From the NCBI RefSeq assembly GCF_034531395.1, contig NZ_JARVCO010000010.1, positions 62,001-126,000 of the forward strand: a stretch of DNA of 64,000 nucleotides, given 5' to 3'. This stretch comes from Pontiella agarivorans (GTDB taxonomy: Bacteria > Verrucomicrobiota > Kiritimatiellia > Kiritimatiellales > Pontiellaceae). A program made the position numbers and the translations under genes. The first letter of the stretch is position 1. Every line of letters starts with the position of its first letter. Below the pieces are notes generated by a model that saw only the letters and a program-made list of their open reading frames with translations, was not told the DNA's origin and made no database searches. This document shows, piece after piece, positions 1 through 64,000 of this stretch.

Positions 1-1
1 A

Positions 2-637
2 GCCTTCCAAACCCTGGAAGCTGAAGCGCTGTTGGTGGCCACCGGCATTGTCCCCAATACCGATTTCCTGGGATTGGAAAATACGGATATCCAATTAGAC
101 GACCACGGATTTATTCCCGTCGATGGTCAGCTCCAATCATCCGTGCCCGGCGTCTACGCCATGGGCGACTGCAACGGAAACTATTTTTTCCGGCATACGG
201 TCAACTGGGAGGGCGAATTCCTCATGCGCGTCCTGTTTGAAGATCCGTCCGATGAAACCATCGACTACGGTGCCGTGCCTCACGCCGTTTTCACCTACCC
301 GCAGGTTGCGGGCGTGGGTAAAACCGAAGATGAACTGATTGCAGACGGCGCAGACTATGTCCGCGGGTTCTGCCGCTATGAAAACACAGCCATGGGCATG
401 GCGCGGCAGGCCGACCACGGGTTTGTTAAAATTCTCATCGGACGGAAGGACAAAACGATTCTTGGTGCCCACATTATCGGCGACGAAGCCTCGAACATGC
501 TGCACATGATTGTTGCGCTGATGTATAAAAACGGAACGCTCGATGATCTGCTCAACATGATCTACATCCACCCGGCCCTGCCCGAAGCCGTCCGCGACGC
601 CGCCCGCGACGCGCGGGATCAGTTAAAAATTGCCTGA
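2..637 (+). CDS. pyridine nucleotide-disulfide oxidoreductase, C-terminal part (5' end outside window)
   Basis: The last 211 residues of a class I flavoprotein disulfide reductase (dihydrolipoamide dehydrogenase, mercuric reductase and glutathione reductase family). The visible part holds the FAD-contacting motif GVYAMGDCNG and then the dimerisation domain, ending in HPALPE, where the family places its His-Glu catalytic pair. The CxxxxC redox site and NAD(P)H domain lie upstream of the window, so the substrate cannot be named. The reading frame is open from base 2, so an internal TTG at 32 is not the start. The first residues, AFQTLEAEAL, include a copy of the 15-bp palindrome. The stop overlaps the end of the convergent hydrolase gene by 19 bases. 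Confidence 0.9.
   Translation, partial: AFQTLEAEALLVATGIVPNTDFLGLENTDIQLDDHGFIPVDGQLQSSVPGVYAMGDCNGNYFFRHTVNWEGEFLMRVLFEDPSDETIDYGAVPHAVFTYPQVAGVGKTEDELIADGADYVRGFCRYENTAMGMARQADHGFVKILIGRKDKTILGAHIIGDEASNMLHMIVALMYKNGTLDDLLNMIYIHPALPEAVRDAARDARDQLKIA
5..19. repeat. 15-bp palindrome, copy 1
   Basis: TTCCAAACCCTGGAA inside the oxidoreductase gene, read FQTLE. Confidence 0.9.
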
Positions 638-1620
638 TCAAAAACGGTACGGAACCGCTCGAAATCCTCGATCTGCGGCAGGTGGCCGAGATCGGAGAGT
701 TCATAAAGCGTCATTTCCGGAATACGTTTTTTCATACGTTCACCGAGCAGATCATAGCGTCCAAGTTCGTGGGTTACGCCCGGACGTTTCCATCCCCGCC
801 CCGGCCCCGTGCGATCGCGCGTGCCCAGAATTAAAACCGTCGGCACCTGCAGATCGGCAAATTCAGTAACAACGGGCTGTGTGAAAATAAGGTCATACGT
901 CAGCGCATTCACCCGTGCCATAATTTCGCGGTCGGGTCCCTGCGCCCAGCCGATCAGCGGATAGGTCAGCGCTTCATAGCGCGCATTCCAGTCGCCGTCA
1001 TAATAATTTTTCTGCTGATACGAACGGACGCCTTCCGCCGTTTTTTTCAGCTCGTTTTCATAGAAAAAGTTCACATCTTTGTACTGAACAAACTCCAGAT
1101 AGTTTTCCAGTCCGATGGGATTCACCAGAATCAGTTTTTCGGTCTGTTCCGGATACTGCAGGGCAAAGCGCGACGCCAGCATACCGCCCATGGAATGTCC
1201 GACCACCATCGACTGCTGAATATGCAGCGATTCCATCAGCGCCTTCGTATTCGCCGCCAGCGCCGCAAACGAATACTGATACTCCGTCGGCTTCGACGAT
1301 TTACCGAAACCGATCTGATCGGGCATCAAAACATTGAAGCCCTTTTCCTGCAGAAATTTTGCGGTTTCTTCCCAATAGGCCCCGTTAAAGTTTTTGCCGT
1401 GCAGCAACGTCACCCACGGGCGTGTCTCACCGGCTTCCAGAACCATATAGGTCATGTTCAGCGATTTTCCCTGCGATTCAAACGCAAAGGCGTTCACCTC
1501 AAACGGATACTCGTATTCGGAAAGATACTGATCGTACGATAGATCGTTGATTTCCGTCGCCCGGCTGACCAGAACGGCGGACATGCAGCAAACCACCAGC
1601 AGCAGTGAACATTTTTTCAT
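619..1620 (-). CDS. exported alpha/beta hydrolase
   Basis: A 333-residue alpha/beta-hydrolase-fold enzyme. It has the oxyanion-hole segment LLHG (about residue 72), the nucleophile elbow GHSMGG with Ser143, a likely acid in LGTRDRTGPG and a likely catalytic His in LSDLGHLPQIED. The N-terminus MKKCSLLLVVCCMSAVLVSR is a signal peptide with cysteines, so the protein is exported and may be lipidated. I chose the ATG at 1620 over an upstream TTG because GGGAG precedes it at good spacing and it begins the signal peptide. The substrate is unknown; family members include esterases, haloalkane dehalogenases and C-C hydrolases. Confidence 0.88.
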   Translation of the reverse strand: MKKCSLLLVVCCMSAVLVSRATEINDLSYDQYLSEYEYPFEVNAFAFESQGKSLNMTYMVLEAGETRPWVTLLHGKNFNGAYWEETAKFLQEKGFNVLMPDQIGFGKSSKPTEYQYSFAALAANTKALMESLHIQQSMVVGHSMGGMLASRFALQYPEQTEKLILVNPIGLENYLEFVQYKDVNFFYENELKKTAEGVRSYQQKNYYDGDWNARYEALTYPLIGWAQGPDREIMARVNALTYDLIFTQPVVTEFADLQVPTVLILGTRDRTGPGRGWKRPGVTHELGRYDLLGERMKKRIPEMTLYELSDLGHLPQIEDFERFRTVFDQAIFN

Positions 1621-1701
1621 GTCGGTTTCTCCCTTCAATTAAATGACGTTGAAACGGAATGGAACGACTGATCCTGATCGGCGTTCAAATATAATACGGT
1701 T

Positions 1702-2703
1702 TTATAGGCTTCCGCTCTGCAGATTCACCAGCACGCGACGTTTCAGGCGCGCATCAAGCATGCCGGTAATTTTTTCATCGAGCTGCTCCAACGCAATCTC
1801 TTCGACCATCTCAGACAGGGCAGCGGGTTTCCAATCCTTGGAAAGCTTTTTCCAGACCCTGGAACGTTGTTCCATCGGGTATTCTGCGGAATCAATACCG
1901 ATCAGCCGCACACCGCGCAGGATGAAAGGAAAAACATTCATCGGCAGATCCGCCGATCCGACCAGTCCGCAGCAGGTAACCGCTCCGCCGTATTTCGCGG
2001 CTTTGATCGCCGCAGCCAGCATTTCGCCGCCCACACAATCCACCGCCCCGGCCCAGACCGGTTTCATCATCGGCCGGTCACTTCCCTCCAGCACATCGGA
2101 ACGAGCAATCACCTTCTGGGCCCCGAGTCCTTTCAGATAATCGGTTTCGGATGATTTTCCGGTCGCCGCCGTCACTTCAAATCCCGCCCTGGCCAGCATG
2201 GCGACCGCCAAGCTGCCGACGCCGCCCGTCGCCCCCGTCACCAGCACAGGGCCCTGTTCCGGCCGCACTCCGCTTTCCATCAGTTCCTGAACCGACATGG
2301 CCGCAGTGAGACCCGCCGTACCCAACATCATGCTCTCTTTCAGACTCAGACCGTCCGGCAGCGGCACAGCCCAGTCCGCAGGTACCCGGATCAGCTGCCC
2401 GAACCCGCCATCGGTCCCCATACCCAGATCATAACTGGTGACGATCACTTTATCGCCCGGCTGAAAACGGGCGGTGTCACTTGAAACCACTTCGCCGGCG
2501 GCATCAATTCCGGGCGTATGCGGAAAATGGCGGGTCACCCCGGGATTGCCGGTGGCCGAAAGCGCATCCTTATAATTCAACGAAGAATAATGCACCTTCA
2601 CCAACAGATCCCCCGCCGGAAGTTCATCAGCACAGCGGGTCACCACCGACCGCTCAAACACCTTCTTTTCAACCTGCCGCACCTGAAACGCTTTGAAATC
2701 CAT
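1702..2703 (-). CDS. acuI: YhdH/YhfP-family (AcuI-like) zinc-independent MDR reductase
   Basis: A 333-residue medium-chain dehydrogenase/reductase. The N-terminal GroES-like part carries SSLNYKDALSATGNPGV and HTPGIDAAGEV, typical of YhdH/AcuI acrylyl-CoA reductases. The Rossmann part has VTGATGGVGSLAVAML for NADPH binding. No structural-zinc cysteine cluster is seen. Family members reduce acryloyl-CoA to propionyl-CoA or act as quinone oxidoreductases; the exact substrate here is inferred. The start at 2703 is preceded by AAAGGA at 9-nt spacing. Two palindrome copies lie only 6 bases apart near the 3' end and are read as SRVWK and SKDWK. Confidence 0.88.
   Translation of the reverse strand: MDFKAFQVRQVEKKVFERSVVTRCADELPAGDLLVKVHYSSLNYKDALSATGNPGVTRHFPHTPGIDAAGEVVSSDTARFQPGDKVIVTSYDLGMGTDGGFGQLIRVPADWAVPLPDGLSLKESMMLGTAGLTAAMSVQELMESGVRPEQGPVLVTGATGGVGSLAVAMLARAGFEVTAATGKSSETDYLKGLGAQKVIARSDVLEGSDRPMMKPVWAGAVDCVGGEMLAAAIKAAKYGGAVTCCGLVGSADLPMNVFPFILRGVRLIGIDSAEYPMEQRSRVWKKLSKDWKPAALSEMVEEIALEQLDEKITGMLDARLKRRVLVNLQSGSL
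1829..1843. repeat. 15-bp palindrome, copy 2
   Basis: TTCCAATCCTTGGAA in acuI, read SKDWK on the coding strand. Confidence 0.9.
1850..1864. repeat. 15-bp palindrome, copy 3
   Basis: TTCCAGACCCTGGAA in acuI, six bases from copy 2, read SRVWK. Confidence 0.9.
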
Positions 2704-2772
2704 AACCTGCCATCCTTTCGAAAAAGATCGACTATACGGCACAGGCCATGTGTGTCGATCCCTACCCCGTTT

Positions 2773-5700
2773 CTAGTAATAATTCTGCCGGCCATAATCG
2801 CGGCCGCGATTATAGATCTTTTTGTTGAGCTGGTTTTTATAGTTCCGCAGCTGCTGGTCGGCGCTGCCCCGATACGGTTTCTGTTTGCTGATATATTTCG
2901 ATGTGTACGGCTGCTGCGGGGTGTAGCCTGCATTGTAGTTGCCGCTGTTCCACCAGGGGCGGGGCTTCGGGGGAGGCTGGTACATGGCGGCCTGGCGGGC
3001 GGCCTCGGCGGCCTGGGCGCGTTGGGCGGCCAGCCGGGCTTCGTATTTCGCCCGGATGCGCCGCTGTTTTTCCTCTTCGGCGAGGCGCGATTGGAATTCG
3101 TAGAGGGTATCGCCGCGGCTGAAGGCGGCGATGGCGCGGGCGTGCTGGGCGTGTCCAACGGGGTATTTGCTCATGAACGACGCCAAAGCGGACCGTTCAC
3201 CAGCACTGAATTCATCCGATCCGCGCCGATCCAGACTGCCGGACAGAGCCGTAAAATAGGCTTTTATTTGCTGCTGAATGCTTTTATCCAGCATTTGGAA
3301 ATGCGCCCGGTATACCGTAGAGGGCAAGTGGGGCCGCCGCACATAAAGCGCCTCAAAATAATACGGCGTTTCTTCGGGACGGCGGGTCAGGACCGGATTC
3401 AGACTCCGGCTGATGAGCCGGGCGGCGTCAGCGGGCTTCAGCTGCGCGGCCGCCAGCGGCGGACTGATCCGCTGTGCGGCGGCTTTAAACAGCTCAATTC
3501 GCGCATCCTGATCTGCAGCCCGGTTCAGCTGATCCGGCAGCTGGCGGCTCAGTTCGTCGAGAATGGAGTTCACATTATCGCGGGCCAGCGTGCGCCACGC
3601 GAGGGTGCGCGGATCGCCGGCACCGTCGGTATAGCTCATCTTTTTAGGATCGAGCGAGCCGCCGTGAAAACGGAGTCCCGTGCCGGAAACCAACAGTTCA
3701 CTGCCGGAGGTATGATTTCCATAAATGCGGCCCCGGCCGGAAAGAGAAATCGGGCCGGTGGCATATTTGCCCTGAATGAAATCGATACGGCCGCCGTTGG
3801 CCACCTGTAGAGATCCCGGAACTTGTTCGGTGAAAAATACCTGTGCGTTGTCGGCGACGATGGCGTTGCGGCCGAAGCTGTTCCGATGATCCCAGCTCGC
3901 GAACTCGACGTTGCGCAGGAAGAGACGGCTGCCCGGCGCTGCGCGGAGGGCTTTGCGGTTGCCCAAGCTGTCAGCAATTTTAAACCGTCCGTCCCGGACT
4001 GCCGTTTCAACGCTGAGGGTCAGGTTCTCCAGCCAGAGATCTCCGGCGGACGTGGTGATGACCGGATTGATTTTACTCGCGTTCGGAACGGTGAGGGTCG
4101 ACGGGTTTTCCGCATCGGCCGAACCGCGGATTATAATCCCTTCCGGCACTTGTACGGCTTTTTCCAACAGGATTGTTCCCGGAGCCAGATCGATACGACC
4201 ACCCGGCTGAACGGCGGCCAGGGCATCATGAAATTCCGTCGCATTGCTGACCGTATAGTCGGCCGGGCCTTCCAGATTCAGTGCGGTAACGTTCAGCCCC
4301 GCGCTAACGGACAGCTTCGGCTGCGCCGCGCCGCTGAGGCTGGAATTGCGGAAGGCAATTTTTCCAAGGTCTGGATCCAGTTCAACGGAAGCAAAGATTC
4401 GGCAGTCGTCAATTGCAAGCGCGGTCGCGGGCTGGAGTTTGAAAAGGTCGGCGTGATCGGTCGCAAAAACAGAACGGCTGACCCTTCCGCCCGTCGAGCC
4501 ATCATCCACAAACCGGAAACGGCTCTGCGCGGAAACCAGTTGGTCGGCTTCAAACGATCCGTACAGATCGAACGAGGAATCGCGGCTCTGCACATCGACG
4601 AGATACAGCCCGGCGGCGGAACCGCCGGCTCCCACAACGTCGGACGCTTCGATCCAGACCGAACCTTTTCCACGGAAGGTTCGGCCCTCTACGAGGCCGC
4701 GAGAAATAGCTGCAACGCCGCCCTCTTCAAGAGTCCAGACCTTCGCGGTCGGGTGAGAGGAAGAAACGCTGACTCCGTCGAGCTCCCAGAGCCGGCTGTG
4801 GAAAGGCGTGGTGCCAGAGAGATAAGTCATGCGGTTGCGCGGCGGTTTGGAGATACGCAGCACCGGGAGCGGTGTCGTATCCTCCGGAAGCTCAACCGAT
4901 CCGAGGGCCATCAGCTGCTGGCCCGGAGCGAGGGCCGACCAGACCGCATTCCAGTTTTTGAGGTTCCAGGGCGTATAAAAAGGATCTGAAATGCGGAGCG
5001 GAATCGCTGGATCGTTTCCGGCGGCCGCCAGGCCGGCGGCTTTGGCCCGGAAATAAAGCGGAAGATCACGGTGCCCGGAGAGCCCACCGAGTGCCGCCAG
5101 ATGTTGCGGATCGCCCGGCTGCTGACCGGCAAGAAAATGATAAAGAAACTGCGCGGTTGCTTCGTCTTCGGTGTTGCGCATCGCCGCAAGGTAAGACTCG
5201 GCCTCGGTTTTCCCCTGTATGAAATTCAGGTGCTGCTGCAGGGCGGGCGTTGCACCGGCTGCCAGAGTTTCAAATGAAAGATCGTCAAAGCGAAAGACCT
5301 CGGGTTTGAGCTTCAGCCCCAGGGCAATCCAGAGGCGCAGGGTATCGTCGCCCTCTCCGGCGTTGAGCTGTTTAACCACAGGCTGCAATCCGGTAAGCGG
5401 ACCGGTGAACGCTTTATAATCCATAAGCTGCAGCGTCAGCGCCATGGCATGCAGCAGGCGGCTCTGATCCGAATAAACTGTGCCGTTGAAGGCCGGGGTG
5501 GCATCGAGCGTGAGTCCGTTCAGATTCAACGCCAGCGCAGCAACCTGCCGGTGCAGCAGCGCCTGGATATCGGTTTCCGAGCGCAGCAGGCGGTGATCGC
5601 ACAACGACAGCAACAAAGGCCAGTTTCCAACACGGGCCGAAAGGGCGAGCCCATCATCGTCCACGGAAAAACCGGAGGGACAGAGCCGCCACAGCTGCTC

Positions 5701-7392
5701 CAGCACACCGGCTGCAAAATCATCCTGTTCCGCCTCAAGAAAATGGCGGTACAACGCGGACAGGCCGGTCAGATGCGTGGGATCGCGCCTCAGAGCCTCC
5801 TGCAGATCCAACACCGCCGCCGCTTTTTCCTCGGTGCTTCCATTTTTCATACCGGCCAGTGATTCGTCGATCACAGCATCGTTTTCCGCGATCAGCGGTT
5901 CGATCCACGTGCGCTGTTTTTCAGGCTGTTCAGCCTCGGCTTCAAAACCGGACCAGGCGATTTCCTGCCAATCCTGCAAGGCTTCCGCCGCTGCACGACG
6001 TTTTTTCCAAAGGTTGGAAGTCATACGGTTCTGCAGAATCAGCGGATCAAAATCCTCCAGCGCCGGGGCATCGGAAGACGCAATGTTTTCCAAAGGGGCA
6101 TCGGCAAAGGCCTGTTCCGCATCGAAATAAACCATCGCCAATCGGCGCGGGAGCGACAAAGCGTCATTTCCGGTCAGGGCCGGTTCCAAACGCCGGTCGA
6201 TCTCCCTGAAAATTTCCGCCGCCGCGAGCTGTTTTTCAAAGGCGCGGATTTCCTGATAGAGCGGATATTCCTCCGGCTCGGCATCGAGATATTCCAGCCA
6301 GACTTTCAGCACCAGGGCATGATTTCGCGCCTGTGCCTGCAGGGGAAACAGCTGCGTATTTTTGAGCGTCATGAGCTCATCGATGGATTCAATCAGTTCC
6401 GGTTCCGTTACGGCCGCATCCGCTTTTTCAAGCAGTGGCTGCGCCGCGGCTTCCAGTTCCGCCCATTTGTTCGGGGCTTCCAGCAGAAAGGCTTTAATTT
6501 CCGGATCCGGCATCACGTCGGGCGGTTCGGGCAGATAGTTTTCGAGGGCTTTGCGCCGCTTTTGCTCGTTGTAGGATTCCTGCACGGGGGCCCATTCCAG
6601 CAGAGCGACCGCTCGCGCGGCATGCTCGGCATAACTCAGATCCTTCAAGGCCTGTTTCGTGTCCGGCGCATCATTCAGCGGCGTGAAAAACTGCCCGGAG
6701 CGGGATGGATCGGGGCGGTAATGCGCGAGCCATAAAAACCGAATCAGCGCATCGGCCGCGCTGGAAACCGCTTCCGGATCCTTGCTTTTCTGCGCCTGCC
6801 GAAACGCGCTTAACCGATCCGTCAGCAGCGCCCGGTATTCTGCATCGATGCGGGCGGCCGTCAGTGGAATTTCAATCGATCCGCTGCGCTCGTACACGGC
6901 AGCCATCGGCCCTGCGGCAACCGCACCGCCGAACGCCGTCCACTGGAGCTCGGCAAGAATCGGTACAAAGGGATCCTCCGGTGCGGCAGTCCGAAGATAT
7001 TCGCGAACGTTGGCCCAGGCGGCGGAATAATCACCGGCCTCCAGCAGGGCCTGGATTTTAAGGGCTTCTATGCGCCGCACTTCGGCAGCATCGGGCCCCA
7101 ACGCCAGCGCGTATTCCAGCGTTTGGAGGGCGGCGGCGGGGGCCCCGAAATCGAGATAGGCGCCGGCCATCGCCGTCAGCGGCGGAATCTCACCGGGGGC
7201 CGAACGCTGCCAGGCGCGGGCGTTGAGATAGGCCTGGTCCGGCTGTTCGTTTGAAAGCGCCTGCTCCACGGCGGCGGCATATTCCGCCGGCGTTCGTTTC
7301 AACAGCGGTGTTTTTTCGAATGCATTTTGGGCGGTAGCGAGGAACGTTGTCGATAACAGTATTATGACCGGCGCGACCGGATTGTATTTCAT
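2773..7392 (-). CDS. giant exported protein with helical repeats, beta-helix-like region and Tyr/Gln-rich tail
   Basis: An exported protein of 1539 residues that I do not recognise. A signal peptide (MKYNPVAPVIILLSTTFLATAQ) starts at the ATG at 7392, which follows AAAGGA; an upstream in-frame start would spoil it. The first 800 or so residues are Ala/Leu/Glu-rich helices with TPR-like pairs (for example AALQTLEYALALGPDAAEVR). Residues around 920-1250 change to short beta strands with recurring G, N and D, including GGRIDLAPGTILLEKAVQVPEG, which resembles right-handed beta-helix (pectate-lyase/DUF1565) proteins. The last 120 residues are an Arg/Ala helix (QRAQAAEAARQAAMY) followed by a basic Pro/Tyr/Asn/Gln-rich tail ending GRQNYY. 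The role may be surface or envelope scaffolding, which is inference. Confidence 0.85.
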   Translation of the reverse strand: MKYNPVAPVIILLSTTFLATAQNAFEKTPLLKRTPAEYAAAVEQALSNEQPDQAYLNARAWQRSAPGEIPPLTAMAGAYLDFGAPAAALQTLEYALALGPDAAEVRRIEALKIQALLEAGDYSAAWANVREYLRTAAPEDPFVPILAELQWTAFGGAVAAGPMAAVYERSGSIEIPLTAARIDAEYRALLTDRLSAFRQAQKSKDPEAVSSAADALIRFLWLAHYRPDPSRSGQFFTPLNDAPDTKQALKDLSYAEHAARAVALLEWAPVQESYNEQKRRKALENYLPEPPDVMPDPEIKAFLLEAPNKWAELEAAAQPLLEKADAAVTEPELIESIDELMTLKNTQLFPLQAQARNHALVLKVWLEYLDAEPEEYPLYQEIRAFEKQLAAAEIFREIDRRLEPALTGNDALSLPRRLAMVYFDAEQAFADAPLENIASSDAPALEDFDPLILQNRMTSNLWKKRRAAAEALQDWQEIAWSGFEAEAEQPEKQRTWIEPLIAENDAVIDESLAGMKNGSTEEKAAAVLDLQEALRRDPTHLTGLSALYRHFLEAEQDDFAAGVLEQLWRLCPSGFSVDDDGLALSARVGNWPLLLSLCDHRLLRSETDIQALLHRQVAALALNLNGLTLDATPAFNGTVYSDQSRLLHAMALTLQLMDYKAFTGPLTGLQPVVKQLNAGEGDDTLRLWIALGLKLKPEVFRFDDLSFETLAAGATPALQQHLNFIQGKTEAESYLAAMRNTEDEATAQFLYHFLAGQQPGDPQHLAALGGLSGHRDLPLYFRAKAAGLAAAGNDPAIPLRISDPFYTPWNLKNWNAVWSALAPGQQLMALGSVELPEDTTPLPVLRISKPPRNRMTYLSGTTPFHSRLWELDGVSVSSSHPTAKVWTLEEGGVAAISRGLVEGRTFRGKGSVWIEASDVVGAGGSAAGLYLVDVQSRDSSFDLYGSFEADQLVSAQSRFRFVDDGSTGGRVSRSVFATDHADLFKLQPATALAIDDCRIFASVELDPDLGKIAFRNSSLSGAAQPKLSVSAGLNVTALNLEGPADYTVSNATEFHDALAAVQPGGRIDLAPGTILLEKAVQVPEGIIIRGSADAENPSTLTVPNASKINPVITTSAGDLWLENLTLSVETAVRDGRFKIADSLGNRKALRAAPGSRLFLRNVEFASWDHRNSFGRNAIVADNAQVFFTEQVPGSLQVANGGRIDFIQGKYATGPISLSGRGRIYGNHTSGSELLVSGTGLRFHGGSLDPKKMSYTDGAGDPRTLAWRTLARDNVNSILDELSRQLPDQLNRAADQDARIELFKAAAQRISPPLAAAQLKPADAARLISRSLNPVLTRRPEETPYYFEALYVRRPHLPSTVYRAHFQMLDKSIQQQIKAYFTALSGSLDRRGSDEFSAGERSALASFMSKYPVGHAQHARAIAAFSRGDTLYEFQSRLAEEEKQRRIRAKYEARLAAQRAQAAEAARQAAMYQPPPKPRPWWNSGNYNAGYTPQQPYTSKYISKQKPYRGSADQQLRNYKNQLNKKIYNRGRDYGRQNYY
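6005..6019. repeat. 15-bp palindrome, copy 4
   Basis: TTCCAAAGGTTGGAA in the giant exported protein gene, read SNLWK. Confidence 0.9.
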
Positions 7393-7494
7393 TTCGGTGT
7401 ATTCCTTTGGTTTAAGACAGCGTGCGGCTTTTGAATATCGCGATATATTATTCCGTATTTCAATGCGCATTTAAAGCGCATCGCACATTCAAAT

Positions 7495-7956
7495 TCAGCC
7501 GTTGCGACTGTTCAGAAGCGCTTTCCATATTTTGCCTGACGCCCGGCCTTCGAGGATGTTGACCTCCTCCTGTCCGGCTCCGCCGCGCCACTGCATCAGG
7601 CCCTCGGAAAAATAGGTCGGTTCGACCGTGTTTTGCGGTTTCACAAACGAAAAACGATACCGCTTACGGTCCGTTTCAAGCCCTCCTCCGGCTCCGAACG
7701 AATACCAGGGAATGTGAAAACGGCGAATGGCGTCCAGCGGAATGGAAAAATATTCAATGGGAAACTGATCTTCACCACGCTCGGCCACCGCACAGCCCGC
7801 TTCGGCCAGCAGATTCCCGAACCGTTTGGTGCTGAATGTCCCCTGTTCGAGCATCAGAAAGGTGAGCTTCCCGTTTTCAAGGTGAAGAAGACCGGGCAGG
7901 CTGTCGACCGGGCCGTCGAGCAGCCACGCTTTACTGGTGAAGGAGGTAGCATTCAT
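7495..7956 (-). CDS. uncharacterised PH/GRAM-like protein
   Basis: A 153-residue soluble protein without signal peptide or membrane segment. The pattern of a strand with PGLLHLENGKLTFL, then FSIPLDAIRRFHIPW, a Gly-rich turn (SFGAGGGLE) and YRFSFVKP resembles bacterial PH/GRAM-like domains, which bind lipids or proteins. AAGGA lies upstream of the ATG. It begins 24 bases after the stop of the EIIA-cyclase fusion gene and runs the same way, so the two are probably cotranscribed and may act together. The function is unknown. Confidence 0.75.
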   Translation of the reverse strand: MNATSFTSKAWLLDGPVDSLPGLLHLENGKLTFLMLEQGTFSTKRFGNLLAEAGCAVAERGEDQFPIEYFSIPLDAIRRFHIPWYSFGAGGGLETDRKRYRFSFVKPQNTVEPTYFSEGLMQWRGGAGQEEVNILEGRASGKIWKALLNSRNG

Positions 7957-7980
7957 GGAGTGGATTCCTTTTACAGGTAT

Positions 7981-9324
7981 TCAGCTTCCACGTTTCAGCG
8001 AAAGCATGGAGCTGCCGTTTTTATAGAGCGTGAGGGTGCCGGTGGATTCCGAAAGCACCAGCGAAAGAGCATTCGTGCAGGCGGTGATCGCCTGCCCGGC
8101 GGTATGCCGCGCCCCGAGGCCGCCCTGCAGTTGTTCCCCCATCACTTCGGCCCGGATAAAACTGCCGGCCGACATAATGACGCCGTCGCCGCGAATGACA
8201 AAAGCCCCGTCGATATGTGCAAATTCCTTAATGGTTTCAGCAAGGCTCGGATCGAGAATATTTTTTTCGTGATCACTGTAGCCCTTGAAGGGATTGATGA
8301 CCATCTGATGGCATTGATGCTGCACCTGTTCATAATCACCGACCACAAACAGGGTTCCGATCGGTTTCCCTTCCCGGCCCTCATGCGCGAGCTCCGAAGC
8401 CAGCGTGAAAATACGCAGCAGCACCTGAAAATCGATGATGCCGGAGACCAGTTCTTCGCGCAATGTGAGCGGGACACGAAGATCTTCACCGGCATTCAGC
8501 AGACGAATGGTATCCAGCCGGGCAGCTCCGGAACTTCCGTATAAACAGACAATGGTATCATCGAGCGTTAACCGGTTTCTTGAAATAAGCAGCAGCAGGG
8601 CAAAATCCAGAGCGTGACGAGGAAGGATACCGTGAAGCGGTATTTCAAACAAATGATCAAACGGAAGGTCGGGACTATTGATCTGATGCCTCGGATTGGT
8701 GACCAGCAAGGTCTGACAAGGAGCCGGATGGTTTGCAGCAAAATCCAGCCCGGACGGCTGATCAGCAATCACCAGCAGGCAGCCGGCCCCGGTTTTTTCC
8801 GCCATGCTGCAGGCGGATTCATAGACCGCTTCCGATGCAGCCTGCCCATCAGAATCCACCCCGTCCTCATCCGATGACGCACATTGAAGCAGCGCCCGGT
8901 ATAATTCCTCCCCGTTTTCGGCCGACAGTAGCGACGGCGGAATGGTCCGGTGCTGTAAAGTCCGGGCCAGCATGGCGAGGACCGATAGAAAATCGTGCCG
9001 GTCGGCTTCATCGCCGATCAGCAGAACCACCAGCTGAACCGAGCATTCGCTGGACGCCCCCCAAGCCAGGCCCTGTCGGCAGAGACCCACCGTAATCTGA
9101 GGATGTCCAAAGTCCGGAAGACGCGCATGCGGCACCGCCAGCCAGCTGCTGATATTTGTGCCGACGTCATGTTCCCGAACGAGCACCGCCTCCAATACGG
9201 TTGAGGCATTAAGGTTCGGCCGCGTTTCACAGAGCAGGTCGACCAGCTCCCCGATGGCCGCTTCCGCCGTTTCACTTTTAAGCAGGCAAAACCGTATGGC
9301 ATTCAGATAATGGGCTAGTGGCAT
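7981..9324 (-). CDS. PTS EIIA domain - PK_C-like domain - diadenylate cyclase (DAC/DisA_N) fusion protein
   Basis: A 447-residue three-part protein. Residues 1-145 match the fructose/mannitol-type PTS EIIA domain: the phosphorylatable His is His66 in AVPHARL, followed by ITVGLCRQGLAWG. Residues about 165-300 (ACSMAEKTGAGCLLVIAD onward) resemble the pyruvate-kinase C-terminal-like domain found ahead of DAC in CdaZ-type cyclases. Residues about 320-447 are a DAC domain with the DGA motif (Asp372) and GARHTAG, in which the usual RHR is RHT, then SLVLSESTGTLTLY. DAC domains make c-di-AMP from two ATP. Phosphorylation of His66 could couple synthesis to sugar or nitrogen PTS state (inference). Whether the altered RHR still catalyses is uncertain. 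A perfect 18-bp palindrome lies just upstream. Confidence 0.85.
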   Translation of the reverse strand: MPLAHYLNAIRFCLLKSETAEAAIGELVDLLCETRPNLNASTVLEAVLVREHDVGTNISSWLAVPHARLPDFGHPQITVGLCRQGLAWGASSECSVQLVVLLIGDEADRHDFLSVLAMLARTLQHRTIPPSLLSAENGEELYRALLQCASSDEDGVDSDGQAASEAVYESACSMAEKTGAGCLLVIADQPSGLDFAANHPAPCQTLLVTNPRHQINSPDLPFDHLFEIPLHGILPRHALDFALLLLISRNRLTLDDTIVCLYGSSGAARLDTIRLLNAGEDLRVPLTLREELVSGIIDFQVLLRIFTLASELAHEGREGKPIGTLFVVGDYEQVQHQCHQMVINPFKGYSDHEKNILDPSLAETIKEFAHIDGAFVIRGDGVIMSAGSFIRAEVMGEQLQGGLGARHTAGQAITACTNALSLVLSESTGTLTLYKNGSSMLSLKRGS

Positions 9325-9357
9325 AGCCGGATGGTAACCCTCTCAGCCGCAAATTCA

Positions 9358-9375
9358 AGTGTAATGCATTACACT
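9358..9375. promoter_or_regulatory. 18-bp perfect palindrome upstream of the EIIA-cyclase gene
   Basis: AGTGTAATGCATTACACT is perfectly self-complementary. It sits 34-51 bases upstream of the ATG at 9324, in a 70-base gap between two same-strand genes. Position and symmetry fit a dimeric repressor or activator operator. No regulator gene adjoins it, and no second copy was noticed in the window. Confidence 0.4.
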
Positions 9376-9394
9376 CCCTGAGGAACCGGCCGGT

Positions 9395-10585
9395 TTATAT
9401 TTTCCGGCTTTTCTTCTGAAAGACCAATCCCAGAAAAACCACAGCCATTCCGGGCAGCAGCCAAACACTCTGTCGCTCAATGAACCCCATCCAGAAAAAC
9501 GGCATGGCCAGTATGATGGGAACCCACAGGGTATAGAGACTTGTGACACCGTTTTTATTCCGGGCTATTACACGGTAGAGCATATATGCGGGAAAAATCA
9601 GACCATACGCGCTCATAAAGAGGCGATATCCGATTTCGCCGGCCGTCAGGCCCTGATACATCGGCAGTCCCTGCACAACAACCCCGATCATTCCGGCCGG
9701 GATTAAAAGAACAGCCAGTCCTTTTTTTCGGGTTCCAATGCCTGGAAGATTCCGGATGCGGTCGAAATGTACAGTAACAGTGAAAACCCACTGGCAGAGA
9801 ATATGAAGCAGTATTCCGATTGCGAGCAGCGGACTTAACGGAGATGTAATCCGCTCTCCATCTATTACCGTGTTGAAAATCCCGGCGTAACGGGTCGTCA
9901 GAAAAATCATAAACGGGAAAAAGAGCACAAATCCGATGCTGAACCCGAGCCGGCCTTTGGATGTGGTCTCCAGCTTCTGCCGGGCATGGTGAAACGTGAC
10001 ATCGAGATAAGGGCACAGCAGAAATCCGAAAATCATGACCGGCAGCATCCAGAAGGGTTCTGCGGATGGTTTTGCGGATTGCAGCAGGGCCGCACTGGTA
10101 CTCTGAAGACTGGATGAAAAGAAAGTTCCCAGTACTACCGTCAGACTGAGCGCAAGCAATACCAGTGCGGATTTCTGTACACTCCCGCGACGCAGTGTCC
10201 AGCCGATGAGTAATACAAAAGCACCGAAAACCCCAAGACCGCCGGCGATCCAGGTTCCGGGAATTTCAAGAGCCTGAGAAAGTAATCGGAATAACCAGAT
10301 GATCCAGTAGAAATGAAATGCCAGTGTCACGGCGGAAAACCACCAGACCGCCCCGGAATGCTTTTCAACAAAGCGAACGGAATCAGAACCCGTTTTAATC
10401 GTCCAGCCCATGGCAGCCGCGCCTATGATATTGGGCACAGCAAAAATCAGATAACCGGCCCACCCCATCTCACGCAACAGCAGAACCGGCAAAAACATGC
10501 CGATGCACCAGGTCCACGAACACGCAAGGTAAGCCCCCCAACGTGTGGAATCCCGTACCGAAGCTGAAGCCGCGGAAGTGCTCAT
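9395..10585 (-). CDS. polytopic inner-membrane protein
   Basis: A 396-residue protein made mostly of hydrophobic helices, about ten or eleven by eye, beginning with YLACSWTWCIGMFLPVLLL and YLIFAVPNIIGAAAMGW. It ends with the basic cytoplasmic tail LVFQKKSRKI. The Trp-rich first helices and PNIIGAAAMGW recall sodium/solute symporter-type transporters, but I cannot place it in a family. Its ATG overlaps the stop of the upstream hot-dog gene in an ATGA, so the two are translationally coupled. A palindrome copy (9733-9747) is read as LPGIGT. Confidence 0.8.
   Translation of the reverse strand: MSTSAASASVRDSTRWGAYLACSWTWCIGMFLPVLLLREMGWAGYLIFAVPNIIGAAAMGWTIKTGSDSVRFVEKHSGAVWWFSAVTLAFHFYWIIWLFRLLSQALEIPGTWIAGGLGVFGAFVLLIGWTLRRGSVQKSALVLLALSLTVVLGTFFSSSLQSTSAALLQSAKPSAEPFWMLPVMIFGFLLCPYLDVTFHHARQKLETTSKGRLGFSIGFVLFFPFMIFLTTRYAGIFNTVIDGERITSPLSPLLAIGILLHILCQWVFTVTVHFDRIRNLPGIGTRKKGLAVLLIPAGMIGVVVQGLPMYQGLTAGEIGYRLFMSAYGLIFPAYMLYRVIARNKNGVTSLYTLWVPIILAMPFFWMGFIERQSVWLLPGMAVVFLGLVFQKKSRKI
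9733..9747. repeat. 15-bp palindrome, copy 5
   Basis: TTCCAATGCCTGGAA in the polytopic membrane protein gene, read LPGIG. Confidence 0.9.
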
Positions 10586-11211
10586 TTACCTTTTTTTCTG
10601 CGCAGTCTTTTGGCCTTGTGATGCGCCTTGGGCGTTACATGAAAGGTTGCGGTACAGCGACCCACCCGCTTGGGTTTGGCCGGTTTTCCCCCCACCATTC
10701 TCGGCTGGCTTCCGCGCACCAGCGCCTGAACAATATCCATCCGAATGGCGATATTGAACTCTTTCCCCGTGGCCACCAGCTCATGAATATCATCGAGCGG
10801 AGTCATCTGATATTCCGCCGGACCCATGCAGGGGCGCAGAAAACGGTAATCCAGATGTTTACAAACGACGGTATAATCACCGCCGCAAACCTTGAAAATA
10901 TAGTTTCCGCCGGCAATTTCGGAATTTCCCAGCAGCGATGCACCGGCCATGGCGTTATACCAGTTTTTATTAAACCGGCGGAAAGGAAGAATCGCCCGAT
11001 GCTTTGTTCCGTCCGAGGCCATCGTCAAACCGGAATGGAAAGCATAGGGCAGCCAGATCATGGAACAAACGCGGTTCCAGAACACATTACGGGTTGAAAG
11101 TTTGGAAATATATGCATCCAGACGTTCATATAACGTCAGTTTCTGTTCATCCATTTCAGGAATGCCCGGCGCGTTCGTCGTTTCATTTTCTTTCTTATCA
11201 AGTTGTTCCAT
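10582..11211 (-). CDS. DUF4442 / hot-dog fold thioesterase-like protein
   Basis: A 209-residue protein. The middle, with MASDGTKHRAILPFRRFNKNWYNAMAGASLLGNSEIAGG, has the layout of hot-dog-fold DUF4442/PaaI-like proteins: a central helix flanked by beta strands. The N-terminus is charged and probably disordered, and the C-terminus is a strongly basic tail (KAHHKAKRLRRKKGK), possibly nucleic-acid or membrane-surface binding. It overlaps the downstream membrane-protein gene by four bases. Acyl-thioester hydrolysis is a family expectation, not shown here. The ribosome-binding site is weak. Confidence 0.72.
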   Translation of the reverse strand: MEQLDKKENETTNAPGIPEMDEQKLTLYERLDAYISKLSTRNVFWNRVCSMIWLPYAFHSGLTMASDGTKHRAILPFRRFNKNWYNAMAGASLLGNSEIAGGNYIFKVCGGDYTVVCKHLDYRFLRPCMGPAEYQMTPLDDIHELVATGKEFNIAIRMDIVQALVRGSQPRMVGGKPAKPKRVGRCTATFHVTPKAHHKAKRLRRKKGK

Positions 11212-11420
11212 AGAGTACTTTATCGGGTAAAAAAACCGTGCTGTTTTGCCAGCAGTTCAGTCGTTCTTTGATCCGTTATATTATAATTTTTCGGCAAACC
11301 GTTATATTCGCAGACAAACGCTTCACAGTAAACAACGAGCGCACATCTAATTTTAATTTTTCTCAGCCGGGCCGCGCCATGCGGTTTCAGGCCTTTTCAA
11401 TTACACTGCACCGGTGCACG

Positions 11421-12494
11421 CTACTCTCCGCTTCCGGCGGAAAGCTTTCGGCAATGCTGATTGAATGCTTCAAGCAACTGATCATGCGTGCGGTGTTCAA
11501 ATTCATAGTTCCAGACTTCGATATACCGCATCCCGAGCTGTTCAGCCTGTGTGAAAACGGAAGCATAATCTCCATCGGGAAAACGGCGGGCCTGATCCGA
11601 ACGGCCGATCACCTGGCCGTAGAGATCACCGGGAAATTTTTCGATTAATTCTAAAAGATCAGGCTGATACGTGCTTTTTCCGGAAATCCACCACATACCG
11701 ATTCCGACCTGATTTTCAAGCATCGGATCATTGATGATTTCCGCCATAATTTTTTCCGGAACGGCACGGCTGCCGAGCAATTCATGCACTTCGAACGCAA
11801 CCGCCTTATTATCAAATGCCCGCGCGGTTGACCGGATGGCAGTTAACGACGCCTCGGTCCAGATCGAAGCGAATTGTTCCTCATCCCCGGAGCTCAGTCC
11901 GGCAACGGAAAGTAATGTGCTGTGCGGCACCCCGTTGAAATGCCCTTCAATTCCGTTGCCGGTCATCTGCGGAACGTAGACCAGTTTGAGCCGTTCATCG
12001 GTCTTATAGTTTTCAGCCAACGCCTGCATCAACATCTTCAGGCGCTGCTGTACAACAGGATCCCAGTATTTCGGCATCGTTGTCATATATCCCCGAAACG
12101 GACACGCAAAGGTTTGCACCTTCATCTCCGACACCATCCATTCGGGGGTGTGCGACGCCATCGGTGGCCGGGAACGCTGCGGACGGTTGAGCGGTCTTTT
12201 CAGTTCAACAGCAGAATCGGACTCGACCGAGGTCCAGCCTGCATAAACCGCCAAACTCCAGTTTTTTCCTTTCGGAAGAAGACGAAGCTGCCGTTCAATT
12301 TCCGAAAAATCAAACCGGCCCGGTTCCGGTTCCAACCTGGCCCAGGTGGCACGAACGAGACCGCCCCGCAGCTCGGGGTGATCAACCGCCGCCCGTTCTG
12401 TCAGCATGCTGCAGTAGCATCCCCACGGTTTATCAATCTGCTCGGCGAACCCCTTCAAACTGAGCACCGCCATAATCAGGATTATCAAGCGCAT
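11421..12494 (-). CDS. exported TIM-barrel-like (glycoside hydrolase-like) protein
   Basis: A 357-residue protein with signal peptide MRLIILIMAVLSLKGFAEQ. The mature part opens with WGCYCSMLTE, then RGGLVRATWARLEPEPGRFDFSEIERQL, the layout of GH42/GH5-type barrels where a substrate-binding strand is followed by 'W..lEp..G.fdf'. Later segments (LKLVYVPQMTGNGIEGHFNGVP and GMRYIEVWNYEFEH) could hold the barrel-end acidic residues. No GH family can be assigned by eye. I prefer the second ATG (12494) to that at 12500 because GGGGA then lies 6 bases upstream. It stands alone between two gaps. Confidence 0.75.
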   Translation of the reverse strand: MRLIILIMAVLSLKGFAEQIDKPWGCYCSMLTERAAVDHPELRGGLVRATWARLEPEPGRFDFSEIERQLRLLPKGKNWSLAVYAGWTSVESDSAVELKRPLNRPQRSRPPMASHTPEWMVSEMKVQTFACPFRGYMTTMPKYWDPVVQQRLKMLMQALAENYKTDERLKLVYVPQMTGNGIEGHFNGVPHSTLLSVAGLSSGDEEQFASIWTEASLTAIRSTARAFDNKAVAFEVHELLGSRAVPEKIMAEIINDPMLENQVGIGMWWISGKSTYQPDLLELIEKFPGDLYGQVIGRSDQARRFPDGDYASVFTQAEQLGMRYIEVWNYEFEHRTHDQLLEAFNQHCRKLSAGSGE

Positions 12495-12588
12495 ATTCAT
12501 TCCCCACTTTCCATAGTACGAAAACGCAGAATGACGCTTTTTTATTATAGCGGTTAAAAAAAAAATCTTAATTTACAAACATTGGAAA

Positions 12589-13506
12589 TCAGTCGATATC
12601 TTCCAGATTGAACGGCGTCATCTGATAGACATAATAATTCAGCCAATTGGCAAACAGCAGATGAGCGTGCGACCGCCAGCTGACTTTCGGCAGTTTTGAA
12701 GGATCGTCATCGGGGAAATAATTGGCCGGAATAACCGGATTCATCCCCTTGGCCAGATCGCGCTCATACTCCTCTTTCAACGTCAGCGGATCATATTCAG
12801 AATGGCCCGTCACAAAAATCTGCCGCCCCTCCCGCGCAAGCACAATATAGATCCCCGCCTCCTTCGATTCTGAGATAATCGACAGCTCTTTAACCGGCTC
12901 AATATCATCGCCGCGCACTTCCGTATGCCGGGAATGCGGCGCGAGAAACCGATCATCAAAACCGCGGATAATCGCCTCTGTCGTGGTACGGACCGTATGT
13001 TCAAAAACGCCGGAAATTTTATTTTCCACCCCGTACTTAGGAATGCCGTAATGATGATAAAGACCGGCCTGCGCACCCCAGCATATATGCAACGTCGAAG
13101 TAACATGGTTGTTCGTCCAGTCGAGAATTTCGCAGATTTCATCCCAATACTGCACCTGCTCAAACTCCATCGTTTCGACCGGAGCACCGGTGATAATCAT
13201 CCCGTCATACTTATTCATTTTAATATCATTGAACGTTTTATAAAACGTCGACAAATGTTCCGGGGCCGTATTTTTCGGCTCATAGGTCGCTGTACGAATC
13301 AGGTCGACTTCCACCTGCAGGGCCGAATTCGACAGAAGCCGCAGCAGGTGCACCTCCGTATTCTTCTTAATCGGCATCAGGTTGAGAATCACCACCTTCA
13401 GCGGCCGGATATCCTGGGCCACTGCCCGGGATTCGGTCATCACGAAAATATTCTCCTGGTTCAGAACATCCGCAGCCGGAAGCCCATCCTGAATTTTTAT
13501 CGGCAT
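12589..13506 (-). CDS. metA: homoserine O-acyltransferase, MetA family (predicted acetyl-CoA specific)
   Basis: A 305-residue MetA-type enzyme that acylates homoserine in methionine synthesis. Numbering from the ATG at 13506 matches the family: nucleophile Cys142 (HICWGAQAG) and catalytic pair His235 and Glu237 (VTGHSEYDP). Residue 111 is Glu ([11 protein letters not shown]). In characterised MetA proteins Glu at this site goes with acetyl-CoA and Gly with succinyl-CoA, so I expect O-acetylhomoserine as product. A start 20 codons upstream is unlikely; AAGGAA precedes 13506. No SAM riboswitch was recognised upstream. Confidence 0.95.
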
Positions 13507-13566
13507 ATCGTTTCCTTCCAAAGCGCTCCCGGCATTCCGCGAATGCATGCAACCGCCGGACAGCAA

Positions 13567-14062
13567 ATACGTGATTGATCAAGGTGCGAAATATAGCGGA
13601 ATTAGGCAATTTACAAATTTTTTTTATAATTTACCCCATATCCTCTCCCTCAACCCCCAACAACGCCCCTCCGTTCGGGCCAGACCGAAAAGCCCCGGAA
13701 TTGACGCCCTGTATTTTCCACTCTTCGCAGTGCGCAGCACCTGCGATTTGCTGAGCCGGCAAATCAATCATATTCTCTTATCGAGTAATCAAAAAAGGAC
13801 TTCAATTATTTATTTATCATTTACCGGTTTTACGAAAGAGACGGGAAGGTCTCAAAAGCTCAACCGTTCCAGCCCTACAACCCTTAACTTAAGGCCATTC
13901 AGGACTGACACCTCTGGTTTTGTAGGCCCGGTCCCCGACCGGGCGCTTCCAAGGATTGGAACTCCACGCTGAAACAAGCCCTCGGCCACAGAGCGAGTTC
14001 ACGGAACTCGGCTACAGGAAAAATGTGCGGCAAAAGCCGACCCGATAGCGGTAAATCAAATG
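13567..14062. other. gene-free stretch with dispersed-repeat-like DNA
   Basis: About 700 bases between metA and the C_GCAxxG gene hold no convincing gene. The part nearest metA is AT-rich and probably carries its promoter. Around 13923-13961 there is GCCCGGTC/GACCGGGC, an 8-bp hairpin with a CCC loop, followed at once by a copy of the 15-bp palindrome. This looks like a short dispersed repeat unit, but a genome search would be needed to say so. The rest, up to the terminator at 14063, shows nothing recognisable. Confidence 0.5.
13947..13961. repeat. 15-bp palindrome, copy 6
   Basis: TTCCAAGGATTGGAA, intergenic, directly after the GCCCGGTC hairpin. Confidence 0.9.
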
Positions 14063-14096
14063 AAAAAAAGCCCGCATAAATAGGACTTCCGGGCTT
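14063..14096 (-). terminator. rho-independent terminator
   Basis: On the minus strand a 7-bp stem (AAGCCCG at 14068-14074 with CGGGCTT at 14090-14096) with a 15-nt loop is followed by seven T. It lies about 170 bases after the stop of the C_GCAxxG gene and could end that transcript. Confidence 0.6.
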
Positions 14097-14266
14097 ATCG
14101 TCAAGGTTGGGTACATCCCCCAGCGCAAAACACCATGCGAACATTGTCGTAATGGTTCGATGAGCCAAGGTTGAAAAATGCCACGGATCATCGACGATTT
14201 TTTCGATATCGTGCAGGCGGCACGTACGACCTTTTAATGACTTCTCGGAGCATAATCCTGACCGGT

Positions 14267-14680
14267 TTAGGCAAGCTCGGTCCGGTGATTCTGCACAATC
14301 GTATCCAACGCCCGGGCGCTCGCAAGAATCACGTTTCGGCACCCTTCAGCTTCGGTTCGGTGCACCTTCTTCAGCGGTGCGCAAAGGGTTGAACCCATCT
14401 CTTTTTCGAACAGGGCGAAATATTCCCTGATGATCGTTTTGTTCAGATCCGACTCGTGCCCGCGATTGCGGACAAACAATCGGCCAATGACCATGACGCC
14501 GCCGCTCAGCGCACCACACAGCAGCTCCTGTCCGCCAACACCACCCCCAAATCCAGCCGACATCACCAACGCCTCGTGCGGCAAATTCCAGCCAAACTTC
14601 TCATTCGCGGCATACAAAACCGTCTCCGCACAATTCAGATCCTGCCCCGCAAAGAATCCCGACGTAATCAGTTTTTCCAT
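14267..14680 (-). CDS. C_GCAxxG_C_C family protein
   Basis: A 137-residue protein of the C_GCAxxG_C_C family (putative redox/metal proteins). The defining cysteines are Cys17 (LNCAE), Cys55 in ELLCGALSGG, Cys100 (STLCAP) and Cys114 (EGCRN). The Gly-rich FGGGVGG before the second Cys is also typical. The molecular function of the family is not settled; a redox or metal-centre role is assumed. The start at 14680 is preceded by AAGGAAGGGG; a longer reading would run through the palindrome copy at 14697-14711, which sits immediately upstream of the ribosome-binding site. Confidence 0.85.
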   Translation of the reverse strand: MEKLITSGFFAGQDLNCAETVLYAANEKFGWNLPHEALVMSAGFGGGVGGQELLCGALSGGVMVIGRLFVRNRGHESDLNKTIIREYFALFEKEMGSTLCAPLKKVHRTEAEGCRNVILASARALDTIVQNHRTELA

Positions 14681-14696
14681 ATCTATCCCCTTCCTT

Positions 14697-14711
14697 TTCC
14701 AATCATTGGAA
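14697..14711. repeat. 15-bp palindrome, copy 7
   Basis: TTCCAATCATTGGAA, intergenic, just upstream of the C_GCAxxG gene's ribosome-binding site. Confidence 0.9.
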
Positions 14712-14785
14712 AGTTCCATAACAAATGCTAACTATTAATTTCAGTATCCATTCGTCATTCGCTTTTCAAAAAGGTGAAAACGACA

Positions 14786-14809
14786 AAAGCCCCGCATTCG
14801 CAGGGCTTT
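14786..14809 (-). terminator. rho-independent terminator
   Basis: AAAGCCC and GGGCTTT enclose an inner GC/GC pair. On the minus strand the stem is followed by TTTTGTCGTTTT. It lies 18 bases after the stop of the DUF2188 gene. Confidence 0.65.
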
Positions 14810-14826
14810 CGCCTACTTTTAAATGA

Positions 14827-15048
14827 CTAACCTTTAGGTGGATAAGGATCTTTTCGATATGTGCGCTCTTCACGAATCCGACCATCAGGACGATGAACAA
14901 ACACTTGACCTTTTTGAGGTTTCGCAAAGCCACGTGCCTGATCTATAGCCTCGGACTGAGTGCCCGCGAGCGATGAACAACGACTTGCCCCTTCTCGCTT
15001 AACACCCCATTGATCACCGTTTTTTACTACATGATACTTATTACTCAT
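14827..15048 (-). CDS. DUF2188 family small protein
   Basis: A 73-residue protein. The pattern YHVVKNGDQWGVKREGASR, then TQSEAIDQARGFAK and FVHRPDGRIREERTY, is that of DUF2188: a strand pair, one helix and a closing strand pair carrying a 'hr.dGri.e...y' motif. The function of the family is unknown. AGGAG lies about 8 bases before the ATG. It belongs to a low-GC group of short genes between the C_GCAxxG gene and leuS that may have been acquired together. Confidence 0.8.
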   Translation of the reverse strand: MSNKYHVVKNGDQWGVKREGASRCSSLAGTQSEAIDQARGFAKPQKGQVFVHRPDGRIREERTYRKDPYPPKG

Positions 15049-15073
15049 TCTTCAACTCCTGGTTTTAAATGAA

Positions 15074-15100
15074 GCTAGGAGGAGGAAACCTCCTCCTAGC
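15074..15100. repeat. perfect 12-bp hairpin
   Basis: GCTAGGAGGAGG (15074-15085), loop AAA, CCTCCTCCTAGC (15089-15100). It lies between the 34-residue gene and the DUF2188 gene. There is no clear T-tract on either side, so it may be an RNA-stability hairpin or factor-dependent stop. The left arm also contains AGGAGG. Confidence 0.6.
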
Positions 15101-15109
15101 AACTATGCC

Positions 15110-15214
15110 TTATACGTAGAAGCAGAACGGTTTCCCGTCGCGTCTGTACACTCGGCGCTTAGTGATGTAGTGCACAAAATATTTGCAATACACCTTGCGT
15201 TTCGGTTTGGCCAT
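15110..15214 (-). CDS. small basic protein, 34 residues
   Basis: MAKPKRKVYCKYFVHYITKRR starts at 15214 after a purine run (AAAGGGGGG) five bases upstream. The protein has about ten Lys/Arg, several aromatic residues and two Cys (C10 and C31), ending PFCFYV. It could bind nucleic acid. The frame stays open another 39 codons upstream, but that part has no good start. No family recognised. Confidence 0.5.
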   Translation of the reverse strand: MAKPKRKVYCKYFVHYITKRRVYRRDGKPFCFYV

Positions 15215-15359
15215 TTGGCCCCCCTTTGTGGTTATGCCACGTAAGAGTTTGGTACTTGACGCAATAAGCAGGAGCTGAGATAACGGACTGACTATTAGGG
15301 AGCTGCTGCTTACTGCATCGGCTCTTGTCATTAGTACTGGTAATACTTCTGACGCCGAC

Positions 15360-15391
15360 AGCTGTTAACCCTCGGGTTAACAGCTTTTTTT
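15360..15391 (+). terminator. strong rho-independent terminator on the plus strand
   Basis: AGCTGTTAACC (15360-15370), loop CTCG, GGTTAACAGCT (15375-15385), then seven T. No recognised plus-strand gene lies upstream, which suggests a short plus-strand transcript between about 15215 and 15360. On the minus strand it lies just beyond the stop of the 151-residue gene but has no T-tract in that direction. Confidence 0.7.
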
Positions 15392-15845
15392 ATTCCGACT
15401 CATGCATAGCTTCACCTCCTTCATTTTGATCATTTTCTGCTGGTTCTCCAAACCGAACGATCACGATCATTTTATCCTCATGAACTTCCGGCTCATAAGA
15501 AACTGTTTTATGAGAATAGGTAATTCCGTAATAATCCAAGAAGGCTTTTGCCGCTATATGGGCAGTTAAATTTCCAGGGTTATTTGCACTCGATGGACGT
15601 ATCTGTACTTTTGCTACATCACTTAGAGTTTTATCATTAGAGAATCCCAATGCCATAGCATTGTGGTTACGGTCATAATACAACTTTGCAAACCACTCCC
15701 CCTCACGTATCCCCAATTTTTTAAGAAGACCCTGAGATAACCCTATATGTCCCTGTTTCCGTATACTAACTCTCGAGACATAACTTCCCTTAATGTTCCT
15801 GAAACGTTCAAATTCAAACCCATCAATGATCTTTTCCGTTGTCAT
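15390..15845 (-). CDS. uncharacterised 151-residue protein
   Basis: A soluble protein I do not recognise. The segment VSIRKQGHIGLSQGLLKKLGI followed by LYYDRNHNAMALGF looks like a small beta domain with a central amphipathic helix, slightly reminiscent of swapped-hairpin AbrB-like domains. The C-terminal tail is acidic (ENDQNEGGEAMHESE). Base composition is clearly more AT-rich than leuS next to it. Its stop codon falls inside the T-tract of the plus-strand terminator. No strong ribosome-binding site precedes the ATG. Confidence 0.6.
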   Translation of the reverse strand: MTTEKIIDGFEFERFRNIKGSYVSRVSIRKQGHIGLSQGLLKKLGIREGEWFAKLYYDRNHNAMALGFSNDKTLSDVAKVQIRPSSANNPGNLTAHIAAKAFLDYYGITYSHKTVSYEPEVHEDKMIVIVRFGEPAENDQNEGGEAMHESE

Positions 15846-16001
15846 ATGCGCATCTGACAGAATTCTTTTCAGAACGTCAATATGAAATACTAAACAATTT
15901 GTGTTAACATTTAACTACACATACTACATATGGTGTATATATACTAATTAATACGTTTCTGAGATGTTATTAGGAATGTTTATAGATGTTAAATAAAACA
16001 T

Positions 16002-16032
16002 AAAAAAAGCCCCGCAGATGCGGAGCTTTTTT
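16002..16032. terminator. bidirectional rho-independent terminator
   Basis: AGCCCCGC and GCGGAGCT pair (one mismatch) around an AGAT loop, with seven A before and six T after. It closes the leuS transcript on the minus strand and would also stop plus-strand reading. The roughly 150 bases to its left are AT-rich and otherwise empty. Confidence 0.8.
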
Positions 16033-16056
16033 CTATTTGGTGTATTTCGCGGTTCC

Positions 16057-18579
16057 TTACGACACGGCGATATTCACCAGGCGGCCGGGGACGACAATGA
16101 CTTTCCGGACAGTTTTGCCTTCGGTCCATTTTTTGACCTGTTCTGTCGCAAAGGCGGCGGCTTCGATATCCTCTTTCGAGGCTTCGGAGGAGACCTTGAT
16201 TTTGTCGCGCGTTTTACCGTTTACCTGAACCACCAGCTCGATTTCGTCGCGCTTGAGCGCTTCTTCGTTCACGGTCGGCCAGTCGGCATTCATAATACCG
16301 GCATCGTGACCCAGCTCGACCCACAGCTCTTCCGCAATGTGCGGCGCAAAGGGTGAAATCAGCAGAATGACGTTTTCAATCGCATCGCGGAATACGATTT
16401 TGGCCGATTCAGAAGAATCATCGGAAATCTTCAGATGGTCGACCGCATTCATCAGCTCCATAATCGCGGCAATCGCGGTATTGAAGGTAAATGCGCCGTC
16501 AAGGCCGCGAGTGATCTGCTGGATCACTTCATTGGTTTTACGGTAGAGATCGCGCTCGGCGTCGGCCATATCGGCAATCACCGGCTCCTTGCCTTCGACC
16601 GATTTCAGCAGGTCGAGGTTTTCCGAAACACGGCGCCAGATGCGCTTGAGGAAGCGGAATGCTCCCTCCACACCGGAATCCTGCCATTCCGCTTCTTTTT
16701 CCGGCGGGCCGATAAAGAGCGTGTACAGGCGGACCGTATCTGCGCCGTATTTCTTCAGCAGTTCTTCCGGGGAGACCACATTGCCCTTGGATTTGGACAT
16801 TTTATACAGGTTTCCATCGGGGCCTTTTTTGCAGATCATGCCCTGCGTGAAGAGGTGTTTAAACGGCTCTTCAAAATCGATCAAGCCGAGGTCCTTGATG
16901 GCTTTGGTGAAGAAGCGGGCGTAGAGCAGGTGCAGAATGGCGTGCTCGATACCGCCGATATACTGGTCGACCGGCATCCACTTGTTGGCAATATCCGTAT
17001 TCACCGCCTGGTCTGCATTCCGGGCGCTGAGGTAGCGCAGGTAATACCAGGAGGAATCAACAAAGGTGTCCATGGTGTCGGATTCGCGGCGCGCCGGTTT
17101 GCCGCATTTCGGACAGGTGCAGTTCATAAAGCTTTCGCTCGATTTGAGCGGTGATTCGCCCTCGGCCTTGAATTCAACATCGGTCGGCAGCAGGATCGGA
17201 AGGTTTTCCTCCTTTTCCGGCACCACGCCGCAGTCATCGCAGTAAACCATCGGAATCGGTGCACCCCAGTAGCGCTGACGGGAAATCAGCCAGTCGCGCA
17301 AGCGGAAATTAACGGTGCCGCGGCCGAAGCCCTTTTCCTCGGCATATTTCGTCATCGCACCGATCGCCTCACGGTTCGGCATACCGGTAAATTCGCCGGA
17401 ATCGACGCAAGTGCCGTCTTCGGTATAGGCCGTTTCCATTTCTTCGAGAACGAGGGACTGATCCGGGTTCTGGATGGAGAGCTTGATCGGCAGGTCATAT
17501 TTTTTTGCGAATGCGAAGTCGCGGGTATCGTGCGCCGGAACGGCCATAACCGCACCGGTGCCGTACATCAGCACATAGTTGCCGACCCACAGCTCAATCT
17601 TTTCGCCGTTGTACGGATTAATCAGATAACGCCCGGTAAAGAGGCCGGCTTTTTCCACTTCGTCCGCCTCGCGATCGAGATTGGTCAGTTTGGAGCATTC
17701 CTTGATAAATTCCAGGATTTCGGCTTCGTTTTCGGCACCTTTGATCAGATTTTTCAGTTCCGGGTGTTCCGGAGCAAGCGCCATATAGGTGCAGCCATAG
17801 ATCGTATCAACGCGGGTGGTATAGCAGGTGATTTTATCGATGTTGTCTTTTGCCCCGTCTTCGCGCGGAACAATATCAAAATCAACCTCCGTACCTTCGG
17901 AGCGGCCGATCCAGTTTTTCTGCATGGTTTTCACGCGATCCGGCCAGCCGTCGAGCGTGTTCAGGTCGTCGAGCAGGCGCTGAGCATAGTCGGTGATTTT
18001 GAAAAACCACTGCTCCATCGATTTCTGGATGACTTCGGAGTCGCAGCGTTCGCAAGCGCCGTCAACCACCTGCTCGTTGGCAAGCACCGTGGCGCAGTCC
18101 GGACACCAGTTGACGTTGGAGTTCTGTTTGTAGGCCAGGCCTTTTTCATAAAACTTAACAAAGAGCCACTGCGTCCACTTATAATAGTCCGGCATGCAGG
18201 AAGTGACTTCCTTATCCCAGTCATACATGCAGCCCCAGGCGCGGAGCTGCTCTTTCATTGTGGCAATGTTGGCGGTGGTGTATTCCGCCGGCGGCGTACC
18301 GGTTTTAATGGCGGCGTTTTCAGCAGGCAGCCCGAAAGCATCCCAGCCCATCGGCGTGAGCACATCAAAACCCTGCATCTTTTTGTAGCGCGCAACGGCA
18401 TCACCGATGATGTAGTTGCGGCCATGACCGACGTGGAGCTTGCCCGACGGATACGGGAACATCATCAGGCAGTAGTACGGATTTTCCGCCGTCGCCAGAT
18501 CCGTCTTAAAGTCGCCGTTTTCATCCCAGAACTGCTGCCACTTGTTTTCAATATCGTTAAAAGGATAATCTTCCTGCAT
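16057..18579 (-). CDS. leuS: leucyl-tRNA synthetase
   Basis: An 840-residue class I synthetase that charges tRNA-Leu. The HIGH motif is HVGH at residues 49-52 ([13 protein letters not shown]) and the KMSKS motif is in [11 protein letters not shown]. The CP1 editing domain is present ([42 protein letters not shown]). A Cys-rich zinc hairpin ([15 protein letters not shown]-type, and C-x-C-x-x-C in [10 protein letters not shown]) is visible. Length matches bacterial LeuS. It is monocistronic: terminator on one side, and a gap with a degenerate palindrome copy (18645-18659) on the other. Confidence 0.98.
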
Positions 18580-18662
18580 CGCCTTGCTCCGTTGAAAAAT
18601 TCTAAAGGAGCGCGAATATTAGGGATTTACGCGGCATTTTCCACTTCCAAAGGCCGGAAAAA

Positions 18663-19460
18663 TCAGCGGGATAAAACATCCATGACCGGCTGGAGCTGGC
18701 GGCGGGTTCGGGCGAGGCAGCGGAGGATATGGCCGCCGAAGGGAAGCGGGTTCAGGGCGCACAGCATCTCCGGATTCGGCCGGGAGCTGGCCTGCGGAAG
18801 TGCATCGGTGTGGTGCTGCTGAAAATCGAGAAACGGTTTCAAACGTTCGAGCAGGTGATCCGCTGAGGGCCCCAGCAGGTAGACATTCATCATGAGATCG
18901 AACGGTCCGAAAACCGCCGGGCTGCGAATATCGTCGGTCGCCGGGCAGCAGCTGAACCGTTCTTCAAGCACCGGATTTCCATCCACCGCAATGCAAACCA
19001 CCGATTCAAACCGGTCGAAAGCAAACTGCTCCGCCGATTCGCTGCGTCCGGACTGCATCCAGTCGGCGAGCACAAAATCGGTGGTCGGTGAAATGTTCCA
19101 GTGCTGCTCCTGCCGAAACTGCGCACCGGCGTGCAGCACCACGGGTTCCGGAAGAATCCGCACCCGGGTCCGGTCGCCGCAGTCGGCATGCAGCGTCTGC
19201 ACCGCCAGCTCATCGATTTCGTTTTTATAGACGTGGGTGTTGGCCTGCGATTTCAGCAGCAGCCCGGTAGCCTCGCCGCAGCGTACATTCAGCCCGATCC
19301 GGTCGCCCTGCAGCATACCGCCGCCGTAGGAAGACAGCTGAATTTCCACGGCATCCTCATGCGTCCCGGTTTCCAGCAGGCGCAGCGGCGCACGGCTGAC
19401 CATACGCGTTACCCGCGTTTTGGACCGGATGCGATCGAGCTCAAGCCTGCTGGTTTTCAT
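18663..19460 (-). CDS. ureD: urease accessory protein UreD
   Basis: A 265-residue UreD (UreH) protein, which joins UreF and UreG on apo-urease to deliver nickel. Typical segments are SRAPLRLLETG, YGGGMLQGDRIGLNVRCG, LLLKSQANTHVY and LPEPVVLHAGAQFRQEQ. It is the last gene of the urease operon, transcribed after ureG. The ATG at 19460, eight bases past the ureG stop, is preferred to an upstream start at 19502 that would overlap ureG. Confidence 0.93.
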   Translation of the reverse strand: MKTSRLELDRIRSKTRVTRMVSRAPLRLLETGTHEDAVEIQLSSYGGGMLQGDRIGLNVRCGEATGLLLKSQANTHVYKNEIDELAVQTLHADCGDRTRVRILPEPVVLHAGAQFRQEQHWNISPTTDFVLADWMQSGRSESAEQFAFDRFESVVCIAVDGNPVLEERFSCCPATDDIRSPAVFGPFDLMMNVYLLGPSADHLLERLKPFLDFQQHHTDALPQASSRPNPEMLCALNPLPFGGHILRCLARTRRQLQPVMDVLSR

Positions 19461-19467
19461 GCCGGAT

Positions 19468-20223
19468 TTAATTCCCCGGAACCTGTTGATGGTAGGCCGC
19501 ACGGATATGCCCGATCACCTCATCAATGCCGACCTTGTTGCGGCACTGCGTGAACAGAAAAGGCCCGTCGCCGCGCATCTTTTTTGAATCGCGCTCCATC
19601 ACGCCCAGATCCGCACCGATCAGCTCAGCAATATCGGTTTTATTGATAATCAGCAGATCGGACTGGGTGATGCCCGGTCCGCCCTTGCGCGGAATTTTAT
19701 CCCCGCCCGAAACATCGATCACATAGATCGTATAATCAGCCAGCTCGCGGCTGTAGTTGGCCGCCAGGTTATCGCCGCCGCTTTCCAGCAGCAGCCATTC
19801 AATCTTGCTGTCGAACCGATCCATCAGTTCTTCGAGCGCATTGAGGTTCAGCGAAATATCCTCGCGGATGGCGGCATGCGGACAACCGCCGGTTTCGACG
19901 CCGATAATCCGCTCCGCCGGCAGCGCACTGTTGCGGGTGAGGAATTCGGCATCTTCCTGCGTGAAAATATCGTTGGTCACCACCGCCAGGCTCATCTCAT
20001 TGCGCAGGGCTTCGCACAGTGCTTTGGTGAGGGCTGTTTTACCGCTGCCGACCGGACCGCCGATCCCGATCGTGAACGCCCGCTTCGAAAAATCGCGGTT
20101 GAGCGGCACCTCGCGCTCGTCGTAATGCCCGGGATGCTCCATCACCTCATGCGTATGCCCGTGGTCGTGGTCGTGATGATGATCATGGTGGTGATGATGG
20201 TGGTGGTCGTGCGTATGGCTCAT
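19468..20223 (-). CDS. ureG: urease accessory GTPase UreG with His-rich N-terminus
   Basis: A 251-residue SIMIBI GTPase that powers nickel insertion into urease. The P-loop is GGPVGSGKT (residues 55-63). Other motifs are [32 protein letters not shown] (the CPH metal site) and [17 protein letters not shown]. The first 33 residues contain 18 histidines, far more than in UreG of species that have ureE. No ureE is present in this cluster, so this tract may store or bind nickel in its place (inference; HypB and some UreG/UreE proteins carry comparable tails). It lies between ureF and ureD. Confidence 0.96.
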
Positions 20224-20234
20224 GCGGGGTTCTC

Positions 20235-20897
20235 CTAGTTTTGAAAAAGTTTTATGTAAAGTGAGGGATGAAGCATCTGGGTTATTTCCAGCATCGGGGT
20301 GAACCGCTGCGCTTCATTCTCCCCGCTATTTCCGGATGCGGTCAGCACCGCACCCATACCCTGCTCCAGTTCCGACTGAATGGACTGCGCGGCGGACGGG
20401 CCGATCAGCCCCAGCCGCACGGCGGCGCTGATCTGGTCGCGCAGCAGCGTGAACAGATAGAGTTCTTTCACCTGCGCTTCCGATGCCCCTGCTTCTTTCA
20501 GGCAGAGCGTCAGCAACGGCAGATAGTGCACCGCCGATCCGGCCTCGCGGAACAGGCGTTTGAAATCAAAGTTTCCAAGGGTTGGAAAAAGATCGGCCAG
20601 CACCCGGAACCAGCCGCGCGCCTGGGCGATGGATGCCTTGCGCATCGGAGCCGCCAGCATCATGCGGTCGTAGCGGATAAAAACGTCGGCGCCGGGCTCG
20701 CGGAAAAATTGTTCAATGAATGGAAGTTCAAACCGCCCCCACTGCTCGACACAGCTTTTCAGATAGCGGACCAGTTCCGGCCGGGTGCGCACCATGCCGC
20801 ATTTCACCGCCGCCTCAAGGCCGCTGGAAAAAGCAAAACCGCCGACCGGCAGGGCGGAATCCGCCAGATGCATCATTTGAATGGAAGTGAGCGCCAT
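20235..20897 (-). CDS. ureF: urease accessory protein UreF
   Basis: A 220-residue UreF, the accessory factor that bridges UreD and UreG. It begins [24 protein letters not shown], the family signature, and later has [18 protein letters not shown]. It starts four bases after the ureC stop and ends eleven bases before the ureG start, inside the operon. A palindrome copy at 20573-20587 is read as FPTLG. Confidence 0.93.
20573..20587. repeat. 15-bp palindrome, copy 8
   Basis: TTCCAAGGGTTGGAA in ureF, read FPTLG. Confidence 0.9.
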
Positions 20898-20901
20898 CGA
20901 A

Positions 20902-22608
20902 TCAGAACAGTTGATAGAGCTGCGCCAGCGGCAGTTTTTCGGCCGGTTCGCAGGTCAGGTGCTCGCCATCGACGGTGACTTTGTAGGTTTCCGGATCGAT
21001 TTCAATGTTGGGCAGCAGGTCGTTGAGCTTCATATCTTTTTTGGTCAGTCCCCGGCAGTTTTTCACGGCGGAGGCCGATTTGTTCAGCGCATAGCCGGCC
21101 ACATTTTCGAGCGAGGCCTGCGAAACAAACACCAGTGAATTATTGGCAGGGGCCGAGCCGAAACTTCCAAACATTGGACGCGAAAAGAACGGCTGCGGCG
21201 TGGGGATCGAGGCATTCGGATCGCCCATCTGCGCCTGCGCAATCACGCCGCCTTTGATGACGATTTCGGGTTTGCTGCCGAAAAAGTCGGGGCGCCATAA
21301 AACCAGATCGGCCAGTTTTCCCGGCTCGATGGATCCGATTTCGTGGCTCATGCCGTGGGCGACCGCCGGGTTGACGGTATATTTCGCCACATAGCGGCGG
21401 GCGCGGAAATTATCGTTGTCCGCCCCTTCATCCTCCGGAAGCGGACCGCGCTGCTCCTTCATTTTATGGGCGGTCTGCCACGTGCGGGTGATGACCTCGC
21501 CGATGCGGCCCATCGCCTGGGAATCGGAGGCGATAATGGACAGTGCGCCCAGGTCGTGGAGGATATCCTCGGCGGCGATGGTTTCGCCGCGGATGCGGCT
21601 TTCTGCAAAGGCAACATCTTCGGGGATGCGTTTATCGAGATGATGGCAGACCATCAGCATATCGAGATGTTCATCGATCGTGTTCACGGTGTAGGGCCGC
21701 GTCGGGTTGGTGGAGGACGGCAGCACATTGGGCTCGCCGCACAGCTTCATGATGTCGGGCGCATGGCCGCCGCCGGCGCCTTCGGTGTGGTAGGTGTGAA
21801 TGGTGCGGCCTTTGAACGCCGCACAGGTATTTTCCACCATCCCTGATTCATTCAGCGTGTCGGTGTGAATGGCCACCTGCACATCATACTGCTCCGCCAC
21901 ATCGAGGCAGCAGTCGATGGCCGCCGGGGTCGAACCCCAGTCTTCGTGCAGTTTAAGCCCGGCGGCGCCGGCTTCGATCTGCTCCGTGAGTCCAACGGGA
22001 CTTGAGCTGTTGCCTTTGCCGAGAAAGGCAAAATTCATCGGATAAGCATCGGTGGAGCGCAGCATCATTTCGATATGGGTTTTTCCGGGCGTGCAGGTGG
22101 TGGCATTGGTTCCGGTGGCCGGACCGGTGCCGCCGCCGAGCATCGTTGTCAGTCCGGAAGCCAGCGCTTCGTTGATCTGCTGCGGACAGATAAAATGGAT
22201 ATGGGCGTCAAAACCGCCCGCCGTGAGAATCAGTTTTTCCCCGGCGATGACTTCGGTGGTCGGCCCGCAGATCATATCGGGGTCGACGCCGTCCATCATG
22301 TCGGGATTGCCGGCCTTGCCGATGGCGTGAATGCGGCCGTTTTTAACGCCGACGTCGGCTTTATAAATGCCGGTGTAATCGAGAATCAAGGCATTGGTGA
22401 TCAGCAGATCGAGCGCTTCTTCCTGGGACGCGCCGGACTGCTGGCCCATGCCGTCGCGCAGCACTTTTCCGCCGCCGAATTTACATTCATCGCCGTAGAC
22501 GGTGAGGTCCTTTTCGACTTCGATCAGCAGGTTGGTATCGCCGAGGCGGACTTTATCGCCGGTGGTCGGGCCGAACATGGCCGCATAGTTCTTGCGATTG
22601 ATGTTCAT
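20902..22608 (-). CDS. ureC: urease alpha subunit
   Basis: A 568-residue catalytic subunit hydrolysing urea to ammonia and carbamate. Nickel ligands and active-site residues are visible: His136 and His138 ([14 protein letters not shown]), carbamylated Lys219 (GLKLHEDWG), His248 ([10 protein letters not shown]), His274 ([10 protein letters not shown]), and the mobile flap with Cys321 and His322 ([13 protein letters not shown]). The length is normal. Its ATG overlaps the ureAB stop by one base (TGATG), implying coupled translation of the structural subunits. Confidence 0.98.
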
Positions 22609-23360
22609 CAGGCTTCCTCCCCGTGATTAAAGCTGCGTTCGAGCGCAAGTTTCAGCGCCGCCTCTTTGGAATCGGTGGATTGTATCAGCGCATTGCCGCC
22701 GCGCACGGTGGCGGTTCCGCCGATATCGACGAGTTCGACGCGTTTGGATTCGCCGGGCTCAAAGCGGATAGCGGTCCCGGAAGCGATGTTGAGCCGTTTA
22801 CCGAAGGCTTTGGCGCGGTCGAACAGCAGGGCCGGATTGGTTTCGAAAAAGGGATAGTGGGAACCGACCTGCACCGGGCGGTCTCCATGGTTCAGTACCG
22901 TCAGTTCAATGGTTGCTCGCCCGGCGTTGAGTTCCAGATCGCCCGTTTCGCAGATCACCTCGCCGGGGATTTCTTCGATGAGGTTATCCACCGGAATATT
23001 TCCGCTCAGGCGGGTTAAGCCGGAACCGTACAGCGCCAGCTTGGGTTCGCCCGTTTCGCGGCAGACCGGCTGGTGCACAGTGATCAGTTTGGTGCCGTCG
23101 GGAAAGGTGCCTTCCACCTGCACTTCAGGAAGCATCGACGCCACGCCGTCCATGACCTCCTCAAAACCGAGGAGTTTTTTTCCGCGCTCCATCAGCTCGG
23201 CCACGGAACAGCCCTCGCGAATGAATTCCAGCAGCTGCGCCGAGAGCAGCGCCACGGTTTCCACATAGTTGAGTTTCAGGCCGCGCGCATACCGTTTCTG
23301 TGCCAGAAAGCCGGCATTGTGCAGCATCAGTTTTTCAATTTCCCTGGGTGATAAATGCAT
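22608..23360 (-). CDS. ureAB: fused urease gamma-beta subunit
   Basis: A 250-residue fusion of the two small urease subunits, as in Helicobacter UreA. Residues 1-100 are the gamma subunit ([62 protein letters not shown]). Residues about 130-235 are the beta subunit ([63 protein letters not shown]). It is the first gene of the urease operon. The terminator between it and the upstream barrel gene suggests its own promoter or partial read-through. Confidence 0.96.
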
Positions 23361-23390
23361 GTTGTTCCTTGAGTTATGCCCGAAACAAAA

Positions 23391-23418
23391 TTCGTGGAGA
23401 CCCGGGGGTCTCCACGAA
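23391..23418 (-). terminator. rho-independent terminator after the beta-barrel gene
   Basis: TTCGTGGAGACCC and GGGTCTCCACGAA pair almost without loop. On the minus strand the stem is followed by TTTTGTTT. It lies 11 bases past the barrel-gene stop and 31 bases before the ureAB start, so it separates, or attenuates between, transporter and urease transcripts. Confidence 0.78.
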
Positions 23419-23428
23419 ACAATTGGAT

Positions 23429-24244
23429 TTAGAAGACATAGCCGATCGAAATATTACCAACCACGTTGTCCTGCGGAGAAGGCGTGTCAATGGCATCCCA
23501 TGCATCATAGGACATTCCGAGCACACCATCGTCGTTATCCAGCTTCCAGTATGCGATTCCCGCATTCAGGCTGACAGCTTCGGTAATACCGTAGGATGCG
23601 GTCAGGCCGGCGCCGTAACTCATCAGGCCGGAGTAATCATCACCGTCCGCGCTGAAATAGGCTGCGCCGTAGTCGCCATCGGCCCAGGTCAGTTTAGTCC
23701 AGGCGCCCACGCTCAGGCCGAAGTCAAAGTCGTAGCCTTCGCTGATTCCGATATCCCCGTGAAAACCGGAGTTGCCTCCGTCCACATCGTAAAGAACAGT
23801 TGCTGTGGGATTCAGTAAAACATTCACGCCTGCTTTAACATAGATATCCGAGGTGTATGACCCGGCCAGTTTCGGGAAGGCATAATGCATGCCGCCCGCA
23901 GAAAGCGTTACGAGTTCAATGCCGGTATAGGTGTAATCGGCCATGACATCCCACTCGGTGATTTGCCCTTGAGCATCGCTCGGATTATCGGGTCCCTGGG
24001 TATCGTCCAGGTTGATGCCGGCCCAGTATGTAAACGTCGTATGATGCACCCCGCTCGTATCATTAATACCAACAGAAGCCGAAGGCATGAGCATGGGGCC
24101 GTCCACCCAGGTAATCCCGTTGCCGCCAACAAATGCACTTGCAAAGTTAACATCGGCCGAAACGGACACATCCGCTTCAAAGGCGCCGGCACTCATGCCT
24201 GCGAGTCCAGCAACTACAGATGCAACGATTATCTTGCTTTTCAT
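23429..24244 (-). CDS. outer-membrane beta-barrel protein (possible urea/amide porin)
   Basis: A 271-residue exported protein with signal peptide ([22 protein letters not shown]). The mature part alternates polar and aromatic residues in strand pairs ([57 protein letters not shown]) and ends NISIGYVF with the C-terminal Phe typical of outer-membrane barrels. It lies between the urtE and ureAB genes on the same strand. A role in passing urea or short amides across the outer membrane is an inference from that position only. Confidence 0.78.
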
Positions 24245-24415
24245 ATTACATTTCCCTATTTGTTTTTCTGTTTTCTCGTGGTCGTGTGGCTATCGCCATC
24301 ATCAAGGCCCGGTTCGCGAGTGAAGAATTCTTGCAGGACCTCTTCATGAACGAACTGATGCCTTCGCGGTAGTCCCACGGCCGCACTTGATCTAACTCAA
24401 CGATAGTCCCCGGCG

Positions 24416-25111
24416 TTAGACCGAGAGATAGCCTTTGATTTTTTCTTCATTAATTGAGCCTTTATCGTCCGAATGGATGAAACGTCCGGATTCAATCACA
24501 TACATATGATCCGCAATATCAATGGTGAAGCTCAGCACCTGTTCCGTCACAATGATCGACAGATTTTTTGCCAGCTTGATCTGGTTCAGCAAACGGGCGA
24601 TATCTTTGATAATGGACGGCTGGATGCCTTCTGTCGGTTCATCGAGAATCAGCACCTTCGGTTCGGAAACGAGCGCCCGCGCAATTGCGAGCTGCTGCTG
24701 CTGCCCGCCGGACAAATTGCCGCCTTTGCGTTTGCGCATATCATACAGCACATTAAACATGCTGTAGGCATCGCGCATCAGATCGGCCTTATTCGGTGAG
24801 CGCGGATTGAGCCCCGACAAGATATTTTCTTCAACTGTCAGCTTGGAGAATATCTGGCGCCCCTGCGGCACATAGGCGATCCCGGCCCCGACCCGCTTAC
24901 AGCTGTCCCAGTCCTGCACTTCAGTTCCGTCGATCGTGACGCTGCCGGATTTCGGCTGAATGACACCGATGATGCTTTTCATCAGCGTGGATTTGCCCAT
25001 CCCGTTTTTACCCATAATGGCGGTAACCTGCCGGGGCTGCGCCTCGAAGGAGATGTCGTGCACCACTTCGCTTTGTCCGTAGGCCACATGTAGATTTTTG
25101 ATTGAGAGCAT
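24416..25111 (-). CDS. urtE: urea/amide ABC transporter ATP-binding protein UrtE
   Basis: A 231-residue ABC ATPase of the LivF/UrtE type. Walker A is GKNGMGKST, the signature is LSGGQQQQLAIARAL, Walker B is VLILDEPTEGIQPS; QPSI after the Walker B Glu is usual in UrtE. It pairs with UrtD to energise UrtBC. It is the last transporter gene in the order urtA-B-C-D-E. About 170 bases without a gene separate it from the barrel gene. Confidence 0.93.
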   Translation of the reverse strand: MLSIKNLHVAYGQSEVVHDISFEAQPRQVTAIMGKNGMGKSTLMKSIIGVIQPKSGSVTIDGTEVQDWDSCKRVGAGIAYVPQGRQIFSKLTVEENILSGLNPRSPNKADLMRDAYSMFNVLYDMRKRKGGNLSGGQQQQLAIARALVSEPKVLILDEPTEGIQPSIIKDIARLLNQIKLAKNLSIIVTEQVLSFTIDIADHMYVIESGRFIHSDDKGSINEEKIKGYLSV

Positions 25112-25151
25112 GATCTTATTCCTTTCTCATCTGAAGTTCTGCAACCGCAGG

Positions 25152-25895
25152 CTAGTGGCCCAGGTAGACTTCAATGACCTTTTCGTTGGATTCAATGTCG
25201 TCCATCGTGCCCTCTGCCAGCAGCTTGCCCTGATGCAGCACGGTGACGCGGTGAGCGATGTCGCGGGTGAACTTCATATCGTGTTCGATCACCAGCACGG
25301 AACGGTCCTTGCATATTCTTCCCAGCAGATCCGCGGTCTTGTTCCGTTCGTCCACGCTCATACCGGCAACGGGTTCATCGAGCATCAACAGGAGCGGATC
25401 GGACATGAGCAGCATGCCGATTTCGAGCCACTGTTTCTGGCCGTGACTGAGCAGGTCGCCCTGCACGTCGAGCCAGTCTTCCAGATAGATCATCTTGGCA
25501 ACTTCTTCGATACGGTTTTCCAGCTTTTCATCGCTCTGGAAGGCGAGCGCCCCCCAGACCCCGCGGCCGCGGGGATAGGACACCTCCAGATTTTCATAAA
25601 CCGAGAGGGCCGGATAGATCGAGGGGGTCTGGAACTTGCGGCCGACGCCTTTTTGAACAATGTGCTGTTCCGCCATGGTGGTCAGTTCATGTTTTCCGAA
25701 CTGAATGGAACCCTCGGTCGGTTTTGTTTTACCGCAGATCAGGTCCAGCAGCGTGGTCTTGCCCGCCCCGTTAGGTCCAATGATCACATGGACTTCACCC
25801 AGTTCCAAATAAAGCGATACGTCGTCAACCGCTTTAAATCCGTCAAATGACACCGTCAGGTTTTCGATGGATAATACATATTCTTTTAAACTCAT
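25152..25895 (-). CDS. urtD: urea/amide ABC transporter ATP-binding protein UrtD
   Basis: A 247-residue ABC ATPase of the LivG/UrtD type. Walker A is GPNGAGKTTLLDLICGK. VGRKFQTPSIYPALSVYENLEVS is characteristic of UrtD, and the signature region is LSHGQKQWLEIGMLLMSDP, a UrtD-specific variant of LSGGQ. Walker B is LLLMLDEPVAGMS. Its ATG overlaps the urtC stop (ATGA). Confidence 0.95.
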   Translation of the reverse strand: MSLKEYVLSIENLTVSFDGFKAVDDVSLYLELGEVHVIIGPNGAGKTTLLDLICGKTKPTEGSIQFGKHELTTMAEQHIVQKGVGRKFQTPSIYPALSVYENLEVSYPRGRGVWGALAFQSDEKLENRIEEVAKMIYLEDWLDVQGDLLSHGQKQWLEIGMLLMSDPLLLMLDEPVAGMSVDERNKTADLLGRICKDRSVLVIEHDMKFTRDIAHRVTVLHQGKLLAEGTMDDIESNEKVIEVYLGH

Positions 25896-27070
25896 GACTG
25901 CTCCTTAGAAAGGGTCAAACGGGGGCTGATTTTTGCGAGCAACACGTCGATTCGGGTGTATTTTTTGATGAAGTTCCATAAGCGGGATCCGTACTGTTCG
26001 ACCAGTCCGGCCAGCCCGTCGGAGCAGACGACCGTGGTCAGAATGAAGATACCGCCCATGATAAACATCCACAGCTCGGGAAACTTTTCTGACAGGAAGG
26101 TGCGGCCCAGACAGACGATCAGCGTGCCGTAGACCGCCCCGATCAGGGAGCGGCGTCCGCCCAGCGCGCAGAAGATGACCATGTAGATCGACGGCTCGAT
26201 GGTAACGAGTTTCGGAGACATGAAGCCGACGTTCAGGGAGAACAGGGCACCGCCGATGGCGGAGATGACCGCCGCGAACGCAAAGGCGAACACCTTGAAG
26301 TTGGAAACATCGTATCCAGAGAAGCGCACGCGGTCTTCCATGTCGCGGATAGCGACCAGAATCTTGCCCATTTTACTGTGCAGCACCCGCTTGCTCAGCA
26401 GAATGCTCCCGAGCAGCAGCAACGCCGTGAGGAAGTACAGAATGTTGTGGGCCGAGTCGGACTGGATGTCCCACCCCAGGCAGGTGCGCAGGTCGGTAAT
26501 TCCGTTGATGCCGCCGGTGAGCCCCTGACTGGTGACAAACAGAATTTCCATCAGCCAGCAGAGCGCCTGCGTGATAATGGCGAAATATACCCCGTTTACG
26601 CGCCGTTTAAAAATGGCGTTACCCAGCAAATAGGCGATCAGCCCCGGCACAACCAACAGGCAGATCATCGTCAGCGGAAAACTTTTGAACGGGTACCAGA
26701 GGCGCGGCAGTTCAGTGATCTGATTCCAGTCCATGAAATCCGGCAGGCCGACCGTGGTCAGCGCCTTGATCTGGTCGGACCCCTGTTCCATTGCGATATT
26801 CCGCGCGGCTTCGAGCTTGAGAAAAGCCGCCATGCAGTAGCCGCCGATGCCCCAGAAGGCCGCCTGCCCCAGGCTCAGGATACCGCCGTACCCCCAGCAG
26901 ATGACCAGGCCGACGGCCGCAAAAGCCAGACTCAGATATTTGGCCGCCATGTTGAGGCGGAAGCTGTCGCAAAACAGCGGAATGCCGACCAGCAGCACCA
27001 CCGCCAGAATCAGGAAGGACAACTGATGCGCCCGATCCGGAAAAAGTTTTTTTATAGATTGTTTAAACAT
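25892..27070 (-). CDS. urtC: urea/amide ABC transporter permease UrtC
   Basis: A 392-residue LivM/UrtC-type permease with about ten membrane helices. Typical segments are CWGYGGILSLGQAAFWGIGGYCMAAFL near the N-terminus and YDVSNFKVFAFAFAAVISAIGGALFSLNVGFMSP. It ends IFILTTVVCSDGLAGLVEQYG with a basic tail. I chose the ATG at 27070, preceded by GAGGAAATAAC. A longer frame would overlap urtB by about 75 bases. Confidence 0.93.
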   Translation of the reverse strand: MFKQSIKKLFPDRAHQLSFLILAVVLLVGIPLFCDSFRLNMAAKYLSLAFAAVGLVICWGYGGILSLGQAAFWGIGGYCMAAFLKLEAARNIAMEQGSDQIKALTTVGLPDFMDWNQITELPRLWYPFKSFPLTMICLLVVPGLIAYLLGNAIFKRRVNGVYFAIITQALCWLMEILFVTSQGLTGGINGITDLRTCLGWDIQSDSAHNILYFLTALLLLGSILLSKRVLHSKMGKILVAIRDMEDRVRFSGYDVSNFKVFAFAFAAVISAIGGALFSLNVGFMSPKLVTIEPSIYMVIFCALGGRRSLIGAVYGTLIVCLGRTFLSEKFPELWMFIMGGIFILTTVVCSDGLAGLVEQYGSRLWNFIKKYTRIDVLLAKISPRLTLSKEQS

Positions 27071-27102
27071 GTTATTTCCTCTGTATAGATGACGGTGGAG
27101 CG

Positions 27103-28056
27103 CTATTTCCGGACCCGGTTGGCGATCAGCCCCTGCGGTTTGATCATCAGAATGCCTACCACAATGGCGAGGACCCACACCTTGGCCAGTACGCCGCTCA
27201 GGAAGAACTCCAGAATAGACTGCGACTGGGCAATACTGAATGCAGCCAGTACGGTTCCCAGAAGACTGCCGGCTCCGCCGAATACGACCACGATGAAGGT
27301 GTCCACGATATAGAGTGAACCTGCAGCCGGAGAAACCGAACCGATGGTCGTAAAGACGGCCCCGGCAATTCCGGCGATCCCGCAGCCCAGCGCAAAGGTT
27401 ACCCGGTCCACTTTCTTCGTGTTAATCCCTACAGCATTGGCCATCTCGCGGTTTTGAACGGTTGCGCGAACATTCAGTCCCCAGCGGGAACGATGCATAA
27501 GGAAGGCAACCAGCAGGGTCATCACAATCGAGGTCCCCAGCAGAAACAGGCCGTTAAGAGGAATATCAATCGTGTCGGTCGGCGACCAGGATCCCATCAG
27601 CCATTCAGGAAGGATGGCGCTGTCTTCGCGGCCGCCGAAAATGAAGCGGAAGCCCTGCTGCATAATCATGCTGACCCCCCAGGTCGCCAGCAGCGTATCA
27701 AGCGCCCGGTGGTAGAGATGACGCACCAGCATAAATTCGACTAAATAGCCGAGCAGAAAAGCCACAACAAAGGCCATGATAATGGCAAAAATAAAGTAGT
27801 AGGGCAGCAGGGATGGACAGTACTTCGTCACTAAGTCGGAAATAACAACGGTGGTATACGCACCCGCCGTGAGAAACTCCCCGTGAGCCATGTTGATGAC
27901 TTTCATCTGGCCGAAGATGATGGCCAGCCCAAGTGCCATCAGCAGAAAAACGGAAAACTGGCTAAGGCCCGCAAAGCCCTGCATTATGAAAATACTGCGC
28001 AGTTCCTCTCCCGTATATTCTGAGAAAATATTGATAAAACCTAGTATCCCGTACAT
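27103..28056 (-). CDS. urtB: urea/amide ABC transporter permease UrtB
   Basis: A 317-residue LivH/UrtB-type permease with about eight helices. Diagnostic stretches are LALGLAIIFGQMKVINMAHGEFLTAGAY-like sequence near residue 40, LLATWGVSMIMQQ, WGLNVRATVQNREMANAVGI and VDTFIVVVFGGAGSLLGT. AAGGAG precedes the ATG. It follows urtA after a 114-base gap that holds a strong GC hairpin. Confidence 0.94.
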   Translation of the reverse strand: MYGILGFINIFSEYTGEELRSIFIMQGFAGLSQFSVFLLMALGLAIIFGQMKVINMAHGEFLTAGAYTTVVISDLVTKYCPSLLPYYFIFAIIMAFVVAFLLGYLVEFMLVRHLYHRALDTLLATWGVSMIMQQGFRFIFGGREDSAILPEWLMGSWSPTDTIDIPLNGLFLLGTSIVMTLLVAFLMHRSRWGLNVRATVQNREMANAVGINTKKVDRVTFALGCGIAGIAGAVFTTIGSVSPAAGSLYIVDTFIVVVFGGAGSLLGTVLAAFSIAQSQSILEFFLSGVLAKVWVLAIVVGILMIKPQGLIANRVRK

Positions 28057-28118
28057 GGGGGAGACTCCTTTTGATGCGGATGGTATGAAGCCATTCGTTG
28101 GATGAATGTATAGAGACG

Positions 28119-28155
28119 GCGCGCACCGCGCCCCGCTGAGCGGCGGGGTGCGCGC
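28119..28155. terminator. strong GC hairpin between urtA and urtB
   Basis: GCGCGCACC (28119-28127) pairs with GGTGCGCGC (28147-28155), and CCGC/GCGG pair inside. There is no T-tract. Such a hairpin after a binding-protein gene often protects the upstream mRNA or slows read-through, giving more UrtA than permease (inference). Confidence 0.55.
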
Positions 28156-28170
28156 GAATGAATGATCCGA

Positions 28171-29454
28171 TTATTTGTAACCTTCCGGGAACGGATTAGG
28201 TTCAATCAGCTCGTCAGATTCGGCGATCATTTCGAACTGACCGTTCTTGAGCATTTTGCCGATCCGGGCTTTTGACCAGAGATGGTGATTGTCCGCAATA
28301 CGAACATAGCCTTCCGGTGCTCCGGTGAATTCAACGTCTTCTGATGCGGTGGCTACGTTATCAATGTCGAAGCTGCCGGCTTTTTCAACGGTAGCTTTCC
28401 ACAGCCACGGGCCAAGATAAGCCGCCTGAGTCACATCGCCGATCACGGAGTCGTCGCCCCACATGTCCTTAAAGGCTTCCACAAACTTGACGTTGTTCTC
28501 GTTGCCGAGGCTCTGGAAGTATTTCATGCATGCATAAAAGCCTTCGCAGTTTTCACCGCCAATACCGAGGATTTCGTCCTCAGTGGTGGAAATCGTCAGC
28601 AGCAGCTTGTTCTTCTTCGCCAGCGATTCGCCAGTGATGCCCGCCGCATGCAGCTGCTTGTACCAGGAAACATTCGAGCCCCCGACGACGATCGAATAGA
28701 TGCAGTCCGGTTTTTTCAGTTTCACTTTGTTGATGAGTGAACCGAAACTGGTGTGGCCCAGCGGGTAATAATCTTCTCCAACAACTTTGCACCCCTTCAG
28801 ATGCTCCTCAATGTGACGACGCGCAATCTTATTGCTGGTACGCGGCCAGATGTAGTCGGAGCCGATCAGGTAAAATGTGCGGCAGCCCTGAGCATAGGCC
28901 CAATCCAAGCCCCACAGAATCTGCTGCGTTGCCTCCTGACCGGTGTAAATGACGTTTTTAGAGGCTTCTAGTCCTTCATAGAAGGTCGGATAGTAGAGCA
29001 TACCGTTTTCTTTTTCGAAAATCGGCAGAACGGCTTTACGCGAAGCAGAAGTCCAGCATCCGAAAACCGAGGCAACCTTGTCTTGCACCAGCAGTTTTTT
29101 TGCTTTCTCCGCAAATGTCGGCCAGTCGCTGGCTCCGTCTTCCTGGATAATCTTAATCTTGCGTCCCAGTACGCCACCCATATCGTTAATCTGCTTGATG
29201 GCAAGGCGTTCTGCTTCGACAGATCCCGTCTCACTGATCGCCATCGTGCCGCTGATCGAGTGCAGCTGCCCGACGGTGACATAGTTATCACCCACGCTTA
29301 TTCCGCTAGTGGCGACCGCTGCGGTAGGATACTTATCCAGCACCGGGTTTTTCCAGTCATCAGCGGCAGCTGCATTCAAGGCTGCTGACAGCAAACAGGC
29401 GGCGCCCAGTTTGCCCGCTAAAGCGCGATTTCGAACTTTACTTTCAATATTCAT
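28171..29454 (-). CDS. urtA: urea/short-chain amide ABC transporter substrate-binding protein
   Basis: A 427-residue exported solute-binding protein of the UrtA/FmdD/AmiC type. The signal peptide runs to about residue 31 (CLLSAALNAAAA). Diagnostic stretches are VGQLHSISGTMAISETGSVEAERLAIKQIN, FAEKAKKLLVQDKVASVFGCWTSASRKAVLP, FYLIGSDYIWPRTSN and VVGEDYYPLGHTSF. UrtA and amide-binding FmdD are hard to separate by eye. The adjacent formamidase makes short amides possible substrates as well as urea. It is the first transporter gene. Confidence 0.93.
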   Translation of the reverse strand: MNIESKVRNRALAGKLGAACLLSAALNAAAADDWKNPVLDKYPTAAVATSGISVGDNYVTVGQLHSISGTMAISETGSVEAERLAIKQINDMGGVLGRKIKIIQEDGASDWPTFAEKAKKLLVQDKVASVFGCWTSASRKAVLPIFEKENGMLYYPTFYEGLEASKNVIYTGQEATQQILWGLDWAYAQGCRTFYLIGSDYIWPRTSNKIARRHIEEHLKGCKVVGEDYYPLGHTSFGSLINKVKLKKPDCIYSIVVGGSNVSWYKQLHAAGITGESLAKKNKLLLTISTTEDEILGIGGENCEGFYACMKYFQSLGNENNVKFVEAFKDMWGDDSVIGDVTQAAYLGPWLWKATVEKAGSFDIDNVATASEDVEFTGAPEGYVRIADNHHLWSKARIGKMLKNGQFEMIAESDELIEPNPFPEGYK

Positions 29455-29538
29455 AACGCTATCTCTCGTGTTGCTTATTAGTTAGTTAGTTAACTCTCTC
29501 TTCACGAGAAGAGTGAGTTGGTTTAGTTGAGGCAGACC

Positions 29539-29573
29539 ACCGGATTGCTGTTCCAGAGCAATCCGGTTTTTTT
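29539..29573 (+). terminator. hairpin with plus-strand T-tract between formamidase and urtA
   Basis: ACCGGATTGCT (29539-29549) and AGCAATCCGGT (29557-29567) form an 11-bp stem followed by seven T on the plus strand. The genes on both sides run on the minus strand, so as a terminator it would act on antisense transcription. As a minus-strand hairpin it could mark the amiF mRNA 3' end. Confidence 0.6.
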
Positions 29574-29579
29574 CTTTCA

Positions 29580-30590
29580 TCAAGATTTCGGCATCGGTCC
29601 CATTTTGATGCCGTCGGGATAATACTTCCAGCCATCACGGATTTTGATCTTATCGTCCCAGGGCAGTTTGTATTCACCCTTCGCCAGATCTTCCACCCAG
29701 GTCAGATAGTTTTCTTTTTCGCCGCCCGGTTTGCCCACATAGGCCCGGCAGCCGAGGTTGAAAATATTGTTTTCCAGCGCCCAGTTCTCACGCGCTTTGT
29801 CGACCATCCGCGGGAAGAGCTCTGCGGTAACGATTTCCCAGGGGTTGCGGTGACCCTGTTGAATCACATTACCATCGTAGTTACAAACCGTACCCTCACC
29901 GAAGTAGTAGAATACGCCATCGTAACCCGCGAGGTTCACAGACATCGTATACATCAGGTTCTGCCATGCGTTGCTCTGATTGGTCAGAATCCACTGGTCA
30001 TTCACCTGAGTCGAGTAGCCGGAAATGCGGATGTATACGTTGCATCCTTTGTACGCTGCTTCGCGGGCCAGTTCCGGGAACATACCGTCATGACAAATAC
30101 AGACCGCAAGCTTGGCCCCCTTCGGACCGTCACAAACCGGCATACCGTAATTACCCGGCGCCCACGGCTCAATCGGAACCCACGGCTGCAGTTTGCGGTA
30201 ATGCAGGGCGATTTCACCTTTGTTGTTAATAATGATTGCCGTGTTATACGGCGGCAGCGAAGGATCGTCGTTCACCTCCATGAGTGAAAAGACACCCCAA
30301 ACATCATTGCGGATACAGGCCTCTTTGAACTGACCGATTTCCGGACTGTCGATCGTCAGCAACATTTCATCATACGTCCAGATGGCCGTATTCAAGCCCT
30401 GCGTCGAGTATTCCGGAAATACAATCAAATCAAGGCCCGGATATCCGGCCTTCGTGGTGTCAACGGTTCTGCAGATTTCGGTTACCTGACGTTGAATGTC
30501 TTCAGGACCTTTGATAACTGGAGCCGGAAATTGAACCATTGCGGTTAATAAGGCCTCGTCCCATGAACTTACACTACCCGTGCTACCCAT
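29580..30590 (-). CDS. amiF: formamidase
   Basis: A 336-residue nitrilase-superfamily amidase that hydrolyses formamide to formate and ammonia. It aligns closely with Helicobacter AmiF from [10 protein letters not shown] onward. The triad falls at the family positions: Glu60 (VFPEYSTQG), Lys133 (HYRKLQPW) and Cys166 (AVCICHDGM). [17 protein letters not shown] is nearly invariant in AmiF/AmiE. The open frame extends 96 codons upstream through AT-rich DNA, but AAGGAG eight bases before 30590 and the family alignment set the start. It is followed by the urt genes, so its ammonia feeds the same nitrogen pool as urease. Confidence 0.96.
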
Positions 30591-30717
30591 TGTATTTGTC
30601 TCCTTGTTTAAGTTGCGTTGCCGGCGCCTAAATCTCACACCGTGAGCACCGCCGAATGATAAAGATCCCAACGCATAGGGTGTGCCAACGAGAAAAGACG
30701 GGCGGCAAACAGGAAAT

Positions 30718-30829
30718 GTATACTTGTGTAATACTCTATATATTAATGGGTTAAAATTTATTAACAAATATAACCTAAATATATGTACATAATTTAAGTA
30801 TATATATTTATGTATACGTGATTGTATAC
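30718..30829. promoter_or_regulatory. AT-rich control region upstream of amiF with GTATAC sites
   Basis: GTATAC occurs at 30718-30723, 30812-30817 and 30824-30829; the last two form TGTATACGTGATTGTATACA. GntR/FCD regulators commonly bind palindromes centred on GTATAC. The GntR gene ends 350 bases away and faces amiF, so these are candidate operators. The DNA between 30720 and 30850 is very AT-rich. Confidence 0.4.
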
Positions 30830-30889
30830 ATTTAATCCATAGATACATTAATGTTACTTTCAAGTAATACCCGATCACCTTTTCAGGCT

Positions 30890-31180
30890 AGGAAAGTATG
30901 ATTGAGATGAGGCGGAGAACCTTCCGAAGACAGCTGCTGCTGTCCCAGATCCATGACGCCAGACAGCAGCTGTTTTGCAGGCAGGCCGCTCCGCACGGCG
31001 GATCCCATCCCAAACCGGTCGACCGTTTGAATTTCCTCGCGTAATGGAACTTTATTCCAAGGTCTTTCTTTATACGGAAAATTCGGCTGCTGTGAATAAG
31101 AGGGCTCACGCCGCCGACCTAGATCCGAAAAGTTTAAAGAACGGCTCTTTCGGAGCTTCCTTCCAATAAAGGGCTCCGTT
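30890..31180. other. gene-free stretch between regulator and amiF control region
   Basis: No gene with a plausible start is seen here. It contains CAGCTGCTG ... CAGCAGCTG (30950-30992 region), an inverted repeat with a 24-base spacer, and CGGAGC/GCTCCG near 31158-31184 followed by TTTT on the plus strand. These could belong to a small RNA or a decayed gene. Confidence 0.3.
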
Positions 31181-31861
31181 TTATAAAAAAGCTTTCATCA
31201 GTGCTTCTTTGAAGGAAGCCTGCACATTGTTCCGGCCTAACAGAATATTTTCACGCAACCGGTCTCGGGCTTCAGACCTCCGCCCCTGCTCAATTAGAGC
31301 AAGAATCAACAGATGCTCGTCACAAGTCGTTTTTAAACGGTCAAACGTGTTGATATTTTTTACCCGAAGAAACCGTAGCTGGCTGTTGGCATCGTGCATG
31401 GCCTTTGAAAACACCGGGTTTTCCAGTAGATCCACGAGACCTTCATGAAAACGCTCGTCTGCATCGCCCCAGAAAATAGGGTCAATAGCCCCGTCTGGCG
31501 GGAACTTCGCGTGCTGCTCCCATTCCAGTTTGAGGTCTGAAATTTTGATTGAGCTCGCAGGCGTGAAGGCAAACTCCTCGACGGCATACAATTCGAGAGC
31601 CGTTCGCATTTCGTAGATGTGATCAATATTTTCAACGGACAGTTTGCGCACACTGCAGCCGACATTCCGTTCTTTAAGAACCAGTCCGTTATCGATCAGC
31701 ATGCTCAATGCTTCACGCACTGGAATTCGGCTGACGGCAAATTCGTCGCACAGGGTCTTTTCGGTGAAACGCTGACCCGGAATATAATCCCAGTTTAAAA
31801 TGCGCTCTTTCAGCACACTGTAGATGGTCTTTGCAGTGTGTTTTTCGGGCTGTTTACTCAT
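31181..31861 (-). CDS. GntR-family regulator with FCD domain
   Basis: A 226-residue regulator. Residues about 10-70 form the winged helix: IYSVLKERILNWDYIPGQRFTEKTLCDEFAVSRIPVREALSMLIDNGLV contains the GntR signature. Residues about 85-215 are an all-helical FCD ligand domain (MRTALELYAVEEFAF; HEGLVDLLENPVF; DEHLLILALIEQGRRSEARDRLREN), whose His/Asp residues usually bind a metal or carboxylate. It is upstream of and codirectional with the amiF-urt-ure genes, so control of that module is likely but inferred. The ribosome-binding site is weak. Confidence 0.92.
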   Translation of the reverse strand: MSKQPEKHTAKTIYSVLKERILNWDYIPGQRFTEKTLCDEFAVSRIPVREALSMLIDNGLVLKERNVGCSVRKLSVENIDHIYEMRTALELYAVEEFAFTPASSIKISDLKLEWEQHAKFPPDGAIDPIFWGDADERFHEGLVDLLENPVFSKAMHDANSQLRFLRVKNINTFDRLKTTCDEHLLILALIEQGRRSEARDRLRENILLGRNNVQASFKEALMKAFL

Positions 31862-32022
31862 AACCGTATGATCCGTTATCCAATAAGTACTGTCTAAACG
31901 TAAAAGGCATTATTATAAGCTCAAAACTCCCGGAATTAAAAGCGCCTGCCCAGCGCAGAATGAATGTCGATTATTTCAGTGCTTTAGCCCTTAGCAGCAG
32001 CAGAAAATTTCATATTAACGCC

Positions 32023-32217
32023 TCAAATTATAACTACCTCCAGCCCTCTTCGGCTCCACAAAGGAAAAGTATAATAACGGTCCTTAATCCGGTATGACTG
32101 GCCTGAATTCCACAGCATGGTTTCATATACACTTTTATCACTCGTGCCATTGTCATCAAAGCTTACAACCTTTGAATTTAAATTACTCTTTGATTCTAAA
32201 AAATAAGTGCCCGCCAT
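32023..32217 (-). CDS. small uncharacterised protein, 64 residues
   Basis: The ATG at 32217 is preceded by AGGGGA at 5-nt spacing, which is why I keep this short frame. The sequence (MAGTYFLESKSNLNSKVVSF; later YRIKDRYYTFPLWSRRGLEVVII) has no membrane segment and no recognised family. It stands alone between the GntR gene and the divergent EF-hand gene. Confidence 0.45.
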   Translation of the reverse strand: MAGTYFLESKSNLNSKVVSFDDNGTSDKSVYETMLWNSGQSYRIKDRYYTFPLWSRRGLEVVII

Positions 32218-32319
32218 AAAATTCCCCTAATAAGCCGAAAAAAATGCATCACATATTAACACAATAATTTTTCGTGCCGGGCGTTTTATTCTCACAACCC
32301 AAACAACTGGAGACCGATA

Positions 32320-33006
32320 ATGAAAACTCAGGTATTGAAACAAGCAGGACTCGTAATGGCACTCTTCGGCGCGGCCTATATGGCCGAAGCACAGGGCTCT
32401 GGAAGACAGCGCCCGAATTTTGATGAAATACTCGAAAAATACGATGCTGACGGTGATGGAAAACTCAGTGACAGTGAACGTGAAGCCATGCGCAGCGAAA
32501 TGGGACAGCGCGGACGTCGCGGTGGACAGGATGGACAGCGCGGACAGGATGGACAGCGTGGACAGGGTGGACAGCGTCCGAATTTTGAAGCAATACTGGC
32601 CAAATATGATGCCGACGGCGACGGAAAGCTTAGCGACGCTGAACGCGAAACCATGCGCAGTGAAATGGGTCAGCGCGGCAGTCAGCGGCGCCGCGGACCG
32701 GACGGTACTTCGGACATGCTTAAAAAATATGACACCGACGGAAACGGCGAACTCTCCGCCACCGAACTCGCAAAGCTTATGGCCGATAAGGAGTCCGGTT
32801 CGCCTGCTGAATCTGAAGGACGCCGCCCGGGCCCTAATATGGGCGAAGGGCGCCAGGAACGTCAGGGCGGACGTCAGGAACGTGCAAGCGGCCAGCGCAT
32901 GAGCCGTGAAGAAGCGATGAAAAAATATGATACCGACGGCGACGGTAAACTCAGCGACAGTGAACGTGAAGCCATGCGGGCTGATATACGCAAAAACCGC
33001 AACTAA
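32320..33006 (+). CDS. exported EF-hand repeat protein
   Basis: A 228-residue protein with signal peptide (MKTQVLKQAGLVMALFGAAYMAEA) and four EF-hand calcium loops: DADGDGKLSDSE, DADGDGKLSDAE, DTDGNGELSATE and DTDGDGKLSDSE. They are separated by Arg/Gly/Gln-rich linkers, including a short tandem repeat (GQDGQRGQDGQRGQGGQ). The EF units are so alike that they look recently duplicated. Likely a periplasmic or surface calcium binder; the partner is unknown. It has GGAG upstream and a strong terminator downstream, so it is monocistronic and one of few plus-strand genes left of dnaA. Confidence 0.9.
   Translation: MKTQVLKQAGLVMALFGAAYMAEAQGSGRQRPNFDEILEKYDADGDGKLSDSEREAMRSEMGQRGRRGGQDGQRGQDGQRGQGGQRPNFEAILAKYDADGDGKLSDAERETMRSEMGQRGSQRRRGPDGTSDMLKKYDTDGNGELSATELAKLMADKESGSPAESEGRRPGPNMGEGRQERQGGRQERASGQRMSREEAMKKYDTDGDGKLSDSEREAMRADIRKNRN
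32521..32580 (+). repeat. short tandem repeat in the EF-hand gene
   Basis: Units of the form GGACAGSRTGGACAGCG recur four times and encode the GQDGQRGQDGQRGQGGQ linker. Confidence 0.75.
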
Positions 33007-33035
33007 TCCATCCCGATAAATAACAAGGTTGCCTG

Positions 33036-33073
33036 CGGCACTCAGAACCCCATTCTGAGTGCCGTTTTTTTTT
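33036..33073 (+). terminator. rho-independent terminator of the EF-hand gene
   Basis: CGGCACTCAGAA (33036-33047), loop CCCCA, TTCTGAGTGCCG (33053-33064), then nine T. Confidence 0.92.
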
Positions 33074-33274
33074 GCATGGCCCCACCGGTTGCCCGCAAGC
33101 GGTTCAGTTTATATTTGTCTTAAGCAACTCTCCCCATAGAGAAGTCATGAACTTTCCTGCATTTACGATGCGGGGTTCTGTACTGCGTCTTCCTGTGAGT
33201 GGCATCACAGCCACAGCAGATGCCGACGGTGCTTTTCCAAACATTGGAAACTGACGGCGCCGCTTCCCGCAGAT
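33074..33274. other. gene-free stretch between two convergent terminators
   Basis: About 200 bases between the EF-hand terminator and the type II secretion terminator. It contains a palindrome copy (33235-33249) and a weak 35-codon frame without ribosome-binding site. Nothing else is recognised. Confidence 0.5.
33235..33249. repeat. 15-bp palindrome, copy 9
   Basis: TTCCAAACATTGGAA between the two convergent terminators. Confidence 0.9.
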
Positions 33275-33304
33275 AAAAAAGGCCGAACACTTCCGCGCCC
33301 GACC
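33275..33304 (-). terminator. rho-independent terminator of the type II secretion operon
   Basis: On the minus strand GGTCGGGCGC, tetraloop GGAA, GTGTTCGGCC (10 pairs, several G-U) is followed by six T. It lies 24 bases past the stop of the last gsp gene. Confidence 0.78.
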
Positions 33305-33328
33305 CTCATCGAAAAGATGACCGATTGA

Positions 33329-34216
33329 TTACCGTGACCGCCCGCCCCCGCCGGAGGAACTTCTCGAAGACGAACCGGAGTTCTGTGAGGATGACCCCGA
33401 GTTTCTTGAAGAGGAACCGGAGTTCCGGGAGCCGCCGCTGTTCGAGGAATTCCGGTTGGACTGCTGACCGCCCGGCTGGAATCCACTGGAAATACGTTCC
33501 GCCAGCCGGGCCCGCTGATCCGGCGACATGGATTCCACCATGGAACGCATCTGCTGGAAGGCCTGAGCGCGTTGCGAATTCGAGGCCTGCCGGGAATTCT
33601 GTGCCGAACGGTTCGAGGTTTTGGCAGTTTTTGAACCACCCTGCTCGATAACCGCCAGCATTCCCTGACCGTAGCCGGCTTCGGCATTGTCTTTTACATG
33701 CTTGGCAGGGGTGTAATCGACCCGGTAGGTTTCCACCTCGCCGGTGATAATGTGTTCAACCGTTACCCCTTCGAATGTGATTTCTTTGATATCCCATTCG
33801 CTGAGAAAATCGACAATCGGTTTTCGTGAATCCCGCGAATCGGTAATCCGGCTGATGACGGAATCCACATCGCCCTTCCAGACCCGGAGGTTGGCTTCAG
33901 GACGGTATTTCAACGAAAAGACCGCACTGCTTTCCTCACCGACATATACTCCTTTTACCAGCAAATCCGGAAACGTATTTTGTCCGGTGGCTTTGCGCTC
34001 TTTTACAAACAGATGCTTTTCCACCACCTCCTCCATCGTGGGCAGGTCGTTGCCGGGATCAAAATTTTCCGGTACCCGGACATCGTAGGGGGTTTCGCCA
34101 TCCATCGAAAAACCGGTTTCCATCGGTGCGCGTGCGGAAATGACGACAGCAACGGCACCGGCGATGCAGAGGACACCAAGCCCGGGAATTAAAAAGCGGG
34201 TATATTTCAAACTCAT
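33329..34216 (-). CDS. gspC: GspC-like type II secretion protein with Ser-rich tail
   Basis: A 295-residue protein with one N-terminal membrane anchor (FLIPGLGVLCIAGAVAVVI). A periplasmic part contains LFVKERKATG...FPDLLVKGVYVGEESSAVFSLK, which resembles the GspC homology region that contacts the secretin. The C-terminal 110 residues are disordered and end in Ser/Asn/Gly repeats (RNSGSSSRNSGSSSQNSGSS). It is the last operon gene, whereas gspC is usually first. Identity as GspC is inferred from topology, the homology-region-like motif and the lack of another candidate. It overlaps gspM by four bases. Confidence 0.65.
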   Translation of the reverse strand: MSLKYTRFLIPGLGVLCIAGAVAVVISARAPMETGFSMDGETPYDVRVPENFDPGNDLPTMEEVVEKHLFVKERKATGQNTFPDLLVKGVYVGEESSAVFSLKYRPEANLRVWKGDVDSVISRITDSRDSRKPIVDFLSEWDIKEITFEGVTVEHIITGEVETYRVDYTPAKHVKDNAEAGYGQGMLAVIEQGGSKTAKTSNRSAQNSRQASNSQRAQAFQQMRSMVESMSPDQRARLAERISSGFQPGGQQSNRNSSNSGGSRNSGSSSRNSGSSSQNSGSSSRSSSGGGGRSR

Positions 34217-34812
34217 TTTTCACCTCCGGCCTGGCAGATAATCTGGATCGACATATTCAGCGACAGCCGCGGTTCGGCGGTGTCGGTGCTTTGGTCGCGC
34301 CGGCGGCGACGGGTGCGCCGTTCCGCCAACGAAAAATCCTGAACCAGAATGAGCGGACGATAGGTTTCCAGCCGATGGATAAACTTCAGGATTTCCGGAT
34401 AGCGCCCTTCGCCCCGCAGTTCCAGATTCAGCTGATTCGCGGCATCGCCGACCGATGACCGGCCGGCCGTGGTTTCCAGTTCAAGATCGGGCCCGAGTTC
34501 ATTCAGCAGCTTGATCATGGCGGTCTGGGTGAGAATACGGTTTTCAATCGGAGGAAAAAGCAGGTCGTCCGCCTCGCGCAGAGCACTTTTCAGTTTTTCA
34601 TGCTCCTCTTCAATGGCCCAGCCATCGAGCTCGAGAACATACAGATCTTCGAGCAGCGCCGCTTCTTCCTGCAGCAGTTCCAGCTGTTCCTCACGAAAGG
34701 CCGCCGCCTTTTTACCGATGGGATAAAGCACCAGCCCGAACAGCAGCACCGTGCCGCCGGCCAATACATACAGCCGCTCTCTGCGCGACAATTTTGCCAA
34801 AGGGTTCTTCAT
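34213..34812 (-). CDS. gspM: type II secretion GspM-like (PilO-like) protein
   Basis: A 199-residue bitopic protein. A short cytoplasmic end (MKNPLAKLSRRERLYVLAGG) and one helix (TVLLFGLVLYPI) are followed by a coiled coil (EEQLELLQEEAALLEDLYVLELD) and a ferredoxin-like periplasmic domain. This layout is that of GspM/PilO, which pairs with GspL/PilN in the inner-membrane platform. It starts four bases after gspL and overlaps gspC. Confidence 0.78.
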   Translation of the reverse strand: MKNPLAKLSRRERLYVLAGGTVLLFGLVLYPIGKKAAAFREEQLELLQEEAALLEDLYVLELDGWAIEEEHEKLKSALREADDLLFPPIENRILTQTAMIKLLNELGPDLELETTAGRSSVGDAANQLNLELRGEGRYPEILKFIHRLETYRPLILVQDFSLAERRTRRRRRDQSTDTAEPRLSLNMSIQIICQAGGEK

Positions 34813-34816
34813 AACG

Positions 34817-36157
34817 TTATCTCCTCAAACTCACGCTGAGCTCAAATTCGTGGTAATCGCCCTCTTTCCTTCCGATATCGGACGTATTCAGGGTATCAAC
34901 AAACGGCAGCGCCATAACCAGCTCCGGCAGCTTGTCGGGCTCTTTGGAATTGCCCTTCAGGGTCAGCTGCTCTCCATCATAGGAAAATCCGTTCAGATAC
35001 GTATCTTCCGGCAGGGCCTCGGAAAGAGCACTCAGCATTTCCATGGTGCTCGTGCGGGATTCACACACCCGCTCCAGCTGGATCAGCTGCTTGCGGAAAA
35101 TCCAGTTCTGCGTACGCATCTCCTGGATATCGGCCGTGGCCCGGTTCATTTCCTGAATCTCCTGCGCCACCCTTTTGCGCTGCAGCCAGGGCGAACCGGA
35201 TTTGAGTGCATAAGCCGCCGCCAATTCAACCCCCAGCAGAATACAGAGTGCTGAAATCACCAGCGTCCGGCGACTGATCGGAACCTTCCGCTTTTTATCT
35301 TCAATCAGATTGAGTGTCACCTCCGGCACCACCGAGGCCCCCAGCAGCACCTCGGCCAAGGGCTCCTGATCGTCCCTCAGCGCCGTTGCCTCGGCCTCCG
35401 GAATTTCCAAAGGCTGGACATGCAGGCCGAAAGCCGTCGCCAGTTCCATCTCCAGCTCTTCCGCCGATTCCGCACCTCCGGTCAGAATGCGGCTGATGCC
35501 TTCATCGCCCAGCCAGCTTTTATTTTTGGCCGCCATCTGCCGCGCCGCCGTAACCACCCGCTGCGGACCAAACCCCGGCATCGACCGCGACAACAGCTGC
35601 GAATCCTGCAAAATATCCTCGCCATAGAGGCAGAGTTCCATGTGTTCGGCATCAGCCAGCACCAGCATCGTCGGAATGTCTGAAAGAGTGGACGATACCG
35701 CCGAACTGAACGCCACCGCTTCATCGATCGGTACACCGGCCTGTTCAAACTGATCAATCAGATCGCGCACATCAGCCCGCCGTGCAGCCGTCAGATTCAA
35801 CACCACCTGCTGCCCGTCGGGAGAATCCGCAGTGGACCAGCCCATCAGCCGTTCCTCCTCCGGCAACGGAATATGGCGTACCGCTTCGAAACGGATCATA
35901 TTTTCAAGTTCATCGCGTGCGGCCGCAGGATAGTGCAGCGTACGCTGAATGACGGTATTCCGGGGGATACAAAGGGTCACGCGCGCCGGTGTTTTTTCCT
36001 CGGCCTTCATCCGTTCCGCAAGGGTTTCAAACAGCTGTTCATTCCGCGGGAACCGCTCGACAAACCGTACCTGAGTACCGAGCATACTGCGGTCGACAAA
36101 GGCGACATCCACCGTCTGATCCCCGAACAGAATACACATTGTTGTTTTTGCGCTCAT
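34817..36157 (-). CDS. gspL: type II secretion GspL-like protein (PilM-PilN-like fusion)
   Basis: A 446-residue protein. Residues 1-280 are an actin-like domain as in PilM/GspL (CILFGDQTVDVAFVD; CIPRNTVIQRTLHYPAAARDELENMIRFEA; RHIPLPEEERLMGW). A helix follows near residue 305 (TLVISALCILLGVELAAAYAL), then a coiled coil and a PilN-type ferredoxin-like domain (EDTYLNGFSYDGEQLTLKGNSK). It recruits the GspE ATPase to the membrane platform. A gspM gene follows, as in standard T2SS operons. Confidence 0.82.
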   Translation of the reverse strand: MSAKTTMCILFGDQTVDVAFVDRSMLGTQVRFVERFPRNEQLFETLAERMKAEEKTPARVTLCIPRNTVIQRTLHYPAAARDELENMIRFEAVRHIPLPEEERLMGWSTADSPDGQQVVLNLTAARRADVRDLIDQFEQAGVPIDEAVAFSSAVSSTLSDIPTMLVLADAEHMELCLYGEDILQDSQLLSRSMPGFGPQRVVTAARQMAAKNKSWLGDEGISRILTGGAESAEELEMELATAFGLHVQPLEIPEAEATALRDDQEPLAEVLLGASVVPEVTLNLIEDKKRKVPISRRTLVISALCILLGVELAAAYALKSGSPWLQRKRVAQEIQEMNRATADIQEMRTQNWIFRKQLIQLERVCESRTSTMEMLSALSEALPEDTYLNGFSYDGEQLTLKGNSKEPDKLPELVMALPFVDTLNTSDIGRKEGDYHEFELSVSLRR

Positions 36158-36181
36158 AACATTTTGTCCTAACTGACTGGT

Positions 36182-37237
36182 CTAAATTTCTTCCTCTTCC
36201 GGCACCCCGTACGTGAGAATGCGTTCAATCATTTCGCCCGAAGCATTTTCCACCATATCCTCGAGTTCATAGCTTGCGCCATTGCCCTCGCCCAGCTTGA
36301 GTTCCACCAGAAGAAAGCGCCGCGAACGGAAGGTGATTTCTTCCGGAACCTCTCCGAAAATGGATTTTTCCTCTTCATCCTGTGCGTCCGGGGCAAAGCC
36401 CTGCGCAATCAGGTAAAGGGTATCCGGCATCGTATTCACCTGCTCATATTCCAGTTCTTCATCCTCATCCGTATCCACATCGTCCGGATAGGTGCCCTGC
36501 AGAATATATTGCGCCGATGCCTCGCCCTCGGGGCTGTTGTCACCGATCAGATAACGCTGCAGACCGCCGCCCCAAACCATATCATCTTCGATGTGGGCGG
36601 GATGGCCCCGGCCGTAAAAAAGATCCGGTGTTATTCCGTAGACGAGCATCAGCTCCTCCGGCGATTCGAGTCTGCCGTTTTTTACATGGCGGGGATTATC
36701 CAGTGCCTGGTAATCCTCTTCCTCCATACCGTTGGCGCGGGTGTTACTGTCGGCATCGATCCAATCGAGAATGGCATCGACCAGTTCACTGCGGTCGGTG
36801 CCCTCATCCATATCGCAGGCCACTTCAAAAAGACGATGCCAGCTTTCCTGGCCGAGCTCATTCGGATCGATGGCAGAGGGTTTATATACCAGCTGATAGG
36901 CCAGCATGCCGCGGCCCAGCGCATAGCCGGAACGGTATTCCTGCAGCTCCTCGATCACCGTTTCATAATCTTCGGTACCGGAAACCAGATAGGCATCGCC
37001 ATACCCGTTGGCATACAGCCGGGTATTGTCCTGCCCGATTTCCAGCCGCGCCAGCGCCAGCGCACTGCGGCAGAGCTGGGTGTTGACCGCCTCTTCATAG
37101 CTGCTGCCCGCCGCCTTCAGTTCCGCATTCATATCCGCGCCGAAATTCGCCACCAGCAGTGCCAGAATCACCGCCACCGCCAGCACAATAATCAGCGCCG
37201 AGCCTTCTTTGGGATGGGTCGGAGATCGGAGCCTCAT
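36182..37237 (-). CDS. gspK: type II secretion minor pseudopilin GspK
   Basis: A 351-residue protein with a short leader and a hydrophobic N-terminal helix (EGSALIIVLAVAVILALLVANFGADM), as in GspK, which lacks the usual Glu5 pattern of other pseudopilins. The large middle region contains LVDAILDWIDADSNTRANGMEEEDYQ, the acidic helix-hairpin region known from GspK. The C-terminus is very acidic (VPEEEEI). The start overlaps the gspJ stop (ATGA). GspK caps the pseudopilus with GspI and GspJ. Confidence 0.88.
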   Translation of the reverse strand: MRLRSPTHPKEGSALIIVLAVAVILALLVANFGADMNAELKAAGSSYEEAVNTQLCRSALALARLEIGQDNTRLYANGYGDAYLVSGTEDYETVIEELQEYRSGYALGRGMLAYQLVYKPSAIDPNELGQESWHRLFEVACDMDEGTDRSELVDAILDWIDADSNTRANGMEEEDYQALDNPRHVKNGRLESPEELMLVYGITPDLFYGRGHPAHIEDDMVWGGGLQRYLIGDNSPEGEASAQYILQGTYPDDVDTDEDEELEYEQVNTMPDTLYLIAQGFAPDAQDEEEKSIFGEVPEEITFRSRRFLLVELKLGEGNGASYELEDMVENASGEMIERILTYGVPEEEEI

Positions 37238-38022
37238 ATTCCGTTTCTCCGAATGCTGTAATCAAAATAGAGGATTTCGGTTTCCATTTTCGGCAGCTTG
37301 ATTTCCATCTCCACAAAATCAGGCAGTTCCAGCGCATAGTCGCCCTCAATATCTTCCGGTTCGAGTTCCACCGGCTCCGGTTCATCGGTCATGCCCTCTT
37401 CATCCAGCTGCCAATGACGGAAAAAAATCATCTCCGCTTTATCCAGCAGCCGGACCTCCTGCTTCGGCAGTTCAGCATCGGACGTGAACATCGCATTATC
37501 GCCCCAATCCTCGCCCACCGGATTATCAATGCCCTGCAGGAACGAGACATCCGTCAGCCAGAGACTTTGCAGGTCCGTCTCCTCGTCGGTCCGGACTTCC
37601 AGCACAATCCAGTGCATATAGCCATCGCGCTCCGTTCCGAGAAAAGGGCGCTCCAGGCAGAAACCCACCGCCGTCTCTTCGCCGCGGTAGCGGTAATCGC
37701 CATCCGCCGAATCGTACGAACCCTCCTCTTCCAGCATCGACTGTTCTTCCTGCGTCAACTGCAAAGCCCGGGCATCGCGCAGCGCCCCGCCGAGCACCAT
37801 TTCGAGCGACCGCAGCCGCGTCAGATTATCCAGCGCCGCCGTACCCTGCTCCACCGAGTCGGTCGCATTGCGCAGCACGCCCGCAATCGAGCTGCACAGA
37901 ATACCCATCACCGCCAGCGCCACGAGCAGCTCCATCAGGGTGAAACCCTGTTTCGAAACCTGAAATGGATCCACCTTTAAAAAGCATGTTTCCTTGTTCG
38001 CTATGGGATATTCCCTATTCAT
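37234..38022 (-). CDS. gspJ: type II secretion minor pseudopilin GspJ
   Basis: A 262-residue prepilin with a long 30-residue leader, then KQGFTLMELLVALAVMGILCSSIAG (cleavage expected after Gly, Glu at +5). The globular part is acidic (DEEGMTDEPEPVELEPEDIEGDY). Assignment to GspJ follows from size and position between gspI and gspK. The ATG at 38022 overlaps the gspI 3' end by eight bases; a TTG five codons upstream is less likely. Confidence 0.83.
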   Translation of the reverse strand: MNREYPIANKETCFLKVDPFQVSKQGFTLMELLVALAVMGILCSSIAGVLRNATDSVEQGTAALDNLTRLRSLEMVLGGALRDARALQLTQEEQSMLEEEGSYDSADGDYRYRGEETAVGFCLERPFLGTERDGYMHWIVLEVRTDEETDLQSLWLTDVSFLQGIDNPVGEDWGDNAMFTSDAELPKQEVRLLDKAEMIFFRHWQLDEEGMTDEPEPVELEPEDIEGDYALELPDFVEMEIKLPKMETEILYFDYSIRRNGI

Positions 38023-38428
38023 CTTCAAAAAGCTCAATTCCGTTCAGCTTCACGTGGTGTACCGGATCCCCGCCGACATCATCACTCCACGATACCGTGA
38101 CTTCCAATTCGCAGGGCACCAAAGCATCCGTCAGGCTCTCGTCATCGCCATCCATTCCGGGCAGCTCATCAATATCCATCAGCTCCACCGTTGCCGTCCA
38201 CGAAAAGCGCCCCTCCTCCCCGGAGGATTCCGACTCCGGTACGTAGGTGAACCGGCGCAGCGCATTCATTTCCCGCGAGGCCATCCGCACGGCCATCGCA
38301 TGGTCTTCCGTAAAACTGATATCGCGCAGGTTATAGCCCAGCGCCGTCAGCATCCCGGTCACCCCGATCGCAAAGACGACGAGCGCCACCAGCACCTCAA
38401 GCAAGCTGAAGCCGCTGCGCCCGTTCAT
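38015..38428 (-). CDS. gspI: type II secretion minor pseudopilin GspI
   Basis: A 137-residue prepilin: MNGRSGFSLLEVLVALVVFAIGVTGML is a classic leader and N-terminal helix (cleavage after Gly6, Glu at +5). VRMASREMNALRR followed by an acidic loop is normal for GspI. Length is typical. It overlaps gspH (ATGA) and gspJ. Confidence 0.87.
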   Translation of the reverse strand: MNGRSGFSLLEVLVALVVFAIGVTGMLTALGYNLRDISFTEDHAMAVRMASREMNALRRFTYVPESESSGEEGRFSWTATVELMDIDELPGMDGDDESLTDALVPCELEVTVSWSDDVGGDPVHHVKLNGIELFEDE

Positions 38429-39108
38429 TGCGATTCTCCTTTGGAAACCGAAACCGTTTTCGGCCGGCCGGTGAGAATATCGGCGGCAATGTGGAGCTGT
38501 ATTTCATCTTTCACCAATGTGATTCCGCCGCCGGTGCTGCCGCCGAAATGGGTGAAAGAAACCGCCGGCTGCTCCACGGCGGTTTCGGTGTCCGATGCCG
38601 GTGTTTCCAAGGTCTGGAAACCGGAATCCTCGTCGTCGGTCTCATCGGTCTGAATCTGGTCGGCCGTGAAGGCTTCGAGTGCATAGTCCTCATCAAACGT
38701 CACCGTTTTTTCAAAAACATTGGTGTCGATTTCCAAGGTCTGGAAAACGGAGTCCCCGGTTTCCAATGCCTGGAAGCGGCGCGCCTCAACCATATGAACT
38801 TCCCGCGTTTCGGAATCGATCCGAAGATCGATCCTCACCTTGCGGCTCATCGCCGCCATTCGGGCTTCTGTCATCAGCTGCATGATTTTGCGGCCCTCTT
38901 TACGGAGCCCATGTTTCGGCGACGTCATGCTGTCGATGGTCGGTATGCTGATCGTGGTAATCACGACGATAATCGCCATCACCACCAAAAGCTCAATCAT
39001 CGTGAAGCCGGACTTACAATGTCGAAGGTCTATCCGTCCAAAGTCAAAGGTCGAACTCCGCGCCACAGACCTTTGACTTTTCAAAAATTGACTTCTGCCC
39101 TTGGACAT
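38425..39108 (-). CDS. gspH: type II secretion pseudopilin GspH with repeat-derived leader and three palindromes
   Basis: A 227-residue prepilin. KSGFTMIELLVVMAIIVVITTISIPTI is the pilin N-terminus and GSTGGGITL is usual near the GspH C-terminus. Two oddities. First, the leader of about 33 residues (MSKGRSQFLKSQRSVARSST...) is encoded by DNA containing a 13-bp inverted repeat. Second, three copies of the 15-bp palindrome fall within 171 bases, all in one frame, giving FQALE, FQTLE and FQTLE between residues 110 and 170, an insertion beyond typical GspH length. The start at 39108 is the first ATG after gspG but has a weak ribosome-binding site. Confidence 0.8.
   Translation of the reverse strand: MSKGRSQFLKSQRSVARSSTFDFGRIDLRHCKSGFTMIELLVVMAIIVVITTISIPTIDSMTSPKHGLRKEGRKIMQLMTEARMAAMSRKVRIDLRIDSETREVHMVEARRFQALETGDSVFQTLEIDTNVFEKTVTFDEDYALEAFTADQIQTDETDDEDSGFQTLETPASDTETAVEQPAVSFTHFGGSTGGGITLVKDEIQLHIAADILTGRPKTVSVSKGESQ
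38605..38619. repeat. 15-bp palindrome, copy 10
   Basis: TTCCAAGGTCTGGAA in gspH, read FQTLE. Confidence 0.9.
38731..38745. repeat. 15-bp palindrome, copy 11
   Basis: Identical to copy 10, also in gspH, read FQTLE. Confidence 0.9.
38761..38775. repeat. 15-bp palindrome, copy 12
   Basis: TTCCAATGCCTGGAA in gspH, read FQALE. Confidence 0.9.
39040..39080. repeat. 13-bp inverted repeat in the gspH leader
   Basis: AAAGTCAAAGGTC (39040-39052) and GACCTTTGACTTT (39068-39080) are perfect inverse copies around 15 bases. Partial copies of the same word (GTCGAAGGTC, TTTCGACCT) flank it, so the element looks like a small repeat inserted at the start of gspH. Confidence 0.8.
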
Positions 39109-39131
39109 TTCGACTTTCGACCTGCTTTTCG

Positions 39132-39572
39132 TTAATCCAGATTCGAGAGATCGGCGTCAAATTTACCTTCACCGCCCTCGCTGCCGTCGGCTCCGTAGGA
39201 GATAATTTCAAACGGTTCACTGTCCGGACCCGGCGCGGTATACACATAGTCGTTGCCCCAGGCATCCTGCAGATGGCGCTCTTTCTTGAGGTATTTCGGA
39301 CCCCAGCTGCCGTCATCATCCTCCGGCGCCGTGATCAGCACCGACAGGCCTTCGTCTTCGGTCGGATAGCGGCCCATATCGAGTTTGAAACGTTCGAGCG
39401 CATTTTCCAGCGTCGTGAACGATGCGCGCACCGCCTTGACTTTGGCTTTATCTTCCTGACCCGAAAAGTTCTGCACCGCAATGGTACCGATCACCATAAG
39501 AATCACCAGTACCACCAACAGTTCCACCAATGTGAAACCCGATTTGCTCTGTTTCCTTTTCTTCTGATTCAT
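39132..39572 (-). CDS. gspG: type II secretion major pseudopilin GspG
   Basis: A 146-residue major pseudopilin. SKSGFTLVELLVVLVILMVIGTIAVQNF is the leader junction and helix. DMGRYPTEDEGLSVLITAP and WGNDYVYTAPG...FEIISYGADG are hallmarks of GspG, including the acidic residues of its calcium site. GGAGGAAGTG precedes the ATG at 39572, ruling out a start 18 codons upstream. Confidence 0.95.
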   Translation of the reverse strand: MNQKKRKQSKSGFTLVELLVVLVILMVIGTIAVQNFSGQEDKAKVKAVRASFTTLENALERFKLDMGRYPTEDEGLSVLITAPEDDDGSWGPKYLKKERHLQDAWGNDYVYTAPGPDSEPFEIISYGADGSEGGEGKFDADLSNLD

Positions 39573-39635
39573 CACTTCCTCCGTTCTACTGTTTAAATTC
39601 AACCCTTCATCTGCACCGATGATCACTGCTCTTTT

Positions 39636-40850
39636 CTATCCGGCCGAGGTGCTCATGGCCATGATCCCCTGCATCATGCCGACCACAATAAAACCGACGA
39701 CGACGGCGAGGATCACGATAAACGCCGGTTCAAGCACACTGACAAAACGTTCGGTGCTGGCGGTGACTTTTTCTTCGTAACGCTCCGCCACTTTATCGAG
39801 CATATTTCCGAGCTCGCCGGAATCCTCGCCCATGGCAATCATGCGCGCCGCAAGTTCAGGAAAGAGCGGTTCATTCTGCAGCACGGGGCCCATCGGTTTT
39901 CCGCCCTGCACATTTTCATAGACCAAGCGCATCAGCTTACGCAGCGCGGCATTGCCCAGCGTTCCGCCGGTGATGGAAAGGGCCTGCAGAATCGGAACCT
40001 GACCTTCGAGCAGAGCGGCAAGCATACGGCAGAAACGGCTGGTTTCCGCCTCGGCCAGCAGACTTCCAAGGATTGGAAACTTCAACAGTTTGGTGCCCCA
40101 GGCCACTTTTCCCTCTTCATTCCGCGTCCAGAATTTAAACCCGGTGAAGGCCAGAATCAGCAACAGCGGTCCAAGCCACCAATACTGAATGCTGAACTCG
40201 CTGATGGCCATCAGTGCACGGGTGGATGCGGGCAGCAGCTGCCCTGTACCTTCAAAAAGCGAGGTCAGTTTCGGAATCACCACCATCATCATGACCGCCA
40301 CCACCACAACCCCCATGATGAGCAGCAACGACGGGTAGATCATAGCCGTGACCACTTTGGACTTCAGCTTCTGGCGGCGTTCGAGCAGTGCGGCAATACG
40401 CCGCATGATCAGATCGAGCGATCCGGAAGCTTCGCCGCCGCGCACCATGTTGGAATAAAAGCGTTCAAACACCTTGGGATGCCGGGCCAGCGCATCAGCA
40501 AAAGAGGCACCGCCGGTGACATCTTTCCAGACTTCGGAAAGCACTTCTTTAAACCGTTCGTGACTGCAGAGATCGGCCTGGGTTTTCAACGCCTGTTCCA
40601 GCGGAATCTTTGCATCGAGCAGTGCGGAAGTTTCGGACGAAAATTCCATCAGCTGCTGATTCGTAATCCGGCCGCCAAGCGATTTTGAGGCAGAGGAAAA
40701 CCCTTCGGCAGAAGCACTGTCGGCAATATTGAGCACCACCAGCCCTTTTTGCTGGAGCTGCTGAACCGCCCGCGCTTCAGTCGGCGCTTCAATGAGACCC
40801 GTTCTCGATTCCCCGCTCGATGTAATGGCTTTATATGAGAATTTTTTCAT
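39636..40850 (-). CDS. gspF: type II secretion inner-membrane protein GspF
   Basis: A 404-residue platform protein with two GspF domains. It begins MKKFSYKAITSSGESRTGLIEA. It contains MVRGGEASGSLDLIMRRIAALLERRQKLKSKV and MIAMGEDSGELGNMLDKVAERYEE, the repeated signature around a 'GE.SG.L' core, with three membrane helices. It couples GspE ATP hydrolysis to pseudopilus assembly. A palindrome copy at 40064-40078 is read as FPILG. Confidence 0.95.
   Translation of the reverse strand: MKKFSYKAITSSGESRTGLIEAPTEARAVQQLQQKGLVVLNIADSASAEGFSSASKSLGGRITNQQLMEFSSETSALLDAKIPLEQALKTQADLCSHERFKEVLSEVWKDVTGGASFADALARHPKVFERFYSNMVRGGEASGSLDLIMRRIAALLERRQKLKSKVVTAMIYPSLLLIMGVVVVAVMMMVVIPKLTSLFEGTGQLLPASTRALMAISEFSIQYWWLGPLLLILAFTGFKFWTRNEEGKVAWGTKLLKFPILGSLLAEAETSRFCRMLAALLEGQVPILQALSITGGTLGNAALRKLMRLVYENVQGGKPMGPVLQNEPLFPELAARMIAMGEDSGELGNMLDKVAERYEEKVTASTERFVSVLEPAFIVILAVVVGFIVVGMMQGIMAMSTSAG
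40064..40078. repeat. 15-bp palindrome, copy 13
   Basis: TTCCAAGGATTGGAA in gspF, read FPILG. Confidence 0.9.
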
Positions 40851-40865
40851 GCACCGTACTCAAAC

Positions 40866-42548
40866 CTATACCCACTGGGTTACCCTCCGGACTTCTTCCA
40901 CCGTGCTGACGCCATCCATCATGGCCTGCCAGCCGCATTCGCGCAGGAGTTTGGTCCCGGATCGGCGGGAGAGTTCACGGATCGGACCGGCTTCGGGCGA
41001 TTTCTGGATCAGCTCGCGCATTTCGTCATTCACCGTCATCAGTTCATATAACCCGACGCGGCCGTAGAATCCGGTGCCGTCGCACTTCTCGCATCCTTTT
41101 CCGCGATAGAGTTTATATTCCGGCTCCACCGCTTCTGGAAAATCGGAGAGATGGCTCTGTTTAAGCGTATAGGGTTCCGCACAATGCGGGCAGATGCGGC
41201 GGCACAAACGCTGTGCCAATGAGCCGGTCAGGGCCGAGGCAATCAGATAACTTTCGACGCCCATATCGGCCAGACGCGCAATTGATCCGGCGGCATCGTT
41301 GGTATGCAGCGTGGAAAGCACCATGTGACCGGTGAGCGAAGCCTGAATGGCAATGTCGGCGGTTTCGGCATCGCGGATTTCACCGACCATAACAATATCG
41401 GGGTCCTGCCGCACAATGGACCGCAGGCCGTTCGCAAAGGTCATACCGATCTTGGGATTCATCTGGATCTGGTTAATGCCGCCGAGGCGGATTTCCACCG
41501 GATCCTCGATGGTAATGATTTTAACCTTTTCGCTGTTCAGATGGGTCAGGGCAGTGTGCAGTGTGGTGGTTTTACCGCTTCCGGTCGGCCCCGTGACGAG
41601 AATAAAGCCCTGGGGCTGTTCCACCATCTTCGTAAACAGGGTTTCTTCGCGTTCCGGCATGCCGAGACTGGCAAAGTTGAGTTCCACCTGCTGTTGGTTG
41701 AGCAGACGAATCACAATATTTTCGCCGTAGATTGTGGGTGTGGTGGCGACGCGCATATCGAGGTCGTGCCCCTGAATCTGCATTTTAATGCGGCCGTCCT
41801 GCGGAATGCGCCGCTCAGCAATATCAAGTTTGGCCAGCAGTTTCATGCGCGAGGTGACGGCGGCATGATGCTTTTTGTCAATCGATTCCGCTTCGTGCAG
41901 TACGCCGTCCACGCGATAGCGAACGCGCAGATTGTATTCGCCGACTTCCACATGAATATCCGAGGCACGCTTTTCCACGGCCTGGGTAATGATGAGATTC
42001 ACCATGCGCACCACTGGCGCTTCCAGCGCGAGATCGCGCAGATGCTCCTCTTCATCGCCCCAGTCGCCGGCTTCAAAGACCTCGGCATCCTGCATCATGC
42101 TGCCGAGATTGTTTGCGGCAAAATCTTCGATGCGCAACAGCGCATCATCCATTTCCGGCGTCGGCACCAAAAAGACCGGAAGCTCTTCGCCCTGCCGCAG
42201 TCGTGCGGCTTCGATGGAGGACCAGTCGGTTGGATCATCGGTGATGGCAATCAACATTTCATCTTCGTGCGCAAAAAGCAGCCGATGCTCCATCATGAAG
42301 GGATAGGGAAGATCGTCGTCCAGACAGAGGTGTTCGGCGGGTTTTTCCATTCCGCAGATGGGCAGTCCGTATTGTTCAGAGAGCGCTTTGGTGAGATCCA
42401 GCGGCTGGATGTCGCCGTTTTCGACGAGGATTTTTCCAATCTTCGGAACTCCTCCGCCCTCGTGCTGTTTTCGTATCGCGGCCTGCACCGCATCGCGGCT
42501 GGCCGCTCCGTGAGCCACCAGAATATCGCCGATTTGACGATAGGCCAT
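40866..42548 (-). CDS. gspE: type II secretion ATPase GspE
   Basis: A 560-residue secretion ATPase. The N-terminal MshEN-type domain (IGDILVAHGAASRDAVQAAIRKQ; IGKILVENGDI) is followed by an N2 domain and the ATPase core. Walker A is GPTGSGKTTTLHTAL, the Asp box is TIEDPVE, Walker B is VMVGEIRDAETADIAIQASLTGH, and a tetracysteine zinc motif lies in CRRICPHC...CEKCDGTG. The start overlaps the gspD stop by one base (TAATG). Confidence 0.96.
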   Translation of the reverse strand: MAYRQIGDILVAHGAASRDAVQAAIRKQHEGGGVPKIGKILVENGDIQPLDLTKALSEQYGLPICGMEKPAEHLCLDDDLPYPFMMEHRLLFAHEDEMLIAITDDPTDWSSIEAARLRQGEELPVFLVPTPEMDDALLRIEDFAANNLGSMMQDAEVFEAGDWGDEEEHLRDLALEAPVVRMVNLIITQAVEKRASDIHVEVGEYNLRVRYRVDGVLHEAESIDKKHHAAVTSRMKLLAKLDIAERRIPQDGRIKMQIQGHDLDMRVATTPTIYGENIVIRLLNQQQVELNFASLGMPEREETLFTKMVEQPQGFILVTGPTGSGKTTTLHTALTHLNSEKVKIITIEDPVEIRLGGINQIQMNPKIGMTFANGLRSIVRQDPDIVMVGEIRDAETADIAIQASLTGHMVLSTLHTNDAAGSIARLADMGVESYLIASALTGSLAQRLCRRICPHCAEPYTLKQSHLSDFPEAVEPEYKLYRGKGCEKCDGTGFYGRVGLYELMTVNDEMRELIQKSPEAGPIRELSRRSGTKLLRECGWQAMMDGVSTVEEVRRVTQWV

Positions 42549-44734
42549 TATTCCGACTCCTTCATATCTTTCGTTTTCAGGCCGAAATCTTCCGGAGCAT
42601 CATCATCGAGATTATAGAGACTTCGAATGTCCTTTTCATCCATCGCGCCGAGAATCTTATGGCGAAACTCCTGAGTCAGCAGATCGGTTTCTTCGCGGGT
42701 ATCCACCACACGCGGCGTCATAATCATCAGAATTTCAGACCCCACCTTGGCCGTTTTGGTGCGTCCAAAAATCCAGCCGATATACGGAAGGCGGTTGAGA
42801 AACGGAATGCCCGTTCGTATTTTCTGATCGGTCCGCTCGATCAACCCGCCGAGAATCAGGGTCTGCCCGTCATCCACCTGTAGATTGGAACGGATTTCGC
42901 GGGTGTAGAATGTCGGGGCTTCATCATCTTGAGAATCTGCATCGATGGAGCGAACCGTCTGTTCCAGATCGAGTGTAACCATACGATAGTCATCGATTTT
43001 CGGCGTGACGGTCAGCGTGATTTTGGCATCGCGATAGTCGTAGGAATAGTTTTCTGTTCCGGAATCGGTCACACTGCTTTGTTCGATCGGAACTTCTTTA
43101 CCGAAGGAAACTTCCGCTTCCATGCCATCGCGTGTGAGAACGGTCGGCGAGGAAAGAACCTGCAGCCGATCATCATCCTGCGCGGCGTGAATAAGGGCCA
43201 TGGCCTTTTCATTGGCATTAAGCAGATAGGTCAGCCCGTCGGAAGCTTCCGAAAGAGCGGTCGCGCCGGAAGAAATTTCGTTCAACTCCAGACTGGCCGT
43301 CTGCGCGGCGGAATGAACGGGATCGCCGGAACCCAGAATCGACCATTCAATGCCGAGATCCAGACTTTCATCCAGTGTAACTTCCACCAGCACGGTTTCA
43401 ATCAGGACCTGGCGCCGGGACCGGTCGAGATCCTCAATGGTTTTGGCAATCTCGCTGTGCATGTTTGACGGAGCGTTGACGATAAGGGTGTTGGTATCTT
43501 CATCGGAGAGGATGATAACTTCTTCATCGATAGTCGTGCCGGCTACGTCGCCGGCAGCCGGCTGGGTATTGCTTCCCGTCTTTTTGGCGGTGGTATTATT
43601 TTTCGAAGTGTTGGTTTTTGTATTGGTGCTTTTGGAATTGGTCGATGTTTTTGTATTCGCTTTCGTACTTGTTTTACCCAATTCCTGTTCCTTGGCCTGC
43701 GATTGGGCATAGAGGCTGGAATATAGATCATCCAGAGTGGCACCGATGGTTTCGGCTTCAACGACCTTGAGGCGGTAGATTTTGGTGACGCGCTCGTTGG
43801 TGCCGTCGGCGCGGTCAAGCATGGTGATCCAGCGTTCAATCTCGGGTACCATGGCGGCGGTGGTGTTATGCGCCACCACCATATTCAGCCGGGCAATTGC
43901 AAAAAACTGCACGGCGGAACCGTCGTATCCGGTGCGGCGGTAAAAGATGTTGGAAAGCTCGCTCGCCACATCGGTGGCATCAGCGGTTTTCAGCACATAC
44001 TGCACAAGGACGGAGGACGGAACGTCCACGATAGCCAGCAGATCCTGCATCTGCTTGAGCCAGGCTTGCGTCCCCATCGCCACCAGAAGATTCGATCCGC
44101 TCATGCCGAATATCCGCTGCGGCTTTCCGCTGAAGTTGTTGAGAAAATCCTGCGCTGTGGAAGCATCGATGTTTTTCAGCTCAATGACGCCGATAATCGG
44201 TTTTCCCTCGGAATAGTCGGTTTCCTCTCCGACTTTTACGATTGGACGCAGCTCAGATGGAGAGAAAACCCAGACGCGGCCGCGTTCCATGCGCTGTACG
44301 CCGGCGGTATCGAGAATGGCATCGAACATTTCCAGTTTGTCGTCCCGTTCCCATTCCGTGACATTGCCGGCGCGAATGCTGACTTCCTGACTGACATTTA
44401 CTGAAGGGGAAATGATGAATTCCATACCGAGATCACGGCAGAGCACTTCAATGCAGTCTTTGAGGGTGATATTTTCCCAGTTTACGGCTACCTGCGATCC
44501 GGTGGCGGCGCGCGTGACGCTACTGTTAAGTAAGGGATTCGGGCCGGTTTCGGTATTGGATGCATTGACGGTTGCATTACCGACCTGACCACCGGGCCTG
44601 CCCCCTGCTCCGGAGAATCCACCCGGTCGGCGGCGTTGCTGGTTTTCCTGCTGATCCTGAGCGTGAGCAACCGGTAACTGACCGGCTATTAACACACTTA
44701 ACAATACAACCCCAAATCCCTTTTTACTCTGCAT
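42548..44734 (-). CDS. gspD: type II secretion secretin GspD
   Basis: A 728-residue outer-membrane secretin and the first gene of the operon. A signal peptide (MQSKKGFGVVLLSVLIAGQLPVAHA) and an Arg/Gly/Pro-rich segment precede N-domains (ITLKDCIEVLCRDLGMEFIISPSVN; IGVIELKNIDASTAQDFLNNF). The secretin domain has LSSPTVLTRDGMEAEVSFGKEVP and ends IPFLNRLPYIGWIFG...EILMIMTPRVV. One linker is Lys/Thr/Asn/Ser-rich low complexity (TKANTKTSTNSKSTNTKTN). The ATG at 44734 has AAGGGTG upstream; 44758 is an alternative. Confidence 0.95.
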   Translation of the reverse strand: MQSKKGFGVVLLSVLIAGQLPVAHAQDQQENQQRRRPGGFSGAGGRPGGQVGNATVNASNTETGPNPLLNSSVTRAATGSQVAVNWENITLKDCIEVLCRDLGMEFIISPSVNVSQEVSIRAGNVTEWERDDKLEMFDAILDTAGVQRMERGRVWVFSPSELRPIVKVGEETDYSEGKPIIGVIELKNIDASTAQDFLNNFSGKPQRIFGMSGSNLLVAMGTQAWLKQMQDLLAIVDVPSSVLVQYVLKTADATDVASELSNIFYRRTGYDGSAVQFFAIARLNMVVAHNTTAAMVPEIERWITMLDRADGTNERVTKIYRLKVVEAETIGATLDDLYSSLYAQSQAKEQELGKTSTKANTKTSTNSKSTNTKTNTSKNNTTAKKTGSNTQPAAGDVAGTTIDEEVIILSDEDTNTLIVNAPSNMHSEIAKTIEDLDRSRRQVLIETVLVEVTLDESLDLGIEWSILGSGDPVHSAAQTASLELNEISSGATALSEASDGLTYLLNANEKAMALIHAAQDDDRLQVLSSPTVLTRDGMEAEVSFGKEVPIEQSSVTDSGTENYSYDYRDAKITLTVTPKIDDYRMVTLDLEQTVRSIDADSQDDEAPTFYTREIRSNLQVDDGQTLILGGLIERTDQKIRTGIPFLNRLPYIGWIFGRTKTAKVGSEILMIMTPRVVDTREETDLLTQEFRHKILGAMDEKDIRSLYNLDDDAPEDFGLKTKDMKESE

Positions 44735-44856
44735 ATGTGCACCCTTGTGTTGATTCAAGCCCGTCAGTTTTTATCCATTTCTTTATGAGACGTTATAAAC
44801 GTGTTCAATAAAGACAGGCCCGCATCAAATAAAAACACGGACCTTTTCTATGCGAT

Positions 44857-44884
44857 AAAAAAAGACGGGAAGGGTTCCCGTCTT
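44857..44884 (-). terminator. rho-independent terminator
   Basis: On the minus strand AAGACGGGAA, loop CCC, TTCCCGTCTT, then TTTTT. It ends the small-gene transcript (TM protein, HIT, Minf_1886) eight bases after the stop at 44893, ahead of gspD. Confidence 0.88.
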
Positions 44885-44892
44885 ATTGCAGT

Positions 44893-45324
44893 TTATTTCT
44901 GTATTTTTAAAATCAACTGATTGTAATCGGCTTTGTATTCTTCAACGCATGAGAATTGGGCCGGCTTAAAGGGTTTGATGAACGCCTCATGAAAATCATA
45001 GCCATTCATAAAATCTTCGATCGTATCCTCTTCAGTCTTTCCAAGCAGTCCCGCATCAATCAGGTTGAATACAATATGACCGAAATCGACGCATTCGTTG
45101 ATCCCCCATTCGGACAGAACGCGTTTCGTGAGCGGTCCGAATTCCTGAAGCGCATATTCACGCATACCTTCGAGCAGTTCCCCTCCGGAAACATGACGCG
45201 GTTGCTCAAGTTTACGGACCGTGTGGTCCAGTCCTTCCCGCACAAAAATATAAGCCTGAACTGTATAGCGCCCATCCTTCGCGAGGATTGGCTCCAACAA
45301 TTCATTTAAACCCGGATTATTCAT
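44893..45324 (-). CDS. Minf_1886 family protein
   Basis: A 143-residue protein of the uncharacterised Minf_1886 family, known mainly from Verrucomicrobia and Planctomycetes. Typical stretches are LEPILAKDGRYTVQAYIFVREGLDHTVRKL, RHVSGGELLEGMREYALQEFGPLTKRVLSEWGI, and FGHIVFNLIDAGLLGKTEEDT near the end. The function is unknown. It overlaps the HIT gene by eight bases, so the two are coupled. Confidence 0.85.
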   Translation of the reverse strand: MNNPGLNELLEPILAKDGRYTVQAYIFVREGLDHTVRKLEQPRHVSGGELLEGMREYALQEFGPLTKRVLSEWGINECVDFGHIVFNLIDAGLLGKTEEDTIEDFMNGYDFHEAFIKPFKPAQFSCVEEYKADYNQLILKIQK

Positions 45325-45739
45325 AATTAAGCTGTTTCTGCAGTTTCTCTGCTAAATCATTCATTTCTTCAAAATCGTTATATACTTTCGGATTCCAGTT
45401 CCAGTGGTGTCCATCGTTGTTAAAACGCGGAATAACGTGAATATGGATATGTTCCACCTCCTGACCGGATGCTTTTCCGTTGTTCTGCATAATATTGACG
45501 CCGTCCGCACCGAGTCCGTTCATTTGTGCTGCGGCGATTTTTTTGGCCGTCAGGTGCATTTCAGCCAGTATTTCATCGGGGGTTTCCGTGACCGGATCAT
45601 AATGTTTTTTGGGAATCACGAGAACATGCCCCTTGATAATCGGACCAATATCCATGAAAACGAGCACCTCCTCGCTCTCATAAACCACCGTGGCCGGAAT
45701 CTCCTTATTCACGATTTTACAGAAAATACAGTCACTCAT
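45317..45739 (-). CDS. HIT family nucleotide hydrolase/transferase
   Basis: A 140-residue HIT protein (HinT-like). The N-terminal zinc-type CIFCKIVNKEIPATVVYE leads into VLVFMDIGPIIKGHVLVIPKKH, and the catalytic triad is HIHIHVIP. Family members hydrolyse nucleoside phosphoramidates or dinucleoside polyphosphates. The ATG at 45739 (GGAGC upstream) is preferred to a start seven codons earlier. It sits between the TM-protein and Minf_1886 genes with short overlaps at both ends. Confidence 0.92.
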   Translation of the reverse strand: MSDCIFCKIVNKEIPATVVYESEEVLVFMDIGPIIKGHVLVIPKKHYDPVTETPDEILAEMHLTAKKIAAAQMNGLGADGVNIMQNNGKASGQEVEHIHIHVIPRFNNDGHHWNWNPKVYNDFEEMNDLAEKLQKQLNYE

Positions 45740-45929
45740 GAATTTGCTCCGTTTTTTCAATCTGTTCGGGTTGCGGGTCCAGCGGCGGAGAAGGCCGGCG
45801 GTTATTCAAATAAAGATACCGTGCACCGAAACCGAGAATAAACAACAAACAGATTATCAGAATATAAAGTTTTTCCTGATTACTGATCCAGAATGCCGCC
45901 TGAAATGGACTGTTTTTTTTATCGGACAT
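45732..45929 (-). CDS. small single-pass membrane protein, 65 residues
   Basis: One hydrophobic helix (EKLYILIICLLFILGFGARYLYL) between a short polar N-terminus and a Pro/Glu-rich C-terminus (RRPSPPLDPQPEQIEKTEQIHE). It overlaps the HIT start by eight bases, which supports it as a real, coupled gene. No family is recognised; the helix followed by a Pro-rich stretch is similar to the anchor of ComEA-like proteins, but the helix-hairpin-helix domain is missing. Confidence 0.6.
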   Translation of the reverse strand: MSDKKNSPFQAAFWISNQEKLYILIICLLFILGFGARYLYLNNRRPSPPLDPQPEQIEKTEQIHE

Positions 45930-45992
45930 GCGGAAAATGTAGCAGACCCACGGACGATTTCTATTTCAAAACACCACAGGTCTCCTCGGTTT

Positions 45993-46007
45993 TTCCAATC
46001 CTTGGAA
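45993..46007. repeat. 15-bp palindrome, copy 14
   Basis: TTCCAATCCTTGGAA, intergenic; with flanks it makes a TTTTTCC/GGAAAAA stem between the Spy-like terminator and the TM-protein gene. Confidence 0.9.
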
Positions 46008-46023
46008 AAACAAATTCGCCGCA

Positions 46024-46062
46024 CAAAAAAAAAGACGCCGTCCGGTAAACCGGACAGCGCCG
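46024..46062 (-). terminator. rho-independent terminator of the Spy-like gene
   Basis: GTCCGG, loop TTTA, CCGGAC form the core of a longer stem (one mismatch), followed on the minus strand by nine or more T. It begins 19 bases after the stop at 46082. Confidence 0.85.
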
Positions 46063-46081
46063 TACTATGAAAAAGAACTCA

Positions 46082-46681
46082 TTAAGGTGCTGCAGGAGAC
46101 TGCGGTGGCATTTTATCCTTTTCACGGTCAGGACCCCGTGATGAATCATCGCCATTGCGTCGACCACCATGCTCTCTCCATTTATTCCGCGCCTTGTCCA
46201 TAAACTGCATAAATTTATCTTTTCCAAGAATCCGCTCCATTTGAATCCGATTACGCGCCAGAATTTTCATCTGTTCTGCCTGGGCATCTGTTACCTCATC
46301 AATGGCCGCAAAGATTTCATCCTGCGGTGCGCTTTCCTCTTCCATTTTTTTGAGGTTTTTCTTTTTTTCTTCAATATCCAGATAGGCCGCGCGCATCTGC
46401 TCTTTCATCTGGTTCTGCAACTCCGTAATTTGCAGTTTCTGCTCCTCGGTCACCCCGAGTTCCTTCAGCGTCTTCTCCATGATCTGGAGCCGGCGCTCAT
46501 TCATTTTTTCTCGTTCTTCCGGTGTAAGCTCACGACGCTCACCCCGGCGACCATCGCGATCATGTCCACTCTTGCGCTGTTCATAGCGGATTTCCGACTC
46601 GCCGCGCGGCGGTTCATCGGCTTTGCTCAACGTCGGCAGTGCCAACAACACTGCACTTAACATCATCATCTGTTTCTTCAT
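46082..46681 (-). CDS. Spy/CpxP-like periplasmic protein
   Basis: A 199-residue exported protein with signal peptide (MKKQMMMLSAVLLALPTLSKA). The middle is a long helical region with LTPEEREKMNERRLQIMEKTLKELGVTEEQKLQITELQNQM and MERILGKDKFMQFMDKAR, which resembles the LTxxQ-containing Spy/CpxP/heavy-metal-sensor proteins. Both ends are charged and low complexity. Likely a periplasmic chaperone or stress sensor (inference). It is monocistronic, with its own terminator. Confidence 0.72.
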   Translation of the reverse strand: MKKQMMMLSAVLLALPTLSKADEPPRGESEIRYEQRKSGHDRDGRRGERRELTPEEREKMNERRLQIMEKTLKELGVTEEQKLQITELQNQMKEQMRAAYLDIEEKKKNLKKMEEESAPQDEIFAAIDEVTDAQAEQMKILARNRIQMERILGKDKFMQFMDKARNKWREHGGRRNGDDSSRGPDREKDKMPPQSPAAP

Positions 46682-46740
46682 CGTAATAACCTCCGGAACG
46701 GGTACTCGAGTGTATAACGAAACTAACAGGCCGATATTGC

Positions 46741-47868
46741 CTACAAAAGTTCAAACTTTTTCGGGCAGGCCGCCAGAAAACGGAATCCGTCCTCCGTGAC
46801 CACCACAGTATCTTCTATCCGAACCCCGCCGAGTCCCGGATAATAAAGTCCCGGTTCAATCGTAATCACATGCCCGGCTTCCAGAATTTCTCCGGATTTT
46901 CCAATTCTTGGCCGCTCATGAATATCCAGCCCCACCCCATGGCCGGTACCATGAATAAAACCAACGTGCCGGCCCTCTTTTTCCAAGGTCTGGAAACCAC
47001 GCTGTTCAAAAATATCGCAGCAGTTTCGGTGAATTTCATCGCCGCAGATGCCCGGTTTCACCATTTTCAGTGCCGAAAGTTGCGCCGCTTTTACTGCATT
47101 ATACAGTTTTTTCAGCTCCGGGTTCGCCGGGCCGCGGCAGACTGTGCGGGTTATATCGCCCCAATAGCCTGTTTTTTCGGAACGAGGGAAAATATCGATA
47201 ATGATCGACTGACCCGCTGAAAGCGGGCCGTGGCCTCGCTCGTGCGGATCGGTTCCTTGATCACCGCCGGCAACAATGGTTTCCACCCCGGCGCAATCGT
47301 AATCAATCAACGTTTTATGAATCCGTTGCCGAACCGTTTCCGAGGTCAGTTTTTCTTTTCCCTTATAAAGGAACCCGTTTTTTGCAATCCGAGAGGAGCC
47401 AATGAGTTCGATACCCGCCTTCATCGCAGCAACTGCGGCACGCTGACTTTTCCGGAGTTTGGAAATTTCGGCGGCAGTTTTCACGTTACGTTCGGGACAG
47501 ACCGGATTTTTTTCGACCGAAACCGAAATTCCTTTTTTTTCAAGATCCTGAAAAAGTCCTGTCGGAAAATCGGCTGGTACTTTGAGCTGACGGACTCCGG
47601 CTTTTTTCATCAGGGCCGGAATCTGTTCGGAAAAATCCCACGCATTTTTTCCGGAGAGCCCGAGATCCTGCGGAGTGTAAACCTGTGTTCCGGGGGTCGA
47701 TTGGCTGCACGCCCGCCCTTTTTCCATCGGGGAAACACAGAGCAATCCGCCGCTGGCGGTTTTCAGGAAAAGAAAAGCGTCGGGTGCGGTAAACCCACTT
47801 AAATAGTGGATATTTGTGGTGCTCGGGGATGATCCTGAGCATAAAATCAGACCTGTTAATTTATTCAT
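46741..47868 (-). CDS. M24 family metallopeptidase (Xaa-Pro aminopeptidase-like)
   Basis: A 375-residue pita-bread metallopeptidase. The N-terminal creatinase-type domain (NIHYLSGFTAPDAFLFL) precedes the catalytic domain. Metal ligands are Asp in IIDIFPR, Asp in WGDITRTV, His in GTGHGVGLDIHE, Glu in TIEPGLYYP and Glu in VRIEDTVVV. It removes an N-terminal residue before proline or is a related dipeptidase. A palindrome copy at 46981-46995 is read as FQTLE; a near-copy lies at 46899-46913. Confidence 0.92.
   Translation of the reverse strand: MNKLTGLILCSGSSPSTTNIHYLSGFTAPDAFLFLKTASGGLLCVSPMEKGRACSQSTPGTQVYTPQDLGLSGKNAWDFSEQIPALMKKAGVRQLKVPADFPTGLFQDLEKKGISVSVEKNPVCPERNVKTAAEISKLRKSQRAAVAAMKAGIELIGSSRIAKNGFLYKGKEKLTSETVRQRIHKTLIDYDCAGVETIVAGGDQGTDPHERGHGPLSAGQSIIIDIFPRSEKTGYWGDITRTVCRGPANPELKKLYNAVKAAQLSALKMVKPGICGDEIHRNCCDIFEQRGFQTLEKEGRHVGFIHGTGHGVGLDIHERPRIGKSGEILEAGHVITIEPGLYYPGLGGVRIEDTVVVTEDGFRFLAACPKKFELL
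46981..46995. repeat. 15-bp palindrome, copy 15
   Basis: TTCCAAGGTCTGGAA in the M24 peptidase gene, read FQTLE. Confidence 0.9.
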
Positions 47869-48171
47869 CCGGGCACAACCTCCTTGGATATGAAGCCTTA
47901 TAAAAACCCCACTGATCAGTAGGACATTTTTGTTCTAACATTTTACCAACAATCTGAAAGCTATCTTGTGGTTGATCCAGTTGTACCATCCACATTTTGT
48001 GGTTCCATTTTTTTTAGAACTAAATATACCCAGAATACTTGAGCTTCTGAACCGCATGCACTACCTTCCAACATTGCATTACACAACTGCTCGTCAGGGG
48101 GAAGTATCTGCCTGTTAATAACTTGTCAATAAGTTCCGGCAGCCTGTTAAGGGGAAAGATTTTAAGAGAAA
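47869..48171. promoter_or_regulatory. dnaA upstream region
   Basis: A 303-base divergent gap between the M24 gene and dnaA. It is AT-rich and must hold both promoters. It contains TGTGGTTGA and TTTGTGGTT, which resemble DnaA boxes only loosely. AAGGGGAAAG lies 15-20 bases before the dnaA ATG. Confidence 0.45.
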
Positions 48172-49551
48172 ATGAACAAAGATAGCTCAAAAATTTGGGA
48201 AGAAGCCTGTAAACAGCTGAAAGGTATTCTCTCCGGCGATATTTACGATCGCTGGATTGCTGTTATTCAATGTCTGGATATTAATGGCCGCACGATGCGT
48301 CTGGCTGTTGCCAACGATTTTTATAAAGACTGGCTGGAAGAAAACTATTTTCCGATGATCCGCAAAGCCGTGATGGTGGTCAGCGGTGAGGAAATGGATA
48401 TTACACTGGAAGTGGACTCCAGCGCATTTGATTCCAATAAAGAAGAACAACCGGAACCGGAACCTCAGCCCTCGCTGTCGATTCCGAATCCGTTCGAAAA
48501 GAAAAAGACCAACCACAATCTGAATCCGAACTACACCTTTGATTCCTACGTGGTCGGCTCCGCCAATCAGTTTGCCCACGCGGCGTCTATGGCCGCAGCC
48601 AATTCGCCTTCTCGAACCTATAACCCGCTGTTCATCTACGGCGGTGTGGGACTGGGAAAAACCCACCTGATGCAGGCGATCGGAAATCATATTATTTCCA
48701 AAAAACCGCGCGCAAAAGTGTGCTATATCACCTGTGAAACATTCACGAATGAATATATTGAAGCCCTACAGAACAACAATGTGTCCAATTTCCGGAAAAA
48801 ATACCGGAAAATCGACATGCTGATGATCGACGATATCCAATTTCTCGACGGTAAACAGCGGTTGCAGGAAGAATTTTTCCATACCTTCAATACCCTTTTT
48901 GAAAGTCATAAACAGATTGTGCTCACTTCCGACCGCACACCGAGCGAAATGGCCGGGCTGGCACCGCGCCTCATTTCCCGCTTTGAGTGGGGTCTGGTGA
49001 CGGAGCTCGGAAAACCGGATGTAGAAACCCGCACCGCCATTCTGCGTAAAAAAGCCGAACTGCTGAATCTGAATATTAACCACGAATTACTGGATTATCT
49101 TGCCCAGCGCGTTTCTTCGAATGTCCGGAGTCTGGAAGGAGCCCTTATCCGTGTGGCCACCTTCATGTCGCTGACCAATCAGCAGGTGGATATCCAGAAA
49201 GTGGAAGAACTCCTTCATGATCTTCTCGATAAAGAGTCCGCCGCCGCGATCAGCGTCGACCTTATTCAGCGCACGGTTGCCGAGCACTTTGATCTGCGTC
49301 CGCAGGATCTCACTGGAAAAAAACGCTCGAAAGACATTGCCTGGCCGCGCCAGATTGCCATGCACCTTTCGCGTACTATGACCTCGCAGTCATATCCGGT
49401 CATCGGCGAGCAGTTCTGCCGCAATCATGCGACGATTCTCTATGCTCATGATCAGGTATCCGAAAAATCAAAAGACAACCGCAACCTTCAGCAGACCCTC
49501 TCAATCCTGAAGGACAAAGTGAATAAAAACGCTGCCAAAGCACTTGTTTAA
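48172..49551 (+). CDS. dnaA: chromosomal replication initiator DnaA
   Basis: A 459-residue initiator. Domain I (IWEEACKQLKGILSGDIYDRWIAVIQ) leads to a short acidic linker (KEEQPEPEPQP). The AAA+ domain begins NPNYTFDSYVVGSANQFAHAAS, with Walker A GGVGLGKTHLMQAIG and Walker B LMIDDIQFL. Domain IV contains the DNA-binding signature FCRNHATILYAHDQV. Length is normal. It is followed by a strong terminator and then by the origin candidate and dnaN. Confidence 0.98.
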   Translation: MNKDSSKIWEEACKQLKGILSGDIYDRWIAVIQCLDINGRTMRLAVANDFYKDWLEENYFPMIRKAVMVVSGEEMDITLEVDSSAFDSNKEEQPEPEPQPSLSIPNPFEKKKTNHNLNPNYTFDSYVVGSANQFAHAASMAAANSPSRTYNPLFIYGGVGLGKTHLMQAIGNHIISKKPRAKVCYITCETFTNEYIEALQNNNVSNFRKKYRKIDMLMIDDIQFLDGKQRLQEEFFHTFNTLFESHKQIVLTSDRTPSEMAGLAPRLISRFEWGLVTELGKPDVETRTAILRKKAELLNLNINHELLDYLAQRVSSNVRSLEGALIRVATFMSLTNQQVDIQKVEELLHDLLDKESAAAISVDLIQRTVAEHFDLRPQDLTGKKRSKDIAWPRQIAMHLSRTMTSQSYPVIGEQFCRNHATILYAHDQVSEKSKDNRNLQQTLSILKDKVNKNAAKALV

Positions 49552-49580
49552 ACGTTTTATAATCCTGACATATTCTTCGG

Positions 49581-49606
49581 GCCGCCTTCTGGGCGGCTTT
49601 TTTTTT
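49581..49606 (+). terminator. rho-independent terminator of dnaA
   Basis: GCCGCC (49581-49586), loop TTCTG, GGCGGC (49592-49597), then nine T. Confidence 0.9.
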
Positions 49607-50350
49607 AGTTAGTCCCGGCTTCCGGATTCGCTGTACTCCCCTCAAAATATTGCAGCACGCACAACAAAACAGAAAGAGGCCGCCATATTTTCCACTCCAT
49701 GTGGCTGCACAACGGCAACAGGGTTACTTATCCTCTGAATAATTCATCAATAATGAGACAGAGCACCGCGCTTCCCTCTTCGCGATCTGCAGTGCTCCCC
49801 CTCCTTATAAATATGTATACCAATGAAATAAGGAATATCGGGGTATCCCGGTTATTCTTCCGCTACTGAATTGGACGGACTTTTCCGGCTTCAGGTTGGG
49901 CTTATACAGACGAAGCTTCAGATACGTAGACCCCCGGAAAAATGTCTGATCAATTGAACAAATCCGGATGCTTCGTCTGCCTTCTCTTCTCCCCCGTGTC
50001 CCCCTTCTAATATTCCTGCTTCCAATGGTTGGAAAGAGCGCCGGTTTCAGGCATTCTTTTTTCATTATTCGAAACCGATTCAGTGTTCATGAACACCGGC
50101 CAAAAACGTTAATGGCCTGTTAATGAAAATTGAATAACCTGTGGAGTTTCTGATGATGAGTTTAATAACTCAAGGTTGTGAACAGCTGGACCTGATTATG
50201 CCCAGCTTATCAACAGGGTTGTTATGTTTTTCAAACTTTTACAGGTGACTGGGTTACGGAAAATAAGTAGGTTTTTAGGCGGTTATTCACAGACCATACT
50301 AATAGTGATTTTTATAAAATAGATATATATATATTACAGGAGGCTTGTTA
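49607..50350. other. candidate replication origin (oriC) between dnaA and dnaN
   Basis: A gene-free stretch of about 740 bases. DnaA-box-like words are TTATTCACA (50283-50291) and TTATCAACA (50207-50215), with weaker ones nearby. A very AT-rich block (about 50292-50340, including ATATATATAT) could unwind. Short AT-rich repeats such as GTTAATGGCCTGTTAATG lie around 50108-50125. One palindrome copy (50020-50034) is present. Location beside dnaA and dnaN supports the call; box quality is only moderate. Confidence 0.5.
50020..50034. repeat. 15-bp palindrome, copy 16
   Basis: TTCCAATGGTTGGAA within the oriC candidate. Confidence 0.9.
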
Positions 50351-51445
50351 ATGAAGTTCAGCATCGAGAAGGATCAGATTCTGGAAGCGCTGCAGAAGGT
50401 GCAATCTATCGTAGGTCAGCGCACCACGTTGCCGATTCTTTCCAATGTGCTGCTTGAGGCAAGCAACGGAAAACTCACACTGACCACCACGGACATGGAG
50501 GTGAGCGTGCGGACGAGCATTGAGGCCGACATTGATGAGGACGGAGCCACCACTCTTCCGGCCCGCCGTTTCTTCAGCATTTGCCGGGACCTTCCCAGTC
50601 ATCAGGTGGATATCGGGGTGAGCAATGAGGATGTAGCTACAATTTTATCCGGCTCCTATAATTGTAAGCTGGAAGGGCTTTCGAAAGATGATTTTCCGCC
50701 GATGCCTACATTCGAAGAGAGTTTCTCCTATACGCTTCAGCAAGGTACCCTGAAGGATATCCTGCAGAAAACCTCTTACGCGGCCAGTACAGACGAATCC
50801 AGGGCGATTCTGAACGGTTCTCTGATGGCTTTCCGGGACAGTAAGCTGACGGTGGTCTGTACGGATGGCCGCCGTCTGGCACTCGTTGAGCAGGAAATTG
50901 ATATGCCGGATGATGCGGAAACCGACATTGTGGTGCCGACCAAGGCGGTTAATGAATTGATCAAAACGCTGGGCGATGAAGGTGAAGCGAGTATTAAAAT
51001 GTCGTCCACACAGGTGGCGATAGAATTTGGAAATATCTTCATTATTTCAAAGCTCGTTGATGGAACGTACCCGAATTACCGTCAGGTAATTCCATCGCAG
51101 TGTGAAGAGCGCATTGCAATCGACCGTGAAATGCTGCAAAGCGCAGTACGCCGTGTTTCGCTGATGCTTGATGATCAGGCGGCTTCGGTGAAAATCCAGA
51201 TTACGGAAAACCGTATGGAATTGCTGACCTCTTCTCCGGAAATCGGTGAATCAAGGGAAGCTGTGCCGGTGAAATATTCTGGTAAGGATATCACGATTGC
51301 ATTCAACCCGGCCTTTTTGATGGCTCCGCTGAAACATCTGGATTCAGACGAAATCTATCTGGAACTTTCTGACGAGCTCAGTCCTGGGGTGATTAAAACG
51401 AATGTACCGTTCCTTTACGTGATTATGCCGATCCGTGTGAGCTAG
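50351..51445 (+). CDS. dnaN: DNA polymerase III beta sliding clamp
   Basis: A 364-residue clamp of three similar domains. It begins MKFSIEKDQILEALQKVQSIVGQRTTLPILSNVLLEA and contains STDESRAILNGSLMAFRDSKL and IISKLVDGTYPNYRQVIP; the C-terminus VPFLYVIMPIRVS is the conserved end. AGGAGG lies eight bases before the ATG at 50351; a TTG at 50345 would add two residues and is unlikely. Confidence 0.98.
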   Translation: MKFSIEKDQILEALQKVQSIVGQRTTLPILSNVLLEASNGKLTLTTTDMEVSVRTSIEADIDEDGATTLPARRFFSICRDLPSHQVDIGVSNEDVATILSGSYNCKLEGLSKDDFPPMPTFEESFSYTLQQGTLKDILQKTSYAASTDESRAILNGSLMAFRDSKLTVVCTDGRRLALVEQEIDMPDDAETDIVVPTKAVNELIKTLGDEGEASIKMSSTQVAIEFGNIFIISKLVDGTYPNYRQVIPSQCEERIAIDREMLQSAVRRVSLMLDDQAASVKIQITENRMELLTSSPEIGESREAVPVKYSGKDITIAFNPAFLMAPLKHLDSDEIYLELSDELSPGVIKTNVPFLYVIMPIRVS

Positions 51446-51551
51446 TTCCGGAAAACGATACTGAAATGGAAAAAGGACGGCGTTTTCGCTGTCCTTTTTG
51501 GTCTCAATAAAAAAAGAAATCCACGAATGAATTTCCTGTCCTGTCGTAAAA

Positions 51552-51626
51552 TGGTTGCCGAACTAGGGGTCGAACCTAGACTAAGCGAGTCAGAGTCGCT
51601 TGTGCTGCCATTACACCATTCGGCAA
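51552..51626 (-). tRNA. tRNA-Gln (anticodon CUG)
   Basis: On the minus strand the acceptor TTGCCGA (51620-51626) pairs with TCGGCAA (51555-51561). The CCA end is encoded (51552-51554). The anticodon stem AGCGA/TCGCT encloses the loop CTCTGAC with anticodon CTG. The T-arm has TAGGTTCGACCCCTA. All arms fold, and the identity is glutamine reading CAG. Confidence 0.96.
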
Positions 51627-51686
51627 TGAATGAGGGCAGAAAGTAGCTATTTCTCTGAATCGGATCAAGCAGGTTTTAACGAAAAA

Positions 51687-51932
51687 ATGCCGAATGCCAC
51701 CCCAAAGAAAATTATCCGCCTGCTAGGCGTCGGATTTGATGCCGAGGACGGCCATATTCGAATCACCAAAGGCGATAACTATGATGTGCTGATGGGATCA
51801 GACGAAAGCCATGAATATATGCAGCAGCTGATCCGAAAAATCGAGGATGCGCTCGCAGCCCGAAATTTATCGCTCGATGATTTTACACCGGATCAGTTTT
51901 TAGACTTTGTTAAAAATATATGTGAGTTGTAA
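51687..51932 (+). CDS. uncharacterised small protein, 81 residues
   Basis: It begins MPNATPKKIIRLLGVGFDAEDGHIRI and continues with ITKGDNYDVLMGSDESHEYM then KIEDALAARNLSLDDFTPDQFLDFV. It is small, acidic and soluble: a strand-turn-strand followed by two helices. The frame extends 19 codons upstream toward the tRNA, but the ATG at 51687 fits the conserved-looking start better. No function recognised. Confidence 0.65.
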   Translation: MPNATPKKIIRLLGVGFDAEDGHIRITKGDNYDVLMGSDESHEYMQQLIRKIEDALAARNLSLDDFTPDQFLDFVKNICEL

Positions 51933-51973
51933 AGAATGAGGCGAGCGGTGTTATCGGTAAGTATTCTCTCGAC

Positions 51974-52939
51974 TCAGTTCCATATTCCGTAAATTTTCGA
52001 TCCGCATTCAGGGCATTTTCCATCAGAGATTCTGACTGCACTGATTTGAAAGCCTTTTCTTTTGATCAGGCAGGTTCCGCATTCGGGGCACCAGGTAGAT
52101 TCCCCTGCCCCATCCTGCATATTTCCGACATAAACAAACTTTAATCCGGCTTGGATGGCGATATCGCGCGCCCGAAGAATTGTTTCTGACGGTGTTGGCG
52201 GTAGATGTTGAAGCTGATTCTGAGGAAAGAACCGGGAAAGGTGAAGCGGTGTATATGCTCCTAGGTTATGGACAATCCATTCGGACAGTAATTTTGTTTC
52301 TTCTTCGGAATCATTGAGCGTTGGAATCAGAAGATTGGTTATTTCAAGGAAAACCCCACACTCTTTCATGATTTTCATGGCCTTAAGAATCGGATGGAGT
52401 CGTGCGCCGCATATTTTTCGGTAGAAATCATCAGAGAATGATTTTAAATCAACGTTGGCTGCATCGATGAAAGCGGAAATTTTCCGCAGTGGTTCCGGAT
52501 TTATGAAAGCCGCGGTAACGAGCAGATTTTTTATATTCCGGTCATGGGCCGCGATGCAGCAGTCGAGGGTGAATTCGTAGGAGACCAGGGGTTCAGTGTA
52601 CGTGTAGGCAATCGCCGGGGTTTTATGTGCGATGGCTTGCTCAGCAATCTTGAGAGGTGAAATGTTTTCCGGGCTTATGTATACTGATTGGGAAATGGAT
52701 GCATTCTGGCACTGTTTACAATGCAGATTACAGCCGGCAGTCCCGATGGAGAGTACGCTTGATCCAGGCAGCACATGGTAGAGCGGTTTTTTTTCAATGG
52801 GATCTATCTGTATGGCGCACGGATGCCCGTAAGTAATGCATTCAATGCGGCCTTTAATATTTTTTCTTACCCGGCAGTCTCCGGTTTCGCCTGGAGCGAG
52901 CTCACACCCCTTCGGGCAGATGGTGCATTTCGTATTCAT
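51974..52939 (-). CDS. amrS: AmrS-like radical SAM enzyme (AmmeMemoRadiSam system)
   Basis: A 321-residue radical SAM protein. The N-terminus has Cys pairs (CTICPKGCELAPGETGDCRVR). The radical SAM cluster motif is GTAGCNLHCKQCQN (CxxxCxxC), followed by AYTYTEPLVSYEF and the C-terminal rubredoxin-like zinc motif (WCPECGTCLIKRKG; KCPECGSKI). This architecture matches AmrS, formerly grouped with pyruvate formate-lyase activases. The usual AMMECR1 (AmrA) and Memo (AmrB) partners are not next to it. Confidence 0.88.
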   Translation of the reverse strand: MNTKCTICPKGCELAPGETGDCRVRKNIKGRIECITYGHPCAIQIDPIEKKPLYHVLPGSSVLSIGTAGCNLHCKQCQNASISQSVYISPENISPLKIAEQAIAHKTPAIAYTYTEPLVSYEFTLDCCIAAHDRNIKNLLVTAAFINPEPLRKISAFIDAANVDLKSFSDDFYRKICGARLHPILKAMKIMKECGVFLEITNLLIPTLNDSEEETKLLSEWIVHNLGAYTPLHLSRFFPQNQLQHLPPTPSETILRARDIAIQAGLKFVYVGNMQDGAGESTWCPECGTCLIKRKGFQISAVRISDGKCPECGSKIYGIWN

Positions 52940-52991
52940 TCGTTATAATGCGTAATGGCTAATGCACGGGGTACGAATATTCAATTAGCCG

Positions 52992-53339
52992 TTACTCATC
53001 CTTGTTACCGAACAGAGAATCCAATGCGCCGAATGCAGAGAAACCTTTGGATTCGAATGAATCGTCGGCGGTGGTATTAAAGCCCTTCATTTTTTGTTTT
53101 TCATGCTCGTGGTCATGACAATAGACACAGAGCAGTTCCCAGTTACTTCCATCCGGCGGGTTGTTCTGATGATTGTGATCTTTATGATGAACGGTCAGCT
53201 CTTTTAGTTTTGAACCTTCAAACTCCCGTCCGCAGCTCGCGCATACATGAGGGTAAAGTTTGAGGGCTTTGGCGCGATATCCTTTTTCGCGTTCTGCCAT
53301 CTGCTGATGGATACGTTCGAGTTGGTCACTTCTTTTCAT
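52992..53339 (-). CDS. yajD: YajD family HNH nuclease
   Basis: A 115-residue HNH protein very like E. coli YajD: GYRAKALKLYPHVCASCGREFEGSKLKELTVHHKDHNHQNNPPDGSNWELLCVYCHDHEHEK. Zinc cysteines are CASC and CVYC; the catalytic pair is HHKDHNH and the following Asn. Its cellular role is unsettled. It overlaps the epimerase gene by four bases (ATGA). Confidence 0.93.
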   Translation of the reverse strand: MKRSDQLERIHQQMAEREKGYRAKALKLYPHVCASCGREFEGSKLKELTVHHKDHNHQNNPPDGSNWELLCVYCHDHEHEKQKMKGFNTTADDSFESKGFSAFGALDSLFGNKDE

Positions 53340-54184
53340 ATTAAAACGGCCTTCAGTGCGGATTCGAGATCCGGATGTTTAAATGTGTACTCTGAATGTA
53401 ATAGCACAGTCGGAATAACACGGGTACTGGAAAGAAGAAGTGCATCGGCCATTTCGCCAAACAACAGGCGCGCGGCAAAAGCGGGCATTGGCATAATGGT
53501 TGGACGTTTCAATACCTTTCCCAGTGCTTTAGTGAATTCCTTGTTGGTGTGCGGAGTCGGAGCCACCATATTTACTGCCCCTGATATCTCTTCGTGTTCA
53601 ATGATGTGCAGAATTGCCCCAACCATGTCTTCGATGGAAATCCAGCTCATGTACTGATTTCCATTACCTAACACCCCTCCCCCACCCATTTTAAACGGTG
53701 GAAGCATTTTCCGAAGTGCGCCTCCCTGATTTGAGAGAACGATGCCTGTGCGGAGCTGGACAGTCCGAACGCCGGCATCGGATGCCGCATGAGTACAGTT
53801 TTCCCATTCTTCGCAGACATCAGGGAGAAATCCGGATCCCGGGCTGCTTTTCTCATCTAATTTTATATCACCTCGGTCGCCATAATATCCTATAGCGGAT
53901 CCAGATATAAAAACTCTGGGCTTATGTTTAGACTGAGCGATCTGTTCGCTGAGTGCTTTTGTTCCGGCCACTCTGCTCTCACGGATAGTCTTTTTCTTTT
54001 TATCATTCCATCGGCCTTGAGCAATATTTTCACCGGCCAGATGGATCACAGCATTCACCCCTTCCATATTAAGCGGTTCGGACAGGTTACGTCCAAGACG
54101 TTGGATTTCATGTCCTGATTCAGTGAATTGGGTAACCAGTGCAGTACCGATCAGTCCGTGGGATCCTGATATTAATACTTTCAT
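53336..54184 (-). CDS. TIGR01777-family (YfcH-like) NAD-dependent epimerase/reductase
   Basis: A 282-residue extended SDR protein. The Rossmann motif is MKVLISGSHGLIGTALV, followed by VIHLAGENIAQGRWNDKKKKTI, the catalytic-type ISGSAIGYYGDRGD (YxxxK region altered), and VRTVQLRTGIVLSNQGGALRKMLPPFKMG. These are signatures of TIGR01777/YfcH. The substrate is unknown. The start at 54184 has AAGGGAG upstream; a frame starting 17 codons earlier lacks one. Confidence 0.9.
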   Translation of the reverse strand: MKVLISGSHGLIGTALVTQFTESGHEIQRLGRNLSEPLNMEGVNAVIHLAGENIAQGRWNDKKKKTIRESRVAGTKALSEQIAQSKHKPRVFISGSAIGYYGDRGDIKLDEKSSPGSGFLPDVCEEWENCTHAASDAGVRTVQLRTGIVLSNQGGALRKMLPPFKMGGGGVLGNGNQYMSWISIEDMVGAILHIIEHEEISGAVNMVAPTPHTNKEFTKALGKVLKRPTIMPMPAFAARLLFGEMADALLLSSTRVIPTVLLHSEYTFKHPDLESALKAVLI

Positions 54185-54405
54185 ATGTGCTCCCTTTGTT
54201 AAGTCTAATGTTAATCCAAATAAAAAAACGTACAACTATTGTTTCGTTTCATCCGTTCGTTTAATCAGGAAAATAATTACAATTTTTACACTGCACCTGC
54301 GGTATTCAGATGCCTGGAGATCTTTGTTTTATGCAACACTCTGTAGACAAAAAGCTTATAGGGTGAGATTATCCCCGCCCGATTAATAAGGTATAGGTTT
54401 TAATT

Positions 54406-56307
54406 ATGAATAAGTCTTTGTATAAAGTGATTGTGGTGGGTGGCGGACATGCCGGTTATGAGGCTGCACTGGCCTCAGCTCGAATGGGCGTTAAAACATT
54501 ATTAATAACGTTGAATAAATCTCTTATAGGGAGATTACCATGTAATCCGGCTGTTGGTGGTATTGCAAAATCACATTTAGTATCTGAACTCGATGCATTG
54601 GGGGGTGAACTAGGGCGTAATACTGATTATACCGGTATTCAGTATCGCATGCTTAACACGCGAAAGGGACCTGCAGTACAGTCCAACCGGGTGCAGTGCG
54701 ATAAAGATTTATTTCCTCTTCGAATTCAGTCTGTGCTCGATATGCAGGAAAATCTCGATATTCATGATGATATTGTGACCGCGATCCGTACCAAAGGGGC
54801 GGCTATATGTGGTGTCACCACACGTGGAGGTGGTGATATCGATGCAGATGCTGTAGTGATTTGTACAGGGACTTTTCTTCGAGGACGCGTTTTAATTGGT
54901 ACGAAAAGTCTCAAAGAAGGACGTATGGGGGAAGAGTCTGCAGAGGAGTTGTCGGCTTCGTTTAGTCGTTTTGGTTTTGAATTGGGGCGGTTGAAAACCG
55001 GAACACCACCCCGTATTCATCGAGATTCGGTGGATTATTCGTCTATGGAGATTCAACCGGGAGAAGAACCCCCGCCCTTTTTCTCCCGAATGGCACGGAA
55101 AGAATGGAAAATGTTCCACGTAGAACATGAAAATCCTGACCCTTCTCTGATGAATAAAATGTTCCATGTGGAACATGGTGGATTGCATCCCTGGCGACCG
55201 GGTTCTGATCAAATACCTTGTTGGTTGACTCACACCAATGCGAATACACATCAAATCATCGCGGATAATCTACATAAAAGTGCAATGTATAGTGGTGCGG
55301 TGGAAGGAACAGGTGTGCGGTATTGCCCTTCTATTGAGGATAAAATTGTTAAATTTTCCGGGCGTGATTCTCATCACGTCTTTATTGAGCCGGAAGGACG
55401 AAATAATATTCGTCTTTACCCAAATGGAACCTCTAATAGTTTACCGGAGGATGTGCAAAAGCAGATGATCCACTCTATCGCAGGGCTTGAGAAGGCTGAG
55501 ATTATCCGTCCGGCCTACGCTATCGAGTATGACTATGCAAATCCGACCCAATTATTTCATACCTTAGAGACTAAACGCGTAGAAAATCTCTTTTTTGCCG
55601 GACAGCTTAACGGAACCACCGGGTATGAGGAAGCAGCTGGTCAAGGATTTGTGGCCGGTGCCAATGCCGCCTTAAAGGCTCTGGGGCAGGAAGAGTTTAC
55701 TCTTAGCCGAAATGAGAGCTATATCGGAGTTCTGATTGATGACTTGGTTACAAAAGGGACTGATGAACCGTATCGGATGTTTACTTCGCGTTCAGAGCAT
55801 CGTCTGACATTGCGCCAGGATAACGTTTATTTTCGTCTACTTGAAAAATCTAAACAGCTTAATATTGTGAACTCTGATGAACTTTCTGAGATTTCCAATC
55901 ATTGGAAGGATATACATGCTGAAATAAAACGACTGGATAAGGTTTTTCATGATGGTAAATCATTAGCTCAGCTACTCCGTCAGCCTGAAAACCTTTACTG
56001 TAATCTTCCTCAGGCGAATCAGGGCTTATCAGAAGAGGTGATTAAGCAGGTTGAAATTGAGGTTAAGTATGCGGGGTATATTAAACGGGAAAAAGAGCGC
56101 ATTGAATCGGCGCGACGTCAGGAAGATCAATTGCTTCCTCCCGATTTTAATTATGATGAAATTCAAAGTTTACGCTTTGAGGCGCGCGAGAAGCTGAATA
56201 AAATAAAGCCTGAAAATCTGGGGCAGGCTGGACGTATCTCGGGGGTTAATCCTTCTGATATTTCAATTCTAGGGATGTGGTTGAAACGGAAGATGACTAA
56301 TAACTAA
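54406..56307 (+). CDS. mnmG: tRNA uridine-5-carboxymethylaminomethyl synthase MnmG, with parS-bearing insertion
   Basis: A 633-residue FAD enzyme that with MnmE modifies U34 of tRNAs. FAD motif [19 protein letters not shown] (10-28), then [68 protein letters not shown], and C-terminal [13 protein letters not shown]. Between PFFSRMA and [10 protein letters not shown] there is an extra segment of about 30 residues compared with E. coli MnmG. It contains MFHVEH twice (236-241 and 252-257), encoded by two parS-like sites. Base composition is more AT-rich than genes left of dnaA. A palindrome copy (55893-55907) is read as SNHWK. Confidence 0.97.
55111..55128. promoter_or_regulatory. parS-like site 1 (within mnmG)
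   Basis: ATGTTCCACGTAGAACAT matches the ParB-binding consensus TGTTCCACGTGGAACA (the core at 55112-55127) with one mismatch. It encodes MFHVEH. Confidence 0.75.
55159..55176. promoter_or_regulatory. parS-like site 2 (within mnmG)
   Basis: ATGTTCCATGTGGAACAT matches the parS consensus (core 55160-55175) with one mismatch, 48 bases after the first site and in the same frame, again encoding MFHVEH. Confidence 0.75.
55893..55907. repeat. 15-bp palindrome, copy 17
   Basis: TTCCAATCATTGGAA in mnmG, read SNHWK. Confidence 0.9.
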
Positions 56308-56513
56308 CCGTTATTCTGTGGAAATAATGAATATAGATGAATTATAAATGATTGAGAATTAATATATAAGTAAATTATAATATTATATATTAAACTATTA
56401 AGCACCGTATCATATTTATGCCTCTAGCCTCTTTTTCTTTTGTAAGTTCCTTGAACAAAAAAGTATGAATCAGCACTATTCCTCGTCCCAATAATTGGAA
56501 GGCGGGTGAGCAT

Positions 56514-57053
56514 ATGAGTTTACAGATGATAGCAATAATTCTGGGTCTGTTAGGTACAGTTGGAGGCTTGGCGGGAATTTTTCGGCCGGATCTGATTAAA
56601 CGGTTTGCTGAAATATTTCCCCGCAGTACGGTTCCTGCGTGGTTGTTTACCGCACTTTGCTGTATTTTGGGTGCAAGGGAAGCGAGTGGTATGAATATGG
56701 GGGTTGTGGATGTGATAAAACCGTATATCCCTTTCATCGCAGTTGGGGTTTTTGTGGCGAGTGTTATCTATATGAAAGAACTTCTGGCCCCTAGAGCACT
56801 TGGGGGATTTCTATGCTTGATTGCTGTGCCTATTTGTAAAACAGCAGCGCAGTCAGGTTCACCGTTTTTTCAAGTTGTTACAGCAGTGATGTATCTGGCC
56901 GTTATTTTTGGGATCATCATTCTGATGTCGCCATGGTATTTTAGAAAAATCTATGCACCGGTTATTGAGAATGAGTTACTTTTTAAGGGTACAGCTATCG
57001 CTAAGACGATTGTAGGGGTACTTATTCTTATACTTGGAATTTTTGTCTATTAA
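56514..57053 (+). CDS. polytopic membrane protein, 179 residues
   Basis: Five or six hydrophobic helices: LQMIAIILGLLGTVGGLAGIF, VPAWLFTALCCILGA, YIPFIAVGVFVASVIYM, FLCLIAVPICK, VVTAVMYLAVIFGIIILMSP and TIVGVLILILGIFVY. No charged catalytic motif stands out and no family is recognised. GGCGGGTGAG precedes the ATG, and a near-copy of the palindrome (56486-56500) is just upstream. The next gene is convergent. Confidence 0.7.
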   Translation: MSLQMIAIILGLLGTVGGLAGIFRPDLIKRFAEIFPRSTVPAWLFTALCCILGAREASGMNMGVVDVIKPYIPFIAVGVFVASVIYMKELLAPRALGGFLCLIAVPICKTAAQSGSPFFQVVTAVMYLAVIFGIIILMSPWYFRKIYAPVIENELLFKGTAIAKTIVGVLILILGIFVY

Positions 57054-57154
57054 GACAGGACAGGGTAGGGGAGTAGGTTCTTACTTTTTACTTTTAAAAC
57101 AATTGCACGCTTATGTCTGCTTGCATAGACGCGATTCAGATCTGGAACAGGCTT

Positions 57155-57814
57155 TTATTTCGTTGTTTCTTTTAGCATTTTCTGGGTATCCCAGGCGCGT
57201 TTACATTTTCGGATCTGTTCATTATATGCTTCAACCTGTTCCTTGGTGACACCCTGTCCATGTCGCGCGGCTTTTTTCGCCATTGTGGTGATCGCATTGT
57301 AGGCACGTTCGTAATCCCCATTAATATAGTGGGCTTCGGAGAGGGTACTCCACACGTGGTGATCATCAGGGGAAATAGCTAAGGCTTCCTGTGCATAACG
57401 TACTGCTTTTTTTCCGTCGCGGTATTTAAGATCATCAGCGGTGGCATATAGCCATGCCAGATTATTCATCAGTTTGAAATCATCCGGATTTTCATCAATC
57501 AGTTTGAGCAATAAAGATTCAGCTTTCCCATATTGTTTTGCGTTAATGTATACATGGGCCACCACATAACGGGCTTGAAAATGATCCGGATCGATTTCGA
57601 GAATCCGTTCATAAGCGCTAACTGCAGAATCAAAATCTTCTTCAGCAAAATAGGCTTGAGCTACATGGAGCAGAAATTCAATACGCTCTTCATCCGTTTG
57701 TTTATTCAGCATTAAACCGGAGGAAACCTGATCAGCCGATGGGGTATCCTCTGCAATAACTGGAAATGAAGTTGCGGTTATAAACAGTGTAAGGAAAACA
57801 GTTTTTAATTTCAT
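57155..57814 (-). CDS. exported TPR protein
   Basis: A 219-residue protein with signal peptide (MKLKTVFLTLFITATSFPVIA). About four TPR units follow: AQAYFAEEDFDSAVSAYERILEIDPDH, ARYVVAHVYINAKQYGKAESLLLKLIDENPD, LMNNLAWLYAT and WSTLSEAHYINGDYERAYNAITTM. It probably acts as a periplasmic scaffold. It begins four bases after the cdaR stop and so ends the folP-cdaA-cdaR operon. Confidence 0.85.
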   Translation of the reverse strand: MKLKTVFLTLFITATSFPVIAEDTPSADQVSSGLMLNKQTDEERIEFLLHVAQAYFAEEDFDSAVSAYERILEIDPDHFQARYVVAHVYINAKQYGKAESLLLKLIDENPDDFKLMNNLAWLYATADDLKYRDGKKAVRYAQEALAISPDDHHVWSTLSEAHYINGDYERAYNAITTMAKKAARHGQGVTKEQVEAYNEQIRKCKRAWDTQKMLKETTK

Positions 57815-57818
57815 GAGA

Positions 57819-58766
57819 CTACTTAACCTTGGTTATCTCAACCTGCACAACAGCAGGTTCGATTTTTACCATCTTGATTTCGGGAGGTAGATTGATTTCT
57901 AAAGGAAGTTCGTATGCAGCCGCTTCCGGTAAATCCTGACAACTGACATAGATAAATAGATCCTTGGTTTCAAGGCGTTCAACAGCCCGTTTATCGCCCT
58001 GAACTGTGATATTTACCGTTTTTGGAAAAATTTCAATTCTACGTTCCTCGCCGGGAGAAGAGACGATTCGTACCGGAATTTTATCAAAATCGGCTGTACT
58101 ATTATGTTCAGCCAGAAAGACTTCGATGGAAACCCAATTGGGATCGACTGCCAGACGTCCGGCTTGGGGAACGGCAATAGGAACACTTTCTTTGAATGTG
58201 GCCTGCCGATCCGCCAGATCTATTTTTTCCGTGTGTATATTCTCCATGCTGTCGAGAATCTGTCGTGCTCCTGAAACTTTTACTGATGCAGGTGTTGCTA
58301 CAATACGTTCAATTTCAATACCTTCCGGAAGATTTCCTGAAATAGCTGCTTTAACAGGAAGAAGACGTTCACCCTCCTGGTCCATTCTGACCACGATTTC
58401 AGAAGGGCTGAAACTGACCACTTTGGCCCCGGTTGGGTTGCGGAGGTGTGCGGGGGTCAGCTTAATCATCATTTCTTCACCCTGCACGGGATTCTGTACT
58501 GGAATGACCAAGTGCAGCTGATCGCTGTTCAGATAGCGGATATCCTCGCGGGAACCTCGAAAAACAATATTTACCCGTTGCATCGATTTTTCCCAGACTG
58601 CCCAGCCGGAAGGGGTTTTCACATCTACCGGAATACCTGAAACAGAAACTTCAAATCCAATGGTTTTACGAATGCTCTGCCAGCCCAGAAAAGCCAGAAT
58701 CAGGCAGAGGATAATCAGAAACCGGTCTTTCCAGAACTGATTCCAGGCATTGGAAATTCTACTCAT
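57819..58766 (-). CDS. cdaR: CdaR-like YbbR-domain protein
   Basis: A 315-residue protein with one N-terminal helix (FLIILCLILAFLGWQSIRKT) and repeated YbbR-type beta domains (VNIVFRGSREDIRYLNSDQLHLVI; VKVSGARQILDSMENIHTEKIDL; KTVNITVQGDKRAVERLETKDLFIYV). YbbR/CdaR regulates the membrane diadenylate cyclase CdaA, whose gene lies directly upstream and overlaps by eight bases. The ATG at 58766 is chosen because the longer frame has no pilot motif and overlaps cdaA deeply. A palindrome copy starts its coding region (SNAWN). Confidence 0.9.
   Translation of the reverse strand: MSRISNAWNQFWKDRFLIILCLILAFLGWQSIRKTIGFEVSVSGIPVDVKTPSGWAVWEKSMQRVNIVFRGSREDIRYLNSDQLHLVIPVQNPVQGEEMMIKLTPAHLRNPTGAKVVSFSPSEIVVRMDQEGERLLPVKAAISGNLPEGIEIERIVATPASVKVSGARQILDSMENIHTEKIDLADRQATFKESVPIAVPQAGRLAVDPNWVSIEVFLAEHNSTADFDKIPVRIVSSPGEERRIEIFPKTVNITVQGDKRAVERLETKDLFIYVSCQDLPEAAAYELPLEINLPPEIKMVKIEPAVVQVEITKVK
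58741..58755. repeat. 15-bp palindrome, copy 18
   Basis: TTCCAGGCATTGGAA at the start of cdaR, read SNAWN. Confidence 0.85.
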
Positions 58767-59622
58767 CGTTCTTCTCCTCGCTGAATGGCATAAGAACGGT
58801 ATCGGAAAGATCAGCTTCTCCAGTTTGGATTTGTTCGCGAAAGCGGGATAACCCGGTTCGCTCTCGCCGCAGCATCGACTGCAGGACCCGCCGTAAGCGC
58901 TCCTCGCCAAGACCTCGCCGAAGTCGACCGTTATAGGCCAGAGAAACAGCGCCTGTTTCTTCGGAAACCACTACTACAATCGCATCCGTTTCTTCAGTGA
59001 TACCAATGGCGGCCCGGTGTCGAGTGCCGAGGGTTTTACTCAGCTCTTCTTTCTGTGACAATGGAAACAGGCAGCCGGCTGCACAGATTCGGTCACCGGA
59101 AATAATCACTCCTCCGTCATGGAGCGGGGTATGCGGAAAGAAAATAGTGGAAAGCAGTTCAGCACTAACTGCGCTGTTCATTTTTGTGCCGGTGTCCTGA
59201 ATTGCCCGTGTTCCAATTTCGCGCTCTATCGCAATCAGTGCACCGATTTTTCGTTTAGAAAGAAGTTTCACCGTTTGCATGATGGGTTCAATCAGATTGC
59301 GCTGTGAAACCATACCGTTGTTGCGCCAAGGCTGCCGGCCCAGCCGCGCAAGAACCCGCCGGATTTCCGGCTGAAAAATCACCACAATCGCCAGTGTAAT
59401 ATAAAGCATCAGCTTGGAGAGAATCCAATTGAGAACTTCAAGATGACTTAAGTTAGTGATGGCATTCAGTGCGCCGAAAAGAATGATAAGGCCGGTCAGA
59501 ATGGCTGATCCGCGCGTTCCTTTGAAGAGTCTGAAGATGTAATAAAGCAGGGCCGCGAGAATTAATATCTCAACCCATCCAATCGCATCAGGCAGTTCAA
59601 AAGCATCGTTCAATTGCATCAC
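58759..59622 (-). CDS. cdaA: membrane diadenylate cyclase CdaA
   Basis: A 287-residue CdaA (DacA) that makes c-di-AMP from ATP. Three N-terminal helices (WVEILILAALLYYIFRL; AILTGLIILFGAL; WILSKLMLYITLAIVVIF) precede the DAC domain with IALIAIEREIG-type sequence, HTPLHDGGVII and GTRHRAAIGITEETDA. RHR is intact at 201-203. The usual DGA motif is DGG here (Asp169-Gly171). It overlaps folP (ATGA) upstream and cdaR downstream. Confidence 0.95.
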   Translation of the reverse strand: MMQLNDAFELPDAIGWVEILILAALLYYIFRLFKGTRGSAILTGLIILFGALNAITNLSHLEVLNWILSKLMLYITLAIVVIFQPEIRRVLARLGRQPWRNNGMVSQRNLIEPIMQTVKLLSKRKIGALIAIEREIGTRAIQDTGTKMNSAVSAELLSTIFFPHTPLHDGGVIISGDRICAAGCLFPLSQKEELSKTLGTRHRAAIGITEETDAIVVVVSEETGAVSLAYNGRLRRGLGEERLRRVLQSMLRRERTGLSRFREQIQTGEADLSDTVLMPFSEEKNDE

Positions 59623-60473
59623 AAGTCACCGGTGCAAAGTGTATCCACGATGCGGCAAACATCGCAAGTGTCTAATACGTCATGCACCCGTAAAATATGA
59701 GCTCCGCTCACTGCAGACCAACCGGCAATGCCCAGGCTTCCCGCCAGTCGGGAGCTCGGATCTTCTCGCTCCAGCAGTTTCCCGATCATACTTTTTCGTG
59801 AGGCTCCGATCAGAACCGGTGCAGTTTTTTCAAGGTCCGGAATTCCGCGAAGCAGTTGCAGATTATGTTCCAGTGTTTTTCCGAATCCGATGCCCGGATC
59901 CACCACAATGCGTTCACGCACCACGCCACGGCTGACAGCAAACGTGATGCGTTTTTCCAGATATTGGAAAACTTCAGTCACCGCATCTTCATAGCTTGGG
60001 TTTTGCTGCATGGTTTGCGGTGTACCTTTCATATGCATCAGAATAACACCCGCTTCGGAGGCTGCAGCCACATTCACCATTTGATCATCGGCCTCGAATC
60101 CGGAAACATCGTTAATGATGTCTGCTCCGGCTTCCAAAGCATGGAACGCAGTTTCGGATTTCATGGTATCAATTGAAATCAGTACCTCGGTGTGTTCCCT
60201 GATTTTTTCAATGATGGGAACGGTCCGCCGGATTTCCTCTTTCACCGAAACCGGCTCAGCGCCGGGCCGCGTAGATTCGCCGCCGATATCAATAATTGCA
60301 GCACCGTCTTCAACCATCTGCAACGCATGTTGTACCGCGATTTCCGGATCCGCAAAATGCCCGCCGTCGGAAAATGAATCCGGCGTCACATTCAGAATAC
60401 CCATCACCCGTGTTTTTTCACCGAGGTGGACGGTGCGGTTGCCGCAGTGCCAGTCATATTTTTTCCGCGCCAT
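59619..60473 (-). CDS. folP: dihydropteroate synthase
   Basis: A 284-residue TIM-barrel enzyme that joins pterin diphosphate and p-aminobenzoate in folate synthesis. Signatures are VMGILNVTPDSFSDGG, DIGGESTRPGAEPV, DVSGFEAD, MHMKGTPQTMQ, VVDPGIGFGKTLEHN and IGASRKSMIG. The ATG at 60473 overlaps the stop of the upstream hydrolase gene. A palindrome copy (59955-59969) is read as FQYLE and a variant lies at 60132-60146. folP next to cdaA is a recurrent arrangement in several phyla. Confidence 0.96.
   Translation of the reverse strand: MARKKYDWHCGNRTVHLGEKTRVMGILNVTPDSFSDGGHFADPEIAVQHALQMVEDGAAIIDIGGESTRPGAEPVSVKEEIRRTVPIIEKIREHTEVLISIDTMKSETAFHALEAGADIINDVSGFEADDQMVNVAAASEAGVILMHMKGTPQTMQQNPSYEDAVTEVFQYLEKRITFAVSRGVVRERIVVDPGIGFGKTLEHNLQLLRGIPDLEKTAPVLIGASRKSMIGKLLEREDPSSRLAGSLGIAGWSAVSGAHILRVHDVLDTCDVCRIVDTLCTGDL
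59955..59969. repeat. 15-bp palindrome, copy 19
   Basis: TTCCAGATATTGGAA in folP, read FQYLE. Confidence 0.85.
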
Positions 60474-61243
60474 CAAAGTGCAACCTCCAGGCCATCCCAT
60501 GGAACGGTGATATCATTCCCGATCTGTTTCTGAAGCTGTTCATGATCGGAGTCGTGTGTAATGTGGGTGAGGTAGGATTTTTTTGCGCCGATTTTCTGTA
60601 ACTGTTCAATGCACTCGCTGATGGAAAAATGAGTAGGGTGGGGCTTGGGGCGCAGACCATCGAGAATCATGACATCGAGTTGTTGCAGTTGCCGGAATGT
60701 GGTTTCCGGTATTCCGTTACAGTCGGGAATATAGGCCATTCGCCTGCTGTCACCTTCAATGAGAAAACCGTAAACCGGATCATTTCCATGCGAAACGGGC
60801 AGGGGAGTGATCCGTGCGTTGCCCACCGAAACCGGTTCTGTCATATCGGTAAACTTTACCCGGGGAACACTTTCAAATCCATAGCTGGGGCGATCCACAT
60901 AATCAAATTTTTTACGCATCTGTTTGATGGTGCGGGGCTGACCGTAAACCGGAATATGTTGTTTCTGCATGGTGCTGAAACGTCGGACATCGTCGAAGCC
61001 ATAAATATGGTCGGCATGCGGATGCGTCAGGAAAACGGCGTCCACCCGTCCAACGCCGAACGACAGAGCCTGATCGCGAAAGTCCGGGGGCGTGTCAAAA
61101 ACGAGGTGCTTGTTTTCCGTCACAACATAAATACTGCTTCGCCGGCGATAATTGCGCGGATCAGTGGAGGTGCAGACCGCGCAGGAGCATCCAATCATTG
61201 GAACCCCGTGAGAGGTTCCGGTTCCGAGAAAAGTGTGTTTCAT
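60473..61243 (-). CDS. PhnP-like metallo-beta-lactamase-fold phosphodiesterase
   Basis: A 256-residue MBL-fold hydrolase. It begins MKHTFLGTGTSHGVPMIGCSCAVC, has a Cys pair as in PhnP, then FLTHPHADHIYGFDD (HxHxDH), PLPVSHGNDPVYGF, AYIPDCNGIP and YLTHITHDSDHEQLQ. PhnP enzymes cleave cyclic or linear phosphodiesters; a c-di-AMP-linked or nucleotide substrate is possible given cdaA in the same operon but is not shown. Overlaps folP by one base. Confidence 0.9.
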   Translation of the reverse strand: MKHTFLGTGTSHGVPMIGCSCAVCTSTDPRNYRRRSSIYVVTENKHLVFDTPPDFRDQALSFGVGRVDAVFLTHPHADHIYGFDDVRRFSTMQKQHIPVYGQPRTIKQMRKKFDYVDRPSYGFESVPRVKFTDMTEPVSVGNARITPLPVSHGNDPVYGFLIEGDSRRMAYIPDCNGIPETTFRQLQQLDVMILDGLRPKPHPTHFSISECIEQLQKIGAKKSYLTHITHDSDHEQLQKQIGNDITVPWDGLEVAL

Positions 61244-61244
61244 A

Positions 61245-62015
61245 TCAGTTTACCACGCAGTGTCTTACCAGAGCCTTGGAACGGGGAAATATAATATCAA
61301 ACCGTTCCGGAAGTTTCTGGCTGGTTTTGAGATTAAGATCGGGCGAAAACGGCACATTCCGGATCAGCAGGTATTTTCCGGAATATTCCTGCAACAGTCC
61401 GGTGAATTCGACCACCGTTTTATCTTTCAGCATTTCAACCACTACTTTTTTGCCCAGATATTTTTCAAGTATCGGTTCATAAGCGCTGGGTACGGTGTCG
61501 AGCAACGTGTTTCCGATTTCACCAGCCCGTTTGTCGGCCCCGGCGACGTTCCCGATTTTCGTTGTTTTTTTCATGCTTCCGATCAGGACGGTGAGCGATT
61601 GCGAGACCGCATCGCGCAGGGTGTTGAATACATTCCAGATCCATCGCCGGAATCGCCGCAGTGGAGAAGGGTGGGCAATGGCCAGCGTTTCACGCTCCCA
61701 GCGTTCATGTTCCGGGGTTCCTTTGTCCGGAACGGCCTGCAGGATTTTCCGGATGCCGTCGATTTCCGGTCCATAAAGAACATAGCTGGCTTTACAGATA
61801 CCGTTTTCATCTTTTTGCGGCGATTTAAAGATAAGCTCCAGCGTGGCAGGATAGGCCATAAAATCGCCCCAGAGCCACTTGCCGGTCTGCATGAGAATCA
61901 GGACAGGGTCGCGGTTGAAATATTTAAGGCAACGGTCGCGCCGTCGCCGCGCAACAATTGCTGTGACGGTTGCCGCCAGAAAAATAAGCGCCATCGGCAG
62001 CCAGAAATCGAGCAT
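61245..62015 (-). CDS. uncharacterised membrane-anchored protein
   Basis: A 256-residue protein with one N-terminal helix (MLDFWLPMALIFLAATVTAIVA) followed at once by RRRRDR, then a soluble part ending in a beta-rich segment (LGKKVVVEMLKDKTVVEFTGLLQEYSGKYLLIRNVPF) that resembles an Sm-like or PRC-barrel-like module. It is the first gene of the PhnP-folP-cdaA-cdaR operon and ends one base before the next ATG. The function is unknown. Confidence 0.75.
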   Translation of the reverse strand: MLDFWLPMALIFLAATVTAIVARRRRDRCLKYFNRDPVLILMQTGKWLWGDFMAYPATLELIFKSPQKDENGICKASYVLYGPEIDGIRKILQAVPDKGTPEHERWERETLAIAHPSPLRRFRRWIWNVFNTLRDAVSQSLTVLIGSMKKTTKIGNVAGADKRAGEIGNTLLDTVPSAYEPILEKYLGKKVVVEMLKDKTVVEFTGLLQEYSGKYLLIRNVPFSPDLNLKTSQKLPERFDIIFPRSKALVRHCVVN

Positions 62016-62062
62016 GGTTTTCCCTTCGTGTAAAAACTACTCTGGCAATACACGGAACCGGG

Positions 62063-62099
62063 AAAAAAATAAAGCCCCGTTTGAAATCTCAAACGGGGC
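62063..62099 (-). terminator. rho-independent terminator
   Basis: GCCCCGTTTGA (62074-62084), loop AATC, TCAAACGGGGC (62089-62099). On the minus strand it is followed by TTTATTTTTTT. It ends the 73-residue gene, 11 bases past its stop. Confidence 0.9.
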
Positions 62100-62110
62100 G
62101 GAGGCTCTGC

Positions 62111-62332
62111 TTATGCCGCTGGTTCGTGTTCATAGTAATGGGCATCGCGCCAGCACAATGGCAGCATTTCACCCGAAGGGAACACCAGTTCCGTCTTCAG
62201 GAAGTTTTCCGGACGCTGGATCATATCCCCTGCATGCGACCGGGCTCGAATACTCGGCGAATTCGGGTTGATAACATCGGGCAGGTCGATCACTTCGACC
62301 AGATCTCCGGTGGGTACATGTTTCAGAAACAT
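62111..62332 (-). CDS. small conserved-looking protein, 73 residues
   Basis: MFLKHVPTGDLVEVIDLPDVI begins after a perfect AGGAGG six bases upstream. The rest (PSIRARSHAGDMIQRPENFLKTELVFPSGEMLPLCWRDAHYYEHEPAA) is mostly beta, with a His/Tyr-rich end. It reads like a small barrel protein. It has its own terminator, so it is expressed alone. No family recognised. Confidence 0.75.
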   Translation of the reverse strand: MFLKHVPTGDLVEVIDLPDVINPNSPSIRARSHAGDMIQRPENFLKTELVFPSGEMLPLCWRDAHYYEHEPAA

Positions 62333-62452
62333 TTCAACCTCCTGGTTTCATTTTCTTTCTGTCTTACACAACGTTCGACCGTTGCGGGGGGAAAGGGTTC
62401 ATTCCGGAGGTTTTAAATTTGTGTCGGTAAATGATGAAAAAACGGGAAGGTG

Positions 62453-63745
62453 TTATGAACTCCGGGCGGTATCGTTTCCGGCCTTTTTCATCATAAACCA
62501 TTTCATGGGCAGCCCCAGTGAAGCGGTAATCAGCCCGCGCCCGACGAAGAACATACAGATCACTCCGATGGTAAACGACGCTACAATCAGACGGCCGATA
62601 CTGCGGAATCCGAAGCCGTTGATAAACCCGGCGGAAATGGATGAAACAATCATTCCGCAGGTCAGCAGCAGGTTCACGACGGTGTCATAAATGAAATGTC
62701 CGACGGTATACGATGAGCTTTGCGCTTCGGCCGGATCAACTCCGAAGAAACCGGATACGAGATTAAGCAGGCCGAAAATCATAGTAAGCAGCAACAGGGT
62801 AATCATCACATAGCCGCTGGCAAAAAGGAATGCGGCAAACTTGGTGCGTTTCTGGATGGTGCGGGAAAGAAACAGTTTTTTACCGTGGGCCATAAACGCA
62901 CGCATCACGCCGTACGCCCAGCGCATCTGCTGTTTAAACAGATCACCCGGGGTGTATGGCACTTCGCAGCGGACGCGCAAATCACCGACATAGGCAATGC
63001 GTTTTCCGCTGGTGATGACGCGCAGCGAATAATCCACATCTTCCGTCAGCGCACCCATGGTCCATCCGCCCTGTTCAATCAGCAGGCTTTTTTTCACCAG
63101 TTCGCCCGATCCGCAGAAAACACACTGATTCGTGGCGGATTTCAGGAAGGGGAGGATGACGGAGTGAATGATGTTTACAATACCGGTTCCCATCAGTGTG
63201 CTGTGATTGTTGTGCACATTAATAATGCGCCACGCCGCCTGCGCTCCGGCCAGTTCGGGATTTTTGATGACCGGCACCACCAGGCGCTTCAGAAAATCGC
63301 GTTTCGGCAGGAAATCTGAATCAAGAATCAGCAGATAATCGCCTTTCGCTTTCGGTAGCATGACATTCAGATTCCCCGGTTTGAAGCCGATATTTTCGCC
63401 GCGGCGACTCAGCTCGCAATCCGGGTGGGCTGCAATAAATTCATCAATTTTTGCGGAGACTTCCGGGTCGTTGGAATCATCGCCGATCATGACCTGAAGC
63501 TTATCGGCGGGATAGTCAAAACCAAGGCATCGCTCCGCACAGTTCAGCGCAGCCAGTTCATTATAAGTCGGGATCTGGACCGTTACAGAAGGATAGAGCG
63601 ATTCGTCGGCAATAATCTCCGGTTTGTTCCGAAGTCTGGAAAGTGCCAGGGCAAAAGCTGTAACAAGGAAATAGCCCAAAGAGAGTATAAAAGCTCCCAT
63701 CAGTGCTGTTTCAAAAATGGTTTTAATGATGGAATGGAACCCCAT
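62453..63745 (-). CDS. membrane glycosyltransferase family 2 (cellulose-synthase-like)
   Basis: A 430-residue processive-type GT2. One N-terminal helix is followed by the catalytic domain: VTVQIPTYNELAALNCAERCL, MIGDDSNDPEV, LLILDSDFLPKRDFL (DxD), GGWTMGALTEDVDYSLRV (ED) and QQMRWAYGVMRAF (QxxRW). Four or so helices follow. It builds an extracellular or envelope polysaccharide of unknown composition. GGGGGA precedes the ATG at 63745, preferred to a start nine codons upstream. Confidence 0.92.
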   Translation of the reverse strand: MGFHSIIKTIFETALMGAFILSLGYFLVTAFALALSRLRNKPEIIADESLYPSVTVQIPTYNELAALNCAERCLGFDYPADKLQVMIGDDSNDPEVSAKIDEFIAAHPDCELSRRGENIGFKPGNLNVMLPKAKGDYLLILDSDFLPKRDFLKRLVVPVIKNPELAGAQAAWRIINVHNNHSTLMGTGIVNIIHSVILPFLKSATNQCVFCGSGELVKKSLLIEQGGWTMGALTEDVDYSLRVITSGKRIAYVGDLRVRCEVPYTPGDLFKQQMRWAYGVMRAFMAHGKKLFLSRTIQKRTKFAAFLFASGYVMITLLLLTMIFGLLNLVSGFFGVDPAEAQSSSYTVGHFIYDTVVNLLLTCGMIVSSISAGFINGFGFRSIGRLIVASFTIGVICMFFVGRGLITASLGLPMKWFMMKKAGNDTARSS

Positions 63746-63862
63746 GTTTTCCCCCGATTTTTTGTAACTCACTTTAATTGTGTGAATTGACGGCGTTGTT
63801 TATAGGGATTTTTAAGCCTTGGCAACCCTGCAAGTGAAATAAATTTCCGAATTGAAGAGTGT

Positions 63863-63900
63863 AAAAAAACAGGTTTCCAATCATTGGAAACCTGTTTTTT
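63863..63900. terminator. bidirectional terminator built on the 15-bp palindrome
   Basis: A 17-bp perfect stem with loop TCA: AAAAAACAGGTTTCCAA (63864-63880) with its complement (63884-63900). It provides T-runs in both directions. The palindrome copy (63875-63889) is its apex. On the minus strand it would end the partial gene at the window edge. Confidence 0.9.
63875..63889. repeat. 15-bp palindrome, copy 20
   Basis: TTCCAATCATTGGAA forming the apex of the terminator at 63863-63900. Confidence 0.9.
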
Positions 63901-63927
63901 CGAGGTTGAAACGTTTGAGGAACCCGT

Positions 63928-63999
63928 CTATTTGGTGGTGATGTGGAGGAGTTCCTGAATGATCGGTGAGAATTTTACGACGACCGGGGTGAAGACCAC
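63928..63999 (-). CDS. 3' end of an unidentified gene
   Basis: The last 23 codons of a minus-strand frame, VVFTPVVVKFSPIIQELLHITTK and TAG, continuing past the window edge. The adjacent terminator supports a real gene. Too short to identify. Confidence 0.4.
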   Translation of the reverse strand: MVFTPVVVKFSPIIQELLHITTK

Positions 64000-64000
64000 C

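Follow-up and report, generated by a model that had tools for sequence, protein, structure and literature searches.

Organization of the Locus

The window, i.e., the whole 64-kb stretch of DNA analysed here, carries on its minus strand an open reading frame (7981–9324) for a 447-aa protein, in which an EIIA domain, a pyruvate-kinase C-terminal-like (PK_C-like) domain and a diadenylate cyclase (DAC) domain are fused in one chain. The second DAC gene of this genome, cdaA, is found in the same window. The features concerned are as follows:

7981..9324, minus strand: EIIA–DacZ_P (PK_C-like)–DAC fusion protein, 447 aa
8887..9285, minus strand: PTS_EIIA_2 domain, EIIA-Ntr-like, residues 14–146 (Pfam, 65.7 bits; PtsN matches in the PDB; VIA Z 21.3 to 1a6j)
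8479..8832, minus strand: DacZ_P domain, residues 165–282, pyruvate-kinase C-terminal fold (Pfam, 36.6 bits; hmmsearch; VIA Z 15.3 to 5ws9)
8011..8388, minus strand: DAC catalytic domain, residues 313–438 (Pfam, 70.7 bits; VIA Z 16.2 to the CdaA-AMP complex)
58759..59622, minus strand: CdaA (CdaA_N + DAC), the second DAC of the genome, adjoining a YbbR (CdaR-like) gene

The immediate neighbours of the fusion gene (7495–7956, 9395–10585 and 10582–11211) gave no match to Pfam or NCBIfam, and a promoter/terminator scan around it yielded nothing usefully above the shuffled expectation. A link to phage defence of the CBASS-like kind was considered and rejected, as neither the fusion nor its three neighbours had a PADLOC match. 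Elsewhere in the window, the minus strand codes for a 1565-aa protein with no Pfam match (2773–7470), and the plus strand contains a match to the Rfam family 5_ureB_sRNA (22167–22461; 130.7 bits), which is possibly just conserved urease-gene sequence, antisense. In CdaA, DGG replaces the DGA motif and RHR is intact; the YbbR gene follows cdaA, and a dihydropteroate-synthase-like gene precedes it.

Domain Architecture of the Fusion Protein

All three domains exceed the curated Pfam cut-offs (27 bits for PTS_EIIA_2, 27.4 for DacZ_P, and 27 for DAC, PF02457), including the EIIA and DAC profiles against which the preliminary description of this locus had suggested a search. No match to CdaA_N, the N-terminal transmembrane domain, was found in the protein by Pfam. 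In the PDB, a profile built from 18 homologues found PtsN structures, diadenylate cyclases and pyruvate kinase C-terminal domains (the last at residues 161–279, by hmmsearch). With 60 homologues as input, AlphaFold gave a model with a mean pLDDT of 86.8 and a weak linker at about residue 155. Its residues 1–151 superpose on E. coli IIA-Ntr, residues 162–282 on the pyruvate kinase C-domain of M. tuberculosis, and residues 292–443 on the CdaA-AMP complex, with the Z scores listed above. Pfam, the family alignment and the model thus agree on the order EIIA (with His66), PK_C-like, DAC that had been read from the sequence. A chance or artefactual frame was dismissed, given orthologues with 80% and 62% identity and full-length relatives in several phyla.

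The best NCBIfam match of the fusion is DacZ (NF041371), with 112 bits against an equivalog cut-off of 430, which is not reached. On the other hand, the arrangement by which the DacZ superfamily is recognised, a PK_C-like domain in front of DAC, was found in the fusion by Pfam, profile and fold alike.

Site Residues and the RHx Motif

The residues expected to matter for phosphotransfer and catalysis lie at the positions initially assigned to His66, DGA and RHT:

9127..9129, minus strand: His66 codon, putative phosphorylation site, aligned with residue 73 of E. coli PtsN
9172..9177, minus strand: Arg50–Glu51, pair in the EIIA active-site region, invariant in 60/60 aligned proteins
8203..8211, minus strand: DGA motif, residues 372–374 (D and G in 110/110, A in 108/110)
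8101..8109, minus strand: RHT, counterpart of RHR, residues 406–408 (R and H in 110/110, third residue variable)

In a phmmer alignment with E. coli PtsN, Arg50 of the fusion falls on position 57 and His66 on position 73; His73 is the residue that is phosphorylated in PtsN. Among 110 homologues (a few of them present as identical duplicates), His66 is conserved in 109, and the remaining one (L099) has a gap thereabouts; D372, G373, R406 and H407 are present throughout the set. Pairwise identity in the EIIA part averages 34%.

To the letter, RHR is absent from the fusion, which has RHT instead, and the preliminary description had taken this departure as a possible sign of weak cyclase activity or of a c-di-AMP/ATP sensor. 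The comparison of homologues speaks against such a reading. The third residue of the motif is A in 76 of the 110 proteins, T in 18, Q in six, E in five, R in three and V in two, and it is His in two haloarchaeal (Haladaptatus) proteins annotated as DacZ; decay of the motif was discarded as an explanation on these grounds. For the DacZ of Haloferax volcanii, enzyme activity has been measured (PMC6741144). Evidence pointing the other way comes from M. tuberculosis DacA, in which the RHR-to-AAA mutation abolishes activity, although all three residues were altered together (PMC3328451). Taken together, the variability across the family, the His of haloarchaeal DacZ and the activity of the Haloferax enzyme suggest that the third Arg is not a reliable mark of activity in the DacZ superfamily. 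As far as the aligned proteins indicate, the full RHR triplet is not defining for DacZ-type cyclases and is unusable for calling them inactive.

Distribution and Inheritance

Full-length relatives were found in about 63 of the 388 genomes of the same phylum that were searched, and a scan of GTDB contigs gave at least 80 loci with relatives. These loci span Verrucomicrobiota (including Kiritimatiellae), Spirochaetota, Planctomycetota and Fibrobacterota, along with single MAGs labelled Deltaproteobacteria and Wallbacteria. The survey of genomes sharing the architecture that had been proposed at the outset has therefore returned a cross-phylum family, with the near-invariant His66 described above. 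In eight family members that were spot-checked by Pfam, EIIA and DAC were above cut-off in every case and DacZ_P in five. The distance matrices of the EIIA, PK_C-like and DAC parts correlate pairwise at 0.91–0.93, which indicates that the three domains have travelled together. No operon conserved across phyla was detected in the 8-kb flanks; neighbours are shared within lineages only, e.g., a NuoA-type gene in Opitutia.

Within the genus Pontiella, four of ten genomes hold the fusion, each of them together with CdaA, and all site residues are intact in the four orthologues despite differences of up to 38%. In the tree, the Pontiellaceae proteins group with those of Spirochaetota, Fibrobacterota, other Kiritimatiellae and two Brocadiaceae-labelled MAGs, away from Opitutia. 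This placement, in which some joins are long branches and call for caution, suggests that the fusion gene may have reached Pontiellaceae by horizontal transfer.

The Fusion as Sole DAC and the c-di-AMP Machinery

No other DAC is present in 56 of the 64 Verrucomicrobiota genomes that hold the fusion, compared with 57 of 60 sampled genomes of the same phylum without it that have another DAC, nearly always one. The absence of CdaA tracks the presence of the fusion (Fisher p ~1e-23, uncorrected for the relatedness of the genomes), which points to replacement of function. As a separate observation, one genome has a DAC match in a 523-aa frame (G077:C1:265004-265363), beside a CdaA-sized one.

The PgpH phosphodiesterase domain (PF07697) was detected in 53/64 genomes with the fusion vs. 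2/16 without it (p ~3e-7, again uncorrected for relatedness), and a PgpH match was absent in ten fusion-only genomes. A c-di-AMP riboswitch (RF00379) was found, with 50–60 bits against a gathering score of 38, in six genomes whose only DAC is the fusion; under the strict filters of the scan, these six were the only ones among the 64 fusion genomes with a detectable riboswitch, and the genome of the window is not among them. Five of the six riboswitches precede potassium importer genes. Four are followed by KimA-like permeases (L129, L131, L132 and L133), which were grouped by shared sequence and of which the L132 protein matches the solved KimA with an E-value of 4e-54; the fifth (L128) precedes a gene for a Kup-type transporter (K_trans, 554 bits). 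The sixth (L130, 1501–3171) stands ahead of a Band_7/SPFH-domain gene, not a potassium transporter. As these organisms have riboswitches on potassium importers and no other detectable DAC, their c-di-AMP very probably comes from the fusion. Judging from this genomic evidence, the fusion protein is very probably an active diadenylate cyclase.

Phosphotransfer Context

The genome of the window encodes EI, a GAF-bearing EI of the PtsP kind, and two HPr-like proteins. The EI and HPr copies are located at C12:666k, C10:232k and C10:872k, and the window itself corresponds to C10:62–126k. It was correctly noted before that neither HPr nor EI is encoded within the 64-kb window; this carries no weight, because both are encoded elsewhere in the genome. 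All 73 genomes of the first set encode EI, as do all 60 sampled genomes that lack the fusion. With EI universal in the sample irrespective of the fusion, the co-occurrence of EI/HPr is uninformative and was dropped as support for a phosphorelay.

Ten EIIA_2 proteins were identified in the genome of the window, eight of which are fused to a second recognised domain: an Na+/H+ exchanger, two amino-acid permeases, HTH_17, CBS, two Zn-ribbon proteins and DAC. Of the remaining two, one has 408 aa and no second Pfam match, and the other is stand-alone. Judging from this set (L008–L017), EIIA in the Pontiella lineage looks like a general plug-in regulator. A cluster of EIIA-fusion genes is common to Pontiellaceae (Zn-ribbon-EIIA, RlmN-like radical SAM, amino-acid permease-EIIA; L048 4407–11366, L049 4444–13422, L139 2615–6413). 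In two Pontiellaceae relatives, the fusion gene lies between the radical-SAM gene, which follows the Zn-ribbon-EIIA gene, and the amino-acid-permease-EIIA gene, and in one of the two an EI gene is located between the fusion and the permease. The genome of the window has the matching cluster on C12 without a DAC gene, its DAC fusion being on another contig.

The cluster neighbours, the EI and HPr proteins of the genome, and the near-invariant His66 and Arg50–Glu51 make phosphorylation likely. The initial idea that the protein would join phosphotransfer to c-di-AMP synthesis holds up, with His66 conserved across several phyla and the three domains inherited together. It is likely, on the basis of conservation and co-inheritance, that His66 is phosphorylated via EI/HPr and controls the cyclase, and this is the best reading of the data.

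Proposed Function and Alternative Explanations

In our view, the fusion is probably a DacZ-superfamily enzyme with diadenylate cyclase activity, the output of which is set by its two N-terminal input domains. Phosphate would pass from PEP to EI (or the GAF-bearing EI-Ntr), on to HPr/NPr, and finally to His66 in EIIA. Depending on whether EIIA is phosphorylated, the pairing of DAC domains, on which catalysis depends, would then change, and with it the rate at which two ATP are converted to c-di-AMP. The PK_C-like domain is perhaps a second, metabolite-binding sensor; in pyruvate kinase, fructose-1,6-bisphosphate is a ligand of this fold, as noted by Braun et al. 2019 (PMC6741144). The c-di-AMP formed would act chiefly on potassium uptake, as suggested by the riboswitch-controlled KimA-like and Kup genes of relatives, and would be broken down by a PgpH-type phosphodiesterase. 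In the genome of the window, where CdaA is also present, the fusion would be an added, PTS-tuned source of c-di-AMP.

As for the direction of control, c-di-AMP lowers potassium uptake in Firmicutes. Unphosphorylated PtsN binds KdpD and promotes potassium uptake (PMC9239096). If the unphosphorylated state of PTS-Ntr favours uptake and c-di-AMP lowers it, a cyclase that is switched on by phosphorylation would be coherent with both, and this direction is our guess by analogy.

An active cyclase in which EIIA is a protein-binding or oligomerisation module, with no phosphorylation switch, would fit the uninformative EI/HPr co-occurrence and the fact that EIIA-Ntr proteins often act via partners such as KdpD (PMC9239096). 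However, a purely structural module would hardly keep His66 in 109/110 and Arg50–Glu51 in 60/60 proteins at so low a mean identity of the EIIA part, and we regard this explanation as unlikely. A DAC domain with little or no catalytic activity, acting as an ATP/c-di-AMP sensor that steers EIIA, is highly improbable. The motif does depart from RHR, and the genome of the window could obtain its c-di-AMP from CdaA, but the D, G, R and H of the motifs are invariant in 110 proteins, haloarchaeal DacZ has His in the third position and the Haloferax volcanii enzyme is active (PMC6741144), and 56 genomes, six of them with c-di-AMP riboswitches, have no DAC other than the fusion.

A narrower alternative concerns the genus Pontiella only, where the fusion could be a recently acquired, redundant accessory of little effect, the family at large being functional. 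Its presence in just four of ten genomes, always with CdaA, and the position of the Pontiellaceae proteins apart from the Opitutia clade, beside the two Brocadiaceae-labelled MAGs (a long-branch join), are in its favour; the intact site residues of four orthologues that differ by up to 38% argue against it, and we find it quite improbable.

Returning to the PTS-controlled cyclase, its broadest form would be a widespread, horizontally shared enzyme under a PEP-dependent phosphorelay, with a second input from the PEP/pyruvate node via the pyruvate-kinase-like domain, that has replaced CdaA as the sole c-di-AMP source in Opitutia and governs KimA/Kup import; we judge the chances of this whole scheme to be even. 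If true, one chain would unite two systems of potassium control, PTS-Ntr of Proteobacteria and c-di-AMP of Firmicutes, and would provide a molecular reason why both end at potassium transport. To our knowledge, the signals that switch diadenylate cyclases on or off are largely unknown. The fusion names its own input, a conserved phosphorylatable His that EI/HPr could feed, and so offers a concrete lead on the control of c-di-AMP and, through it, of potassium uptake. Most of the Opitutia examined have no DAC besides the fusion, so that a single gene and a single point mutation suffice to address the question.

Comparison with Known Systems

No description of an EIIA-DAC fusion was found in the literature searched, a scope outside which the Galperin 2023 review falls. 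That review reportedly deals with DAC architectures, and Pfam already has DacZ_P, so the bare EIIA–DacZ_P–DAC architecture has probably been catalogued. The role as sole cyclase in Opitutia and the potassium link appear not to have been described before; what is added here is the sole DAC in Opitutia, the free third position of RHx, and the association with PgpH and with the riboswitches of KimA/Kup genes.

Among the closest known systems are bacterial DacZ_P-DAC proteins (PF21755 + PF02457), which have the same two C-terminal domains and exist in an EIIA-less form of 296 aa (G173, L137), whereas the fusion has EIIA in front. Haloarchaeal DacZ (NF041371; DACZ_N + DAC) likewise has a C-terminal DAC, an N-terminal domain modelled as PK_C-like by Braun et al. 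2019 (PMC6741144), and a third RHx residue other than Arg (His in the two Haladaptatus proteins), but it is without EIIA, and the middle domain of the fusion matches DacZ_P, not DACZ_N. PtsN (EIIA-Ntr) shares the fold (Z 21.3) and the active His in register with His66, but it is a stand-alone domain, whereas the EIIA of the fusion shares its chain with a cyclase. CdaA (DacA), e.g., that at 58759–59622 of the window, shares the DAC fold and the DG and RH residues; it has N-terminal transmembrane helices and RHR, whereas the fusion has cytosolic input domains and RHT.
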